DNA of 64,000 bases from Pectobacterium atrosepticum (lineage in GTDB: Bacteria; Pseudomonadota; Gammaproteobacteria; Enterobacterales; Enterobacteriaceae): contig CP036163.1 in assembly GCA_019056595.1 (NCBI GenBank), forward strand, positions 1,240,001-1,304,000. Direction: 5' to 3'. Both the position numbers and the translations under genes were made by a program. The notes beneath the pieces are model-generated. The model was given only the letters and a program-made list of their open reading frames with translations. It did not search any database and was not told the DNA's origin. Below are positions 1-64,000 of the stretch, in pieces. Position 1 is the stretch's first letter. Every line of letters starts with the position of its first letter.

Positions 1-2
1 TT

Positions 3-587
3 ACCGAAAACACGGTTACGGCGGTGCTTCCCATCATGCATAAGCCAACACGCAGCAATTTCCACCTGCTTGGTCGGCTATGGTCCGTCGTGCTGACAGG
101 TAACCTGATCGGGACAGCTTTGGCCGCCCTCGCCTTTACCTATATGCCCGTTTTTGATGGTGAAACGCGGGAGGCGTTAGTCGAGATCGCCATGAAGGTC
201 ATGAAAAACTCTCCAACGGAGATGTTCGCCAACGCCGTTGTCTCTGGCTGGATTATTGCCACTATGGTCTGGATGCTGCCTCACGCCTACTCCGCCAAAC
301 TGTGGATTATCATCATCATGACCTGGATGATTGCTTTCAGCGATCTCACACACATCGTGGCCGGTGCCTCAGAGATTTTTTATCTTGTGTTCATTGGCCA
401 CATCCCCTGGCAGGCGTTCATCTGGCCGTTTGCCTTGCCCACACTGGCGGGGAATATTATCGGCGGTACCTTTATTTTCGCACTCATCAGCCATGCGCAA
501 ATTCGTAATGACATGAACAGTTCATCCCACGCCAAACGGCAAAAGGCGCATGAGAATGATGGAAAAGAACACCGACAGAAACGCTGA
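3..587 (+). CDS. yfdC: YfdC-like formate/nitrite transporter family membrane protein (5' truncated)
   Basis: The reading frame is open from the left edge of the window (codon phase begins at base 3), so the N-terminal part of the gene lies outside. The visible 190 or so residues hold several hydrophobic segments (SVVLTGNLIGTALAALAF, WIIATMVWMLPHAYS, LWIIIIMTWMIAFSDL, FALPTLAGNIIGGTFIFAL) ending in a basic, hydrophilic tail. This matches the C-terminal half of the FNT (FocA/NirC) family, closest to E. coli YfdC, an inner-membrane protein of unsettled substrate. The GTG at 24 is an internal codon and not a real start. The gene lies just upstream of argW, as in E. coli. Confidence 0.85.
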   Translation, partial: TENTVTAVLPIMHKPTRSNFHLLGRLWSVVLTGNLIGTALAALAFTYMPVFDGETREALVEIAMKVMKNSPTEMFANAVVSGWIIATMVWMLPHAYSAKLWIIIIMTWMIAFSDLTHIVAGASEIFYLVFIGHIPWQAFIWPFALPTLAGNIIGGTFIFALISHAQIRNDMNSSSHAKRQKAHENDGKEHRQKR

Positions 588-622
588 TTGCCGACACTTT
601 GAGCAAACGCGCCGTTAAGTGC

Positions 623-650
623 TTATTCTCAGAGCAAAAATGCGTATAAT
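623..650 (+). promoter_or_regulatory. Promoter of argW
   Basis: A perfect TATAAT at 645-650 lies 13 bases before the tRNA. A weak -35 (TTATTC, 623-628) sits 16 bp upstream of it. A G/C-rich segment follows the -10, as in stringently controlled tRNA promoters. The -10 is clear and the -35 is inferred. Confidence 0.6.
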
Positions 651-663
651 GGTCGCGCTTCAC

Positions 664-738
664 GTCTCCATAGTTAAACGGATATAACAAGCCCCTCCTA
701 AGGGCTAGTTGCAGGTTCGATTCCTGCTGGGGACACCA
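664..738 (+). tRNA. argW: tRNA-Arg (anticodon CCU)
   Basis: A complete cloverleaf can be drawn. The acceptor stem is GTCTCCA (664-670) with TGGGGAC (728-734). The anticodon loop CTCCTAA carries CCT, the T-arm contains GGTTCGATTCC, and CCA (736-738) is encoded. The sequence is very close to E. coli argW from memory. Its 3' end (from 717) is repeated at 12526-12548, so this tRNA is the attachment site of the neighbouring satellite, and the tRNA remains intact. Confidence 0.95.
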
Positions 739-739
739 T
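717..739. repeat. attL: tRNA 3'-end core, left copy
   Basis: A 23-bp sequence beginning TCGATTCCTGCTGGGGACAC and ending with the CCA plus one T is identical to 12526-12548. The flanking bases differ on both sides (716 T vs 12525 A; 740 A vs 12549 T), which fixes the repeat length. This is the usual signature of a P4-type tyrosine integrase recombining in the T-arm and acceptor stem of a tRNA. Confidence 0.93.
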
Positions 740-899
740 AACCCTATCTTACATGCTCTCTAATAGTCTAAAAAACACTTTAAAAACAACAAGCATAGCC
801 AAAGCGTAGTCTTAGTTGATACCATAAAATCTTGTAGAAGCTATACACAAATGCGTATAAAATCGTGTATACATTTGGTTCGATCTTTTTCTTATACAC

Positions 900-2096
900 A
901 TGCTGCTAACCGACCTCAAAATTAAAAAGGCGAAAGCCCAAGACAAGCCCTACACACTTAATGACGGTGGCGGACTGTCTTTACTGATTGATCCTAAAGG
1001 GACGAAAGGCTGGCGCTTCCGCTATCGGTTTGCCAACAAGCCTAAGCTCATATCGTTTGGCACTTACGATACCGTATCCCTTGCCGATGCCCGTAAGAAA
1101 CGTGATGAAGCCCGATCTATGTTAGCTAATGGCATTAACCCCAGCGATGCACGCAGAGCCGATAAGCTCTCTTTGCTGTTCTCTACGGAAAACACCTTTG
1201 AAGCGGTGGCGAGAGAATGGCACACATCAAAACTCACTACCTGGTCGGAAGGGTACGCCAAAGAAGTTATACACTATCTGGAAAAAGAAATTTTCCCGTT
1301 CCTGGGTAAACGTCCGATAGACCAGATCACGCCGCTTGAACTTTTGGCCGTTCTGCAAAAGATCGAAAAACGCGGAGCATTGGAACAAGCCAGCAAAATC
1401 CGCCGCCGCTGTGGTGAAGTATTCCGTTACGCAGTCGTAACCGGACGTGCTATGTATAATCCAGCGCCCGACCTGGCCAGCGCCATGAACAAGCCAAAGA
1501 ACAATCACTTCCCGTTCCTAACCGAAAGTGAACTACCCGACTTTGTTCAGGCACTCAATAATTACAAAGGAAGCCAGATCACCAAATATGCCACTCAGCT
1601 TTTAATGTTGACCGGTGTCAGAACCATTGAATTACGCGCGGCTGAGTGGGTTGAATTTGATTTAGATAATGCCCTGTGGGAAATACCTAAAGAACGGATG
1701 AAGAAGCGCCGCCCACATTTGGTGCCATTGTCCACGCACGCAATTGCTATTCTGAAAGAACTGAAAGTGCTAACTGGCTATTATCAACTTGTCTTTCCTG
1801 GTCGAAATGACACCAGAAAGCCGATGAGCGATGCCGCGATAAATAAAGTAATCAAAATGCTGGGTTATCACGGCAGACTTACTGGACACGGTTTCCGGCA
1901 TACCATGAGTACCATTTTGCACGAACATGGATATAACAGCGCATGGATTGAAACCCAGCTTGCGCATGTTGATAAAAATTCCATCCGTGGAACTTATAAC
2001 CATGCGCAATATATAGAAAAAAGAAAAATCATGCTCCAGTGGTACAGTAATACCATTTATAAGATCAGCCCCTTAATAGAGGCCGAAAGGGTTTAA
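900..2096 (+). CDS. P4-type tyrosine recombinase (site-specific integrase)
   Basis: The 398-residue product starts with an arm-DNA-binding DUF4102 domain (residues about 1-90, DLKIKKAK...LNDGGGLSLLIDPKGTKGW), then a core-binding region and a catalytic domain. The catalytic residues are visible: Arg in LMLTGVRTIELR, HxxR in HGFRHTMS, a later His in QLAHVD, and the nucleophile Tyr in GTYNHAQY or nearby. It begins 161 bp from attL and reads into the element, as expected for an integrase next to its attachment site. The 740-899 spacer has repeated TGTATA/TATACA motifs that could be integrase arm or excisionase sites. It overlaps the convergent AIPR gene by 4 bp. Confidence 0.95.
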   Translation: MLLTDLKIKKAKAQDKPYTLNDGGGLSLLIDPKGTKGWRFRYRFANKPKLISFGTYDTVSLADARKKRDEARSMLANGINPSDARRADKLSLLFSTENTFEAVAREWHTSKLTTWSEGYAKEVIHYLEKEIFPFLGKRPIDQITPLELLAVLQKIEKRGALEQASKIRRRCGEVFRYAVVTGRAMYNPAPDLASAMNKPKNNHFPFLTESELPDFVQALNNYKGSQITKYATQLLMLTGVRTIELRAAEWVEFDLDNALWEIPKERMKKRRPHLVPLSTHAIAILKELKVLTGYYQLVFPGRNDTRKPMSDAAINKVIKMLGYHGRLTGHGFRHTMSTILHEHGYNSAWIETQLAHVDKNSIRGTYNHAQYIEKRKIMLQWYSNTIYKISPLIEAERV

Positions 2097-3817
2097 TTTC
2101 TTTTGAAATATAATTCGACGGCGTCACGTAAGTCAGAGCTATATTTACCTCGTTTTATTTGATCATCCGTTGGAGTTTCAAGGCTGTCAATTATTTTTTG
2201 ACATATTTTAAAGTACTCAACATATTCATCATTACAGAGGGTTTTTATAATATTAGCGCAATAGGCTGTGATTTTTTTAGAAGAAGGATCCGGAGTTTCT
2301 ACTTTATTGTTGACCACCCATGGATATAACATTGCAATATGCCACCGTAACTTATTATATTTAGGTGCGTCATTTTTCCTGCCATTTATTAATGTATTGT
2401 ATTTATAGCATATATACGCAGCACAATGATATGCACATTCATTGTCGTTGTCTGCAAAAAGTATATCGCTAGTATTCAATACTTTTTTTACATATCTAGA
2501 AGCATCGTGCGGGCGAAATTTAAAAACGGATATAAAACATCTTGCAAGTTCTTTAATGTCATATATTTTTGTATTTTGAATGGATTTGTTTCTATATTCA
2601 CCCTCTCTTCTTTCGAAATACAACTTCTCTTTTGATTCATCATTTCTTTGAATATCAAAAAATTTTTGAATTAATCTAGCCTTTTCTCTTAAAGCATAAA
2701 AAGCTTCATTTTCTACAGCCGATTGGTTGTTTGTCGCTGTAACGATCTCGATGGCTACATCAGTATCTTGAGATTCTATAAATTTCACGATTAACTCAAC
2801 GCTATCATCCAAGATATGGAAGTTTTCAAATAAAGTATTTGTCGTTTGGCATCCATTAATTATCTGATAATTTGTCAAATGCATAACTTTTGTATTTGAT
2901 TGGATTGCAATTTCTGGCGCAATTATGGTCACACCATTATTGAGAACTGAAAATTGTTTGGCCTTATCACTATTGAGAGTGTTAGCTATATCTCTATTTA
3001 CTGGGTTTTCTCCGCCGAGAAATGCACGCACATTCTCGTCAAAAACTTCTTCTCTTATTTTTCCTTCATCGTCCATAGCTATTTTATTAAGAAACTCTTT
3101 TGCTTTTACAATCGATATATATGCTTGGGGTATCCCAGGCATCTCATTGATTCCTATGTAATCAATTAATTGCAATGAAGCCTCATTCTTGTCAGATATA
3201 GACCCCCACATTTTCATTAACTCTTTACGACCTAGTGGAAGCACTTCAATATCATTGAAAATATCGGCTGATTTACAAGTTCTCTCTATGTTCTTGAAGC
3301 TAGCAACAATTTCCCTCTCTTTATTGTATACTCCACTAGTGCAATAAAAAACTTTTAAATTTGGCATTTTGTTTTTTATTTTCTTCACATTAGCCACAAT
3401 GATTTTTATTATTTCAATGACCTGACCATTGTAAATACCATTTGGGAATTTTGGATCCAATGTAAAGAAATCTTGTAAACCAATATTAAAATTCGCTATT
3501 TCATCTTTATAAAAACTCTCGCCTGACTTTGCTTGATTTATTATAATTTCCACAGGCAAAGATGTTTTATGAGTGTCAAAGGCACTTTCAGCATCATCAA
3601 CACTAATGATTAGCTCTCCATCAATGATGATCGCAATTCCATCTAAAGATGCATCGTCTTCTTGAGTTGTTATATCGACAGGGTTAAATCTACCGAGAAA
3701 ATACTTAGAAGTTATAACGTAATTGCAGAAATATTCAAACAGCTTAGACTCATCATGCTCCTGAACTTCAAATTCAGTTGCCAAGTCTTTAACATATTGA
3801 GAAAGTATAGCATGCAT
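2093..3817 (-). CDS. AIPR-family protein (putative abortive-infection phage resistance)
   Basis: This is a 574-residue protein. The central part carries the AIPR signature: an R-A-F-L-G block, then FSVLNNGVTIIA, then YQIINGCQTTNTL, then VTATNNQSAV (about residues 263-375). AIPR (PF10592) was named after Lactococcus abortive-infection proteins. Near the N-terminus, D59-G60 followed by Q95-A-K97 (EIIINQAKSGESF) resembles the D...QxK core of PD-(D/E)xK nucleases; this nuclease reading is inference. A ribosome site (AAGG) lies upstream of the ATG. The gene is strikingly AT-rich compared with its neighbours, a sign of separate transfer. It lies between int and the conserved satellite genes, where P4-like elements are known to carry variable anti-phage cargo. 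It overlaps int tail-to-tail by 4 bp. Confidence 0.85.
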   Translation of the reverse strand: MHAILSQYVKDLATEFEVQEHDESKLFEYFCNYVITSKYFLGRFNPVDITTQEDDASLDGIAIIIDGELIISVDDAESAFDTHKTSLPVEIIINQAKSGESFYKDEIANFNIGLQDFFTLDPKFPNGIYNGQVIEIIKIIVANVKKIKNKMPNLKVFYCTSGVYNKEREIVASFKNIERTCKSADIFNDIEVLPLGRKELMKMWGSISDKNEASLQLIDYIGINEMPGIPQAYISIVKAKEFLNKIAMDDEGKIREEVFDENVRAFLGGENPVNRDIANTLNSDKAKQFSVLNNGVTIIAPEIAIQSNTKVMHLTNYQIINGCQTTNTLFENFHILDDSVELIVKFIESQDTDVAIEIVTATNNQSAVENEAFYALREKARLIQKFFDIQRNDESKEKLYFERREGEYRNKSIQNTKIYDIKELARCFISVFKFRPHDASRYVKKVLNTSDILFADNDNECAYHCAAYICYKYNTLINGRKNDAPKYNKLRWHIAMLYPWVVNNKVETPDPSSKKITAYCANIIKTLCNDEYVEYFKICQKIIDSLETPTDDQIKRGKYSSDLRDAVELYFKRN

Positions 3818-4373
3818 AATAATTACCTTGTTAATTATTATCTAGAAAACGCTAGAGGTTTTAATTCAGATGATATAATTTTTCTTGTCATCTCACATTT
3901 ACTCAATCAATTAGCTCAAAGTAATAAAAAAACCTATCAGCACAATTGAATTGGTTAATTCTTGAAAAGAATAGAGCGCAACATAACATTTATTTTTTAG
4001 AAATAAAATTTAATCCTAAGATAGTTAATTATGTTGATGACATAGTAGCTGAATTTTTTATTCACACATAGCATAACAAAGATCCCATATTTAATGTAGT
4101 AATGAAACCTGCCGAACGGAACACTTTGTTTCTGCTTTTAACCAATTGATAAAAATAGATAATATCCATTTTCCTTCCGCCTCGCTCGTCCAAATGGCTT
4201 ACAAACCCTACTAATAGAACACCAGTAAATAAAAATAAGCATCCACATGACAAAATCGGCACTACACCGCACCCGCCTGCGGTTTTCGGATCATAAAAAT
4301 TTTTCAGTTTTACTTTTCTACAAAACAACCCGCCAGACCGCGCCATATCTGGGCTTGTGCGCTTTGGTGCCAA

Positions 4374-4405
4374 CTGAAATCATTGAAATAAATTTCAGCT
4401 TTTTT
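4374..4405 (+). terminator. Terminator-like hairpin in the gene-free region
   Basis: CTGAAAT (4374-4380) pairs with ATTTCAG (4392-4398), and a six-T run follows at 4400-4405. No gene on the plus strand ends just upstream, so its role is unclear. Confidence 0.4.
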
Positions 4406-4618
4406 CAGTTTTGCCATTTTTTTCTGGTTTTGAAGCCCGCAAAAAATCACGCTATCTCTTTGAATTTAAAGACACTGTATTATTTTTCGTGGCGCGGTGA
4501 AAAATATCAGGCAGGAAAACAAACGTGCCACTGTTCCGGTGATCCCTTGCGGGATCCGGCTTACAGATGAGTAGATGGGGTGGAGTCACTGAAAAACACG
4601 AACAGCCAGATACAAAAA

Positions 4619-4643
4619 AACCCAACTGGTGAGGTTGGGTTTT
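4619..4643. terminator. Bidirectional rho-independent terminator after the Ogr-like gene
   Basis: AACCCAAC (4619-4626) and GTTGGGTT (4634-4641) form a stem with a 7-base loop, with an A-run before it and a T-run after it, so it could work in either direction. It lies about 100 bp beyond the stop of the Ogr/Delta-like gene on the minus strand. Confidence 0.75.
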
Positions 4644-4740
4644 CATCTCTAACCTAAATTAACCATCTAGATTAGAGAACATCATACTTCCACTAACAGC
4701 CGGTAGTTTAATCGCTGTCTACAGGGATAACAACAGCCCG

Positions 4741-5082
4741 TTACCTTTCCCCAACTTTACGCCGCACCACAACCAGAGAACTTTCCGGCTCGTCCACGTT
4801 TTCGGCCTTTTTGTCGTCCTCCTGCGCCTGGTTCAGCATGTCGATCATCTCTTTGCGCTTCTCCGGGGCGATGCCGTCTATCACGCTCTTAATCACATGC
4901 CCGTGAGTTTTAGCACTGGGGCTGAGGGTATGTGAGAACGTCATGTTCATCACGAACGTATGCCCGCATTCCACATCCGCACAGGCGCAGTAAATATCTG
5001 AGATATGCGGGTGCTTACGGTGAGTTTTCTTCACCGTGGCCACCGTGCCGCATTCCGGGCAGTAAACACGCATTATCCTCAT
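4741..5082 (-). CDS. Ogr/Delta-like zinc-finger transcriptional activator
   Basis: The 113-residue protein begins MRIMRVYCPECG and has the Ogr/Delta pattern: CPEC near the N-terminus and a second Cys pair in DIYCACADVECGH, followed by FVMNMTFSHTLSPS. Ogr of P2 and Delta of P4 are Cys4 zinc activators of late phage promoters. P4 Delta has two such units; only one is seen here. The start at 5082 is preferred because GGAAGGAG lies 8 bases upstream, while the upstream in-frame ATG at 5100 has no ribosome site. It is the last gene before the gene-free region. It probably drives satellite capsid and helper late promoters, although I did not locate a binding site. Confidence 0.85.
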   Translation of the reverse strand: MRIMRVYCPECGTVATVKKTHRKHPHISDIYCACADVECGHTFVMNMTFSHTLSPSAKTHGHVIKSVIDGIAPEKRKEMIDMLNQAQEDDKKAENVDEPESSLVVVRRKVGER

Positions 5083-5174
5083 GTCGCTCACTCCTTCCAT
5101 TCTGTTAACCCCGCCCGCCAGAAATAAAGCCCTAACGGACGGCCATTTTTACTGTGTTTATCTTCTCTGCGCGT

Positions 5175-5362
5175 GGATACAGCGGTTACAGTGGTTACAC
5201 GATTGATATAAAAGGGTTTTTACTGTAACCACGCCATTTTCACTACTGGTGACAGCGGTTACAGGTCGTATTTTGTAACCTCTGTCACCACAGGCTATTT
5301 ATTCATGGTGACAACACCAGCCCTTGCCCTACCTGCTTGTCACCTCTGTAACCACTGTATCC
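5175..5362. repeat. Iteron array, candidate replication origin / cis replication region
   Basis: Twelve copies of a 7-bp core GG(T/A)(T/G)ACA occur in 188 bp. Forward copies are at 5175, 5184, 5193, 5248, 5257 and 5307. Reverse copies (TGTNACC/TGTATCC) are at 5224, 5274, 5283, 5338, 5347 and 5356. Within clusters the spacing is exactly 9 bp. The outer clusters mirror each other (GGATACA, GGTTACA, GGTTACA against the complement of TGTCACC, TGTAACC, TGTATCC). From memory, P4 alpha binds TGTTCACC-type iterons in ori1 and crr, and this array lies just past the alpha-like gene. Function is inferred. Confidence 0.8.
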
Positions 5363-5390
5363 TCAGAAAAATAAGATACGTGCGAGAGTA

Positions 5391-8075
5391 TTAACCCAAT
5401 ACGCTGCTATTAAACTGGTACACCCATTTGACGCCTATTTCTGGCAGGCGGATGTTTTTCTGTGTGCGGCTGCTGCCCTCTGCCACATCCAGATAGCCCG
5501 CCCTGACGCAAAGCTGTGCCACCTTCTTGGCATCAAACCCCTTACAGATTTCTTTCCAACCCGATGACAGCACGTAAAACGTGGTGGCGGCATCCTCGGT
5601 GTTGTTGCCTTTCACTACCTGACGGAAACCCACCAAGTTGGCCGGGCGGCTGTACTCGTTGTGCCAGTCGGCAAAGCGGCTGAACTGGTTACGGGTGATG
5701 AAGTCTTTCACCTGCTCCAGCGCGGCGGCTTCCTCCTGATTGGCCACATGGCCACGATCTACCATCCACGCATCCAGACAGACTTTTGCCGCCCGCAGTG
5801 CTTCCCCCGCAGGCCAGCCGGTGATCCCCGCTTCGGTGGCCAGTTCGCCCGCCATCGCGACCAGAGCAAAGCGCGTGACTGCCCGCCCTACCTGGTTACC
5901 TGCATCAGGTGGGGTTAATTCGCGAGTGTAGGTTTTCAGCAACGCTTTGGCTTTGGCCGTCATGCCGGATAAATCCGCCGTGAGATGGCGCAACCATTCG
6001 CGGAACGCCGCGCCATGGTATTCCGTCACTGCCTGTTCTAAATGCTCGGCCAGCGTCTTGCCGCCCGAAAAACCATGCAGTTCTTCAAACACACCGTACT
6101 TGCCCGAATCGCTGGGGATTTGCACCATACGCACTTCTACACCGGCATAAGTACGTTCTCCGGCGTTGGCGGCGTGTTCAACCAGTGACAGTTCGCCTGT
6201 GGAAAGGAACAGCAGACACCAACGATTGGTTTCCCTTACGCTGCCGTCCGTTCTGGCTCTGGCCTTACCCTGGCCGTTAGCCAGCATGTAGGCGATATTT
6301 CCGGCCTCCCGTCCGTCTACCTCACGGATTTCATCGAGCATCAACGTGGCATCATTGCGGCGGCTGGCAGTCCCTTCCAGCGCATTGCCGGTTGACCGCC
6401 AGGTATGCCAGAAGTCCGAACCGCCGCACACTGACGCCGCCACCTTCATGGTGGTGGTTTTGCCATCCGTCGATTCCCCTTTCAAGTGATAGCCGCCACC
6501 GCCCACACCAACCAGCTTTAACAGCGGTGCAGCAAAAGCCAGACTGACGGAGAACGCCACGCGGGCATTACCGACGCAATACCGTGACACCTGATCACGC
6601 CAATCAGCCAACGTTCCCGCAGTGCGAAAATCCCGCCCCTGTACGCTGGACGTTTGCAGAATGACCGATTCCGCCCCCTCACCTATCACCTCGTCCTGGA
6701 GCACGTACACCGAACCGTGCCAGCCGGTTTTACTGACGCATGTCACCTTACGGTCTGGTTTACACAGGGAAAGGTATTCCATCAGGTGCGCCCGTGCCTG
6801 ACCGTTGGTGTTGATGTACGACAAGCCGTTAACCAGCAGTACCCGGCGCAACTCTTCCCCGCTGCCACCTAACAACTCCATCGGCATCGCCCATTTGCGG
6901 CTAATGCCGTTGGTGTCTTCCCATTCCAGCAAGCGGCCGTAGTTGCTGCCGTCCATGTCACAGGTGATAGCCGTCACCCGTACCGGGCTGCACAGTTTGA
7001 TATTGCGAATTTCCGTATCGCCGTCTGACTTGTTCACCAGTTTGTCAAACCACAGGTATTCTTTGGTCAGTCGGAAGCCTTGCGGCAAGCGGGTCTTGCC
7101 CTTGCCAAACAAAATCATTTCTTCGCGCAACGCCTCTTTGGTGCGCTCCTGGCCGTGCTCCTGCCTGAAATCATCCCAATCCGCTTTATGGCGCGTCGGC
7201 GGCAATGTCACCCAACCGTCTACCGCTTTGGCCGCTTTCTCCGCCCACTGTTTCCCGGTGTTTTCCTTGCCGTCGCCAAAATCGTTATCGCCAGCAATCA
7301 CCAACCGCACATCCGGCCAGCGCTGCCGGAACACCTGCGCCACATTCAGCAAGTTACTGGCGGCAACCGCAGCCACCGTGACGCCCTCGGTCAATGCCGC
7401 CACCGTCAGCGCGGTAGCGTAACCCTCGGTGATAGTCACCTGCTCCGGTGCCTCACTCGGCAGCGGTTGCAGAGCAATGAAGCTGCCCGCCAGAATGGAG
7501 TTGGCCAGCAGCCGTTTATCCCCCAATGGGCTGATTAGCTGCGCCCCCGTTATCTGGCCGTCAACGTCAGTCAGCGGCAGCAACAGCGAACCGGCAGGAA
7601 ACACCACGCCACCGCTCTGTTTCTCCTGGCGAGTCAGGGGCAAGCCCTGCCCCGTTAAGCCTTTATTGGTCAGATAGGCGCTTTCGCCGGTTTCACAAGT
7701 CGCCCGCAGTGTGCGATAGCTGGCGCTGAACTGGCGGCGCTTTTCGGCGCCGTCGGCTTCTTTCCTGGCGGGCGGGGTTGTCGGGTGTTGCATCTCCGGT
7801 AAGCCCAGCACAGATGCCACCGCATCGGCGGCAGTTTTGTTGTCGTCGCCGCTGACCAGTTGCACCAAATCCAGCCCGTCACCGTTGCCACACTGCGAAC
7901 AAAACCACGTCCCGCGCCCGTCCTTATCATCAAAGCGGAAACGGTCTGTACCGCCGCATTTCGGGCAAGCGCTATGCTTGCCGTTGGCCGGAACCGTAAT
8001 TCCCAGCGCCGGTAATATCTGCGCCCAGCGGTTATTTGCTGCCTTCACTGTCTCGGAGAGTTTGGGTCTGCTCAT
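5391..8075 (-). CDS. P4-alpha-like primase-helicase replication protein
   Basis: The 894-residue protein has three recognisable parts. An N-terminal zinc domain (about residues 30-75) contains CPKCGGTDRFRFDD and CSQCGNGDGLDLV, as in P4 primases. A Toprim-like region (about 160-310) contains TITEGYATALTVAAL and LVIAGDNDFGDG. A C-terminal DUF927-type helicase has a Walker A-like GESTDGKTTTM (about 535) and a Walker B-like LMLDEI. Such proteins combine primase, 3'-5' helicase and origin recognition, so the satellite can initiate its own replication. The start ATG overlaps the stop of the previous gene (ATGA) with coupling. Its stop is 29 bp from the iteron array it probably binds. Confidence 0.93.
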   Translation of the reverse strand: MSRPKLSETVKAANNRWAQILPALGITVPANGKHSACPKCGGTDRFRFDDKDGRGTWFCSQCGNGDGLDLVQLVSGDDNKTAADAVASVLGLPEMQHPTTPPARKEADGAEKRRQFSASYRTLRATCETGESAYLTNKGLTGQGLPLTRQEKQSGGVVFPAGSLLLPLTDVDGQITGAQLISPLGDKRLLANSILAGSFIALQPLPSEAPEQVTITEGYATALTVAALTEGVTVAAVAASNLLNVAQVFRQRWPDVRLVIAGDNDFGDGKENTGKQWAEKAAKAVDGWVTLPPTRHKADWDDFRQEHGQERTKEALREEMILFGKGKTRLPQGFRLTKEYLWFDKLVNKSDGDTEIRNIKLCSPVRVTAITCDMDGSNYGRLLEWEDTNGISRKWAMPMELLGGSGEELRRVLLVNGLSYINTNGQARAHLMEYLSLCKPDRKVTCVSKTGWHGSVYVLQDEVIGEGAESVILQTSSVQGRDFRTAGTLADWRDQVSRYCVGNARVAFSVSLAFAAPLLKLVGVGGGGYHLKGESTDGKTTTMKVAASVCGGSDFWHTWRSTGNALEGTASRRNDATLMLDEIREVDGREAGNIAYMLANGQGKARARTDGSVRETNRWCLLFLSTGELSLVEHAANAGERTYAGVEVRMVQIPSDSGKYGVFEELHGFSGGKTLAEHLEQAVTEYHGAAFREWLRHLTADLSGMTAKAKALLKTYTRELTPPDAGNQVGRAVTRFALVAMAGELATEAGITGWPAGEALRAAKVCLDAWMVDRGHVANQEEAAALEQVKDFITRNQFSRFADWHNEYSRPANLVGFRQVVKGNNTEDAATTFYVLSSGWKEICKGFDAKKVAQLCVRAGYLDVAEGSSRTQKNIRLPEIGVKWVYQFNSSVLG

Positions 8076-8482
8076 TGCGCCGCTCCTCCCGTCGTCAGCG
8101 TTTCCACCACGGCACCGGGCGGCAATTTGCCATCCGTCGCACCGCTGGCAATATCCTCATACATGGCCGACAGGCATCGGTAGCCATACGCTGACAGGCG
8201 CACCGCCTCACGCATAAAGCCCGGTTCGAGCATTTCATACAGCGCCTGCGCCGCCATCGCTTGCCCCATCGCACAGCCGAACTGGTCGATATAAGGCGCT
8301 TCAATGTGGGAAATGATGTTAATCGCCACCTTGTCGGCGGTCAGTGGAATACAGCGACCGTTCAGCACATATGCCGCCTGGCCGTGTTGGGCTGTCATTG
8401 CTTCAAAGAAAGCGTTAGCGATGTAATGGCGCAAAAGCGCCATTTTGAAAGCCGGTGAGGTCGGCAGGTTAATTGCGCTCAT
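8072..8482 (-). CDS. P4-type operon protein of unknown function
   Basis: This is a 136-residue soluble-looking protein, beginning MSAINLPTSPAFKMALLRHY. It belongs to the kind of small conserved proteins preceding alpha in P4-like elements (similar in size and position to P4 orf151), but I cannot assign a function. A strong ribosome site (GGAGGGG) lies before the ATG at 8482. It overlaps its upstream neighbour by 14 bp and the primase gene by 4 bp (ATGA), so it is translated within one operon. Confidence 0.8.
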   Translation of the reverse strand: MSAINLPTSPAFKMALLRHYIANAFFEAMTAQHGQAAYVLNGRCIPLTADKVAINIISHIEAPYIDQFGCAMGQAMAAQALYEMLEPGFMREAVRLSAYGYRCLSAMYEDIASGATDGKLPPGAVVETLTTGGAAQ

Positions 8483-8705
8483 GGTTCACCCCTCCGGCAA
8501 AGAATTCACTGGTTTCTACCGCACCGTTGAGTTGGTCACGAACACATTCAAAAATAGCGGCCAGGCCGTCTGAATTAAGAGGCTTACCAGGGTGATCGGC
8601 ATGGTGGCGTAACAGCTCGGCCATACACTCGGTGGCCTGTAAAGCGCGATTTATACGCTCTTCACCATTCTGCGTGTAGCCACAAGGAAACTGAGCATTA
8701 GTCAT
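8469..8705 (-). CDS. Small P4-type operon protein of unknown function
   Basis: A 78-residue protein beginning MTNAQFPCGYTQNGEERINRALQ, probably helical. The ATG at 8705 is preferred over the GTG at 8711 because GGAGGG stands 7 bases before it. The gene overlaps the stop of the preceding gene by 8 bp and the start of the next by 14 bp. It could correspond in position to one of the small P4 genes (epsilon, orf88, orf106), but no residue motif supports a choice. Confidence 0.7.
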   Translation of the reverse strand: MTNAQFPCGYTQNGEERINRALQATECMAELLRHHADHPGKPLNSDGLAAIFECVRDQLNGAVETSEFFAGGVNHERN

Positions 8706-8880
8706 GTTCACCCTCCGCTACCGGCTGGTTAAAGGTGCGGTGCAAGCAGTCCAGCCGCTCCGACAGAACAAAGGTCAGCACCTCTTTCACCTGGGACTGA
8801 TCCAACTCAACCAGCGCATACGCCAGCGCCCGGCATTGGTCGATGATTTCTTCCAGATCCAACGGCGTGTTATCAAACAT
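8698..8880 (-). CDS. Small P4-type operon protein (60 residues), unknown function
   Basis: The product begins MFDNTPLDLEEIIDQCRALA and is acidic and probably helical throughout. GAGGGG lies 7 bases upstream of the ATG at 8880, a convincing start. The reading frame also extends upstream as one long open frame to 9429, but that extension crosses the immunity RNA region and has no ribosome site, so I annotate only the short gene. The start overlaps the end of the Icd-like gene by 8 bp (ATGTTTGA), implying translational coupling. Confidence 0.7.
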   Translation of the reverse strand: MFDNTPLDLEEIIDQCRALAYALVELDQSQVKEVLTFVLSERLDCLHRTFNQPVAEGEHD

Positions 8881-9070
8881 GACGCGCCCCCTCAACCGGC
8901 AGACGGCCAGCAAAAGCGAGTACATAGTCACGCGCCAGCAGACGGCGGGCGCTGCGTTCATTCGGGGCAATAACGGTTTCACGGTGCGGAACGGCGTGAA
9001 CATCAGCACGGCGCACAGCCAGAAATAAAAAGACAAATTCGGGGTGAGTATAGCCAGGGGTCGTTGACAT
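8873..9070 (-). CDS. Icd/Kil-like host cell-division inhibitor family protein
   Basis: The 65-residue product contains HPEFVFLFLAVRRAD, HAVPHRETVIA and ARRLLARDYVLAFAGRLP, matching proteins annotated as Icd-like in P4-type elements. P4 kil and the P1/P7 icd genes block cell division when expressed. GGAG lies 8 bases before the ATG at 9070. This ribosome site is part of the CTACTGGAG block complementary to the upstream antisense (seqB-like) segment, so translation as well as transcription may be repressed by the immunity RNA. It is the first gene after the RNA region, the same place as kil in P4. Confidence 0.72.
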   Translation of the reverse strand: MSTTPGYTHPEFVFLFLAVRRADVHAVPHRETVIAPNERSARRLLARDYVLAFAGRLPVEGARHV

Positions 9071-9080
9071 GCGTCAATCT

Positions 9081-9341
9081 CCAGTAGATAGCAAAACTTG
9101 CTACCACCAGAGCTGCAAATCTCTTGAATGGTGGTAGCCCAGACGGGGTTTGCAGTACCGGCTCTACTGGATACCGGCCAGCCCGAAAGCTGCCCCGCCT
9201 GAGCCACCATTGATTCGGTACGGAATAATGCCGTAGAAAATGGGTGCACAAAGGCTACGACACAAAAAAAGACGCAAGGCGCGTCTGGTGTCGCCAGTAG
9301 AATACACGGGCTGCAAATCCCGATTGCCGATTTTGCGGCAA
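9081..9341 (-). ncRNA. P4-type antisense immunity RNA region (CI-like; seqA/seqB/seqC)
   Basis: Read on the minus strand, a leader from about 9341 contains the hairpin TTGCCG/CGGCAA, then a seqA-like block (9322-9294: TTTGCAG ... TCTACTGG) and an intrinsic terminator (9286-9264). Next comes a seqB-like block (9170-9144: CCAGTAGA ... CTGCAAA) complementary to seqA. A seqC-like block (9123-9081) repeats TTTGCAG ... CTACTGG. P4 immunity works this way: CI RNA carries seqB and pairs with seqA and seqC in the nascent transcript to cause early termination. The arms GCTACCACC (9100-9108) and GGTGGTAGC (9130-9138) form a further stem. The exact RNA ends cannot be read from sequence. Confidence 0.75.
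9264..9286 (-). terminator. Attenuator terminator in the immunity leader
   Basis: On the minus strand AGACGC and GCGTCT form a stem with a 5-base loop, followed by seven T. It lies downstream of the seqA-like block and before any gene of the operon, the right place to stop the transcript in the immune state. Confidence 0.8.
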
Positions 9342-9348
9342 CGCGAAA

Positions 9349-9378
9349 ACTATACCCCGCGTATTCTGGCGACAGCAA
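9349..9378 (-). promoter_or_regulatory. Candidate promoter of the satellite replication operon / immunity RNA
   Basis: On the minus strand TTGCTG (9378-9373) and TATAGT (9354-9349) are separated by 18 bp. Initiation would fall near 9341. The predicted transcript then begins just before the first hairpin and the seqA-like block. The match is good but not perfect. Confidence 0.6.
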
Positions 9379-9480
9379 GCAATTTTTATCCGAATCCCCG
9401 TGATTGACCGGGTGTGTTATCGCGTACATAGTGTTTCCTGCTCAGTGACGAGCCATGACGTTAGATGACAAGGGAGTGTT

Positions 9481-9510
9481 ACCCGGTGCCTGCCGCACCG
9501 GGTATTTTTT
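9481..9510 (+). terminator. Hairpin terminator between capsid module and replication operon
   Basis: ACCCGGTGC (9481-9489) and GCACCGGGT (9495-9503) form a 9-bp stem with a 5-base loop, followed by ATTTTTT on the plus strand. The U-run is correct only for plus-strand transcripts; on the minus strand the hairpin sits just after the capsid scaffold gene without a T-run. Confidence 0.65.
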
Positions 9511-9518
9511 GCCTGCGT

Positions 9519-10028
9519 TTAGCCGCCTGAAATCGCGGAATACCAGCCGGACGGTGGCAGCGAAAACTGACAGGGGATCGGCTGACTGAGTCGGCCACGT
9601 TTCCCCCGGCGTGAGAAATACCCGCGATTAACGCTAAAACGCAGACGATCCGTTCCCACACTGGCGGGGCTATCCGTTACCGCCAACCCACTGAGATAAA
9701 ACCGTCCGGCTTCGGGGAAATCCTCTTCAATCTCAATCGAGCAAAACAGCTTTTGCCCTTTCTCGTTGTAGCTGACCAGTTGCGACGTGGGACGGATACG
9801 CACAAACAACCGGGATTCACCATCGATAACCTCATGTTTCACGGCCAACACTTCCCCCAGGTTATCGCCCGTGCGCTTGTGTTCTCCCCAAATCAGCGCG
9901 GTATAACGTGACGGGTTGTAGGTCGCGCCCATGTCTTTTAGCCAGGCCGGATCGATATAGCGTCCGTCAATGGTGACGCCCTCGGTGGCCACGCAAAACC
10001 AGCCGGTAGTTAACTGTGAATCGTTCAT
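9519..10028 (-). CDS. gpO-like capsid protease/scaffold, short form
   Basis: The product (about 169 residues) resembles the N-terminal protease part of P2 gpO (Phage_GPO), from GWFCVATEGVTIDGRYI through ALIWGEHKRTG to YLSGLAVTDSPASVGTDRL. A plausible catalytic triad is visible: Asp in TIDGR, His in WGEHKR and Ser in the DSPAS block. P2 gpO is about 284 residues, so the C-terminal scaffolding half is absent, replaced by a short basic and hydrophobic tail. The ATG at 10028 is chosen because GAGGGAG lies just before it; the GTG at 10040 includes that ribosome site. It sits directly downstream of the capsid gene. Confidence 0.75.
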   Translation of the reverse strand: MNDSQLTTGWFCVATEGVTIDGRYIDPAWLKDMGATYNPSRYTALIWGEHKRTGDNLGEVLAVKHEVIDGESRLFVRIRPTSQLVSYNEKGQKLFCSIEIEEDFPEAGRFYLSGLAVTDSPASVGTDRLRFSVNRGYFSRRGKRGRLSQPIPCQFSLPPSGWYSAISGG

Positions 10029-10036
10029 GTTCTCCC

Positions 10037-11035
10037 TCACGGTAACAACGTAATGGCCTGCTCATCGGCGGCGGCATACAGATAACCATCCCCCAGCGCG
10101 TAGCCCTCATTACGCCAGTAGCTGTGCTCATACACGGAACGGTCATCCACAAACTCCGCCCGGAAATAGCGGCTATGCTTCTGCGTGTAGACGTGCAGGT
10201 TTTCCAGCGTGGTCACGGCCAGTCGTTTACCCGGCATAAACGGCGGAACAAAGGCAAAGCGTCCCGCTACAGAACTGGTGACCATCTGCGCGGCGGCGAG
10301 ATCCGCCGGACGGTCTGCCATATTGAACAACCGTAGCCGCTCCGCCGCCGCCAGCTCTGCACCGACCAACACCACCAGGCGCGGATCTTCGCGTAATCCC
10401 TCTGGTATCTTTTGGGTTATGAGGTGATTGGCCAATGCATCCAGATGTGGGAAATCGCCACCGCTCCCCAGGGTGATCGCATCCGTCAGTGCCTGGGAGC
10501 CGCCATTAAATTGTTTGGCGACGGCATGCCAGCCAAGATTGATATCTTCCCCTTTGGGATATTTGGTAGGGTTGGTTTCCGGGCTGAGAAACGCGCCATT
10601 TAGTCCAATACGCAAAATATCTAACGCCATTGCGCGTTCAAAGAACGCCGCCATCGTCCGGGTGAAGTGGTCAATCCCGCCCACATTGGCAATCAGTGAC
10701 ATTTGCTCATACGACAGCGACGCGCAGGAGTCCGTTTCAACCAGCATGTACGGCGTACCATTGACAGCCAGCGGCTTGTTAAATCGCCCTTCTAGCGCAC
10801 GCCCGGTATGCAAGCTGCTATCACCAAACGTGATCGCCTGGCCGGTTTCCTCTGCCATGTCCATCATGGTAATGCCCTGCATCATCCAACCGGATTCCAG
10901 TAAGGCAATGCGTAATTTATTTTCTGCCTCATCAGATACAGAAAAACTCTTTTTGTTATTGCTTAAATAATTCGCGCCGCGGGTAAAATTACGATGAAAT
11001 TCCCCCGCCAATGCCGGAGCATTAACGTGATGCAT
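10037..11035 (-). CDS. gpN-like P2-family major capsid protein
   Basis: This 332-residue protein matches the P2 gpN family (Phage_cap_P2) along its length: a region with YLSNNKKSFSVSDEAENKLR, then FGDSSLHTGRALEGRF, then LDILRIGLNGAF with its PNPTKYP-like continuation. P2 gpN has about 357 residues. A good ribosome site (AAGGA) lies upstream of the ATG. In a satellite lacking terminase and portal, an own capsid gene suggests that it builds or modifies its capsid and relies on the helper for the rest. It is followed 8 bp later by the short gpO-like gene. Confidence 0.85.
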   Translation of the reverse strand: MHHVNAPALAGEFHRNFTRGANYLSNNKKSFSVSDEAENKLRIALLESGWMMQGITMMDMAEETGQAITFGDSSLHTGRALEGRFNKPLAVNGTPYMLVETDSCASLSYEQMSLIANVGGIDHFTRTMAAFFERAMALDILRIGLNGAFLSPETNPTKYPKGEDINLGWHAVAKQFNGGSQALTDAITLGSGGDFPHLDALANHLITQKIPEGLREDPRLVVLVGAELAAAERLRLFNMADRPADLAAAQMVTSSVAGRFAFVPPFMPGKRLAVTTLENLHVYTQKHSRYFRAEFVDDRSVYEHSYWRNEGYALGDGYLYAAADEQAITLLP

Positions 11036-11072
11036 AAAATATCCTTTTATATGAATGGGGTAATAAGGTGAA

Positions 11073-11942
11073 TTACAGTGTGTCTCGCATCATGCGATTT
11101 TTATCTTGTTCGGCGTTCACCGTCTCGATCATTAACTCCACATAATCATTCACTGGCATGAGTTGGCGAAATAGCTCACCTTCATGGCCGTAATATAAAC
11201 TGCATAACTCAGCCTTTGCGATCCCATTACGGTTTAATTCATATTTATCTATAGGATGACGACAGAGTTTTAATATCTCCTCTACCGCTTTTTGTAATTC
11301 ATCCATCTTTGACCAGGCATAAATATGAGACTTACTGCTTAGGCCATTAGAATAGGAATCCATCCTGTAGGAATATGCAGGCAACGAGGCAACTGGCAGT
11401 TTCTCCATGACCTTGTTCATAAAACCTTTGATATTCTTTTTCAGCATCGCTTCCACAACAGGGCGCAATAAACCCAATAACCCCTGCCGCGCCTGATAGA
11501 TTAATTTAGCCTTTTCGTGATTGTCCTCCGCACGCTGCCGCTGCACTTGTAATTGTCTCAATGCCTCTTTCATCGAGACAAGGCCTTGCCGGGTATCAAG
11601 TACATTGTGATTAGGATTAGGATTAGGATTATCCGCTTCACCACCGTAGCGGAGAACGCCTTGATGGGCTTCATTAAACGCTTCCTGTGCCGCCTCACAA
11701 ATCGCCGTACCACGCTCAATCAGGAAGTTGATTTCGTCCGGGTCACACATGTAGCTGGGCATGTTATAGCCCGTCAGCGTTTCCAACTCGGCTAATGAAC
11801 GCTCCATTTTAAACAGGCGATAAATCTCAATGACGCGGATCGCATAACCGCCATCCCCGTATTTAGGTTCAAATGGAACCAGCTGATAAGCCGAAATGAC
11901 ATTCAAGGTTTTATCATATTTACAGCGTTCTATTTTTTTCAT
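11073..11942 (-). CDS. Unknown satellite protein, largely helical
   Basis: I do not recognise this 289-residue protein. It has a helical, partly coiled-coil-like middle (MKEALRQLQVQRQRAEDNHEK region), a low-complexity PNPNPNPN stretch near residue 108 encoded by an ATTAGG-type hexamer repeat (11607-11632), and two basic segments. The start at 11942 is preferred because it follows the alpA stop by 4 bases with an AAGGAA, while the upstream in-frame codon at 11957 is a GTG overlapping alpA. It sits between alpA and the capsid gene in an operon-like series. A role in capsid assembly, like P4 Sid, is possible but unsupported by sequence. Confidence 0.65.
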   Translation of the reverse strand: MKKIERCKYDKTLNVISAYQLVPFEPKYGDGGYAIRVIEIYRLFKMERSLAELETLTGYNMPSYMCDPDEINFLIERGTAICEAAQEAFNEAHQGVLRYGGEADNPNPNPNHNVLDTRQGLVSMKEALRQLQVQRQRAEDNHEKAKLIYQARQGLLGLLRPVVEAMLKKNIKGFMNKVMEKLPVASLPAYSYRMDSYSNGLSSKSHIYAWSKMDELQKAVEEILKLCRHPIDKYELNRNGIAKAELCSLYYGHEGELFRQLMPVNDYVELMIETVNAEQDKNRMMRDTL

Positions 11943-11946
11943 TTCC

Positions 11947-12165
11947 TTACTCCGCACTTTTCCTATTTACCAGATTGCTATTAATCCAATCGATAATTTC
12001 CTGCTCCACCCATGCCACCGTTCTTTCCCCGATCGATACATTAAGCGGGAATCGACCATCCTTCATTCGATGATAAATCGTTGAACGAGGAAGCCCCGTT
12101 TTAGACATTACATCCCTCAGACGGATTAACCGTATCTCTTTGTTTTTAATCAATGAAGCATCCAT
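11947..12165 (-). CDS. AlpA-family transcriptional regulator
   Basis: The product (about 72 residues) has the AlpA winged-helix signature IRLIRLRDVMSKTGLPRSTIYHRMKDGRFP followed by a conserved Trp (VAWVEQEIIDWI). AlpA-type proteins act as activators and excisionase-like directionality factors in satellites and cryptic prophages. The start at 12165 has AAGG 7 bases upstream; two other in-frame starts (12171, 12180) are possible. It is the gene closest to attR, fitting a role in excision. Confidence 0.85.
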   Translation of the reverse strand: MDASLIKNKEIRLIRLRDVMSKTGLPRSTIYHRMKDGRFPLNVSIGERTVAWVEQEIIDWINSNLVNRKSAE

Positions 12166-12330
12166 AGCCATACCTTCCACACATTTATTTGAGATGCACG
12201 TTCCCTCTGAGATTAATTCAGATTCAAAAGGAGTTCGTAAGATGTATATAGATTTACATGGCGGGATTTTGTTGTAAATAGGGGTAGTCAGGTGAGAGTC
12301 ATTATTTAAAGGTCTAATAATTCATATTGG

Positions 12331-12380
12331 CATATATTCAGCAATATTCAGTAATATCCAGTAATATCCAGTAATATTCG
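12331..12380. repeat. Tandem 10-bp repeats near attR
   Basis: Five tandem 10-base units occur: CATATATTCA, GCAATATTCA, GTAATATCCA, GTAATATCCA, GTAATATTCG. A 10-base period places each unit on the same face of the helix. They lie about 150 bp upstream of alpA and 145 bp from attR, so they could be AlpA operators or recombination accessory sites (inferred). The rest of 12181-12667 is AT-rich without genes, apart from attR. Confidence 0.8.
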
Positions 12381-12525
12381 TCCTAGAAGCACCAATGGTA
12401 ACAAAATGTAAAAAAAAGATAGTGCCCGAGAATTACACATCTTTGAAAATAAGTATAAGAGCATGTATAGTAAAATTTATCGAACGACAAAAACTAAATT
12501 AAAAACAATAAATTAAACCATAAAA

Positions 12526-12548
12526 TCGATTCCTGCTGGGGACACCAT
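12526..12548. repeat. attR: tRNA 3'-end core, right copy
   Basis: Identical over 23 bp to 717-739 (argW T-arm to CCA). The preceding sequence is not tRNA-like, so this is the duplicated fragment left by integration and marks the right end of the satellite. Confidence 0.92.
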
Positions 12549-12667
12549 TCACACGTCTAAAAGCCCTTAATAAACTCTATTTTTCCCTATAAAATCATAA
12601 AATTAAATCATATACGTTGTCGGCTAAAAACTACGATGTTGTACCAACATAGGTATAAGAATGCCGC

Positions 12668-12970
12668 TTATCGTCGGCTTGGACCGGGGAAATTATCGAC
12701 GAGTCTAATTTTGAAGTCAGGGTGAGCGTCAACAATCTGAATTTTAAAATCAGGAAAGTTATCAACAATTTTCCATTGCCCTGCTCGGTTAGCAAACGCG
12801 GTAACTTCTTCTACTCTAAGGTGTTCGTGCGCGTTGACAATCTGCACCCTATAGTCTGGAAACGAATCAACAATTTGAATTCTTCCATACACTTTAGATA
12901 CATCGACAGCAAGGGAGAATGGCGAGAAAAGAACAGCGCAACAGAGCAATGCTAAACCTAAAGGCCTCAT
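12668..12970 (-). CDS. Secreted septoil-knot-domain protein
   Basis: This 100-residue protein has a signal peptide (about residues 1-21, LALLCCAVLFSPFSLA) followed by repeated short strands of the type IVDSFPDYRVQIV, KIVDNFPDFKIQIV and IRLVDNFPG. This is the pattern of the 7(1) septoil knot domain as I recall the family; no function is known to me. It lies immediately outside attR, so it belongs to the host chromosome or to an older insertion. Confidence 0.7.
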   Translation of the reverse strand: MRPLGLALLCCAVLFSPFSLAVDVSKVYGRIQIVDSFPDYRVQIVNAHEHLRVEEVTAFANRAGQWKIVDNFPDFKIQIVDAHPDFKIRLVDNFPGPSRR

Positions 12971-13082
12971 ATTTATTTCCTTGATTTATATATATTCCTG
13001 AAGATTATTTCATGGTAACTATCTGATTTTGTCAATATAGATAGATGCTTACACGACGTTAATCTAACAATACGGAGGTTAT

Positions 13083-13532
13083 ATGGAATGGCGCGATATC
13101 TCGCTTCGTCTGGCTACGCCGGAGGACGAGCGGTTCCTGTTTGAGCTTCGCCGTGCGGCGATGGATGAACATCTTCAAAGAGCTGGCGTTATTGCTGATG
13201 ATTTGGCGCACTGGCAGCGAATAAAATATCATTATAATGACGCCTATATTGTGCTGATGGGGTCTCAACGCATTGGATTATTCAAACGACATAAAGGCGA
13301 CAATGCGTGGATTATTATACAAATCCAGATTTTACCGGCCTACCAGGGACAGGGCATCGCGGCGTGGTTATTAAAAACATTTTTACAGCAAGCGGATGAA
13401 GCCAATGTCCCCGTTACGCTGAGTGTTTTGAAAGGCAACAGGGCAATAACGCTCTACCAACGTTTAGGTTTTAAGATCGTTGATAGCTCTGCTAGTGCAT
13501 TAAAGATGAAGCGCAGCCAACGTTTACTATAA
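13083..13532 (+). CDS. GNAT-family N-acetyltransferase
   Basis: The 149-residue protein is a single GNAT domain. The acetyl-CoA-binding motif is visible as QILPAYQGQGIAAWLL (about residues 83-98), and a C-terminal SVLKGNRAITLYQRLGFKIV block is typical of the family. A ribosome site (GGAGG) precedes the ATG. The substrate cannot be judged from sequence. It is transcribed alone and convergent with nip. Confidence 0.85.
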   Translation: MEWRDISLRLATPEDERFLFELRRAAMDEHLQRAGVIADDLAHWQRIKYHYNDAYIVLMGSQRIGLFKRHKGDNAWIIIQIQILPAYQGQGIAAWLLKTFLQQADEANVPVTLSVLKGNRAITLYQRLGFKIVDSSASALKMKRSQRLL

Positions 13533-13694
13533 TTTTAGAGTGTCATCCCCTTCGTAGGGTAAATATCTTTCCTGTCCGCTATTTCTCCGATGCTATTTCT
13601 CATGCATTACGTCCCCAATCAGTAATGAGAAGCCAACATTAAAAGGTTTCAATACATTGAGAAGCGCAAAACAGGAAAATACCCCACAATAGAA

Positions 13695-13718
13695 AGAGGT
13701 ATGTTTGAGCATACCTCT
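13695..13718 (-). terminator. Terminator-like hairpin after nip
   Basis: AGAGGTATG (13695-13703) pairs with CATACCTCT (13710-13718). It lies just past the nip stop codon on the minus strand. The following T-run is weak, so it may also serve the convergent acetyltransferase gene. Confidence 0.55.
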
Positions 13719-13728
13719 CTTATCATGA

Positions 13729-14520
13729 TTATTTCGATACTGTTATACTGGCATCTGTAAATTCTGGGTAACCGGCCGGGCGGCCATTATTCAGGTTAGT
13801 CAGGAAATTCCCGTCTTTAAGAGGAATCGAAGCTGAACCATAATCAAACGCATTTAATAGGTTACGCAACTCTTGATTATTAATACCATCGCCAAGCATT
13901 GAGTACCAGCTGATAAGATCTGGCGTGACAAATTTTCTATACGGATTTTCCGCTTGTTCATTCGTTTTAGAAAAGCGGAAAGCATGGGTTAATGGTCCAT
14001 CTTTGTGATAAGAAAATTTCAGATGACCATCCTGCTTGTCGATACTCGACGCCTCTTTGGTCGTTAACTTACCATGTGCACTGTAGCTACCGTGCGTCAC
14101 CACACCATTTTTAGTCCAAATAGCCACATGTTCCCAATCATGGCGGTGGCCTGAATTTACACCATTCAGTATCTGGTCTTTTAAAAAGTAGAGCGCATAG
14201 AAGCTACCGCAATAACGAGATCCAGCAGAATTAACACAGGCGTATCGATGCAATGTATTTGACGAGTCGAGAAAGTTACTCCATCGGCACCCACCCGTTA
14301 TATTTCCTGATGGTTTCAACCCTCCATTCTGTACGCCGCTACGACTTACTCCAGCGCTAGGAAGGCAACCATCTGTATCAAAATCAAATACAGGCGCAAT
14401 GGCTCGTGCATCAATTCCGGATGGCAACGCTTGGTTCAATTTAGGGAAATTATCTGCATGTGAAGAAAAAGTGGCGAACAACATTGAGAATACTAGAATC
14501 GTTTTCTTTCCTGAAAGCAT
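13729..14520 (-). CDS. nip: Necrosis-inducing Nep1-like protein Nip
   Basis: The 263-residue product has a signal peptide (MLSGKKTILVFSMLFATFSSHA) and an NPP1 domain with the diagnostic GHRHDWEHVAIW motif (near residue 125). The His, Asp and Glu of this motif bind the divalent metal needed for membrane attack. Nep1-like proteins are cytolytic to dicot cells, and Pectobacterium Nip is reported to be a type II secretion client, encoded here 10-25 kb from the out genes. The start at 14520 is chosen because GGAG lies at the right distance (AAAGGAGTTAAT before ATG) and it opens on the signal peptide. The in-frame upstream extension to 14643 is not supported. Confidence 0.93.
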   Translation of the reverse strand: MLSGKKTILVFSMLFATFSSHADNFPKLNQALPSGIDARAIAPVFDFDTDGCLPSAGVSRSGVQNGGLKPSGNITGGCRWSNFLDSSNTLHRYACVNSAGSRYCGSFYALYFLKDQILNGVNSGHRHDWEHVAIWTKNGVVTHGSYSAHGKLTTKEASSIDKQDGHLKFSYHKDGPLTHAFRFSKTNEQAENPYRKFVTPDLISWYSMLGDGINNQELRNLLNAFDYGSASIPLKDGNFLTNLNNGRPAGYPEFTDASITVSK

Positions 14521-14713
14521 ATTAACTCCTTTGGCAACGGATAGTCCTTTTAAAATCAACACTATCAATAGTAAAAAATGTAACCATAATGAAAGTGTAG
14601 GAAGGAATACTTTTAACAAGAAAGAGGGGGAAGTAAAAATCATTTATTTACAACAATAAATCATTGTATATTTAGCCTGCAAAATAATGCATGTGATTTA
14701 TATATAATAAATC

Positions 14714-14745
14714 AGTAAAGATCCTAACCCGTTAGGATCTTTACT
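14714..14745 (-). terminator. Terminator after the 14741-15502 gene
   Basis: A 15-bp perfect inverted repeat, AGTAAAGATCCTAAC (14714-14728) and GTTAGGATCTTTACT (14731-14745), overlaps the stop codon of the gene on the minus strand. The downstream sequence is T-rich rather than a clean T-run. Confidence 0.65.
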
Positions 14746-15502
14746 CGCTAACCACGTCATAATGCTGGTTGCCTGCATCAAAACGGTATTCCAATAGAAT
14801 ATCGCCTCCACCATGGGAATAGCAGTTCAGCGTAATGCTATGGTTATCTACACCGTTCTCAATATTCATATAAATTGGTGTCATGAAAAAACCAAACTGG
14901 CATTGCTGAAAATCAGGTTTGAGAAGTTGATCGACATTGCCGCTCTTCTTATTGATCGCCTTGATTCCCTCAACAACCATCCCTGTATCGCTGTTTTGAT
15001 ACACCCCAACGAAGCTATGCGTCGCCGTTTGTCCCCAGAAAGGAATATCAACCTGCCCTTCTAGCTTTGCGGGTTGCTCGCTATCGTCAAAGGATGCCAC
15101 ACGCCGTAAACTAACATCATAACGTGCCTTTCCGTTTGACCACTCGCCACGGAGTTCTTCCCCTATTTCCGTCAATTTAAACGGGCAGTGGGTTGTATCG
15201 ATACCGGACTTAACGCCCTCAATGATATATTTATCATAATCCTGCGGGGAGTGGATTTCGCAGATCTCAAGCGACGTTTCCGTGAGTCGTCCATACAGAG
15301 GAATCGGCGCTCGGTATTTATCGTAAAAATAGCTCCCGAGAAGATTTTTATCTTGGTCTGAGCTGTATTTCTGCAATGAAAAATGTACTGGATAAGGCCC
15401 AATGTGGCCTTCGTAATTGCTTACGACATACCAGCCAGCATGCGCTTCCCATGTTGCCGTCAACAGTCCACAGGCTATTAAGGTTGATACTGCTAATCTC
15501 AT
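14741..15502 (-). CDS. Secreted protein of unknown function
   Basis: The 253-residue protein starts MRLAVSTLIACGLLTATWEAHA, a clear signal peptide with an AHA cleavage site; AAGGTG is well placed before the ATG at 15502. The mature part is a probable beta-rich domain with Cys residues in EICEIHS, THCPFKL, QQCQFGF and LNCYSHG that could form two disulfides. I do not recognise the family. A periplasmic or type II-exported role is possible. It lies upstream of nip in the same direction but is separated from it by a strong hairpin. Confidence 0.7.
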   Translation of the reverse strand: MRLAVSTLIACGLLTATWEAHAGWYVVSNYEGHIGPYPVHFSLQKYSSDQDKNLLGSYFYDKYRAPIPLYGRLTETSLEICEIHSPQDYDKYIIEGVKSGIDTTHCPFKLTEIGEELRGEWSNGKARYDVSLRRVASFDDSEQPAKLEGQVDIPFWGQTATHSFVGVYQNSDTGMVVEGIKAINKKSGNVDQLLKPDFQQCQFGFFMTPIYMNIENGVDNHSITLNCYSHGGGDILLEYRFDAGNQHYDVVSE

Positions 15503-15518
15503 ACATTCACCTTGTCTA

Positions 15519-15575
15519 CCCGTCATACTTCAAGCCGCATGTGCGTTGGTTTTCTGCAACTCGCGTTGTTTAGTG
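15519..15575. repeat. Short form of a Pectobacterium intergenic repeat
   Basis: Read on the minus strand this 57-bp stretch joins two ends found at 41278-41472. The sequence CTAAAC...CGAGTTGCAG resembles the left end there, and CCAACGCACATGCGGCTTGA with its GTATGACGGG continuation nearly matches the right end. The internal part of the larger copy is missing. Confidence 0.7.
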
Positions 15576-15630
15576 TATCGATCATGAAAGTGAATCGCTC
15601 AAAAGCAGCGCACAACTTCAGCATATTAAA

Positions 15631-15897
15631 CTAATCATGGTGACAGCAGGGGCAGATTTCCACCGTAGAAACCGTCATCACGGTTGTGCCCTGACAATCC
15701 CATTCAACACGGACAGGCCGATTTTCAGGCCCTGAGTAGTGCAAATACTTATCGACTGGGCTTTCCGTCATACCGGTAATCACCTCAGTAGCAATGAGAT
15801 CATCACCCGCAAATACGCGGGCTGTCGCCTGTGACGCTTCTCGCGTTTCACCTGATTGCCGATACAAATAGTTAACCGTCAGTTTAATACTGGGCAT
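15631..15897 (-). CDS. Small unknown protein with Cys/His tail
   Basis: An 88-residue product is predicted from the ATG at 15897 (MPSIKLTVNYLYRQSGETRE). It has no signal peptide or membrane segment and ends in ICPCCHHD, a Cys/His-rich tail that could bind metal. The ribosome site is weak (AAGAAG), and an in-frame start at 15981 would add 28 residues, giving a less typical beginning. I do not recognise a family. Confidence 0.5.
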   Translation of the reverse strand: MPSIKLTVNYLYRQSGETREASQATARVFAGDDLIATEVITGMTESPVDKYLHYSGPENRPVRVEWDCQGTTVMTVSTVEICPCCHHD

Positions 15898-15981
15898 AGC
15901 ACTTCTTAACAGAGCAAAGATAAGGAAAACAGTGTATCGCGTTCCCCCGCACTTGTAGAGCACATACATGGCATGAGGCAC

Positions 15982-16421
15982 TACCGATCCCTGCTAATAC
16001 CATGATAGTTATCTATTTTTTAAAAACTGATATGTTTGGTCACAAAAAATCACACGGTTAGTAATCAAAAAGTTAAATCTTATGCCTTTTGGATATTAAT
16101 GAAGCAAAAAAAATAGCCGATACCTTTTTTGATAGGGTGTTTTTAATGCAACTGCATTTTGCATAGATCGTGTTTGGCATAAATACTGTTTTACATTAAC
16201 CGTGTTCTGACTGAACCATTTATTTAACGTCATGGTGTTGAATAATAGGAAATTATACTCAGCAGATTGATGCCTCTTCCAAGGAAGGTAATTAACCTGC
16301 TTGCGTCAGTGACCTACATTTCAGCAATTTTGGCATTAACGTATGTGGTTTTAACACACTGAAGTAACTCACTGGTAAAAACCATTACCAGCATTAAATA
16401 GATATAAGAAGGAGTTATACT
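15982..16421. other. Gene-free region upstream of the 16422 gene
   Basis: The 440 bases are AT-rich with no believable ORF. Near the end a perfect inverted repeat CTGGTAA (16372-16378) and TTACCAG (16385-16391) with a 6-base spacer lies about 30 bp upstream of the next gene and could be an operator or leader hairpin. No clear promoter consensus was found. Confidence 0.5.
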
Positions 16422-16961
16422 GTGGTAATTCCAGATATTCAACTCGTGAGTGCGACGACCCCGGCTACCATGCCCCCTATTGGCGCGGCTGCAAATCCGA
16501 CTGTCGTTGCAGCCATCAGCCCAAGTAATAAAACCGACACATCAGCAAACTCAGACTCTCAAAATATGCCGGACTCGAACGAGAGTACGAAGGTCACGCT
16601 GTCTTCTCAAAAGAAGCGCGCTACTGAAGAGAAAGATGCCCAGCCACCTGAACAGATCAAGGCGCAGCAAAAAGCCGCAGCCGAATATTCTCTGGCAACG
16701 ACGGGTATTCCTTTGTACAACGGCAAGCTGGTTTCTGTGATTAAATACCCAGATGGTAATTCTGAAATGTTTGATGCCTATACAGGACAGCGCATCACAC
16801 AGGAAGATTTGGCACTCATGAGCGCTCTTCATAGTTCTGGTGGTGAACAGGTATTACATTTTGAGAGTAAAACGTCATATAGCAATTTGTCTGCCGCCGA
16901 AGTTTATCAGCAGATTCAAGAAATGCTGCATGGTTCAGGCGATCAAGAAGAGCTGTCTTAA
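16422..16961 (+). CDS. Unknown protein with disordered N-terminal half
   Basis: The 179-residue product begins at a GTG preceded by AAGGAG. Residues 1-85 are low-complexity and rich in Ser, Thr, Pro, Ala, Gln and Lys, probably unstructured. The rest has a compact part with LYNGKLVSVIKYPDGNSEMF and DAYTGQRITQEDLALMSALH, then a helical end (SAAEVYQQIQEMLHG). I do not recognise it. The disordered beginning is like some secreted effectors, but no secretion signal or HrpL box was found, so that is only a suggestion. Confidence 0.6.
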   Translation: MVIPDIQLVSATTPATMPPIGAAANPTVVAAISPSNKTDTSANSDSQNMPDSNESTKVTLSSQKKRATEEKDAQPPEQIKAQQKAAAEYSLATTGIPLYNGKLVSVIKYPDGNSEMFDAYTGQRITQEDLALMSALHSSGGEQVLHFESKTSYSNLSAAEVYQQIQEMLHGSGDQEELS

Positions 16962-17065
16962 TAATAAATAGATGCCAAGACAGATAATCGCATTGCCCTG
17001 GCATTAAATAAAAATATAACGTTATCTTAATAGTTTAAGATATCGACTTGATGGAAACCGGCCGA

Positions 17066-17638
17066 TTAACGATTAGGAATGAGTATTTCCGAAAACTCAG
17101 CTAATCTTTTCAGGCCATATTCCCAGGGACCAAATCCCGCTTCTGCATTAATATGTCCAGCTTCCCCCACATCAACCAGTTCGCTATCCCACGCCTGCGC
17201 CCAGTATTGGGCGCGAGTAAAACTCATCAGCGGATCGTTATGGCTGGCAAATGTCAGTGTTGGAACCGACAGCGGTGAGGCCTGAATACGATCGTCAATC
17301 TCAAAGCGCATGGGCTCGGCTGGTGCCACCAGCATAACACCCGCGATCCCTTCCTGCCCTTGTTGCACAACATGGCAGGCGGCCAGCGCACCGAAACTGT
17401 GGCCGATTAGAATCACAGGCTGTGTACAGACACTGAGCTCACGGCGGATCGCCAACACCCAGCGATCCAGATCGGCCTGATACCATTCCCGCTGGCGTAT
17501 ACGCTGCCAGTGAGGAAAACGCCGTTCCCAATGGCTTTGCCAGTGCTCGTCATCGCTGTCCCGCAATCCCGGCACCAGCACCATCGTTAGCTGCTGGCTC
17601 ACTTCCGTCAGCCGCAGATCGATTTCTGTTGTCTGCAT
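17066..17638 (-). CDS. RBBP9/YdeN-family serine hydrolase
   Basis: The 190-residue protein is an alpha/beta hydrolase of the RBBP9/YdeN family. The nucleophile motif GHSFG lies in VILIGHSFGALAACHV, a likely acid in SHNDPLMS, and the catalytic His in GEAGHINAEAG near the C-terminus. The start block LTMVLVPGLRDSDDEHWQSHW is typical. Substrates are unknown for most members. It stands as a single gene convergent to the 16422 gene. Confidence 0.85.
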   Translation of the reverse strand: MQTTEIDLRLTEVSQQLTMVLVPGLRDSDDEHWQSHWERRFPHWQRIRQREWYQADLDRWVLAIRRELSVCTQPVILIGHSFGALAACHVVQQGQEGIAGVMLVAPAEPMRFEIDDRIQASPLSVPTLTFASHNDPLMSFTRAQYWAQAWDSELVDVGEAGHINAEAGFGPWEYGLKRLAEFSEILIPNR

Positions 17639-17707
17639 CCGCCCTTAACACTCCTGTCTGTTACCCAGTGACTCTCATCCTACCCTGTCTGGTATATCAG
17701 CCACCGG

Positions 17708-19090
17708 TTACTTTAACAATCTGGCCTTACAGCTTTTTCCTTTGATTTTGCCTTTCTGGAGCTGTTGCAGCGCACGTTTAGCACTGTCTTTACGGATTGC
17801 GACATAAGCATGTAGAGGGAACATATCAATTTTCCCGACTTCCGCTGCCGTTAATCCTACATCGCCAGTTAACGCGCCAAGAATATCGCCGGGACGGATT
17901 TTGGCCTTTCTGCCACCATCAATGCACAGCGTCATCATCTCAGGTTCGAGCGCAACATCACCACTGCGGCTAATCTCATCCGCCGATGTCCATTTAATTC
18001 GCATACCGATATAGTCTTCAATCAGGTTAGCGCGGTTCATTTCCTGTGGCGTACACAGGCTCACAGCCAGACCCTGCGTCCCCGCGCGGCCTGTTCTGCC
18101 AATGCGATGAACGTGAACTTCAGGATCGAAAGCCAGCTCAAAATTCACCACCAGCGCCAACTCTTTGATATCAAGACCGCGAGCCGCAACATCCGTTGCT
18201 ACCAACACGCGACAGCTACGGTTAGAGAAACGCACCAGAACCTGATCGCGGTCGCGCTGTTCCAAATCGCCATGCAATGCCGATACGCTAATCCCGCGCA
18301 TCTCCAGTGCCTCAAATACGCTCTGGCAATCACGTTTCGTGTTGCAAAACACCACGCAGGATGCTGGCTGATAATGGCTCAGAATGGCAATCAACAGCGG
18401 CAGGCGCTGATCTTTCGTTGTCTCATAGAAACGTTGTTCAATGGCCGACTCTTCCACGTCATCTGCTATTTCGAAACGTTGCGGCTGACGCTGAACCCGT
18501 GCGCTGATCTGTTCGATCTCTTGCGGGTACGTAGCGGAAAACAGCAGTGTTTGACGATCGGACGGCGTATAGGAAATCACATCATCAATGGCGTCAGTAA
18601 AGCCCATGTCCAGCATGCGATCCGCTTCATCCAGCACCAACACTTTCAGGCTATCTAAAGCCAGAGACTGCTTGCGTAAATGATCCTGAATACGCCCCGG
18701 CGTACCGACAACAATGTGCGGTGCGTGGACCAGTGAATCGAGCTGCTGCCCCATCGGCTGACCGCCGCACAGTGTCAAAATCTTAATGTTTTGCGCAAAA
18801 CGCGCCAGACGGCGCAGTTCTTTGCTGACCTGATCGGCCAGTTCACGCGTCGGACATAGCACCAGCGCCTGCGTGGTAAAATCGCTGACGACAATACGAT
18901 CTAGCAACCCAATCCCAAATGCCGCCGTTTTGCCACTACCGGTTTTCGCCTTGGCCCGCACGTCTGCGCCGCTCAGAACGGCTGGCAGCGTCGCCGCCTG
19001 GACTGGCGTCATTTCGGTATAGCCCAGTTCATTAAGATTGGATAACTGCTCTGCCGGCAGCGCGAGGGAAGAAAAAGAGGTTGTACTCAC
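17708..19090 (-). CDS. dbpA: ATP-dependent RNA helicase DbpA
   Basis: The 460-residue protein has all DEAD-box motifs: AKTGSGKT, PTRELADQ, DEAD (VLDEADRML), SAT, and HRIGRTGR. The C-terminal domain (IDGGRKAKIRPGDILGALTG ... GKIKGKSC) is the DbpA-specific RNA-binding domain that targets 23S rRNA hairpin 92 during late 50S assembly. The start is a GTG at 19090, giving the length of E. coli DbpA (457). The open frame extends to 19162 with a non-homologous stretch, so the upstream part is dismissed. Confidence 0.95.
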   Translation of the reverse strand: MSTTSFSSLALPAEQLSNLNELGYTEMTPVQAATLPAVLSGADVRAKAKTGSGKTAAFGIGLLDRIVVSDFTTQALVLCPTRELADQVSKELRRLARFAQNIKILTLCGGQPMGQQLDSLVHAPHIVVGTPGRIQDHLRKQSLALDSLKVLVLDEADRMLDMGFTDAIDDVISYTPSDRQTLLFSATYPQEIEQISARVQRQPQRFEIADDVEESAIEQRFYETTKDQRLPLLIAILSHYQPASCVVFCNTKRDCQSVFEALEMRGISVSALHGDLEQRDRDQVLVRFSNRSCRVLVATDVAARGLDIKELALVVNFELAFDPEVHVHRIGRTGRAGTQGLAVSLCTPQEMNRANLIEDYIGMRIKWTSADEISRSGDVALEPEMMTLCIDGGRKAKIRPGDILGALTGDVGLTAAEVGKIDMFPLHAYVAIRKDSAKRALQQLQKGKIKGKSCKARLLK

Positions 19091-19210
19091 AGTGATTACT
19101 CTACCAAGGACGAAATAACGAAAGGTGACGCCGAGCCAAAGAACGGCGCAGATATGTCGCAATCATAGCAGAGTTCGCCATCGTTGACCGATTTACCTCC
19201 CGCAGCCCCA

Positions 19211-19945
19211 CTAAAACAGCGAGACGAATCCTTTACTCACCAAAAAACCTTGTCCTTCAGGGGATAAAAGATAGTTCGCCAGCAGTCGGGCTTCACGCCG
19301 GGCTGGCTTCATGATGGCCAACATGTACTCGGCATCAATGCGATAAGGATCGGGTAAGTGAACCACATGCAAATCTGGCTGATTGAGCAGCAATGGCAGA
19401 TAGCTGGCATAGCCAATGTGCATATCGCTCTGCCCGGTCCGAATCAGGCAACTCCCTGCCGTCATACCCGCCGGAATCGCATGGTCTAGTCCCCCACCCA
19501 CCAGCGGTTTCGCCTTGTTGCGCAGCTGATTTCCCCATCCGCGATGCAGGCGTTCAATGCGATCAAAGAGCTGAAAAGCATAATCCCCACCGGGGTCACT
19601 GCCCGGCGTTGAGGTTGACAGCACAAAGCGAGGGTCAAGCAGCGCCATCAACCAAGACTGCGAGGTCAGTTCCGGTACATTGCGCATGACGATGCAAAGA
19701 TGGTTGCGCGTAAACACGGCGGTTTCCTCCGCCAGTCCCCGCGTTTTCAAGCGCAAAGGGTGCGCGCAATTTGCCGATGCGAAAATATCCACCGCGTCAC
19801 CGCGCATCATTTTTTCACTCAGCAGCCCCGCGGGGCCGAAAGTCGGTATCACTTCCACCGCATAACGTTCACTGAATGTCGCCAGCAAAGGAGCAAATGC
19901 GAGGCGTAGGCTGCCAGCAGCATACAGGCGAAGGGGATCGGTCAT
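19211..19945 (-). CDS. ModA-like oxyanion-binding domain protein without signal peptide
   Basis: The 244-residue protein looks like a molybdate/tungstate-type substrate-binding protein: AAGSLRLAF at the start (ligand-binding Ser), GPAGLLSEKMMRGDAVDIFAS, then a C-terminal GYASYLPLLL. Unlike a normal ModA it begins directly with the mature fold (MTDPLRLYAAGSL), so it should stay in the cytoplasm. Its ATG overlaps the stop of the ABC ATPase gene (ATGA), so it is the last cistron of the importer operon. It could sense or buffer the imported oxyanion; this is inferred. Confidence 0.75.
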   Translation of the reverse strand: MTDPLRLYAAGSLRLAFAPLLATFSERYAVEVIPTFGPAGLLSEKMMRGDAVDIFASANCAHPLRLKTRGLAEETAVFTRNHLCIVMRNVPELTSQSWLMALLDPRFVLSTSTPGSDPGGDYAFQLFDRIERLHRGWGNQLRNKAKPLVGGGLDHAIPAGMTAGSCLIRTGQSDMHIGYASYLPLLLNQPDLHVVHLPDPYRIDAEYMLAIMKPARREARLLANYLLSPEGQGFLVSKGFVSLF

Positions 19946-20712
19946 TGTGGCTCCGTCATGGTTAATATCGGTATCAGCGCACGATACGGCTGCGGCGCCA
20001 TTTCCACGTAAACCTGACGCACCGGAATGCCGTACAGACGAGATAGGTTATCTTCCGTCAACACGTCATCACAGCGGCCATAAAGATAGCGCTGATTATC
20101 CATAAGAAGCAGCGCCTGCTCTGCAATGATCACGGCGTGAGCTGGGTCGTGTGTGGTCAACAGGATACTCAGACGTTGCGTTTTAGCCAGATGCTGTAAT
20201 AACCGCAGCACCTGCGCCTGATTTTGCACATCAAGCGCCGCCATCGGCTCATCCAGAATCAGCGTCTGACACTCCGATGCCAATGCCCGCGCGATTAATA
20301 CGAGCTGCCGTTGCCCGCCGGACAACGCGCTAAATTCACACTCGGCAAGCGAGGCGATTCCCAGCAGAGTCAGCGCATTCTGAGCCACGCGGATATCATG
20401 GGCAGAGGGCATAGCAAACAGCCGAACACGCGCCGCCCGCCCCATCAGCACCATATCCAAGACGCTATAGGAAAACGGTGGGGTAAATATTTGTGGCACA
20501 AAACCGATGTGCCCATCGCGCTGAATCGTCCCGGAAAGCGGCGATAAGTTTCCCAATAACGTATTCAGCAGTGTGGTTTTCCCTCTGCCGTTCGCACCCA
20601 GAATCGCCGTAATTTCGCCTTCCCGACAGCACAGATTTAACGGTGAAAAAAAGCCCTGCCCCTGCGGGTAGCCATACACCAGTGCTTCTGTCGATAGCCT
20701 GATTCTCGGCAT
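19942..20712 (-). CDS. FecE/MolC-type ABC transporter ATPase
   Basis: The 256-residue ATPase has Walker A LGANGRGKTTLLNT (note Arg in place of the usual Ser/Ala), Q-loop region GFVPQIF, signature ALSGGQRQLVLIARALA and Walker B LILDEPMAAL. It resembles the ATPases of iron-siderophore, B12 and molybdate (MolC) importers. The ATG at 20712 follows the permease stop by one base with GAGGA before it. It powers the permease encoded just upstream. Confidence 0.9.
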   Translation of the reverse strand: MPRIRLSTEALVYGYPQGQGFFSPLNLCCREGEITAILGANGRGKTTLLNTLLGNLSPLSGTIQRDGHIGFVPQIFTPPFSYSVLDMVLMGRAARVRLFAMPSAHDIRVAQNALTLLGIASLAECEFSALSGGQRQLVLIARALASECQTLILDEPMAALDVQNQAQVLRLLQHLAKTQRLSILLTTHDPAHAVIIAEQALLLMDNQRYLYGRCDDVLTEDNLSRLYGIPVRQVYVEMAPQPYRALIPILTMTEPQ

Positions 20713-20713
20713 G

Positions 20714-21733
20714 CTAGTGTCCTCTACCCTGTCGCTGTGTTTTATACAACAGCACGGCAAAAAGTGGTGCGCCGAGCAGCGCCGTCAGAATGCCCAACGG
20801 GATCTCGGCTTCACTGAGGTTACGTGCCAGATCGTCTACCAACACCATAAAGCCGCCACCCAGCCACAGCGACACCGGCAGCAATCGGCGGTGATCGGCC
20901 CCCACCAGCCTACGTGCAACGTGGGGAATAACCAGCCCAATCCAGCCAATACTGCCGCTAACCGCTACCTGAGCAGCCACTATCGCGGCACATAAACTTA
21001 ATATGAGCCAGCGCAACGGCTGCACGGCCACACCCAGCGCGCGAGCGTCTTGCTCGCCCATCGACAACACGTTCACATGCCAACGCAATCGCAGCAGCAA
21101 TCCCCCCGCAAGCGCTAACGGCACCGCCATCGTAATCAGCGAATTCCAGTGCGCGGTCGCAAAGCTACCCAGCAGCCAGAACACGATGCTCGGCAGCTTT
21201 TCTTCGGTATCCGCCAGATATTGCATCAGGCTAACCAGCGCACCGAAGAAGCCGCTGAGGATGACGCCAGCAAGAATCAGGATCAGTACGTTCTGCTTAC
21301 CGAAGGCGGCAGCCATCATGAAAATCAACAAGAGCGCCAACATGCCGAACGTAAACGCCGACAGCAGCAAAAGCAGCGGCGTCCAGCTTAATAGAATCGC
21401 CAGCGTACCGCCGAAGGCCGCACCGGCAGACACGCCAATAATATGCGGATCGACTAGCGGATTACGGAAAACACCCTGCAGCGTGGCTCCGCTCAGTGCC
21501 AGCGCCGCACCTGCACACCAGGCTAATAACACGCGCGGTAAACGTACATTCCATACCACTTGCCGCTCGATATCCCCAAGTAAAGGGTTATCGCCAGATA
21601 GCGGCTCGACAAGGATCTGGACGATGCGCCACGGGGATAAGCTAAAACGACCTATCCCCAGTGAGCACACGGCAATCAACAGCGTCAACATCACCACCGT
21701 GAGCAGTGTGATCCGGTAGGTGCGATAACTCAT
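20714..21733 (-). CDS. FecCD/MolB-type ABC permease
   Basis: This 339-residue protein has about ten membrane segments and FecCD-family landmarks: RLPRVLLAWCAGAALALSGA near residue 49, then GVFRNPLVDPHIIGVSAGAA and the cytoplasmic-loop motif GxIGWIGLVIPHVAR (SGSIGWIGLVIPHVARRLVG). It would act as a homodimeric channel. The start overlaps the binding-protein stop (ATGA), so the genes are translationally coupled. Confidence 0.92.
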   Translation of the reverse strand: MSYRTYRITLLTVVMLTLLIAVCSLGIGRFSLSPWRIVQILVEPLSGDNPLLGDIERQVVWNVRLPRVLLAWCAGAALALSGATLQGVFRNPLVDPHIIGVSAGAAFGGTLAILLSWTPLLLLLSAFTFGMLALLLIFMMAAAFGKQNVLILILAGVILSGFFGALVSLMQYLADTEEKLPSIVFWLLGSFATAHWNSLITMAVPLALAGGLLLRLRWHVNVLSMGEQDARALGVAVQPLRWLILSLCAAIVAAQVAVSGSIGWIGLVIPHVARRLVGADHRRLLPVSLWLGGGFMVLVDDLARNLSEAEIPLGILTALLGAPLFAVLLYKTQRQGRGH

Positions 21734-22794
21734 TGTGCCGCGGAAGCTTCCGCACGGTAGTCCATACGGTAGAAGCGCTGGTAATACTCATTAGCGGCTT
21801 TTTGCATATCGATATCGGCAAAGCGCTCTGGATACAGCTTTTTCGCCATCCACAATTCACCAATCGCTAACGCTTCCGGCATCGGATAACCCCAAGCTTT
21901 AGCATATTCCGGCATCAGATAGACTCGATGCTGTTTCACCGCATCAATCGCCTGCCAGGCCGGATCGTTGACAATCTGCTTCACGACATCCGGGTAGCGA
22001 TCCTGCACAAAAATTACCTGTGGGTTCCAAACCAATACATTTTCAATCGATACTTGCTTGAAGCCTTTTATCGATGCTGCCGCCACATTCAACGCTCCTG
22101 CATGCGACATCATCAGGCCGGTATATTTTCCTGAACCGTAGGTTGTCAGGTCTGGGTTAGCCATGTACACGCGGATTCGCTTTTCTTCTGGAATGGAATC
22201 CAGACGCGCGCTAACGTTTTGCCGTTGCGTAAAGGTATAGTCAATCAGCGCTTCGGCCTGTTTCTGGCGCTCAACCACCTCACCAATCAGCCGAATTCCA
22301 GCTTTGAGCCCCTCGTTATACGCGGTGTTTTCATCACTCATCGTAGGATTGATTTTGTCGGCCTCGCCCGGCTGATCCTGACGCAGCGAGATCGCCACAA
22401 CCGGAATTCCCGTCCGTTCAATCTGTGCAATCATTTCCGGCGGCGCATAATTAGCGACAAAGACCACCTGCGGCGATAGCTTCAGCAGGCTTTCAATATT
22501 GACCTGCGTGAGATCGCCCGGCATCGTTAAATCCGCCAGATGTGGTGCCAATCGTAAATAATGCTCTCCCAGCTGTTTCTTCCAACTGGACAACACACCA
22601 ACGACGCTGTCCTGTGCATCCAATTGCACCAACAGGTTTAAGGTTTGATGCTGCAACACCACTACGCGATTAACGTGGTCAGGAATAGTCACATCGCGCC
22701 CCAGTTGGTCGGTCACCTGACGCGCTGCCCAGGCGTTAGAAAACACCAAAAATAGCCCGGTAAACCACAGCGTGTAGCCAAATTTCTTTATCAT
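21730..22794 (-). CDS. Periplasmic binding protein of the metal/oxyanion importer
   Basis: The 354-residue protein has a signal peptide (cleavage near SNAWA) and a class III (BtuF/MolA/FepB-like) periplasmic binding fold. Typical pieces are RQVTDQLGRDVTIPDHVNRVV, then SLLKLSPQVVFVANY, then a domain-linking helix, then VLVWNPQVIFVQDRYP. No lipobox is visible, so it is soluble. Of family members, molybdate/tungstate-type proteins of the MolBCA system fit best, because the same operon ends with a ModA-like gene and starts with a ModE-like box. An iron-chelate substrate is the alternative. Confidence 0.85.
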   Translation of the reverse strand: MIKKFGYTLWFTGLFLVFSNAWAARQVTDQLGRDVTIPDHVNRVVVLQHQTLNLLVQLDAQDSVVGVLSSWKKQLGEHYLRLAPHLADLTMPGDLTQVNIESLLKLSPQVVFVANYAPPEMIAQIERTGIPVVAISLRQDQPGEADKINPTMSDENTAYNEGLKAGIRLIGEVVERQKQAEALIDYTFTQRQNVSARLDSIPEEKRIRVYMANPDLTTYGSGKYTGLMMSHAGALNVAAASIKGFKQVSIENVLVWNPQVIFVQDRYPDVVKQIVNDPAWQAIDAVKQHRVYLMPEYAKAWGYPMPEALAIGELWMAKKLYPERFADIDMQKAANEYYQRFYRMDYRAEASAAQ

Positions 22795-22809
22795 GTTGGT
22801 ATCCTAATT

Positions 22810-22837
22810 TTCGTTATATATAAAATAATACAGCGAT
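22810..22837. promoter_or_regulatory. ModE-box-like palindrome before the importer operon
   Basis: A half-site TTCGTTATATA (22810-22820) is followed after 6 bp by AATACAGCGAT (22827-22837). The second matches 8 of 11 bases of the mirrored half-site TATATAACGAT. The site begins 16 bp upstream of the first gene. The assignment to ModE depends on the consensus as I remember it and on the ModA-like gene in the operon. Confidence 0.5.
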
Positions 22838-22937
22838 AAAGAAAAAGAAAATACTGATCTCGCTCATAATAATATTCAGATACCAATTTTGGAGTAGATA
22901 AACCGAGGAGCGTTTTCCCTAAATAACCAGGTCGCTA

Positions 22938-22966
22938 TTGACACGAACAACGTCAGAAATTATCTG
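22938..22966 (+). promoter_or_regulatory. Candidate promoter for the luciferase-like gene
   Basis: A perfect -35 TTGACA (22938-22943) is followed after 17 bp by TATCTG, a poor -10. It would leave a leader of about 170 bases containing the inverted repeat GTTTATC/GATAAAC (22978-22984 and 23002-23008). Confidence 0.35.
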
Positions 22967-23144
22967 CCAAAAAGATTGTTTATCCTGCTAACGCTTGGTC
23001 AGATAAACTGAATTATTACGTTAAAAAAATGATATTTATTCTCACTATTAATCGCGTAGAGTGTTCCCATTACTGAATTTGTAGCACCTTGCTGTGCAGG
23101 GCGAACGTGCTAAATATTTGTCTGAATATAAGGATAAATACCCT

Positions 23145-24170
23145 ATGAAGAAGATTGGATTTTTATCATTTGGTCACTGGACGCCGTCGCAGCAGTCCGG
23201 CACACGCTCAGCGGCAGATGCATTACTGCAATCCATCGATCTTGCTGTCGCCGCTGAAGAACTGGGCGCTGACGGTGCCTATTTCAGGGTCCACCATTTT
23301 GCCCGCCAGTTGGGTTCACCTTTTCCACTGCTCGCGGCCATTGGCGCGAAAACCCGCAGCATTGAAATTGGCACCGGCGTCATCGACATGCGCTACGAAA
23401 ACCCGCTGTATATGGCTGAAAATGCCAGCGCCGCCGACCTGATATCAGGGGGTCGTTTGCAGCTTGGCATCAGCCGTGGTTCCCCTGAACAAGTAGTCGA
23501 TGGCTGGCGCTACTTTGGTTATCAGCCCGCAGAAGGTCAGTCTGAGGCGGATATGGCACGGCATCATACCGAGGCACTGCTGGATGTGCTGCGCGGAGAA
23601 GGGTTTGCGAAACCGAATCCACAGCCAATGTTCCCAAATCCACCGGGCCTGTTGCGTCTGGAACCTTATTCGGATGGGTTACGCGAACGAATTTGGTGGG
23701 GTGCAGGATCGAATGCCACGGCAGTATGGGCAGCGAAGCTGGGAATGAATCTGCAAAGCTCCACGCTAAAGGATGATGAAACTGGCGAACCTTTTCATAT
23801 CCAACAGGCGCAGCAAATTCGTGCCTATCGGACCGCATGGGCTGAAGCTGGGCATACGCGCTCACCGCGCGTGTCTGTCAGCCGAAGTATTTTTGCACTG
23901 ATGGATCAGCGCGATCGCGCCTATTTCGGCGGAAGCAGTAACGATAGCGACAAGGTCGGATTCCTCGATGAGAAAACACGCGCGATTTTCGGACGCAGCT
24001 ATGCCGCCGAACCAGAAGCGCTCATCCAACAGTTAAAGCAGGATGAAGCTATTGCCGAAGCGGATACGCTATTGCTAACCGTACCGAACCAACTGGGCGT
24101 TGATTATAATGCGCATGTTATCGAAGCAATTCTGAAACATATCGCGCCGGCGATGGGATGGAGAGATTAG
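23145..24170 (+). CDS. LLM-class flavin-dependent monooxygenase
   Basis: The 341-residue protein has the luciferase-like monooxygenase fold: it starts MKKIGFLSFGHW, then AEELGADGAYFRVHHFA, EIGTGVIDMRYENPLYMAE and SGGRLQLGISRGSPEQ. It most resembles the alkanal-type monooxygenases that use reduced FMN. The substrate is unknown. The ATG at 23145 opens with the conserved family N-terminus and has AAGGA upstream, while the longer frame from GTG 23094 adds a non-homologous stretch. It is divergent from the importer operon. Confidence 0.88.
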   Translation: MKKIGFLSFGHWTPSQQSGTRSAADALLQSIDLAVAAEELGADGAYFRVHHFARQLGSPFPLLAAIGAKTRSIEIGTGVIDMRYENPLYMAENASAADLISGGRLQLGISRGSPEQVVDGWRYFGYQPAEGQSEADMARHHTEALLDVLRGEGFAKPNPQPMFPNPPGLLRLEPYSDGLRERIWWGAGSNATAVWAAKLGMNLQSSTLKDDETGEPFHIQQAQQIRAYRTAWAEAGHTRSPRVSVSRSIFALMDQRDRAYFGGSSNDSDKVGFLDEKTRAIFGRSYAAEPEALIQQLKQDEAIAEADTLLLTVPNQLGVDYNAHVIEAILKHIAPAMGWRD

Positions 24171-24559
24171 GCCAACCATCTAAATAATTAGCCTATTTAT
24201 GAGCAGGTAACAATACTATCACTCGGCTATTAATGAGGCGTTACCCCCGAAGATAACGCCGTCAGGAATTGGGGGAATAAGGTACGATTTTCATCGGCAT
24301 TCCCCCGGTTTTTCCAGCCTGTGAAACGGTTCAACGCTTTTTAATGCTATTTTGAAAATATAGTCTCTGGACCTATTGAATTCCCCCCCTCACTCGGCGT
24401 AAATTTAGCGCCGATCCCGTCATAACTGGTGTGACTCTAGTGATGACAGCGGGAAAGATTACCCTTCGGTGATATAACCAACAGCGTAATTATTTCCTTC
24501 CATAATAAAACGCACAATCGGGATCGTTGCTGGCGTGGTTTCTGCTGGAGAATAAATCG
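24171..24559. other. Gene-free stretch between the LLM gene and ypdK
   Basis: No ORF can be supported in these 389 bases. A strong terminator hairpin lies at 24271-24313. The bases immediately before ypdK form an untranslated leader without an obvious promoter. Confidence 0.5.
24271..24313 (+). terminator. Terminator after the LLM gene
   Basis: GGGGGAAT (24271-24278) pairs with ATTCCCCC (24299-24306), with an inner CGAT/ATCG stem, and is followed by GGTTTTT. It ends the plus-strand transcript about 100 bp after the monooxygenase stop, although a small RNA terminating here cannot be excluded. Confidence 0.7.
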
Positions 24560-24634
24560 GTGAAGTATTTTTTTATGGGTATCTCATTCTGTTTAGTCGT
24601 TTGGGTGAGTACCTTTATGCTGATGGTAGAATAA
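24560..24634 (+). CDS. ypdK: Small membrane protein YpdK
   Basis: A 24-codon frame starting at GTG reads MKYFFMGISFCLVVWVSTF and ends LMVE. Its first nine residues equal those of E. coli YpdK as I remember it (MKYFFMGIS), and the whole is one membrane helix with a short acidic end. GGAG lies 9 bases upstream. In E. coli ypdK lies next to alaC; here alaC is 18 kb away with the out cluster in between, so the neighbourhood is conserved but split. The function of YpdK is unknown. Confidence 0.7.
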   Translation: MKYFFMGISFCLVVWVSTFMLMVE

Positions 24635-24692
24635 CCTGTCATTTGCCCGACAAAGATTTATTCGCTGAAGGGCACACACACAGAGATACAAA

Positions 24693-24726
24693 AGGCTGAT
24701 GGTATTTATACCCTCAGCCTATTTTT
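24693..24726. terminator. Terminator between ypdK and outO
   Basis: AGGCTGA (24693-24699) pairs with TCAGCCT (24714-24720) around an inner GGTA/TACC stem, followed by ATTTTT. It ends transcription after ypdK, and with four T in the opposite direction may also end outO. Confidence 0.75.
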
Positions 24727-24778
24727 ATGCCCGTCACTCACCGTTCAGTTAATGATTCAGCATTATCTTTGCCATGTT

Positions 24779-25627
24779 CTACAGACTTAGCCCGTTCATT
24801 ATCACACCGAACACGCCGCCGATTGCCAGCCACGGGCCAAAGGCCAGCGGTTTAGCCGTATCTTCTTTACGCAACCCGCGCCAGACAAGAGTAACGACCA
24901 ATCCACTCAGCGCTGCAACCAAAACCAAATTCGGTAACGCCTGCCAGCCCAGCCAGGCACCTAGCGCGGCCAGCAACTTAAAATCACCATACCCCAGCGC
25001 CTCTTTACCGGTCGCGTATTTGAATACCCAATAGAGTAGCCACAGAGATAAATAACCCGCCATCGCGCCCACCACGGCATCCCCCACTGGGACAAACGTC
25101 TCAGAGAGATTAAACAGCAGCCCTACCCACAGAAGCGACAGCGTAAGCACATCCGGCAGCAACAGCGTTTTGATATCAATGACGGTCAGTACCAACAGGA
25201 AAGACAGTAGAATCAACGCCCCACACAACGCCATACTGGGCTGCCATAGCAAACCCGCCGTCAGGAAAGCCAGCATGGTGATAACTTCCACCAGCGGATA
25301 TTGCACAGACACTGACTGATGACAGCAGCGGGAGCGACCGCGTAGCCACAACCAGCTGAACAGCGGGATGTTATCTTTCACCGCAATAACCTGCTGGCAG
25401 TGCGGGCAAGACGACGGCGGCCACCACAGGTTGTAGCGTGTACTGTCAGGGCTGGAATCGGTCATTCCGGCCTGAAGATCGAGGTCCTGCTGCCAGCTTC
25501 GTTCCAGCATAATCGGCAGACGGTAAATCACGACGTTTAGAAAACTACCAACAATCAGCCCCAACACGCCCAGCGCACCCAACCACCATGCCGGAAACAC
25601 TTGTGCGAATTCCCTTAAATCGTCCAC
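24779..25627 (-). CDS. outO: Type IV prepilin peptidase OutO (GspO)
   Basis: The 282-residue inner-membrane protease cleaves and N-methylates pseudopilins OutG-K. The zinc-binding loop with CPHCQ and the partner Cys pair (RSRCCHQ) follows the first membrane segment, and the GxGD aspartic protease motif is visible as GYGDFKLLAALG near residue 210, with another Asp in LVLTVIDIKTLLLPD. It is the last gene of the out cluster on this strand, separated from outN by 123 bp, so it may have its own promoter. Confidence 0.95.
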   Translation of the reverse strand: MDDLREFAQVFPAWWLGALGVLGLIVGSFLNVVIYRLPIMLERSWQQDLDLQAGMTDSSPDSTRYNLWWPPSSCPHCQQVIAVKDNIPLFSWLWLRGRSRCCHQSVSVQYPLVEVITMLAFLTAGLLWQPSMALCGALILLSFLLVLTVIDIKTLLLPDVLTLSLLWVGLLFNLSETFVPVGDAVVGAMAGYLSLWLLYWVFKYATGKEALGYGDFKLLAALGAWLGWQALPNLVLVAALSGLVVTLVWRGLRKEDTAKPLAFGPWLAIGGVFGVIMNGLSL

Positions 25628-25750
25628 GTTAGTCCCTGATTATTGATAAAGAAGTGGTATAGATGAGCGTTTCATACTTTGCGGCTAGCACCAACCCTAA
25701 CAATGGAGTGCTGCTAATTCTTACGATCGACTACGCAACGATGATCCCTG

Positions 25751-26497
25751 TTACAACAAACGCCCCTGAAAATTCAGCGTTCTGGCTCCCTGCTCGTCCA
25801 CTTTACCGGTAGTCGCCAGCAGTTTTTTCATGGTCGCCGGTAAATCATTCCCGCTGCTAAGCCGCCCCGTAAAACGATATTCACCTTTCGGCGTAACGCT
25901 ACCTTTGCCAGACAGCTGTAGATGAGAGGAAACCTGCCGCAGGCTCGCTTCTAGCGCCCCTTGCTCGCAACGCAACGTGGCCTGAGGCGTCGCCAACACC
26001 AGCCCACCCAGTGGGGTTTTCACTCGTGCATCTGGCCAAATGACGTTAGCATCCAGCGACTGACAGCCTGAACGATCGACCGTCGCCTCTTGCAGATTTA
26101 GCTGCACATTTCCTTCCGCCCCAATGGGCACAATAAAACGCAACTGGCTGAATAAATAGCCAGCCGGAACAGAAAGCCGCCATTGATAAAACTGCGGCTG
26201 CTGCCAGCCGCGAATAATGCCTTTACCTTCAATGCCTTCCGGGTTTTTAAACGCAATCTCGAGCGCGGGCATAAAACCTGAAAAGGTGATTTTCCAGTGC
26301 ACATCGTCCAACGTTAACGTGCGCCAGCTAAACCGTTGCAGGTTCCCCTGCCATAGCGTTCCAGTGGCCTGCGCGATCGCCATTCCGGCGGGCAGCGGCA
26401 TCGCAGTGAGCAAACGGGCAGGTGCATAACACGTCAGGAACAGCCCATAGGCCAGAACCAGAGCGACACCTGCGCCGATGCCGGATTTAAGCTTCAT
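25751..26497 (-). CDS. outN: Type II secretion protein OutN (GspN)
   Basis: The 248-residue GspN-family protein starts MKLKSGIGAGVALVLAYGLF, a membrane anchor, followed by a beta-rich periplasmic domain. GspN is present in some T2SS clusters and its role is unclear; it is dispensable in several species. The start is inside the end of outM, preferred over the upstream in-frame start at 26557 because of the family N-terminus and the overlapping operon arrangement. Confidence 0.9.
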   Translation of the reverse strand: MKLKSGIGAGVALVLAYGLFLTCYAPARLLTAMPLPAGMAIAQATGTLWQGNLQRFSWRTLTLDDVHWKITFSGFMPALEIAFKNPEGIEGKGIIRGWQQPQFYQWRLSVPAGYLFSQLRFIVPIGAEGNVQLNLQEATVDRSGCQSLDANVIWPDARVKTPLGGLVLATPQATLRCEQGALEASLRQVSSHLQLSGKGSVTPKGEYRFTGRLSSGNDLPATMKKLLATTGKVDEQGARTLNFQGRLL

Positions 26498-26981
26498 CCG
26501 CCCGTTCCAACATAAGCCGAGTGACATCCACCATTCCCGGGCTTTGCTCGACGGCATTCACATCCAGCGACACGACACGCACGCCGTTTTGCCGTTCCAG
26601 TTCGCTCAGCCAGCGAAGCAGACTATTAAAATCACTCTTGGCTAGCGTTACCGATGCCTGATTGCCCTGCGGCTGCAAACGTACGACGGTCAGCCCATAA
26701 CGCTTGGTGCTTTGCGAGATCAAAATCGGCAGACTGGTTTCTCTCTGACTGTTTTCCCCCTGCGCCTGATTTCCCTGCGGAATCGAGGAGGCCTGCTTCT
26801 GCATCCAACTGACAGTCTGTTGCTCGCGGGAAATCGTACGCTCCCACTGATCTTCCCGCAGTTGCCACGGCTGAAAAATAGCGTAATACACCAGACAGAG
26901 CAGAAGCACCGCCGCGCACATCACCATAAGCTGACGTTCACGCTGACTCATTGTCTGCCAGCGTTGCCGTAATTCATTCAT
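26487..26981 (-). CDS. outM: Type II secretion inner-membrane protein OutM (GspM)
   Basis: The 164-residue bitopic protein begins MNELRQRWQTMSQRERQLM, followed by a single membrane segment (MVMCAAVLLLCLVYYAIF) and a ferredoxin-like periplasmic domain. GspM pairs with GspL in the inner-membrane platform. The start overlaps the outL stop by 4 bp and its end overlaps the outN start, so it is translated as part of the operon. Confidence 0.93.
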   Translation of the reverse strand: MNELRQRWQTMSQRERQLMVMCAAVLLLCLVYYAIFQPWQLREDQWERTISREQQTVSWMQKQASSIPQGNQAQGENSQRETSLPILISQSTKRYGLTVVRLQPQGNQASVTLAKSDFNSLLRWLSELERQNGVRVVSLDVNAVEQSPGMVDVTRLMLERADEA

Positions 26982-28251
26982 TGCTGGCTCCTTAATGTTA
27001 AGCGACCTTCAACCCGATCGTTTTCCTGCCGCATCTCCCCCGCCTGAACTTGATAATAGGCGGCAGCCTGCTGCTGAAATTGCTCTAGCTCCTGATACGA
27101 CGTGCCCTGCAACGCCAGCCGGAATTCACCAGCAGCACCGTCGTAAGACAGCGACTGAATTTTGATAGCGCTATTCTGCGTCATCAGTTGCTGCAAGGGA
27201 TTTAATTGCTCCAGCAGCCCTTTCCCTGAGCCCCCAGCAGCCGTACGTTGCAGGTGCTGCTGCATCTGCGCACGCGGGTTAACGACATTGCTCTCGGAAG
27301 GGAAAATTTGCCGATAGACACGCACGCTTTCCTGTCGCCAATGCTCAGCCTGTTGATAAAGCTGATAGTGCGCCCAACCCGCATCCGCCACGACCAACAG
27401 AAGGTAACAGGCAAAAGCTATCCCAACGCCACGCCATGGCAGCAGAGTGTTTTGCCAAGCTTTCTCCGGCGCATAATCGCCTTGCCGTAGATCGACAGAG
27501 GCGGGTAACTGCGCCGTTGCAGCCAGTGTGAAAAGATCCGTTTCCGGCTGTGCTTTCCACTCGCCCTCCTCCTGCCATTCGTACTGCGACAGCTCACCGC
27601 CAACCGATACGCCGCTGTAGCTGTATATCGCAGGCAACGGCATAGACGCCTTCAGCAGATCGCCACACCAGGACGATTCCGCCGCCATGGCATGGCCGGT
27701 CGGCTGGCGAAACAGCCACATATCGTCATGCTGTAACGCGCTCCAGCCATCCTGATGTTTCGGCAATACGCAGGCGTCAGGCAATAAAGCATCAACGCTG
27801 AGCCCCAGCGCATCACACTGCGCCAGCCAGCGCTGCATCCGTTTTTTTTCCACCACTGCGACCGTGCCATCATCGCCGTGAATGTCCAACACGGCAAAAT
27901 GCAGTTTTTCAATTTCTGTAGCCAACTGATCTTCCAGCATAAACGGCACGATTTGAGTCAACTGACGCCGCGCCTGTCGGGGCAACGTCAGGGCATAAAA
28001 CGTCACGTCAGTTGCCGGTACTAGTACGCGGGTAAACGTCACGGACGGATAGGCCGCCAACACCGGACGAACCAGTTCTACGCTACCACGCCCCTGACTC
28101 AGTAAATTCTCCCCATTGGATGAACGAACCTGCCATTCGATCTCTCCCTGCTCTTCTACCGGAAGACGAACAATGAGGCACGGATGTCGAACAACCGTTC
28201 CTCGATTTAATGGGGTTTTTGCGGTTTTTCGCTTCCATTTTCCCGCTATTT

Positions 28252-28255
<4 letters not shown>
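26978..28255 (-). CDS. outL: Type II secretion inner-membrane protein OutL (GspL)
   Basis: The 425-residue GspL has a large cytoplasmic actin-like domain that binds the OutE ATPase, then one membrane segment (about residues 275-295, VGIAFACYLLLVVADAGW) and a periplasmic domain. It links ATPase and pseudopilus. The start overlaps the outK stop by 4 bp and the end overlaps outM by 4 bp. Confidence 0.94.
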
Positions 28256-30246
<1,991 letters not shown>

Positions 30247-30250
<4 letters not shown>

Positions 30251-30813
30251 CGTTTCTTACCCTGACTCATCGACGTCACAAACCGTCCGTTGGCATCGAC
30301 CTGAAGCCAATTCGAAAGCGCTTTGTTTTCAGACTTAAAGGCCAGACGGAAAGGCGTGATTTCACCACCGGGCAAAATTAGGATATCGGGATCGTCGCCG
30401 CTCTGCGTTTTATCCACTTTTTTCCCATCGGCCTGCAATAGTTCAAGCCGCAATGCATCGGGCAGCGTCGCCGATGCGCTCACCCGATACGGTTGCCACG
30501 GCTGCCACTTGTAACCCTGCCAGCGGTCGTTGTCTGGGATCGGTGTCCCTTCCGTTGTAGCAGGTCGCTGGAGTTGATAAAACTGCCAGCGATCGGGATA
30601 AATGCGCACACCCAGCATATATTCGTTAACCTGACTGTTTTCAGCAGCAAATTCCAACTGCGCCTGAAAACGTGCCAACTGCCAGGCGCTGTCATTCTGA
30701 CGTTGGGGAGGAAACGCCATGACCACCATGCTAGCCGCGATGCCAGCCAGTAACACAACCAGCATCATTTCCAGCAGGGTGAATCCCTGCTGCTTCCTCG
30801 TTGACCGCTTCAT
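30247..30813 (-). CDS. outH: Minor pseudopilin OutH (GspH)
   Basis: The 188-residue pseudopilin begins [20 protein letters not shown] with a typical prepilin cleavage site, and has the GspH-type C-terminal beta domain (TPFRLAFKSENKALSNW). It overlaps outI by 4 bp. Confidence 0.94.
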
Positions 30814-30887
30814 TGCGCTTCTGCCGTCCTTTTCCCACCGCCATCGATGACATTCATCTATAAAAACAGACGTGCTGCCGCATGCTT

Positions 30888-31328
30888 TTATTTTTTATCA
30901 AGATTCCAGTTGCCGATGTCATCTTCTGTTCCCGGCATCCCGTCTGGCCCAAGGGAGAAGATATCCAATTTACCGTGCTGGCCCGGGTTCAGCAGTTGGT
31001 AGTCAGTGCCCCACGGATCCTGCGGCAGGCGGCGAATATAGCCATCGGCTGGATAGTTACGCGGTTCTGGCTGTACCGTCGGCTTCGTGACCAGCGCTTT
31101 CAGCCCCTGTTCGGTGGACGGATATCGGTTGTTATCCAGCTTGTACATATCGAGTGCGCTTTCCAGAGACACAATATCGCTGACGGCTTTTTGCTTATCC
31201 GCCTTTTCCTTATTCCCCATCAGATTGGGCACCACCAGGCTCGCCAATACGCCGAGAATGACGATCACCACCATAATTTCCAACAGAGTAAAACCACGCT
31301 GACTATAACCACGTTGACGTTGCTGCAT
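30888..31328 (-). CDS. outG: Major pseudopilin OutG (GspG)
   Basis: The product (about 146 residues) starts MQQRQRGYSQRGFTLLEIMV, with cleavage before Phe and Glu at +5. The major pseudopilin signature continues with VVPNLMGNKEKADKQKA, and the C-terminal calcium loop is visible in DPWGTDYQLL and PGTEDDIGNW. The start at 31328 gives the usual leader; the frame extends to 31373 without homology. It forms the pseudopilus piston. Confidence 0.95.
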   Translation of the reverse strand: MQQRQRGYSQRGFTLLEIMVVIVILGVLASLVVPNLMGNKEKADKQKAVSDIVSLESALDMYKLDNNRYPSTEQGLKALVTKPTVQPEPRNYPADGYIRRLPQDPWGTDYQLLNPGQHGKLDIFSLGPDGMPGTEDDIGNWNLDKK

Positions 31329-31395
31329 CCTTACTTTTCCTCGTTCAATTGTTGGTTCTCTTACCGAACTCATTGTTGCTACAAGCTCATTGACC

Positions 31396-32622
31396 TTATG
31401 AACTCATTAACGTATTCAGTTGTAGAATCGGTTGTAAAATCGCCAATACGATAAACAGGACGACTGCCGCCATGCTGACAACTAGCAGCGGTTCAAATAA
31501 CCCCAGCGCCAGCGTCATGTGCGAACTGAATTCACGATCCTGATTATCTGCCGCCCGTTCCAACATGCTGTCCAGCTCGCCGCTGCGTTCACCGCTGGCG
31601 ATCATATGGCGCATCATCGGGGGAAAGAGCGCCGTCTGTTCCAGCGCTTTGTGTAGGCTAACGCCCTCTCGTACCGCATCCGTTGCCATCGCGAGACGAT
31701 AGCGGGCATAGTCATTGCTCATCACATCACCGCTAATGCGCATCGCCTGCAACAACGGCACCGCACTGGCATTGAGAATACTGAGTGTTCGCGCGTAGCG
31801 TGCCGTATTCAGACCACGAGCTATACGGCCGATCAGCGGTAAATGCAGTATGCGTCGATGAAAACTGACGCGCCGCTTCTCCTGCCGCAGCATCACCCTG
31901 AGCGCCATAAATCCGGCCAGCAATGCCAACAGGAACCATGGCCCAAACGTGCGCACTGCATCACTCATCCCCATCAAAACCCGGGTAGAGAGCGGCAGCG
32001 CCTGCTTCATATGAATAAATTGCTCGACAACTTTCGGCACCACGACAGACAGCAAAATGCTGACCACAGCAATCGCGACCACGGTTAGCACGCACGGGTA
32101 GATCATCGCCTGCTGTATGCGGCTACGCATCTGTTGGCGCTGCTCAGTGTAGTCTGCCAGCCGATTCAACACGGCATCAAGATGACCTGATGTCTCACCT
32201 GCGGCGACCATTGCGCAGTACAGCCGTTCAAAGCTGCTGGGAAAGCATTTCATGGCATCAGCCAGCGAATGACCTTCCATGACCTTGCTGCGCACCGCCG
32301 CCATCAACTGACTCAGATGCGGTTTTTCGCTCTGTTTTGCAACCGCATCCAGTGCTTCTTCCAACGGCAACGATGCCGCTACCAGCGTCGCTAACTGGCG
32401 AGTCAATAGCGCCAAATCTGAGGTACTGATACGAATTTTACGCCGTAGAGAAAATCCTGTAGAACCCGACTTCTGCTGATCGCCTCGGCTTTCATCAACC
32501 GACAGCGGCACCAGTCCGCGCTCCCGCAATAACTGACGCGCCTGTCTGGCAGAGTCTGCCTCCTGACTGCCACGGCATTTTTTCCCCTGCGCATCCAGCG
32601 CCTGATACTGGTACTGTGCCAT
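31396..32622 (-). CDS. outF: Type II secretion platform protein OutF (GspF)
   Basis: The 408-residue protein has two repeated GspF/PilC domains ([22 protein letters not shown] and a second copy [18 protein letters not shown]) and three membrane segments. It is the multipass inner-membrane core that contacts OutE and OutL. It begins one base after the outE stop. Confidence 0.95.
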
Positions 32623-32623
32623 G

Positions 32624-34120
32624 TCATTCCTCTTTGGTTACGCGGATCACTTCTTCCCAGGTCGTAAGCCCTGCCAGTACTTTCTCCAAGCCGTCCTGAC
32701 GGATGGTGGCGCGTTTCTCTCCTAAAATCCGCGCTATCGCCATTTCACCGTCACTGCGGTGAATTGCGGCACGGACATCGTCATTGATCAGCACCAGCTC
32801 ATGAATACCGATACGCCCCCGGTAGCCGGTAAAGCTACACTGCGGACAGCCAACGGGGTTATGCAACAGCGTATCAGGCACAATCCCCATCTGTTTCGCC
32901 TGAACCGGATCGACCGGCTGTGGCTGGCTACAGTCAGAGCATAGCGTCCTGACCAGACGCTGCGCGAGTACACCCAACAGGGAAGTTGACAGTAGGAAAG
33001 GCTCTACGCCCATATCCTGTAAACGAGACAGCGCGCCCAGCGCACTATTGGTGTGCAGTGTGGATAACACGAGGTGGCCAGTCAGCGATGCCTGAACGGC
33101 AATCTGCGCCGTTTCACCATCACGAACTTCCCCCACCAGCACGACGTCCGGGTCCTGACGCAGAATGGCACGTAGCCCACGGGCAAACGTCATATCCACC
33201 TTGGTATTCACCTGCGTTTGTCCGATGCCTTCCAGTTCATACTCGATGGGATCTTCCACCGTCATGATGTTACGTTCCGAGGCATTCAGGCGACTGAGTG
33301 CTGCGTAAAGCGTGGTACTTTTCCCCGACCCTGTCGGGCCAGTGACCAGAATAATCCCGTGCGGACGGTGGATCAGGCTGTCCAACAGTTGTCGATTACG
33401 TTCCGACATGCCTAACAGTTCAAGATCAAGCTTAACGCTGTTTTTATCCAACAAACGCAGCACGACGCGCTCACCGTAGTTCGACGGCAATGTGGACACG
33501 CGCACGTCAATCGCCCGTCCCCCCACCCGCAGCGCCATGCGCCCATCTTGCGGGATACGCTTTTCCGCAATATCCAGCTTAGCCATGACTTTGATACGCG
33601 ATACCAGCAGCGAAGCCAGCTTACGCTGTGGACGCAAGATCTCACGTAATACACCGTCAACCCGGAAGCGGATCAGCAAATAGCGCTCATAGGTTTCGAT
33701 ATGAATATCCGACGCCTTATTCTTAATCGCCTCGGTCAACATGGCGTTGATGAGGCGGATAATCGGTGCGTCGTCATCGGCATCGAGCAGATCATCGCTG
33801 TCTGGCAGTTCTTCCACCAGCGTATAGAAGTCCATCTCGTTGCCGATGTCCTCCATCATACGGCGCGCCTCTTCCGAGTCGCGCTGATAGCTAATGACCA
33901 ATTGCCGCTCAAACTCTTCTTCCGTGACTCGCTCAACCCTGAGCGAACAGCCCGCAACCCGACGCGCTTCCAGCAAAGCGGCTGACGGCGTCTGCGCGAC
34001 ACAAATCGTCCGAAGGCTCGCGTCATTTTCCCCCTGCAACAGCAGAATTTGCTGCGATCGTGCATAGGCGAAAGGCAATATGGGGCGTAATTCTATAATC
34101 TGAGAGGCAACGTCACTCAT
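32624..34120 (-). CDS. outE: Type II secretion ATPase OutE (GspE)
   Basis: The 498-residue ATPase has Walker [18 protein letters not shown], an Asp box ([18 protein letters not shown]), Walker B/His-box region with [16 protein letters not shown], and the four-cysteine zinc motif (CSDC ... CPQC) near residues 395-440. It powers pseudopilus assembly from the cytoplasmic side. Start overlaps outD stop by 4 bp. Confidence 0.96.
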
Positions 34121-36171
34121 TTCCCGCCCGCCGGATAGAACGCCACAATAGAGGACTGGACCTGACGGAACGTATAAGCGTTCCCACCCTCTGGCAGGCG
34201 CAGCAAATCGTTATCCAGAAGCCCGCCATCACCGCTATTTACGTTTCTCTGTTTCTGTTCTTCATTGCTGAATGAGTGATATTTACTGGCAGAGGCACTC
34301 TGATATTGGCTACGATCGCGGATAATAGAAGGACGGATAAACAACATCAGGTTACGCTTTTTCGTTTCCTGACTGTTTGAACGGAACAAATGCCCCAGAA
34401 TCGGAATATCGCCCAAGAAAGGCACTTTACTGGCGGACTCATTCGTACTTTTATCCAGCAAGCCCCCCACTACGACGGTTTCGCCGCTGCTGACCAGCAC
34501 CGCGTTATTGACGGTACGTGTGTTGAATGTTGCCCCAAGATTGGTGCTGCTGCTGGAGGCAGCATCAGCCACGCTGGAGACTTCCTGCTCGATTTCCAGC
34601 AGAACGGAGTCGCCTTCGTTGATTTGCGGTTTCACCTTCAGTTTGATACCGACCGTTTTACGTTCAACCGTTTGGAAAACGTTGTCACCGGATGTCGTCT
34701 GTGAACCCGCTAATACAGGCACTTCCTGACCAACGTTAAACGTCGCTTCCATATTGTCCAGCGTCACAATACTCGGCGTTGCCAGAATATCGTTCTTGCT
34801 GTTGCTGGAGAGTGCCGTCATCAGCATGCTCCAGTTGCCCTGATAGAAACCGGCGGCAATCCCGTTGAAGCTGCCCAGTGCACTCGTCGCAGCCGTGCCA
34901 AGCGTTCCATCACGCCGAAACTGGTCCGCTCCCGCCATCATTGTCGTGATCGGTAACCCCGTATTCGTGAACTGTGTCACCCCAGCATTTTTATTCGCCC
35001 ATTGAACGCCCAGGTTCATCCCATCGGCATCTTGCACTTCCGCGATGATCGCTTCGACCAATACCTGCGGACGACGGATATCCAGCTGTGCAATCACCTG
35101 TTCCAGATCGCGCATGATGTCAGGTGCCGCATTCACAATCAGCGAGTTGGTTTGTTCGTGTGCCTTAATCGAAATGTCTTTGCGCAGCGCGGGCAACGCA
35201 TTTTGTTGGTCGGTTTGGATACTGTCGCCTACTCCCGTGAGCACTTCAACCAGATCGGTGGCCTTGGCGTATTTGAGATAGATGACTTTGGTATTGCCCT
35301 GTACCGCCTGCTGGCGATCGAGCTGCTTGATCATATCGATAACGCGCTGGCGTGAATTCGGCTCTCCGCGCACCAGCACCGAGTTGGTTCTTTCGTCGGC
35401 CACCACATTGGCGGTCAACATACCCGGCAAGGCAGATTTCTCATCCATCTTGTTCAGTTCATTCACCATCTTCACCACTTCCAGCGAAGAGGCATAAGAC
35501 AGCGGAATGCTCGTCACATTCCGATCGCCGGTCTTATCAACCCGTTCCACAATCGTCATCAGCCGCTTGATCACACCCGCGCGGCCGGTCATCAACAGCA
35601 CGTTCGAGGGTTCGTAATGCACCACGCTCCCAGCCCCCGCGTTGTCGTTCAACTGGCGCAGCAGAGGTGCCAAATCGCGAGCCGCCACGTTGTTGACTGG
35701 CACGACGCGCGTGACGACTTCATCACCGATACCCGGCTGCTCATCACTCGCCAACGGCATGGATGTCGATTTCGCATCCTTCGAGCGAATAATTTTCAGG
35801 ACATTGTTATCCATCGGAATAACCGTGAATCCATAGACATCCAACACGCTCAGGAAGAACTGGTAATACTGATCTTCGTTCATCATGTCATAGCTGCGTA
35901 CGGTAATTGTTCCGCTGACCGATGGATCGATAATCACCGTCTTATTCAGATTCTTACTGACGGTATTGATAAACTCCTGAATATCCGTGCCCTTAAAACT
36001 GGCTGAGAATTCGGCACTCCACGCCAATGATGACGCCATCAACAAAATACTACCACCGAGCAACAACATGCTCTTGCGGCGTGTATTACCAAGCCATTGG
36101 TTTTTATATTTCGAAAAAACCTGACGCTTAAAAAATCCCTGTCCCTTGCTAAACAAATTAGTGGTCTCCAT
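34117..36171 (-). CDS. outD: Type II secretin OutD (GspD)
   Basis: Secretin closely similar to PulD, with N0 to N3 periplasmic domains ([20 protein letters not shown] at the beginning), the secretin channel domain with [20 protein letters not shown] and [16 protein letters not shown], and a C-terminal S domain that binds pilotin OutS. The predicted product from 36171 has 684 residues with a signal sequence near [19 protein letters not shown]. Starts at 36207 and 36069 are also possible; the first is unlikely because it reaches far into outC. Confidence 0.95.
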
Positions 36172-37021
36172 CCAATGCCAGATATATATCCTGCTGTTGA
36201 CCATCACGCTCGACGGTCAAATTAAATTTGCTCATCCCTGCCAGTTGCGCCATCGCCTGCTGAGCCTGATCCGCATCGCGTAAATCCATGCCGTTTAATG
36301 AAACGGCGAGATCGTTGTCCTGCAAGCCTGCGCGGTAGAAAAGATCGGGATTTTTGCCGGGGTTTAACTGATATCCTTTCAGTACTTCTTCTTCCGTGAC
36401 GGGAGAAATGGTGAGGTAGTCCTGCGCCGTGAAGGGATCTTTTTGTATCTTCTCTTTCGCCTGACTAAAGGCACCAGAAGACGGCGGTGCGTCGGCAGTG
36501 CTTTCCTCCTGATACAAATGCAGCGCCTCATAGCGCCCTTGATACTGGAGCACGACACGATCGGCAGAGATAGTCACAATTTTAGCTTCATAGCCCGGCA
36601 CAGCATCGCCGACGTTGCGGCTATATTGCTGACTATCTTTAGCGATAATGGCAATCGAACGTTTGGCGTCTTCACTCGCTAGCACGCCAGTCAGACTGAT
36701 ATTTAACGATGACAGAGGAATATCCCCGGATAATGCGGCGTCGTTAACAGCGGACGCATCCGCATCGGGAGCATGACCGAACAAGGTAAAAACACCCGAC
36801 GTTGTGGGCTTTTCTTTCGCCTGGGCAGGCGTGACCGACACGCCAATAATGCGTGAGTCTTCAGGTAGGAGAAAGCGCCAGGTCAGCACGGCCAACTGCT
36901 GACAAATCAGCAGCAAAATCAGCCCCAATACAATACGTCGAATCAGAGGAGCTGGCAGTGACCGAAAAGTAGCGACCAGCGAATTAAAAGACGGTTCTTT
37001 GAAAGCTTGCAATCGTGCCAT
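36158..37021 (-). CDS. outC: Type II secretion protein OutC (GspC)
   Basis: The 287-residue inner-membrane protein has a membrane anchor (about residues 27-47), a homology region (LNISLTGVLASEDAKRSIAI, contacts the secretin N0 domain) and a C-terminal PDZ domain (KGYQLNPGKNPDLFYRAGLQ) implicated in substrate selection. It is the first gene of the outC-N operon. Only 50 bp, including a hairpin, separate it from the upstream polygalacturonase gene. Confidence 0.95.
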   Translation of the reverse strand: MARLQAFKEPSFNSLVATFRSLPAPLIRRIVLGLILLLICQQLAVLTWRFLLPEDSRIIGVSVTPAQAKEKPTTSGVFTLFGHAPDADASAVNDAALSGDIPLSSLNISLTGVLASEDAKRSIAIIAKDSQQYSRNVGDAVPGYEAKIVTISADRVVLQYQGRYEALHLYQEESTADAPPSSGAFSQAKEKIQKDPFTAQDYLTISPVTEEEVLKGYQLNPGKNPDLFYRAGLQDNDLAVSLNGMDLRDADQAQQAMAQLAGMSKFNLTVERDGQQQDIYLALDGDH

Positions 37022-37041
37022 AGGTAATCATCCATAATACT

Positions 37042-37063
37042 CCCCACGCCCAGCGGCGTGGGG
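37042..37063 (-). terminator. GC-rich hairpin between the polygalacturonase gene and outC
   Basis: CCCCACGCC (37042-37050) pairs with GGCGTGGGG (37055-37063) with a 4-base loop. On the minus strand no T-run follows, so it may pause or protect the mRNA rather than terminate. Confidence 0.55.
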
Positions 37064-37071
37064 AAAATGCC

Positions 37072-39051
37072 TTATTCCGTTGCGGCTTCCCGGGTGATGG
37101 TTTCATCACCGCTGGTCGTCAGCGCGGCATCATTATTTACACGGTCTTCGAGCCTGATATTTTCAATATGACCGAAATTCCAGGCTCCCGGTACATTCTC
37201 AAAAATGACATTTTTAAATTCACTGCTCTTCAGGAACGTGATGTCCGTGGCTTTTACATTTTTGAATTTTACATTCTCAAAATGCAAGCCTTGGTGATAA
37301 GCATCACGTTCAAAGGAGAACTTATACGCATCAGCCATTTCAGCCACGGTCATCCCGTCGACCATGATGCTGTTTTTCTTCGGTGAACCATCAACCGTGA
37401 CGTTAGAAACGGTCACATCACGGAACTGCGCGGGTTCTGCCGCTGGCTGGGTATCGTTCACGTCCGCTTTATATTTGATAGTGAACACGAACGGCTCGTT
37501 GACAATATCACGCATCGCGTTATTACGGAATACCACGTCACGCGAGCCGCCACCATAATAAGGTCGGCTCTTCATGCGTAAGCCAACATCCGTCTTATTC
37601 ATTACGTTATCTTCAGCAACGATTTTTTCAATCCAGGCACCGGTGTGGCTACCCGTTACCACCGCACCATGACCACGGCGGAAGTAGTTATTGAAGATCC
37701 AGGCACCGCTCTGTGCTTTTTGCCCCAGCGTCGCCACCTCGGCACCGTATCCCGCGGCAAAGTTTACGCTGTCATCACCCGTATCAAAAAAGTTATTAAA
37801 TACCATGACGTTCTGGCTGTTTCCGAATTCAATGCCATCCGCGTTGTTTGCATCATATGTCGTGTGAACCAACGCATTCATCGCCACATTTTCAGATTCT
37901 AGCACCATCACGCCGTGGTATGCCGGGTTCAGAATTGTCAGCCCTTCCAGATACATATTGCTTACACCGCGCAACGTCATCAGGCTGGAGCGGCGGTTTT
38001 TGTACGCTTCATCCAGTAATATTCCTTCAGCAACGGCTTTTGCCGTTTGGTCTTTTGCCAGAATACCGTCACTGCTGACATTGGTGGCTTTGCTCGCACG
38101 ATAGAGAGGTAAGGTATTATTTAATTCATCAATTTCAGTAATGTTTGCATCACCGGCTTTAATGCCTCGCGTCCAGCCATTACCATCAATCGTGCCCTGC
38201 CCGACGATACGAATATTTTTAAAGGTGCCAGCATGGCTGCTACCCTGATCGTCCGCTTCCAGTACGTTAATCAGCGACGGTGGGCGCTTAGGCAATTTAG
38301 GTGCACTGTACGGGTAGAGATAGTAGCCACGGGCAAGTGGGTAATCGTCACCGTTTGCTGACCCCAGCAACGTAGTGCCTTTCGCGACTTCAAACGTCAT
38401 ATCGCTATGCAGGAACAGCGCACCAGTTTTAAACGTCCCACCTTCAACTACAACTTTACAGCCTTTCGGATACGCGGCTGGCGTACAGTCATCAATCGCC
38501 TTCTGAATCGCCACCGTATCGTTTGCTACCCCATCCCCTTTAGCACCGTAGTTAGTCACGTTCAATGAGGCTGGCGTGGCCGTTGTTTTCTGCACAACCG
38601 CGTCACTATCAACGGATTCTTTACCGTCTTCATAAAGCGCGCGCACCGTGAAACGGTACTCTGTTTCCGGCGACAGGTTAGCCACCTTGAAATTATGGAA
38701 GCTGACGCGGACGTGCCAGTTGGTGGTATCAATCGCGTTGTAGAAGTTATCGATATAAGGCTTCGCTGGCGAGTGGGTGTTCTGGTTATCAATGGTTCCG
38801 CCCAACAAGGTTCCATTCATATAGACACGATAATCTTTAATGCCTGCGGCAGGTTTAGTCGGTTTCTCCCAGGCAAGTACCACGCTATTGTCATCATAGG
38901 CGAGCGTCGGCACTTTAAGATTCTGCGGCGCGGCGGAACGATCGACACCAACATCCGGCGCTGAGTCGCTATCGCTGCATCCGGCAATCAGGCTGCTCAG
39001 AACGACTGTCGCACAGAGCGTAAGACGAGTACGGGGTAAAAAGTAAGTCAT
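37072..39051 (-). CDS. GH28 polygalacturonase, lipoprotein (PehX-like)
   Basis: The product (about 659 residues) starts MTYFLPRTRLTLCATVVLSS and has a lipobox LIAG-C, so it should be a lipoprotein with Ser at +2. A fibronectin type III-like module (VPTLAYDDNSVVLAWEKP) precedes a GH28 domain opening NVTNYGAKGDGVANDT. The catalytic motifs are NADGIEFGNSQN, DTGDDSVNF, RGHGAVVTGSHTG and RMKSRPYYG. It is like the exo-polygalacturonosidases PehV/W/X. The ATG at 39051 has AGGAAATACT before it; the frame opens at 39096. It lies just upstream of outC. Confidence 0.88.
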   Translation of the reverse strand: MTYFLPRTRLTLCATVVLSSLIAGCSDSDSAPDVGVDRSAAPQNLKVPTLAYDDNSVVLAWEKPTKPAAGIKDYRVYMNGTLLGGTIDNQNTHSPAKPYIDNFYNAIDTTNWHVRVSFHNFKVANLSPETEYRFTVRALYEDGKESVDSDAVVQKTTATPASLNVTNYGAKGDGVANDTVAIQKAIDDCTPAAYPKGCKVVVEGGTFKTGALFLHSDMTFEVAKGTTLLGSANGDDYPLARGYYLYPYSAPKLPKRPPSLINVLEADDQGSSHAGTFKNIRIVGQGTIDGNGWTRGIKAGDANITEIDELNNTLPLYRASKATNVSSDGILAKDQTAKAVAEGILLDEAYKNRRSSLMTLRGVSNMYLEGLTILNPAYHGVMVLESENVAMNALVHTTYDANNADGIEFGNSQNVMVFNNFFDTGDDSVNFAAGYGAEVATLGQKAQSGAWIFNNYFRRGHGAVVTGSHTGAWIEKIVAEDNVMNKTDVGLRMKSRPYYGGGSRDVVFRNNAMRDIVNEPFVFTIKYKADVNDTQPAAEPAQFRDVTVSNVTVDGSPKKNSIMVDGMTVAEMADAYKFSFERDAYHQGLHFENVKFKNVKATDITFLKSSEFKNVIFENVPGAWNFGHIENIRLEDRVNNDAALTTSGDETITREAATE

Positions 39052-39206
39052 AGTATTTCCTGTATTTTTACTATTATTTTTCCCGATATCTCTCACTCGG
39101 CGGCAGATTCATTACCGCAAAATGATTGGTATTGGGCAGAGGGGTTACAGATAACTATTTCAATAAAAATAATGTGTTAATGACGATAATGTATTAATGA
39201 CGATAA

Positions 39207-40775
39207 CTAGGGGAGAGAAATATCCAGCTTTCCAGAGCCAGCATTTTCCAGGACATATTTCTCAACGGCGGCGATGGATTTCCCAACGCTATACACATAA
39301 GGCGGGCTCCATTCCAATTCATTGGTGCAAGTCTCCAGCGCCCATCCCGGCACCGCTTTCCCAGAGCTTGTCGCAGCGGCTTTCTCGGTTTCTTGCAGTG
39401 CGCTGCACTTATCCAATGCGATTTGATTCAAATTGCTTGCCGGATTGCCATTGAACCAGGAACCGTTGTCTTTAAACTTACTTCCCTTATAAGCACCAAT
39501 AATCAGTTTTTCGTCTGCATTGCCGCCCTCGAAGTTAAAAACGTTACTCTCAGAAAGAATCGATGAATCGAAGCCCATCCCAATGGCATACAGAATGGGA
39601 TAGTTTGTATCCGTTGCGCCACGATGATAGTTATTCAGCAAATGCACCTGACCAAAACGCACACGCGGTGAACGCTGCACGCTGTTGTCCCATAAATTGC
39701 CTTCAAAGGTGATCCGATATTCCCCTTTATCGCCGTCACCAGAGCCGATTAATACTGTTTTGTCATGCTGAGCAAAAATGTTGTAGGAAATCGTCAGGTA
39801 ATCAGCACCATCTTCTATATCCAGCAGGCCATCGTGGCGTTGGATATGTTTACCGAACAGCACCGGCTCTAAATGATCAGGATATTCACCATCCGTAAAG
39901 GTGCAGTGGTCGACCCAGACATTTTTGCTGGCATTAATTGATACAGAATCATAACGCGCATTCCAGTTGCCTTTCTCACCGTCGCCCGCATCCCAAGCTG
40001 GGGCAAAGTCACGCGGTGCCTGAAACGTAATATTGCGGATAATGATGTTGCTGTTATCCGTTTTGCCGAACGTGTGGCTTAACGTATTGAGGGATAAATA
40101 GCCTTCCACCAGTTTGGCGTCGCTACCTACACCTAAAATCGTGGTATTCGGCGGAACCTGAAATTGAATCTGCGCTTTCTGATTGTTAGCATACTGTGAA
40201 CGCTGACCATTCTGTTTTTTCAACAGGCTAAGCTCTGCACTGGCTGCTGCCGCATCAGCTCCACCCGCATCTGCCGTGGCTTTCAGCTGCGCCATATAAT
40301 TCTGATCGAAGGCTTTGACATATAAATCGAAATCGAACGTAGTTTTATTCGGTTTGGTTTTATAATCCTCCGCATTCGCATTACGTCCATTCCCTAAATC
40401 ATCACCACGGACAGTACCTTGCCAATAGATAATCTTAGGTTCTAATTTTGCCTGTAACTCCGCATCGGAATCGCCTGCGATATAACGTGCGCTGCGGATA
40501 TTATTTAACGCGTCTTTCAATTCCTGACGATTGGTGACGATATAAATGCTATTTTCATGTGCGCCCTCACCTCCCGTCGTTGCGTAAAACTTACCATCCG
40601 TGTTCTGATATTGTGCAGCCCAACCAAACGGGGTGGTTTTCACCTGCAAATCTGGCGGCGCCGTTTCTGCCACTGGCTGCTGACTATTGTCACACCCAGA
40701 AAGTATTATCCCTGAAAGGGCAATAGCTACCGCACAGGTGCGTAAGCGACCAGTCCCAATAACCGTTCTAAACAT
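39207..40775 (-). CDS. PL1-family pectate/pectin lyase, lipoprotein
   Basis: The 522-residue protein has a lipoprotein signal ending LSGIILSGC; the mature end is CDNSQQP. The catalytic region is a parallel beta-helix polysaccharide lyase: WVDHCTFTDGEYPD (calcium-binding Asp), then DYLTISYNIFAQHDK, then the catalytic Arg in SVQRSPRVRFGQVHLLNNY. The Asp at +2 would argue for inner-membrane retention under the usual Lol rule, but PulA, a T2SS-exported lipoprotein, also begins CDN. Substrate (pectate or pectin) is not decided by motifs. Ribosome site GAGGG precedes the ATG. Confidence 0.87.
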   Translation of the reverse strand: MFRTVIGTGRLRTCAVAIALSGIILSGCDNSQQPVAETAPPDLQVKTTPFGWAAQYQNTDGKFYATTGGEGAHENSIYIVTNRQELKDALNNIRSARYIAGDSDAELQAKLEPKIIYWQGTVRGDDLGNGRNANAEDYKTKPNKTTFDFDLYVKAFDQNYMAQLKATADAGGADAAAASAELSLLKKQNGQRSQYANNQKAQIQFQVPPNTTILGVGSDAKLVEGYLSLNTLSHTFGKTDNSNIIIRNITFQAPRDFAPAWDAGDGEKGNWNARYDSVSINASKNVWVDHCTFTDGEYPDHLEPVLFGKHIQRHDGLLDIEDGADYLTISYNIFAQHDKTVLIGSGDGDKGEYRITFEGNLWDNSVQRSPRVRFGQVHLLNNYHRGATDTNYPILYAIGMGFDSSILSESNVFNFEGGNADEKLIIGAYKGSKFKDNGSWFNGNPASNLNQIALDKCSALQETEKAAATSSGKAVPGWALETCTNELEWSPPYVYSVGKSIAAVEKYVLENAGSGKLDISLP

Positions 40776-41277
40776 TTTATCCCTCAGTATTTTTTAATTA
40801 TTAAAATAGAAAAATAAATCCGCACAAAATCCTGCGATATTAATCGCATTCTTTAAAATTGCTTTTATTCGTAATTTAGCGGCAGATTGACACATCCCTT
40901 ATAGATAAAAAAGTAGCGTAATACCTGTAGTAAAAACCACATAATAATGCTACCGATTTAACACTCAAGATGCTTAATTAAATTCTTATGATTCGCCCCT
41001 CGTTTATTGACTACCAAATCACCAAAAAGAAACGTTATACCTACAATGGTAAAACGTGGTTTCATTAAAGCAAATTCGCACATTTTTTTTGCGACCCGCA
41101 TCAAGATTCCATCCGTGATTATTATGATTACAATAGTTTTTAATCAAATTGGAGGAACTGTCACATAACCGAGAGATTCAGTTTTCTGCCGCTTCCTATT
41201 TTTTGCAAAATAAGGCATGTAGCACCATCCTACTCACCCGACTTTCGTTTATGATGTGATGCTACACGACCTAAGTA
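40776..41277. other. Regulatory intergenic region between the PL1 gene and outB
   Basis: About 500 AT-rich bases with no ORF. It should contain the PL1 promoter on the minus strand, and a KdgR-box-like site is annotated separately. No clear -10/-35 pair stands out. Confidence 0.5.
41048..41066. promoter_or_regulatory. KdgR-box-like operator
   Basis: GGTAAAACGTGGTTTCATT fits the imperfect palindrome of the pectinolysis repressor KdgR (purine-purine-W-G-AAA ... TTTCATT) with one mismatch in the left half. It lies 273 bp upstream of the PL1 start and 428 bp upstream of outB. Confidence 0.4.
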
Positions 41278-41472
41278 CCCCCTAAATAATTCGAGTTGCA
41301 GGAAGGCGGCGACGCAGTGAATCCCCAGGAGCTTACATCAGTAAGTGACTGGGGTGAGCGAGGACAAATCGGCATAGCCGATTTGAACGCCGTAAGCGGC
41401 GGCCCTTCAGGGTGAGGCTCATAGATGAGCCGAGTATTGCCAACACACATGCAGCTTGAAGTATGACGGGGA
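41278..41472. repeat. Structured intergenic repeat (MITE-like), full copy
   Basis: The 195-bp element begins CCCCTAAATAATTCGAGTTG and ends GCAGCTTGAAGTATGACGGG; the ends are imperfect inverted repeats. Internal hairpins include CCCCAG/CTGGGG, AAATCGGC-ATA-GCCGATTT and GGCTCAT/ATGAGCC. It resembles a repeat I recall from many Pectobacterium intergenic regions. A small copy with the same ends is at 15519-15575, and a single degenerate end lies at 43947-43968. Confidence 0.75.
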
Positions 41473-41493
41473 TAAATAATTAAGGATTAGCGC

Positions 41494-42069
41494 GTGGATA
41501 ACGCACCGGACGCACCGACACACTCACAGCCAGCGCTACTTGCCAGATATCCGATGCCCGGTTATCTGATGGTTGTTTATGCTTTGCTTTTTATCGCGCT
41601 AGGCTGGTTCAGCCACCAGCGCTGGGGTAGCCCCACCGAGTCTCCGACGACCACGTTGGCCGTTCAAGCCGCCACCTTACCTGCGGCTGAGGGACAAGCG
41701 CAGACAGCACTCACGGCTACGCCTCACCAAGGAGAGGCTCATGTCGATGCGCCTGCTGCATCCCTTGAGAAAAAGACCACGCTGTCGTTACCTCCCGTCA
41801 GCAATGGCGAGATTCCACCATTGACCTACAGCGCACATGTTTATACGTCGGACGAAGCCAAGCGCAGCATCACGCTCAACGGCCTGCAATTCCGTGAAGG
41901 CGACTCGCCGATGGAAGGGCTAACCATAGAACAAATCCAGCAGGATATGACCATTTTCAGCGTAGAGGGCGAGGTGTTTATTCTGGAAGCACTGGAGGAT
42001 TGGCCGGGCGGAAAATTCAACGAGAATGAACGTTCCGCCGACAACGAAAGTGGAAGCGCGACGCCTTAG
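41494..42069 (+). CDS. outB: Type II secretion accessory protein OutB (GspB)
   Basis: The 191-residue protein starts at a GTG with AAGGA upstream. It has a cytoplasmic N-terminal part, one membrane segment (GYLMVVYALLFIALGW) and a periplasmic C-terminal domain with SAHVYTSDEAKRSITLNG and FREGD, a GspB/C-like homology domain. In soft-rot bacteria OutB works with the secretin. It is transcribed divergently from the rest of the cluster and overlaps outS by 4 bp tail-to-tail. Confidence 0.9.
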   Translation: MDNAPDAPTHSQPALLARYPMPGYLMVVYALLFIALGWFSHQRWGSPTESPTTTLAVQAATLPAAEGQAQTALTATPHQGEAHVDAPAASLEKKTTLSLPPVSNGEIPPLTYSAHVYTSDEAKRSITLNGLQFREGDSPMEGLTIEQIQQDMTIFSVEGEVFILEALEDWPGGKFNENERSADNESGSATP

Positions 42070-42479
42070 CCGTGGCTGCGCATAGCATCAATAAACGGCG
42101 TCAGCGTACGGTTAAATTCCGAACACTGCGCCTCTTTTGGCGTGCTGTCTTTTAATAACCCTTGATACAGGCTTTCGCTGCGCTGCGGTAAAGCCTGATA
42201 GTTCGCAACATTCCAGCCTCTTTGCTTCGCCACAGTCAACGCAACATTGGCAATCGTCGCATCATCGGGGAGATCGCTACGGTTACACTTCGATTTGAGA
42301 TATCGGGTAGCCGCAACCAGCGACGACAGCTGGTTCAGTTGATCGTTAGAAGAGACCGTTACCGCAGAAGACTGACCTGCCACCGTTCCTTTGTGGGCAG
42401 ACGTTCCTGTTTGTTGGCACCCGGCCAGCGTGACGCAAAGCAGCGTTAACGCAGAAAATTTAGACAGAGATAACGACAT
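42066..42479 (-). CDS. outS: Pilotin lipoprotein OutS (GspS)
   Basis: The product (about 137 residues) starts MSLSLSKFSALTLLCVTLAG followed by the lipidated Cys (LAG-C). The mature domain has two further Cys (CNRSDLPDD and KEAQCSEF) and a GspS-like helical fold (DATIANVALTVAKQRGWNVA). Pilotins carry the OutD secretin to the outer membrane. The start at 42479 has AGGATGAG upstream; the frame extends to 42515 without homology. Confidence 0.92.
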   Translation of the reverse strand: MSLSLSKFSALTLLCVTLAGCQQTGTSAHKGTVAGQSSAVTVSSNDQLNQLSSLVAATRYLKSKCNRSDLPDDATIANVALTVAKQRGWNVANYQALPQRSESLYQGLLKDSTPKEAQCSEFNRTLTPFIDAMRSHG

Positions 42480-42555
42480 GACAAACTCATCCTGATTGAG
42501 ATTAACGGTAGGCATTCTAGCAAATGATAAGCCGCTGTCACGGCATGTTTATGTT

Positions 42556-42579
42556 GCTCCCAGTCAGGCGACTGGGAGC
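42556..42579 (-). terminator. Terminator-like hairpin after alaC
   Basis: GCTCCCAGTC (42556-42565) and GACTGGGAGC (42570-42579) form a 10-bp perfect stem with loop AGGC, immediately after the alaC stop on the minus strand and before outS. No long T-run follows. Confidence 0.6.
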
Positions 42580-42587
42580 CGAGGATA

Positions 42588-43829
42588 TCAGGCAGCAGGG
42601 CCCTTTCCTGCTAAGGGTTTCGTGGTCGGTAAGATACCGTCAGCGCGGAACATCGTTTTAATGCCGCGCACCGCCTGCCGAATACGATCCTGATTTTCGA
42701 TTAAGGCAAACCGAACATGGGTGTCGCCATAATCCCCAAACCCAATACCGGGCGAGACGCAAACCTTCGCTTCAGACAGCAACCGCTTGGCGAACTCCAG
42801 CGACCCCAGATGCGCATAGGCGTCAGGGATTTTCGCCCAGACGTACATTGAGGCTTTCGGTTCATCAACCATCCAATCCGCTTCATGCAGACCACGTACC
42901 AAAACGTTACGGCGCTGGCGATATTGCTCGGCAATATCCCGCACACATTGCTGATCGCCTTCCAACGCAGCAATCGCAGCAACCTGCAACGGCGTAAACG
43001 TGCCGTAATCGTGGTAGCTCTTAATTCGCGCCAGCGCGTTTACCAGCTCTGGATTTCCGACCATAAAGCCAATGCGCCAACCCGCCATGTTATAGCTTTT
43101 CGACAGCGTGAAGAATTCCACCGCGATGTCCTTTGCGCCGGGAACCTGCATAATCGACGGTGCCTTCCAGCCGTCATACACAATATCGGCATAGGCCAAA
43201 TCATGGATGACCAACACGCCGTACTGTTTAGCCAACTCAACGACGCGCTCAAAGAAATCCAGTTCGACGCACTGCGCCGTCGGGTTTGACGGGAAACCGA
43301 GAATCATCATTTTCGGCTTCGGAATACTCTCGCGGATAGCGCGCTCTAATTCATTGAAGAAGTCGACGCCTTCCACTAGCGGCACGGAACGCACCTGCGC
43401 CCCGGCAATCACCGCGCCATAAATGTGAATCGGATAACTGGGGTTCGGCACCAGCACCGTATCACCATGGTCCAACGTCGCCAGCATCAGATGCGCCAGC
43501 CCTTCTTTGGAACCAATCGTGACGATCGCTTCACTTTCCGGATCGATATCAACCTCATAGCGATCGGCGTACCAGCGGGAGATCGCACGGCGTAAGCGTG
43601 GGATCCCTCGGGAGGTCGAGTAACCATGGGTATCTTCACGCTGTGCAACTGTACAGAGCTTTTCCACGATATGAGGAGGCGTCGGGCCGTCAGGGTTACC
43701 CATGCTGAAATCAATAATATCTTCGCCGCGACGACGCGCAGCCATTTTTAATTCAGCAGTGATATTAAATACATACGGGGGAAGACGATCGATGCGCGTA
43801 AAACGGCGCGGAGAAGTAGAATCAGCCAT
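42588..43829 (-). CDS. alaC: Alanine transaminase AlaC
   Basis: The 413-residue class I aminotransferase is nearly collinear with E. coli AlaC (YfdZ) from its start [20 protein letters not shown] onward. The PLP Lys is in [17 protein letters not shown], and the phosphate-binding Asn/Tyr region is SNPTAQ ... [13 protein letters not shown]. It makes alanine from pyruvate and glutamate. It lies at the end of the out cluster on the same strand and is separated from outS by a hairpin. Confidence 0.97.
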
Positions 43830-44194
43830 AACATCCTCAAATTAACGTGAGCGCCCGGACCGTCCGAGCGACGCAGTGCCTGTAAAAAGCACTCTACTCA
43901 ACATCATTCAAATCGCAGACAGGCAGTTTCGTTGACCACCAGGGTACATGCGATCTGAAGTATGGTGAGTCGTTCCAAGCTATCTCAGATAATTCGCTCT
44001 GTCGATACCCGCTCATAAATTTTCTCAGCCAGGAATTACACCTCATTTATTTCTTACTCACATCGCGAAAAATGAAGAATACGCGCAGGAAGAAGCATTA
44101 CACTTTAGCATCAGATCGGCCCTGTCAAATGAGGCACTTACGGTGCTGGGGCACAATAGGGTTAATTCGAGATGGTTTATTCAAGAGCAAACTT
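43830..44194. other. Divergent regulatory region between alaC and the epimerase gene
   Basis: These 365 bases have no supported ORF; the open frame from 44072 is the upstream extension of the epimerase gene. A degenerate end of the repeat family lies at 43947-43968. Promoters for both flanking genes must be here, but no strong consensus was found. Confidence 0.5.
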
Positions 44195-45175
44195 ATGATC
44201 GAGATGCGATATTTCACCGAAAGTTGGCCAATAGAGGGAGCATTTACCATTTCACGCGGCAGCAAACGTCAGGCGGATGTCGTTTTCGTTGCGCTCCAGT
44301 CCGGTAACGTGACGGGCTATGGCGAATGCGTTCCTTATTCACGTTACGGTGAATCACTCGACAGAGTAATGGAACAGATTGCCTCACTGCACAGCGATAT
44401 CCGTAACGGTCTGGATCGGGAGGCGCTACAAACCATTTTGCCAGCAGGCGCGGCGCGTAATGCGATCGATTGCGCATTCTGGGATCTGGAGTGCAAGCAG
44501 CATCAGCAACGCATTTGGCAGCGTCTGAATCTTCCTTCGCCAACAGCGTTGGAGACGGCCTATACGCTATCGCTCGATACACCAGACCGCATGCACCACG
44601 CTGCGATACACAATGCCAATCGCCCTCTTCTCAAATTAAAGCTAGCAGACGCAGACGATCTGGCCAGAGTTGCCGCCGTTCGCAAAGGCGCACCATTGGC
44701 CCGCCTGATTGTGGACGCTAATGAAGGATGGGATACCGAGCGCTATCTAACTCTGGTTCCTGAACTCGCCGCGCTTGGCGTAACGATGATCGAGCAACCT
44801 TTCCCTGCGGGGAAAGATGATGTGCTGGCAGATCTGCCCCGCCCGATTCCCGTCTGTGCCGATGAGTCCTGTCATGACAGTCAGTCACTGACCGCCCTAG
44901 TGGCGCGCTATGACATGATCAACATCAAGCTGGATAAAACGGGTGGACTGACTGAAGCCCTGCGTTTACGACAATACGCGCAAGCGCAAGGTTTAAAAAT
45001 TATGGTCGGCTGCATGGTGAGCACATCGCTTTCGATGGCACCCGCATTTGTCGTGGCTCAAGGTGCCGACGTCGTCGATTTGGATGGCCCACTGCTCTTG
45101 CAGCGCGATCGCACTAACGGACTGCACTATAACGGTAGCGAAATATTACCGCCCGACGCATTATTGTGGGGATAA
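44195..45175 (+). CDS. L-Ala-D/L-Glu epimerase (DgcA/YcjG-like)
   Basis: The 326-residue enolase-superfamily protein is similar to E. coli YcjG. It shows GECVPYSRYGES in the lid, the Lys pair LLKLKLAD, metal ligands in IVDANEGW, IEQPFP and CADESCH, and the second catalytic Lys in MINIKLDKTGG. It epimerises L-Ala-D-Glu from recycled peptidoglycan to L-Ala-L-Glu. The start is placed at ATG 44195 by comparison with the family; the longer frame from 44072 is not conserved. The next gene follows 42 bp later. Confidence 0.9.
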   Translation: MIEMRYFTESWPIEGAFTISRGSKRQADVVFVALQSGNVTGYGECVPYSRYGESLDRVMEQIASLHSDIRNGLDREALQTILPAGAARNAIDCAFWDLECKQHQQRIWQRLNLPSPTALETAYTLSLDTPDRMHHAAIHNANRPLLKLKLADADDLARVAAVRKGAPLARLIVDANEGWDTERYLTLVPELAALGVTMIEQPFPAGKDDVLADLPRPIPVCADESCHDSQSLTALVARYDMINIKLDKTGGLTEALRLRQYAQAQGLKIMVGCMVSTSLSMAPAFVVAQGADVVDLDGPLLLQRDRTNGLHYNGSEILPPDALLWG

Positions 45176-45217
45176 CGCGCGTTAACCTGCATTGAGCAAC
45201 TATTAAGGAGTGTTGTG

Positions 45218-46078
45218 ATGCAACGTCTTGTTTACGTTGATGGACAGTATTTAGAAGAGAATGAAGCAAAAATTTCTGTATTTGATCGTGGTTTCTTGTT
45301 TGCCGACGCCGTCTATGAAGTGACGGCGGTAATCGATGGCAAGCTGGTTGATTTCCCCGATCATATTACTCGCCTGCAACGCTCCTGCCGCGAGTTATCG
45401 CTTACGTTGCCCGTCACCGCAGAGGCGCTCAAAGATATCCACAATGAGCTGATCAACAAAAACGATCTGAAAGAAGGCGCGATCTATTTACAGCTTAGCC
45501 GTGGTAATGCCGGCGATCGTGATTTCTATTTCCCTTCTGCTGACGTTAAATCCACGCTAGTTTTATTCACTCAGGCGCGTTCGCTGGTCGGTAACCCGAA
45601 AGCAACAACAGGGCTACACGTTGTCACCACCGAGGATATCCGCTGGCATCGTCGGGATATTAAAACCGTCAGCCTGCTCGCCGCGAGTCTGGCGAAAGAG
45701 TATGCCCATGCGAATAAGGCAGACGACGCCTTCTTTGTCCAAGATGGCTTCATTACCGAAGGCAGTTCCTGCAACTGCTACATCGTCCTGCATGACAATA
45801 CGGTTGTGACCCGCCCACTCAGCAACGATATTCTGCACGGTATTACCCGTCAGTCGCTGCTCAAGCTGGCAGAAAAGGACGGTATTACGCTGGAAGAGCG
45901 CTGTTTTACGCCGGAAGAGGCGTATCACGCCAAAGAGATTTTTGTCAGTTCAGCCACCATGATCGTCCTCCCCGTCGTGATGCTGGATGGAAAAACGATC
46001 GGCGACGGCAAGCCCGGCCAGATTACTCAGCGGCTACGTGAAATCTATCTCGATATGATTAACCAGCAGGGAAAATAG
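45218..46078 (+). CDS. D-amino-acid transaminase
   Basis: The 286-residue fold-IV PLP enzyme shows ISVFDRGFLFADAVYEVTAV, with PLP Lys in RDIKTVSLLAASLAK, then TEGSSCNCYIV and a G-I-T-R-Q-S motif, matching D-alanine/D-glutamate transaminases. The ATG at 45218 is 7 bases after AAGGAG; the GTG at 45215 is one codon earlier. Paired with the epimerase gene, it would interconvert D-Ala, D-Glu and 2-oxo acids in peptidoglycan amino-acid turnover. A branched-chain role is less likely. Confidence 0.87.
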   Translation: MQRLVYVDGQYLEENEAKISVFDRGFLFADAVYEVTAVIDGKLVDFPDHITRLQRSCRELSLTLPVTAEALKDIHNELINKNDLKEGAIYLQLSRGNAGDRDFYFPSADVKSTLVLFTQARSLVGNPKATTGLHVVTTEDIRWHRRDIKTVSLLAASLAKEYAHANKADDAFFVQDGFITEGSSCNCYIVLHDNTVVTRPLSNDILHGITRQSLLKLAEKDGITLEERCFTPEEAYHAKEIFVSSATMIVLPVVMLDGKTIGDGKPGQITQRLREIYLDMINQQGK

Positions 46079-46113
46079 CCGCGATTCACACCCTGTGAGC
46101 ACGGCTTCGATGT

Positions 46114-46149
46114 CCATCCGTTATCCGTTCAATATCGGATAACGGATGG
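46114..46149. terminator. Hairpin between convergent genes
   Basis: A 14-bp perfect stem, CCATCCGTTATCCG (46114-46127) and its complement at 46136-46149, with an 8-base loop. It lies between the transaminase and the MscS gene, which converge, so it probably ends both; T-runs are weak. Confidence 0.6.
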
Positions 46150-46158
46150 CTGAGTAAA

Positions 46159-48606
46159 TTATTTATCCTCGCCCGAAATGCTGTCAGGCAGAGCAAGCCC
46201 TGAATTTTCCAGCACCATCTTCTGCGGTACGGCCAGTGGAATGTTTGATGCCCGTAGCCGTTTGATGATCTCAAACAACAGGTCGCTCTTCGCTTCCGAT
46301 ACCATTCTCGGGCTGCTGACATAGCCCGTAACGCTCAACACCATGCCAGTCGGGTTCAACTGACTGAATTTCACTGACGGTGCAGGTGACTCCAGAATCG
46401 CATCGTGGTTGATGTAAGCATCCAGCAAAAGTGTCCGAACTTCTTCAGGATCGATATCCAGCGGGAACGTTAGTGCCAGCGTGGCAACCCCAAACGGATT
46501 CCCCATCGTAATATTGCGCACATTCTGTGAAATGAATTGAGAGTTCGGCACGATTACCGTCGAGCGGTCACCCAGTTGAATTTCCGTCGCACGCACGTTA
46601 ATCCGACGGATATCTCCTTCGACCCCGCTGATACTGACCGAGTCCCCGACTTTCACCGGGCGTTCCGTCAACAAAATCAGGCCAGAGATAAAGTTCTTCA
46701 CTATCTCCTGTAAGCCAAAACCGATACCCACCGACAACGCACTGACAATCCACGCCAGCTTGTTCCATTCAATCCCCAATGTCGCCAACGTCAGCAGAAT
46801 AATCAGGATATAACCGATATTGCTGAATAGCGTCACCAGCGACGCACGGATTCCTCGCTCTAGCGTCGTCTTAGGAAGAAACTCATCTTCCAGCCAGCGT
46901 TTTGAGGAGCGTAAGACATAAACCCCTACCACCAGAAAGAGTACGGCATTGACCAGATGGGCAGGCACGATGCTCAAGGTTTCCAGCCCTTTCCCTCCCC
47001 AGATTTCAACAGCTTTTTGCACCAACTCCAGAGGAGTAGTAGTGCCAAACGTGCCATTAAGTAAGGCGACGGCTGCCATCAAAATCAAAAAGACTTTACC
47101 ACCAGCCGACAGAAGCAATGTGGCCTGAGCCAGATGCCGATCGTCCAAATTGAGCGAATTTTTCATTCGCTTGCCGCTGGCATTGTTGGGAGAAAAAAGA
47201 CTTTCGCAGATATCGGTAATAAATGTTGAGAATAAATACAGGCAGGAGAACACCATGCCAATCCACACCAGCTCGAACGCAAGGAAGCGGCCTAGAGAGA
47301 TATAACCGATAACCAGCGACACCAGAATAGAGAACGCCGTCGCCAATACCGCAAGATGAATAACGCCAGATAACGTCGAGCGCGCTTCCGGCTGTTCCCC
47401 TGAATGCACCATCTGCCGACGAATCTGATCGCTTTTCAGCGTGATCGTCCCCGCTGTAAACGCTAAGAACAGTGCAGATAAGCCATTCACCATAATGGTT
47501 GCCGCGACCGATGTCCCCACCGTCGCCGTCACTTGTTCAATAAAACCGAAGATCAGAATAATTCCAGCAGCAACCACAGGAAACGGCTTCATGGCTTTTG
47601 CTACAGGATTAGCAATCGCGGGCAAACGCCATGAAGGGCGCTGATTCGAAAGAAATGCTCGCCCCAACCCAGCGATCATTGAACAAAAAATTGCCTGCCT
47701 CACTAGCGCATCAAGGAAGGACACTACGCGTTCTGTCGCCTCGCCATGACGCGTGAAAGTAAAGTCGATCAAATTCACTGCAATACCGATCGTTACCACG
47801 GTTGAGATAACTGACGCCGTGGCTAAAAAGCTCCGCCGCAGCCGCCCTTCCGGTAGCCAGTGAATTCCCGCCCAGGCCAGATATTTCTCCAGATACCGAC
47901 GCCCTGCCGAACTCATAGCCATTGCAATCAGAATCAGGAAAGCAGAGCCGTAACGCCAATCTGGCTCCCAGGCTGCCGTAAAGGCATCACTTAATTGATC
48001 CTGAAAGGCACTCAGACGACGTACATCCTCGGCCTGCGGTGCTACAACAGGAGCCCAGAAACGCCCGCCCAGAATGCTGCCGGAATTCAAGGCCAGTTGC
48101 GTTTTCAGCGCACTACGACGCAGCGTAACAATCTGCGCAGACAGATTAGCCGCACTGGTACGTAAAGCCTGAATCTGCTCAATCTGCGCGTCCATTTTTG
48201 CTTTTTGCGCATTCAGGCTGTTGCGCTTGCGCGTCACTTCACTGGTTTCACTAATACTGGAACCGGATTCTGGCGCGGGCCCTAATACATCCAATTGAGC
48301 CTGAATTTGAGCACGCTGCGGTGCAACCGCATTAGAAAGCTCGTTGGCGTTATTCGCCAATTCCTGCGTTGTGTCATTCAACGCACCAAATTTGCTGTCG
48401 TTATTTGTGCCTGAAACCTGCTGCTTGATGCTATCTAACTGCTTTTGCAGCTTGATCAACTCAGCATCAACATTAATTTTTACTGGCGCATCGGTCTGCG
48501 CGGGCTGTGGATCAGAATCCGCACTCGCCGCCGATGCATATCCAACAGGCAGCATCAACATCGCCAGCAGACAAACGCGCAAGAATGCGGATGAAAGAAT
48601 GTTCAT
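46159..48606 (-). CDS. Large MscS-family mechanosensitive channel (DUF3772)
   Basis: The 815-residue protein has a signal peptide (MLPVGYASA), a periplasmic coiled-coil N-terminal domain (KLQKQLDSIKQQVS onwards, DUF3772 type), about ten membrane segments and a C-terminal MscS pore and cytoplasmic domain. The MscS block is SALSVGIGFGLQEIVKNFIS, followed by PVKVGDSVSISGVEGDIRRI. It is similar in layout to MscK- and YbdG/YjeP-like large channels. It probably opens on osmotic downshock. Gene is single. Confidence 0.9.
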   Translation of the reverse strand: MNILSSAFLRVCLLAMLMLPVGYASAASADSDPQPAQTDAPVKINVDAELIKLQKQLDSIKQQVSGTNNDSKFGALNDTTQELANNANELSNAVAPQRAQIQAQLDVLGPAPESGSSISETSEVTRKRNSLNAQKAKMDAQIEQIQALRTSAANLSAQIVTLRRSALKTQLALNSGSILGGRFWAPVVAPQAEDVRRLSAFQDQLSDAFTAAWEPDWRYGSAFLILIAMAMSSAGRRYLEKYLAWAGIHWLPEGRLRRSFLATASVISTVVTIGIAVNLIDFTFTRHGEATERVVSFLDALVRQAIFCSMIAGLGRAFLSNQRPSWRLPAIANPVAKAMKPFPVVAAGIILIFGFIEQVTATVGTSVAATIMVNGLSALFLAFTAGTITLKSDQIRRQMVHSGEQPEARSTLSGVIHLAVLATAFSILVSLVIGYISLGRFLAFELVWIGMVFSCLYLFSTFITDICESLFSPNNASGKRMKNSLNLDDRHLAQATLLLSAGGKVFLILMAAVALLNGTFGTTTPLELVQKAVEIWGGKGLETLSIVPAHLVNAVLFLVVGVYVLRSSKRWLEDEFLPKTTLERGIRASLVTLFSNIGYILIILLTLATLGIEWNKLAWIVSALSVGIGFGLQEIVKNFISGLILLTERPVKVGDSVSISGVEGDIRRINVRATEIQLGDRSTVIVPNSQFISQNVRNITMGNPFGVATLALTFPLDIDPEEVRTLLLDAYINHDAILESPAPSVKFSQLNPTGMVLSVTGYVSSPRMVSEAKSDLLFEIIKRLRASNIPLAVPQKMVLENSGLALPDSISGEDK

Positions 48607-48931
48607 AAATCAAAAGGTTCCAAAGTTCGACAAAATAGCGGATTCACAAATAGCCGAGCAACAAGCCTCGCGAGTGAAAGCAGCCCACACTCATCCAAAG
48701 CCCAACGAATGCGGGCATAGTGTACCAATAGCGCAGGGTGCAGAATATGCCTGTTCATAACTTGAAAAGAATTACTGAACGCGTCCAGCAGATAAGACTG
48801 AAACTATCATTACAATGTCTAATTCATGTGGACGACGCTCGCAATTGTGCAAAAAAACCACACCAGAAAAAGCAACATCCACCAAAGTTGTACAGGGATT
48901 CACCGTATAGCGTAAATCCAGCGCCAACCCG
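48607..48931. other. Non-coding stretch upstream of argU
   Basis: No supported gene is visible. The stretch has the MscS gene promoter on the minus strand and nothing else recognisable until the argU promoter. Confidence 0.5.
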
Positions 48932-48959
48932 TTGACTCACTGGGACGTGTGGGTATAAT
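48932..48959 (+). promoter_or_regulatory. Promoter of argU
   Basis: -35 TTGACT (48932-48937) and -10 TATAAT (48954-48959) with 16-bp spacing, about 45 bp before the tRNA gene. Confidence 0.85.
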
Positions 48960-49003
48960 CCAGCCCACTGTTGCGACAAGCAGCAGCCACTTCTTTGCGC
49001 AAT

Positions 49004-49080
49004 GCGCCCTTAGCTCAGTTGGATAGAGCAACGGCCTTCTAAGCCGTAGGTCACAGGTTCGAGCCCTGTAGGGCGTACCA
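49004..49080 (+). tRNA. argU: tRNA-Arg (anticodon UCU)
   Basis: Full cloverleaf of 77 bases: acceptor GCGCCCT with AGGGCGT, D-arm TAGCTCAGTTGGATAGAGC, anticodon loop CTTCTAA, T-arm AGGTTCGAGCCCT, and encoded CCA (49078-49080). It resembles E. coli argU. It is a known type of integration site; here an immigration-control region (restriction genes, vapC remnant) follows, but I found no repeated tRNA end in the window. Confidence 0.95.
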
Positions 49081-49093
49081 TTTCGAAGTAAAT

Positions 49094-49117
49094 AGACGTC
49101 AACCGACGTCTTTTTTT
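49094..49117 (+). terminator. Terminator of argU
   Basis: AGACGTC (49094-49100) and GACGTCT (49105-49111) with a 4-base loop, followed by a run of T (49111-49117). Confidence 0.88.
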
Positions 49118-49278
49118 ATTCCTTAAATTCAGTGAGTTAGCTATAAATTCGCTATTTTCAGTCAACCAGACTCTACCGACATATACGTGTAAGTATCCCA
49201 ATAAACCGAACCATTCGCTTTTAGACGTCTTCTGAGATACTCATTTCTTGTCTGTTGGGAAAAATCATCACCTGAGCA

Positions 49279-50382
49279 TTACAATTCCGCGTTCCAATTT
49301 CCGAAATAACGCTTTAATTTCTCGACAGTGTGTCGCCATTTCTGGGTTGTAGGCTTGCAGACCGTATTTTGATTACCGAAGAACCCCACTTCGTTAACCG
49401 CCTCTTGTTCACTGCGGGTTTCCAGCCATTTTACGGAAACAAAATACTCAGACTTTTCGGGATCATCCGCGTTCAAGCGATAGAGATCGCTGTGCTTCAG
49501 CACATCCATTGCCAGCTTTTCCCCCTCTTCGGTGTTGATAGTGAAGCTGCTGGCAGGTTCAACGGCGCTCTGCACAATACCAACGCCAACGTAGCCTTTC
49601 GCCGGGATTTTTACCCACACACGGTTGCCCGGTTGTAGCTGTTTTAACGTCTGGCTGTACCAGCTTCCGCCGCCCGCACTGATAAAGTTGTAGTGTTGCG
49701 CCTCTTCCCAGACACGGCTTTGCGGATCGCCAAACGAGACATAAAACTCCCCGTTCCACGGTTCCTTCGCGTTTGCGTTTGCTACGGCGGTGGCCTGTGC
49801 GGCATTGGTTTGTGTCTCGCTCGGGTCGATAAGCCAGGTGCGGCTTAAGAACTGCTCGTCGCCGTGCTGGAATACCTTAAAGAACAGCACATTAATTGAG
49901 ATACCGTTTTTGCTCAGATAGTCCACGATACGTTCGGTAGACGGATCCAGCTCCGCTGCCACAATGATGATTTGGTGCGACTGGTTGAGTGACTCTTCTT
50001 CCAGTTCAGTATTGAAGCGTTGCTTGAACGCGTCTCCCAGATTACCGCCACCGGAGAATTTTTCATAAATCTGCGACAGACGATCGGCGGTTAAATCATC
50101 CACCCAGGAGGCGTAATCCAGCGCCTGAGCAACGACTTCACGCGGCGTACGGTCTCGTTTAAGTTCAATCAGGATCAGCGATGCATCCGGCGCAATAGCC
50201 AACAGGTCGATACGCCCTTTATCGAGCGTCGGTTCCTGATGCCCGATAATCATCCACTGGTCAGAGAGGATGGTGGGATCGTTTAGAATCATCTTCTCCA
50301 GCAGTTGTTCGCTGCCGAGTTTGCTGATGGTCAGCGGCTGAGGGTTTTCCCCTACTCGCCAGATAGCATGATGAACCGGCAT
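49279..50382 (-). CDS. DUF91-like PD-(D/E)xK nuclease with putative PUA/EVE-like C-terminus
   Basis: The 367-residue protein has an N-terminal nuclease-like domain. The core is GRIDLLAIAPDASLILIELKRDRTPREVV, where Asp (GRID), Glu and Lys (ELK) form a PD-(D/E)xK site, similar to the catalytic part of NucS/DUF91 proteins. After a middle region, residues about 208-330 (FYVSFGDPQSRVWEEAQHYN and PGNRVWVKIPAKGYVGVGIV) look like a PUA/EVE-type domain. That fold can recognise modified bases; the assignment is inferred. It begins 10 bp after hsdS, so it belongs to the restriction operon. Confidence 0.75.
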   Translation of the reverse strand: MPVHHAIWRVGENPQPLTISKLGSEQLLEKMILNDPTILSDQWMIIGHQEPTLDKGRIDLLAIAPDASLILIELKRDRTPREVVAQALDYASWVDDLTADRLSQIYEKFSGGGNLGDAFKQRFNTELEEESLNQSHQIIIVAAELDPSTERIVDYLSKNGISINVLFFKVFQHGDEQFLSRTWLIDPSETQTNAAQATAVANANAKEPWNGEFYVSFGDPQSRVWEEAQHYNFISAGGGSWYSQTLKQLQPGNRVWVKIPAKGYVGVGIVQSAVEPASSFTINTEEGEKLAMDVLKHSDLYRLNADDPEKSEYFVSVKWLETRSEQEAVNEVGFFGNQNTVCKPTTQKWRHTVEKLKRYFGNWNAEL

Positions 50383-50392
50383 CGTCTGTTCC

Positions 50393-52048
50393 TTAGTTTA
50401 ATGCTGCGTCGGTGAGGGCATCCGCCAGATGGAGCTGGGTTTTCTGGACGGATTGTAGGCGGGATGTCAGAGAGCCACAAAGCAAGAAGAGCTCTTTGAT
50501 TTTAATCACCAGTTGATTCTGAACAGCGAAAGGAGGGACAGCTATAGGTATTTCCTCAACTACTTTCTTGCTTATTTTAGGCATTGTTCCTGACGTTCCA
50601 GTCATTTTTGACCACATGAAATCCCTGGCAAAAGGAGAGGATAACCACAACACGGCATATTCAGGTAATAACTCATCTTTTGTTCTAATTTTCATCATTA
50701 AATCTGGATAGATTAAATCATCAAAATCCTCTTCAATTAACAAGCTACAACCTACAAAATTAGATGAATTACCCCGCTGAATTAAAATATCATTTTTCTT
50801 AAGGAATAAATATGATTTATCTTTTACATCAATATCAACATACTTAGTTTCTTGCAGCTTCAAATAACCATACGAGGTCGCACCTAACTTTAAGACTTTT
50901 ACATCAGTTTCATATTTTACTTCACTAGGAGATAGACCATTTTTAGGTCCAAACGACAGATATTTCTTTAAATGACTTCTCTGGCTAAACTCAGCACTTT
51001 CGATCAACAATCCCATCACCGCCAGTTGCAGAATGGTTTGCTTAATCGCATCGATACTCGCTTCGGTGGTAAATAGCGTGTCGAAATGCTGGCTGATTCG
51101 CGCCCAGTTTTCGGCGAGTTCTTCGGCATGTTGACTATCGACCAGCGTTGCCAGCAGGGTTTCCACCAGCTGCTGATGTGCATCCAGACTGGTTAGAGAT
51201 TGCTGTTCCAGTTGGTCGCAGAGGGACATAAGCTCTGCTGCTTTGTCGTTTATCCTTTCCTGTTCCCTTTGCGGAGGGAATGGAACTAAGAAAGAATTAA
51301 CAACAGAAGAATTTAATTCCGCCTGATTTGTTGTACCAGATAATAATGTATTCGAATGTTTTGGATCAAAACGCTGCTGTATCCCATAAGTAGATATATA
51401 GTTACTAATAAACTTTCCGTTATCTCTAACGGTTCGAATTAACGTAACATGGCTATCGACAACAAGTTTTTCTTTAACTACAGGAAGATAAATAACCCTA
51501 CCAGCAGTGCCACCAGCACCAGTTGAGTTCCAAAGGACATCCCCATCTTTCAAAAATCGATCTTTAGTATATGAATGAATAGATTCATCCGTTATCCAAC
51601 GAGATTGTTCTAATTTAAAACCGCTCCATTGCACACATTTCTGAGACACAACTTTTACAGAACCATGTTCAGCGTACTTCGGGCCTTTTCCTCGTTGTAT
51701 GTACTCACTGATATCACTCAACCTTACCCATTCCCATACCTCCGGCAGCTCAAACGGCTTCTCATCCTCACTAATTTCCGGCAGCAGCTTCTGTTTTTTA
51801 ATTTTTCCCTGCTTGACCAGCTCGGCTTTCTCGGCAGCAATACGTTTTAGCAGCTCAGACGCGGGTTTATCATTCGGGTCCTGCGGCACCAGTTTGCCGC
51901 GCACCGCCAGCTCCAGAATCAGCTCACGCAGTTTCTTAATGCCATAGAGGTCGATTTTGCCATTACTACCACGCCCCGCAGTAGAACGGGTTTGCAGCGC
52001 AGAAGACCAGATAGCGATATGATCGGTGATCGGCTTCTCAACGGTCAT
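50393..52048 (-). CDS. hsdS: Type I restriction-modification specificity subunit HsdS
   Basis: The 551-residue protein has two target-recognition domains (about residues 85-235 with FELPEVWEWVRLSDI, and about 350-510 with the second block) separated by long helical spacers ending QREQERINDKAAELMSLCDQLEQQS. Each TRD binds half of an asymmetric split site, which the sequence alone does not identify. A single-base overlap with hsdM (TAATG) couples translation. Confidence 0.93.
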   Translation of the reverse strand: MTVEKPITDHIAIWSSALQTRSTAGRGSNGKIDLYGIKKLRELILELAVRGKLVPQDPNDKPASELLKRIAAEKAELVKQGKIKKQKLLPEISEDEKPFELPEVWEWVRLSDISEYIQRGKGPKYAEHGSVKVVSQKCVQWSGFKLEQSRWITDESIHSYTKDRFLKDGDVLWNSTGAGGTAGRVIYLPVVKEKLVVDSHVTLIRTVRDNGKFISNYISTYGIQQRFDPKHSNTLLSGTTNQAELNSSVVNSFLVPFPPQREQERINDKAAELMSLCDQLEQQSLTSLDAHQQLVETLLATLVDSQHAEELAENWARISQHFDTLFTTEASIDAIKQTILQLAVMGLLIESAEFSQRSHLKKYLSFGPKNGLSPSEVKYETDVKVLKLGATSYGYLKLQETKYVDIDVKDKSYLFLKKNDILIQRGNSSNFVGCSLLIEEDFDDLIYPDLMMKIRTKDELLPEYAVLWLSSPFARDFMWSKMTGTSGTMPKISKKVVEEIPIAVPPFAVQNQLVIKIKELFLLCGSLTSRLQSVQKTQLHLADALTDAALN

Positions 52049-53520
52049 TAGTTCGCCCCCTTGTTGCCCGCTAGCGCAGCGCCGAGGATGTCGCGTAACT
52101 GGTTACGCAGTTCGCTGATTTCCGCCTGCTGCGTCTGGTACTGCGCCAGCAATTCATCCGGGTCATGGCTGATGGTTTCACCTTGATACGGGTTCTTGAT
52201 ATCAAGATTGAAGTTGCGGGCGATGATGTCGTCGATGCTGACTTTCCACGCCTGCTTGTTTTCTTCACGACTGGCAAAACCGTCAGCTTCGTTGCCCCAC
52301 CAGTCGATCTCGGTCTGGAATTCTTCAAACTTCATCGGTTTGGTTTTGCTGTAGTTCTTCACGCCGTCTGGGTACGGATGTTCGTAGAACCACACCTGTT
52401 TAGTCGGCTGACCTTTGGTGAAGAACAGAATATTGGTTTTGATACTGGTATAGGGATTAAAGACGCCCTTTGGCAGACGCACGATGGTGTGCAGATTGCA
52501 CTCTTCGGTGAGCAGTTTTTTGATTTTGGTTTTCACACCTTCGCCAAACAGCGTGCCATCCGGTAATACCACCGCAGCCCGGCCTTTATCGGCAAGCACT
52601 TCGATAATCAGTTGCAGGAACAGATCGGCGGTTTCACGGGTCTGCATTTCTGCCGGGAAGTTTTTCTCGATGCCGTCCTCTTCGGTGCCGCCAAACGGTG
52701 GGTTGGTCACAATCACATCAACCTGTTCATCCCACGAAGAGAGCGGCTTGTTAAGCGTGTTGTCGTGGCGGATCTGCACCGGCACTTCAATGCCGTGCAG
52801 CAGCATATTGGTAGTACACAGCAAGTGTGGAAGCTGCTTTTTCTCTACGCCATAGATCTGCTTTTGCAGCGTTTTGTGGTCTTCGGTGGTAATAACGTAA
52901 TTGTCTTTCACATGGTCGAACGCGCAGGCGAGGAAGCCGCCAGTACCACACGCCGGGTCCATAATTGACTCACCCAGTTTTGGGTCAATGCGGTTGACCA
53001 TAAAACGCGTTACCGCACGTGGAGTATAAAATTCACCTGCATTGCCCGCGCTTTGCAGGTCGCGCAGGATCTGCTCGTAGATATCGCCAAACAGATGGCG
53101 TTCCTGACTGCTGCTAAAGTCGATTTCGTTTAGCTTGTTGATCACCTGACGCAGCAGCGTACCGTTTTTCATGTAGTTGTAGGCATCGCTGAATGCTTGT
53201 TTGACCACAAAGCCACGCGGGTTCTTATCAATCGGCGCAGTGAGGTTTTTCAGGATCGGGAACAGATCATCATTCACAAATTCCAGCAACGCATCACCCG
53301 TGATGCCCTCGCTGTTCGCCGCCCAACTACGCCATAAATAGCGCTGTGGGATCGGAAACTGGTAGTCATCCTGCTCCAGTTCCAACTCTTCTTCCTGAGT
53401 ATCAAAAATCTTCAGAAACAGCAGCCATGAAAGCTGCCCCAAACGCTGGGCATCGCCGTCCACCCCGGCGTCTTTACGCATAGTGTCCTGAAGGGATTTA
53501 ATGACTGAGCTAATCGACAT
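52048..53520 (-). CDS. hsdM: Type I DNA methyltransferase subunit HsdM
   Basis: The 490-residue adenine methyltransferase shows an N-terminal HsdM domain, the AdoMet motif DPACGTGGFLACAF (about residue 185), and the catalytic N-P-P-F in VIVTNPPFGG. The sequence GEFYTPRAVTRFMV is typical of type I enzymes. With HsdS it modifies the host sites. Confidence 0.96.
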   Translation of the reverse strand: MSISSVIKSLQDTMRKDAGVDGDAQRLGQLSWLLFLKIFDTQEEELELEQDDYQFPIPQRYLWRSWAANSEGITGDALLEFVNDDLFPILKNLTAPIDKNPRGFVVKQAFSDAYNYMKNGTLLRQVINKLNEIDFSSSQERHLFGDIYEQILRDLQSAGNAGEFYTPRAVTRFMVNRIDPKLGESIMDPACGTGGFLACAFDHVKDNYVITTEDHKTLQKQIYGVEKKQLPHLLCTTNMLLHGIEVPVQIRHDNTLNKPLSSWDEQVDVIVTNPPFGGTEEDGIEKNFPAEMQTRETADLFLQLIIEVLADKGRAAVVLPDGTLFGEGVKTKIKKLLTEECNLHTIVRLPKGVFNPYTSIKTNILFFTKGQPTKQVWFYEHPYPDGVKNYSKTKPMKFEEFQTEIDWWGNEADGFASREENKQAWKVSIDDIIARNFNLDIKNPYQGETISHDPDELLAQYQTQQAEISELRNQLRDILGAALAGNKGAN

Positions 53521-53592
53521 GTTTTCTTTCCATACTTAAAAAAGGATGCCACCGGTCGCAGACGCGGCCAGTGGCAATGTATTTATAGGTTA

Positions 53593-56019
53593 TCAGGCTG
53601 AGCGCGGCGGTAACTGGTAGATTTCGTTTTCCAGTTCGTTGACGGCTTTCTCATAAGCCTTCTTGTCACCAAAGCGGGTTTTAATGATCTCTATCGGACG
53701 ACCCAGCGCATCAAACGGTTTCAGCTTGAGTACCTGGACATCCTCGATTTCCTGCACGCCTTCATCGGCGTATTTATCCAGCAGCGTGTTGAGCACCTGC
53801 TGCGCCGGTTCTGCATATTTCGTAAAATAGTTACGCTTACGCACATTCGCCGCACGCTCCTGACGCGTTAACGGCGGCTGACCGTACACCACATGACAGA
53901 GTAAATCAAACGGGTCAAGATCTTTACCCACCTCTTCCGCCAGCACATCCCACAGAATCCCCAATTGCTCCAGTTCTTCTATAATGACCTGTTTGCGTGG
54001 TGCATCCTGCCATTTGCGTATAAAGCTATCCAGTGAAGCGTACTCACCATCTTTGAGCATCGTTTTACGGGTGTAATCCTGAAAGGATTCTGTCACCAGT
54101 TTGCCATCAGAATCGTAATACTGAACGCGCTTAGCCAACACTTTTACATCTACACCGTTCACATAGAATTTGCGGACTTCGTCATCGTCATGGAATTCAC
54201 CGTTTCCCCAATGCTTATCATGATTAATCTGATAGTCAGCGGCGTCTTCTTGCGCTTCATTGGCGATATTATCGCCGTCATCTTCCTCATCCAGCTTTTC
54301 ATTGAAATCAGAATCTTGATCAGAAATGTCGCTGGGTTTTACCACCAGCACTTTTTCTGGCAAACCATCAAAGCGTGGATCGGCAAACAGCTCTGTCGCT
54401 TTTTTGAAGTCGAGAATGGTAAACCACAGCTTGCCGTACTTTTCGTTGATTCGCGTGCCGCGCCCGATGATCTGTTTAAATTTGGTCATGGACTGGATGT
54501 TTTGATCCAGCACGACCAGCTTGCAAGTCTGCGCATCGACGCCGGTGGTCATCAACTCTGAGGTTGTCGCAATAACGGGGTAGGCTTTTTTAGGATTAAT
54601 AAAGTTATCCAGTTGCGCCTTGCCGATATCATCGTCGCCAGTGATTTTCATCACGTATTTTTCGTTCTTAAGCACCTGTTCAGGGTTAAGTACCACCAGC
54701 GCATGACGCATTCGATCGGCGTGATCGATGTCGTTACAGAAAACGATGGTTTTATCCATCGGGTTAGTACGTTTCAGGTAATCGGTGATGGTCTGCGCCA
54801 CCAGCATCGTGCGTTCATCAATGACTAGCGTGCGGTCAAAATCTTTCAGGTTGTAGATGCGGTCTTCAATTTCTTTACCGTATTTATCCAGTTGACCTTT
54901 TATTGGCCGCCAACCCTGCACATCCACGTCGATATCAACGCGTACCACTTTGTAAGGCGCGAGGAAACCGTCCTCAATGCCCTCTTTCAGCGAATAGGTG
55001 TAAACCGGTTCACCGAAGTAATCGATATTGGAGACCTCTTCGGTTTCCTTTGGCGTGGCTGTCAGACCAACCTGCGTGGCATTGCCGAAATACTCCAGAA
55101 TCTCCCGCCAGGCTGAATCTTCAGACGCGCTGCCACGGTGGCATTCGTCAATCACAATCAGATCAAAGAAATCCGGTGCCACCTGCTTATAGGCTTTTTG
55201 ATGTTCTTCCGGCCCAGTAATCGCCTGATACAGTGCCAAATGCACTTCATAGGCCGGATCAATGGTGCGTCCGGTGACTTTGGCCATGGCTGGGCCAAAA
55301 GGCTGGAAATCGTTGTTTTTAGTCTGATCAACCAGAATATTGCGGTCCGCGAGGAACAGGATTCGTTTTTTGTTTTTGGCTTTCCACAGCCGCCAGATTA
55401 TCTGGAACGCCGTATAGGTTTTGCCCGTGCCAGTCGCCATGACCAGCAGAATACGGTTCTTACCTGCCGATACGGAATCCACCGTTCGATTAATCGCCTG
55501 CACCTGATAATAACGGGGAGATTTCCCGCTGCCGTCGTCGTAATAGTCTTGACTGATAACGGGCAACTGCTCCTGAGTGAACCCTTTCCAGATACAGTAT
55601 TTTTGCCAGAGCTGTTCAGGCGTTGGGAAATCACTGAGAGCAATTTCAGATTCGAGCTGCTGCGGATTGGTTTTATCGTGGAAGATAAATCCGTCACCGT
55701 TGGAGGCAAATACAAAGGGAACGTCGAGCAGGTTAGCGTAGTCTAACCCCTGCTGCATCCCTTTGCTGATGGCGTGCTTGTTAGCTTTGGCTTCGATAAC
55801 TGCCAGCGGCAAGTTATGTTTATGATACAACACGATATCGGCAGATTTAACTTTGATACGTGAGGCCAGTTTTCCACGAACCACAATCTTGCCATCACGC
55901 AGTTTCACTTCCTGACGAATCTGAACCAAATCATCCCAGCCTGCATTCTTAACCGCAGGAAGGATAAATTTGCTGATGATGTCCGTTTCGGTCAGATGAG
56001 TTTTGTTTACGCCAGCCAT
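53593..56019 (-). CDS. hsdR: Type I restriction endonuclease subunit HsdR
   Basis: The 808-residue protein has the N-terminal nuclease region (D...E-x-K in [16 protein letters not shown]), then helicase motifs: [18 protein letters not shown] (Walker A), [26 protein letters not shown], and a [11 protein letters not shown] motor end, with a C-terminal EcoEI-type domain. It translocates DNA and cuts at random sites away from the recognition site. The next gene, hsdM, follows 72 bp later. No frameshift or missing motif was seen. Confidence 0.95.
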
Positions 56020-56155
56020 AGCAGAACTCTCAATGGAATAGGATTAGCTCTGATTTTACACAGATTAGTACGTCAGGTAATGACCCGGTGTGATAACTCT
56101 CCCTCTCCACGTAGAGATTCCATACGGTGTGGCCTTTTTTTCCTTCTTACCTCGA

Positions 56156-56458
56156 TTATTCAAACCACAATGAAGAAAGCCCTATAACCATCACAATGCC
56201 CATAATCACCTGAATCAAGACGATAAAAAATGCAAGGACGCCAAGCACTGTGATTTTTCTACGAAGGATAAACGTAATGCCGGAAAGTACAGCGCTGAAC
56301 AGAATTGTTTTAAGCAGGTAAGCTAGCGGCACCATTGCTGCGTGGCCTGTCTGCACACCTGCCATCCCAATGAGACCAAGAAAAAAACCGCCGCAAAAAC
56401 CCCATCCCCAGAACGTCATCGGCAAACTTAGTTGCCCTGTTACCAGCTTTTTCAGCAC
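56156..56458 (-). CDS. Small three-helix membrane protein, unknown
   Basis: The 100-residue protein has three predicted membrane segments (FWGWGFCGGFFLGLIGMAGV, YLLKTILFSAVLSGITFIL, VLGVLAFFIVLIQVIMGIVM) and no other motif. I do not recognise the family. It is a lone gene after the restriction operon; no link to it is evident. Confidence 0.7.
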   Translation of the reverse strand: MLKKLVTGQLSLPMTFWGWGFCGGFFLGLIGMAGVQTGHAAMVPLAYLLKTILFSAVLSGITFILRRKITVLGVLAFFIVLIQVIMGIVMVIGLSSLWFE

Positions 56459-56598
56459 GGTTGCATCCCTTTTATAATGTTAGTGCATTAACAATCATTA
56501 TCCGCCAAGTATCTTGGTCTGCCGCACACTTTAATTCCAGCTAAATGCAACTATCACGAGAGTAAATACTTGATGTCAGGGATACTTCCTGCCGTCAT

Positions 56599-56843
56599 TA
56601 CGGACAGTTTGCTATCAGTTCTATCACGCTAATGGGACTGATCTATGATGCTGAGAAATCGGTGAACTCAGAAAAGAATCTCACCGTGCTTGAGGGTTTT
56701 CTGCTCGTCTGGACGTGCAAGCTTATGGTGTTGACGCTGCGGTGCATACGAGGAAAATTCGTGCGGAACTGGCAAGACAAGGAACACTCATCGGCTCGTA
56801 TGATGCCATGCAAGCGGGTCATGAGCGGTTCCCAGGTTTCCTG
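56599..56843 (+). pseudogene. vapC toxin remnant (frameshifted and truncated)
   Basis: Two frames together give a VapC-like PIN toxin. In the first, 56599 to about 56700 reads QFAISSITLMGLIYDAEKSV and NSEKNLTVLEGF, matching the middle of VapC (ISSIT...ELxYGAEKS...NLxxLxGF). In the second, from about 56703, RLDVQAYGVDAAVHTRKIRA continues into ELARQGTLIGSYDAMQAGHE. The N-terminal catalytic D and the C-terminal Asn/Asp region are missing. A frameshift near 56700 and loss of both ends show a decayed gene. No VapB antitoxin is visible upstream. Confidence 0.7.

Positions 56844-64000: not shown

Follow-up and report, generated by a model that had tools for sequence, protein, structure and literature searches.

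We conclude, with a probability that we put at roughly 0.9, that the minus-strand region around the start of a kil/Icd-like gene in the window (the whole 64,000-nucleotide stretch of Pectobacterium atrosepticum DNA analysed here) serves an integrated P4-like satellite as its immunity region and is of the kind known from P4 CI and P1 C4, with a short RNA that appears to recognise the early genes of the satellite itself and to shut them down. Support for an immunity region is strong and its recognition words can be named; the locus reads as a well-preserved C4/CI immunity locus, predicted to have an immunity specificity of its own. Tommasini et al. 2023 (PMC10111431) already describe C4/CI immunity and the use of Rfam to detect it, Hershko-Shalev et al. 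2016 (PMC4825925) give the equivalence of IsrK and seqA, and Weinberg et al. 2010 (PMC2864571) list C4 and c4-a1b1 as motifs; the new points are the size of the word repertoire and a frame-shifted Eta-like open reading frame (ORF).

All parts of the region lie on the minus strand, and each block of the seqA/seqB/seqC arrangement proposed from the sequence alone was found at the position given for it. Behind a candidate early promoter (9349..9378) the leader opens with a hairpin read in the sequence at 9342-9323. It matches the Rfam family isrK over 9265..9342 (RF01394, 71.2 bits against a cut-off of 50), an isrK-type short leader RNA that corresponds to the seqA region and has an intrinsic terminator as its 3' end, and the c4-a1b1 target segment over 9303..9355 (RF03163, 48.7 bits, cut-off 46.7). 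The leader holds two target words, b1 (TTTGCAG, 9311..9317), which lies in a hairpin loop and is a 7-nt complement of the b' word of the antisense RNA, and a1 (TCTACTGG, 9294..9301), an 8-nt complement of its a' loop. The intrinsic terminator that had been claimed after the seqA-like block was recovered by a terminator scan as a stem-loop-stem at 9286-9270 followed by T6, and its pairs are also present in the isrK alignment. The seqB block is the C4/CI antisense RNA (9127..9214), which matches RF01695 at 80.9 bits (cut-off 45) over positions 1-87 of the 87-position model. It consists of an outer stem, a P2 hairpin, a P3 hairpin with the a' loop (TATCCAGTAGAG, 9162..9173; an anti-Shine-Dalgarno UCC plus a variable word) and the b' junction (ACTGCAAA, 9149..9156), both words being assigned by C4 parsing and by the own-versus-permuted test described below. 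The seqC block carries b2 (TTTGCAG, 9113..9119), again a 7-nt complement of b', and a2 (TCTACTGGA, 9088-9080, in the feature 9079..9088), a 9-nt complement of a'. The antisense block is therefore complementary to both its upstream (seqA) and its downstream (seqC) targets, over 7 and 7 nt for b and over 8 and 9 nt for a. As had been suggested, the third block includes the ribosome site of the Icd/Kil-like gene, a2 overlapping the kil Shine-Dalgarno GGAG at 9082-9079. The first gene of the early transcript is this kil/Icd-like gene (8873..9070, ATG at 9070), whose 65-aa product matches NCBIfam NF033153 at 74.9 bits (cut-off 25) and positions 138-201 of PHROG 6928.

The isrK, c4-a1b1 and C4 matches all exceed the curated Rfam cut-offs, and the families C4 and isrK have equal claim on the region. 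The C4 segment folds at -47.6 kcal/mol (z -5.0), a stability reached by 0 of 200 shuffled sequences, and the isrK segment alone folds only moderately better than its shuffles (z -1.6, 14 of 200 as good). When positions 8873-9500 were compared by blastn with 50,697 phage records, three P4 records came out best, with 72.6% identity over 71% of the query; the aligned place in P4 is annotated as 'cI gene product' in one record and as 'put. ash gene' in another. The P4 cI region, put through the same Rfam search, matches C4 at 74.9 bits and isrK at 60.8 bits, with no c4-a1b1 match above the cut-off. Because blastn and Rfam agree, we regard the region as homologous to the CI region of P4, its parts going under the names C4 and isrK in Rfam, which upholds the P4-type identity proposed by the sequence-only reading. 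P4 and the window share the order of parts, the C4 and isrK matches and a 65-aa kil-like gene; they differ in their words, those of P4 being TATCCTGTGAAG (a') and ATTCTCAC (b').

A promoter-like TTGCTG-N18-TATAGT had been described, here a candidate PLE-like early promoter, and both boxes are in place (-35 at 9378-9373, 18-nt spacer, -10 at 9354-9349); however, the -35 box is poor, matching TTGACA at 3 of 6 positions where the limit of a simple sigma-70 scan is 4, and the scan does not list 9349..9378. A promoter resting on the consensus scan alone was accordingly dropped. We keep the putative promoter because it lies just before the isrK start and because TATAGT or TATATT is retained at the -10 place, as judged by eye, in all 13 of the listed sequences that extend this far, one of them the window (the listed P4 sequence starts after it).

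The deciding evidence on the pairing comes from the variation of the words among relatives. Of 394 genomes sampled from the order, 83 have C4 matches. The locus set was made up of 132 loci among the C4 matches listed, 12 of 13 further loci (2 duplicates) and P4, leaving out L133 (at a contig end), L137 and L143 (the same loci as L009 and L053) and L136 from Yersinia aldovae, where no C4 was found within 2500 nt upstream of the primase. The a' loops were delimited with a template parser for C4; parsing with RNAfold was dropped as it gave spurious pairs within the loop. The resulting 142 loci yield 131 distinct a'/b' signatures, with 120 a' loops and 47 b' junctions. For each signature we took the longest Watson-Crick run, G-U pairs earning no credit, between the word and its own upstream 260 nt or downstream 170 nt, and compared the mean with 5000 permutations of the words among loci. 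Over the 131 signatures, the a' word pairs with its own upstream region over a mean of 7.31 nt (permuted 5.09) and with its own downstream region over 7.76 nt (permuted 4.98); the corresponding values for b' are 6.89 nt (permuted 4.77) and 6.73 nt (permuted 4.51). In all four tests z lies between 26 and 33 and the observed mean was reached in 0 of 5000 permutations. Single loci depart from this pattern: a match of at least 7 nt is absent for a' upstream in 43 and downstream in 31 of the 131 signatures, and for b' in 11 and 20, respectively.

The permutation preserves words and targets and not relatedness, a gap that is partly met by a close pair of loci, as the window and its nearest relative, the Pectobacterium polonicum locus L134, differ in their words and are both complementary. 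The primases of the two are 98% identical, and no difference is seen at any of the 54 positions that make up the four tabulated blocks of C4 outside the words. Outside all words the loci agree at 346 of 385 positions and inside the six words at 25 of 45, the words having changed at all three places; each word set is complementary within itself, with one G-U pair, judged by eye, in the a1 pairing of L134. The prediction that the pairing of seqB with seqA and seqC would be kept by compensatory change in relatives is thus borne out both by the 131 signatures and by the nearest relative, and the absence of such changes, which had been named as the finding that would speak against an immunity RNA, was not what we observed. 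We also considered whether the words are the most variable part of the region and rejected this: across an alignment of 22 loci the fraction of differing positions is 0.50-0.57 in the a words and 0.42-0.44 in the b words, whereas the overall fraction is 0.43 and that for the start of kil 0.52. The words change faster only than the surrounding parts of C4 (0.00-0.24 differing in the same loci).

The repertoire of words is large. The proposal of a distinct immunity group fits the words of the window, whose a'+b' pair differs from that of P4, from those of the two other C4 copies in the same genome and from those of the other 74 Pectobacterium loci. Taken by itself, the window a' word is almost the same as those of L069 and L083, two loci that come from other genera and have different b' words; their a' words match both window targets over at least 8 nt, and are two of the 41 cases, among 17030 target-word combinations, in which a foreign a' word matches both targets of a locus over at least that length. 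Within Pectobacterium, C4 was found in 25 of the 25 same-genus genomes searched (75 matches, one below the cut-off), and the 75 loci carry 31 signatures. In a wider set of 212 loci, where L134/L158 and L135/L150 are counted twice with distinct counts unaffected, 154 pairs are made up from 137 a' loops and 53 b' junctions. Thirteen a' words occur with at least two b' words and 24 b' words with at least two a' words, a few of these multi-partner words differing only in the parser's junction cut; the two words thus assort as modules. We found no paper on the diversity of the a'/b' words in a literature search covering titles and the starts of abstracts, in which subscription journals are poorly represented.

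Some C4 copies have the upstream target only. This holds for many loci of G166 and G276 (Xenorhabdus) and, in Pectobacterium, for copies of the TTTAGGT-, TTTGGTA- and AACTTGG-type. G276 has ten parsed C4 loci (L016, L036, L039, L052, L053, L064, L090, L108, L115 and L122), all with different a' loops, and in nine of the ten the best upstream match falls between -47 and -50 and any downstream a' run is shorter than 7 nt. In G397, G398 and G416 we observed pairs of C4 copies about 640 nt apart with the upstream target only (L186/L204, L196/L202, L203/L207 and L193/L206); L202 and L204, two copies in one genome, have identical words. A third C4 region of the window's own genome (L003, G000:C1:71842-71927), with no isrK match above the cut-off, lies on a 112-kb contig that might perhaps be a plasmid or other extrachromosomal element. 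We do not claim that co-resident elements avoid shared words. The a'+b' pair is shared in 0 of 131 within-genome and 4 of 357 same-genus pairs, and a' alone in 1 of 131 and 13 of 357, numbers too small for a verdict. In Pectobacterium one of 114 pairs showed sharing where 6.15 were expected, a value as low as this arising in 72 of 10000 permutations, but orthologs sitting at the same site would produce such a pattern as well.

Folding predictions suggest two competing structures in the leader. In an alternative anti-C4 hairpin (9100..9138), which holds b2 in its loop, positions 9138-9129 on the 3' side of the outer stem of C4 are predicted to pair with 9109-9100, beyond b2; the 46-nt segment folds at -19.2 (z -3.6). 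The strands of this hairpin coevolve, with an own pairing of 6.50 nt against 5.04 in permutations (maximum 5.44 of 5000), and in the 96 loci whose signatures have both a2 and b2 matches the segment has a mean fold z of -2.86 and the stretch from b2 to the start codon one of -2.01. In the minimum-free-energy fold of the full window leader, the GGAG is fully paired, each of its four bases having a partner in 9109-9112. Display of the b words in hairpins is widespread: of the 124 loci with a b1 match of at least 6 nt, 121 have strands on either side of b1 that can form a stem of 4 bp or more, and the same holds for b2 in 54 of 116, against 15% of random positions. As the C4 outer stem and the anti-C4 hairpin are mutually exclusive, the leader looks like a switch between C4 and anti-C4 structures. 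To what had been read in the sequence, these predictions add a candidate b2-displaying hairpin that competes with C4.

A comparable two-structure model is in print for Gifsy-1 IsrK (PMC4825925), where IsrK is presented as a structural homologue of P4 SeqA and its effect as the activation of the downstream orf45-anrP, not immunity. The window resembles Gifsy-1 IsrK (and STnc1160) in its isrK match and in the combination of a short terminated leader with a read-through RNA bearing complementary words, which raises the alternative of an IsrK-like circuit, where the short leader RNA binds the C4 segment of its own read-through mRNA and activates translation of the first gene. The family match at 71.2 bits, the a/b words common to the leader and seqC, by which the leader could act as a decoy for C4, and the alternative structures predicted in the window are all in keeping with such a circuit. 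However, P4 seqA is also an isrK match at 60.8 bits, so the family does not discriminate, and the downstream genes are P4-like: they differ from those of Gifsy-1 (compared without alignment), fall into other families or none, and gave no match to orf45-anrP-antQ among the proteins scanned with Pfam, NCBIfam and PHROGs. We consider this circuit unlikely as an alternative to immunity, and the two models are compatible with each other.

We propose that the immunity region works as follows, reasoning from P4 and P1. Transcription would start at the early promoter, which would be constitutive, and the C4 segment would be cut out of the read-through transcript and pair with seqA and seqC of the satellite's own and of incoming transcripts, with superinfection immunity as the expected effect. 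Pairing at seqA would favour termination after about 80 nt; pairing at seqC would block translation of kil and thereby bring transcription to a stop before the replication genes. The anti-C4 hairpin and the hairpin hiding the Shine-Dalgarno sequence would probably decide, on the nascent transcript, between the yield of C4 and the translation of kil. On transcripts from an upstream late promoter, an Eta-like ORF would probably be translated, and the moving ribosomes would shield the late transcript from the immunity RNA and allow late read-through.

A system of the P1/P7 type would use the same RNA in another way, silencing an icd-antirepressor mRNA at its ribosome site without regulated termination of transcription. 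The window RNA belongs to the same Rfam family and clan as P1/P7 C4, the downstream gene is Icd-like and a2 overlaps the Shine-Dalgarno sequence; in P1/P7 as well, according to PMC5320573, an a' loop and a b' junction are the pairing words and one of them acts over a ribosome site. We nevertheless judge this reading very unlikely, given that scans of downstream proteins with Pfam, NCBIfam or PHROGs turned up no antirepressor (ant), that an intrinsic terminator directly follows seqA, and that the best phage alignments are to P4 records; compared by description, the window holds a satellite with a terminator after seqA and not a P1-like plasmid phage. The C4-like sRNAs of Acinetobacter baumannii share the C4 fold and variable a' words (PMC5320573), and differ in that many strongly expressed copies are present in one genome, whereas the window copy sits in a satellite with both targets in cis.

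The Eta/Ash-like ORF (8698..9429, minus strand, 243 aa) covers the entire arrangement. It starts upstream of the promoter, spans the whole immunity RNA, crosses kil out of frame and ends together with the next gene, a 60-aa gene (8698..8880, minus strand, PHROG 16030) whose ATG overlaps the kil stop and which is in frame with the long ORF. The ORF matches Pfam PF10554 (Ash) at 96.5 bits and positions 39-154 of PHROG 6928, so that this PHROG is divided between two frames of the window, with positions 138-201 in kil. Eta of P4, described by Forti in 1999, is reportedly a long ORF through the immunity region, in frame with kil, whose translation leads to the passage of late transcripts. PMC10111431 likewise states that eta translation across the immunity region lets late transcripts pass. 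The P4 eta-like frame is in frame with kil in our analysis, and the window differs from P4 in that its ORF is shifted to +1.

In 109 loci, namely those having a start codon and an a2 run of 7 nt or more (duplicates kept), we counted the frames that stay open between a point 150 nt before C4 and kil. The kil frame is open in 50 loci, against 3.2 expected from shuffles, the +1 frame in 8 (2.7 expected) and the +2 frame in 3 (3.3 expected); because the kil frame is open in only 50 of 109, we treat eta as a variable, non-core feature. The open frame is +1 relative to kil in the window, L134, L135, L001 and L013, all from Pectobacterium, and we rejected the notion that the +1 frame is confined to this genus, as four of the eight +1 loci (L009, L014, L055 and L094) belong elsewhere. 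Of the Pectobacterium loci, 58 could be evaluated: 26 have +1 as their open frame, 5 have +2, 0 have the kil frame and 27 have none open; 9 of the 26 with +1 have an ORF of less than 40 aa after the chosen ATG, which makes the frame relative to kil unsure, and the loci with a kil of 63-67 aa are +1 in 17 of 17. From C4 to the kil start, the window and L134 differ by a one-base gap each way (net 0), and the window and L135 by a four-base gap and an opposite one-base gap (net 3). The +1 frame is thus maintained through small insertions and deletions, and the shift of the Ash/Eta frame from kil in Pectobacterium is a further feature that this follow-up adds to the predicted picture.

Upstream of kil, differences in the Eta frame are distributed over the three codon positions as 73/68/59 in three Pectobacterium pairs and as 242/226/239 in 12 pairs of six relatives, totals restricted to pairs above 75% identity (3 of 6 Pectobacterium pairs and 3 of 15 others are omitted). 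As a control, kil shows the third-position excess of a protein gene, with 11/9/25 and 222/198/513 over all pairs of the same sets minus L001; the pairs are non-independent and these counts are descriptive. Judged by these substitutions, the long Ash/Eta frame seems to be kept open with no sign of constraint on its amino acids, and the simplest reading is that selection would act on the passage of ribosomes and not on an Eta/Ash protein. That an Ash-family or 'transcriptional repressor' protein does the repressing, with the RNA resemblance secondary, is highly improbable: the PF10554 score, the PHROG 6928 label 'transcriptional repressor' and a frame open far beyond chance agree with it, and the near-equal substitutions over the codon positions, unlike those of kil, and the strong coevolution of RNA pairing argue against it.

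The family labels attached to this ORF probably reflect an RNA, both for Pfam Ash and for the PHROG 'repressor'. PF10554 matches the cI ORF of P4 (P4 X51522, L033:1669-2085) and not the P4 epsilon protein, which matches another family, PF25738. A survey of P4-like satellites gives PF10554 as the profile for epsilon (PMC8628076); given our matches, this epsilon marker probably tracks the immunity RNA region. A broader reading joins these observations: a hypervariable, modular a'+b' RNA address would set immunity groups across Enterobacterales, the ORF would be kept for its translation and not its protein, out of frame with kil in Pectobacterium, and the Ash and 'transcriptional repressor' families would largely be translational shadows of the RNA. 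We regard the odds on this combination as about even. If it is true, late transcripts pass their own immunity RNA through translation of the ORF. As the words coevolve at three places over the 131 signatures, the immunity groups of satellites and prophages should be predictable from sequence, in a manner open to test.

The P4-like satellite that carries the region is about 11.8 kb long (717..12548) and is defined by its gene set and by 23-bp direct repeats at 717-739, the 3' end of tRNA-Arg CCT, and 12526-12548; its size is similar to that of P4, whose record has 11,624 bases. Its genes include an integrase, an AIPR gene, an Ogr/Delta zinc finger, a DUF927 primase-helicase, P2-type gpO and gpN, and AlpA, with no match to psu among the element proteins scanned with Pfam. 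The genes scanned downstream of the immunity region comprise two small genes with PHROGs lacking an assigned function, a DUF5375-like protein (below the cut-off, 23.2 against 30 bits) and the P4-type primase-helicase. The P2-type scaffold gene (GPO, only 173 aa) and major capsid gene (gpN), at 9519-11035, adjoin the immunity region on its upstream side and share its strand, where P4 has the divergent sid and delta. The satellite may itself provide a capsid protein. A strong plus-strand hairpin followed by T6 (9480-9504), located between gpO and the Eta-like ORF, is a predicted terminator for plus-strand transcripts. An AIPR-family protein (PF10592, 2093-3817) is encoded between the integrase and Ogr/Delta; it has a weak match, far below the cut-off, to MzaE of an anti-phage system, and the gene is possible defence cargo.
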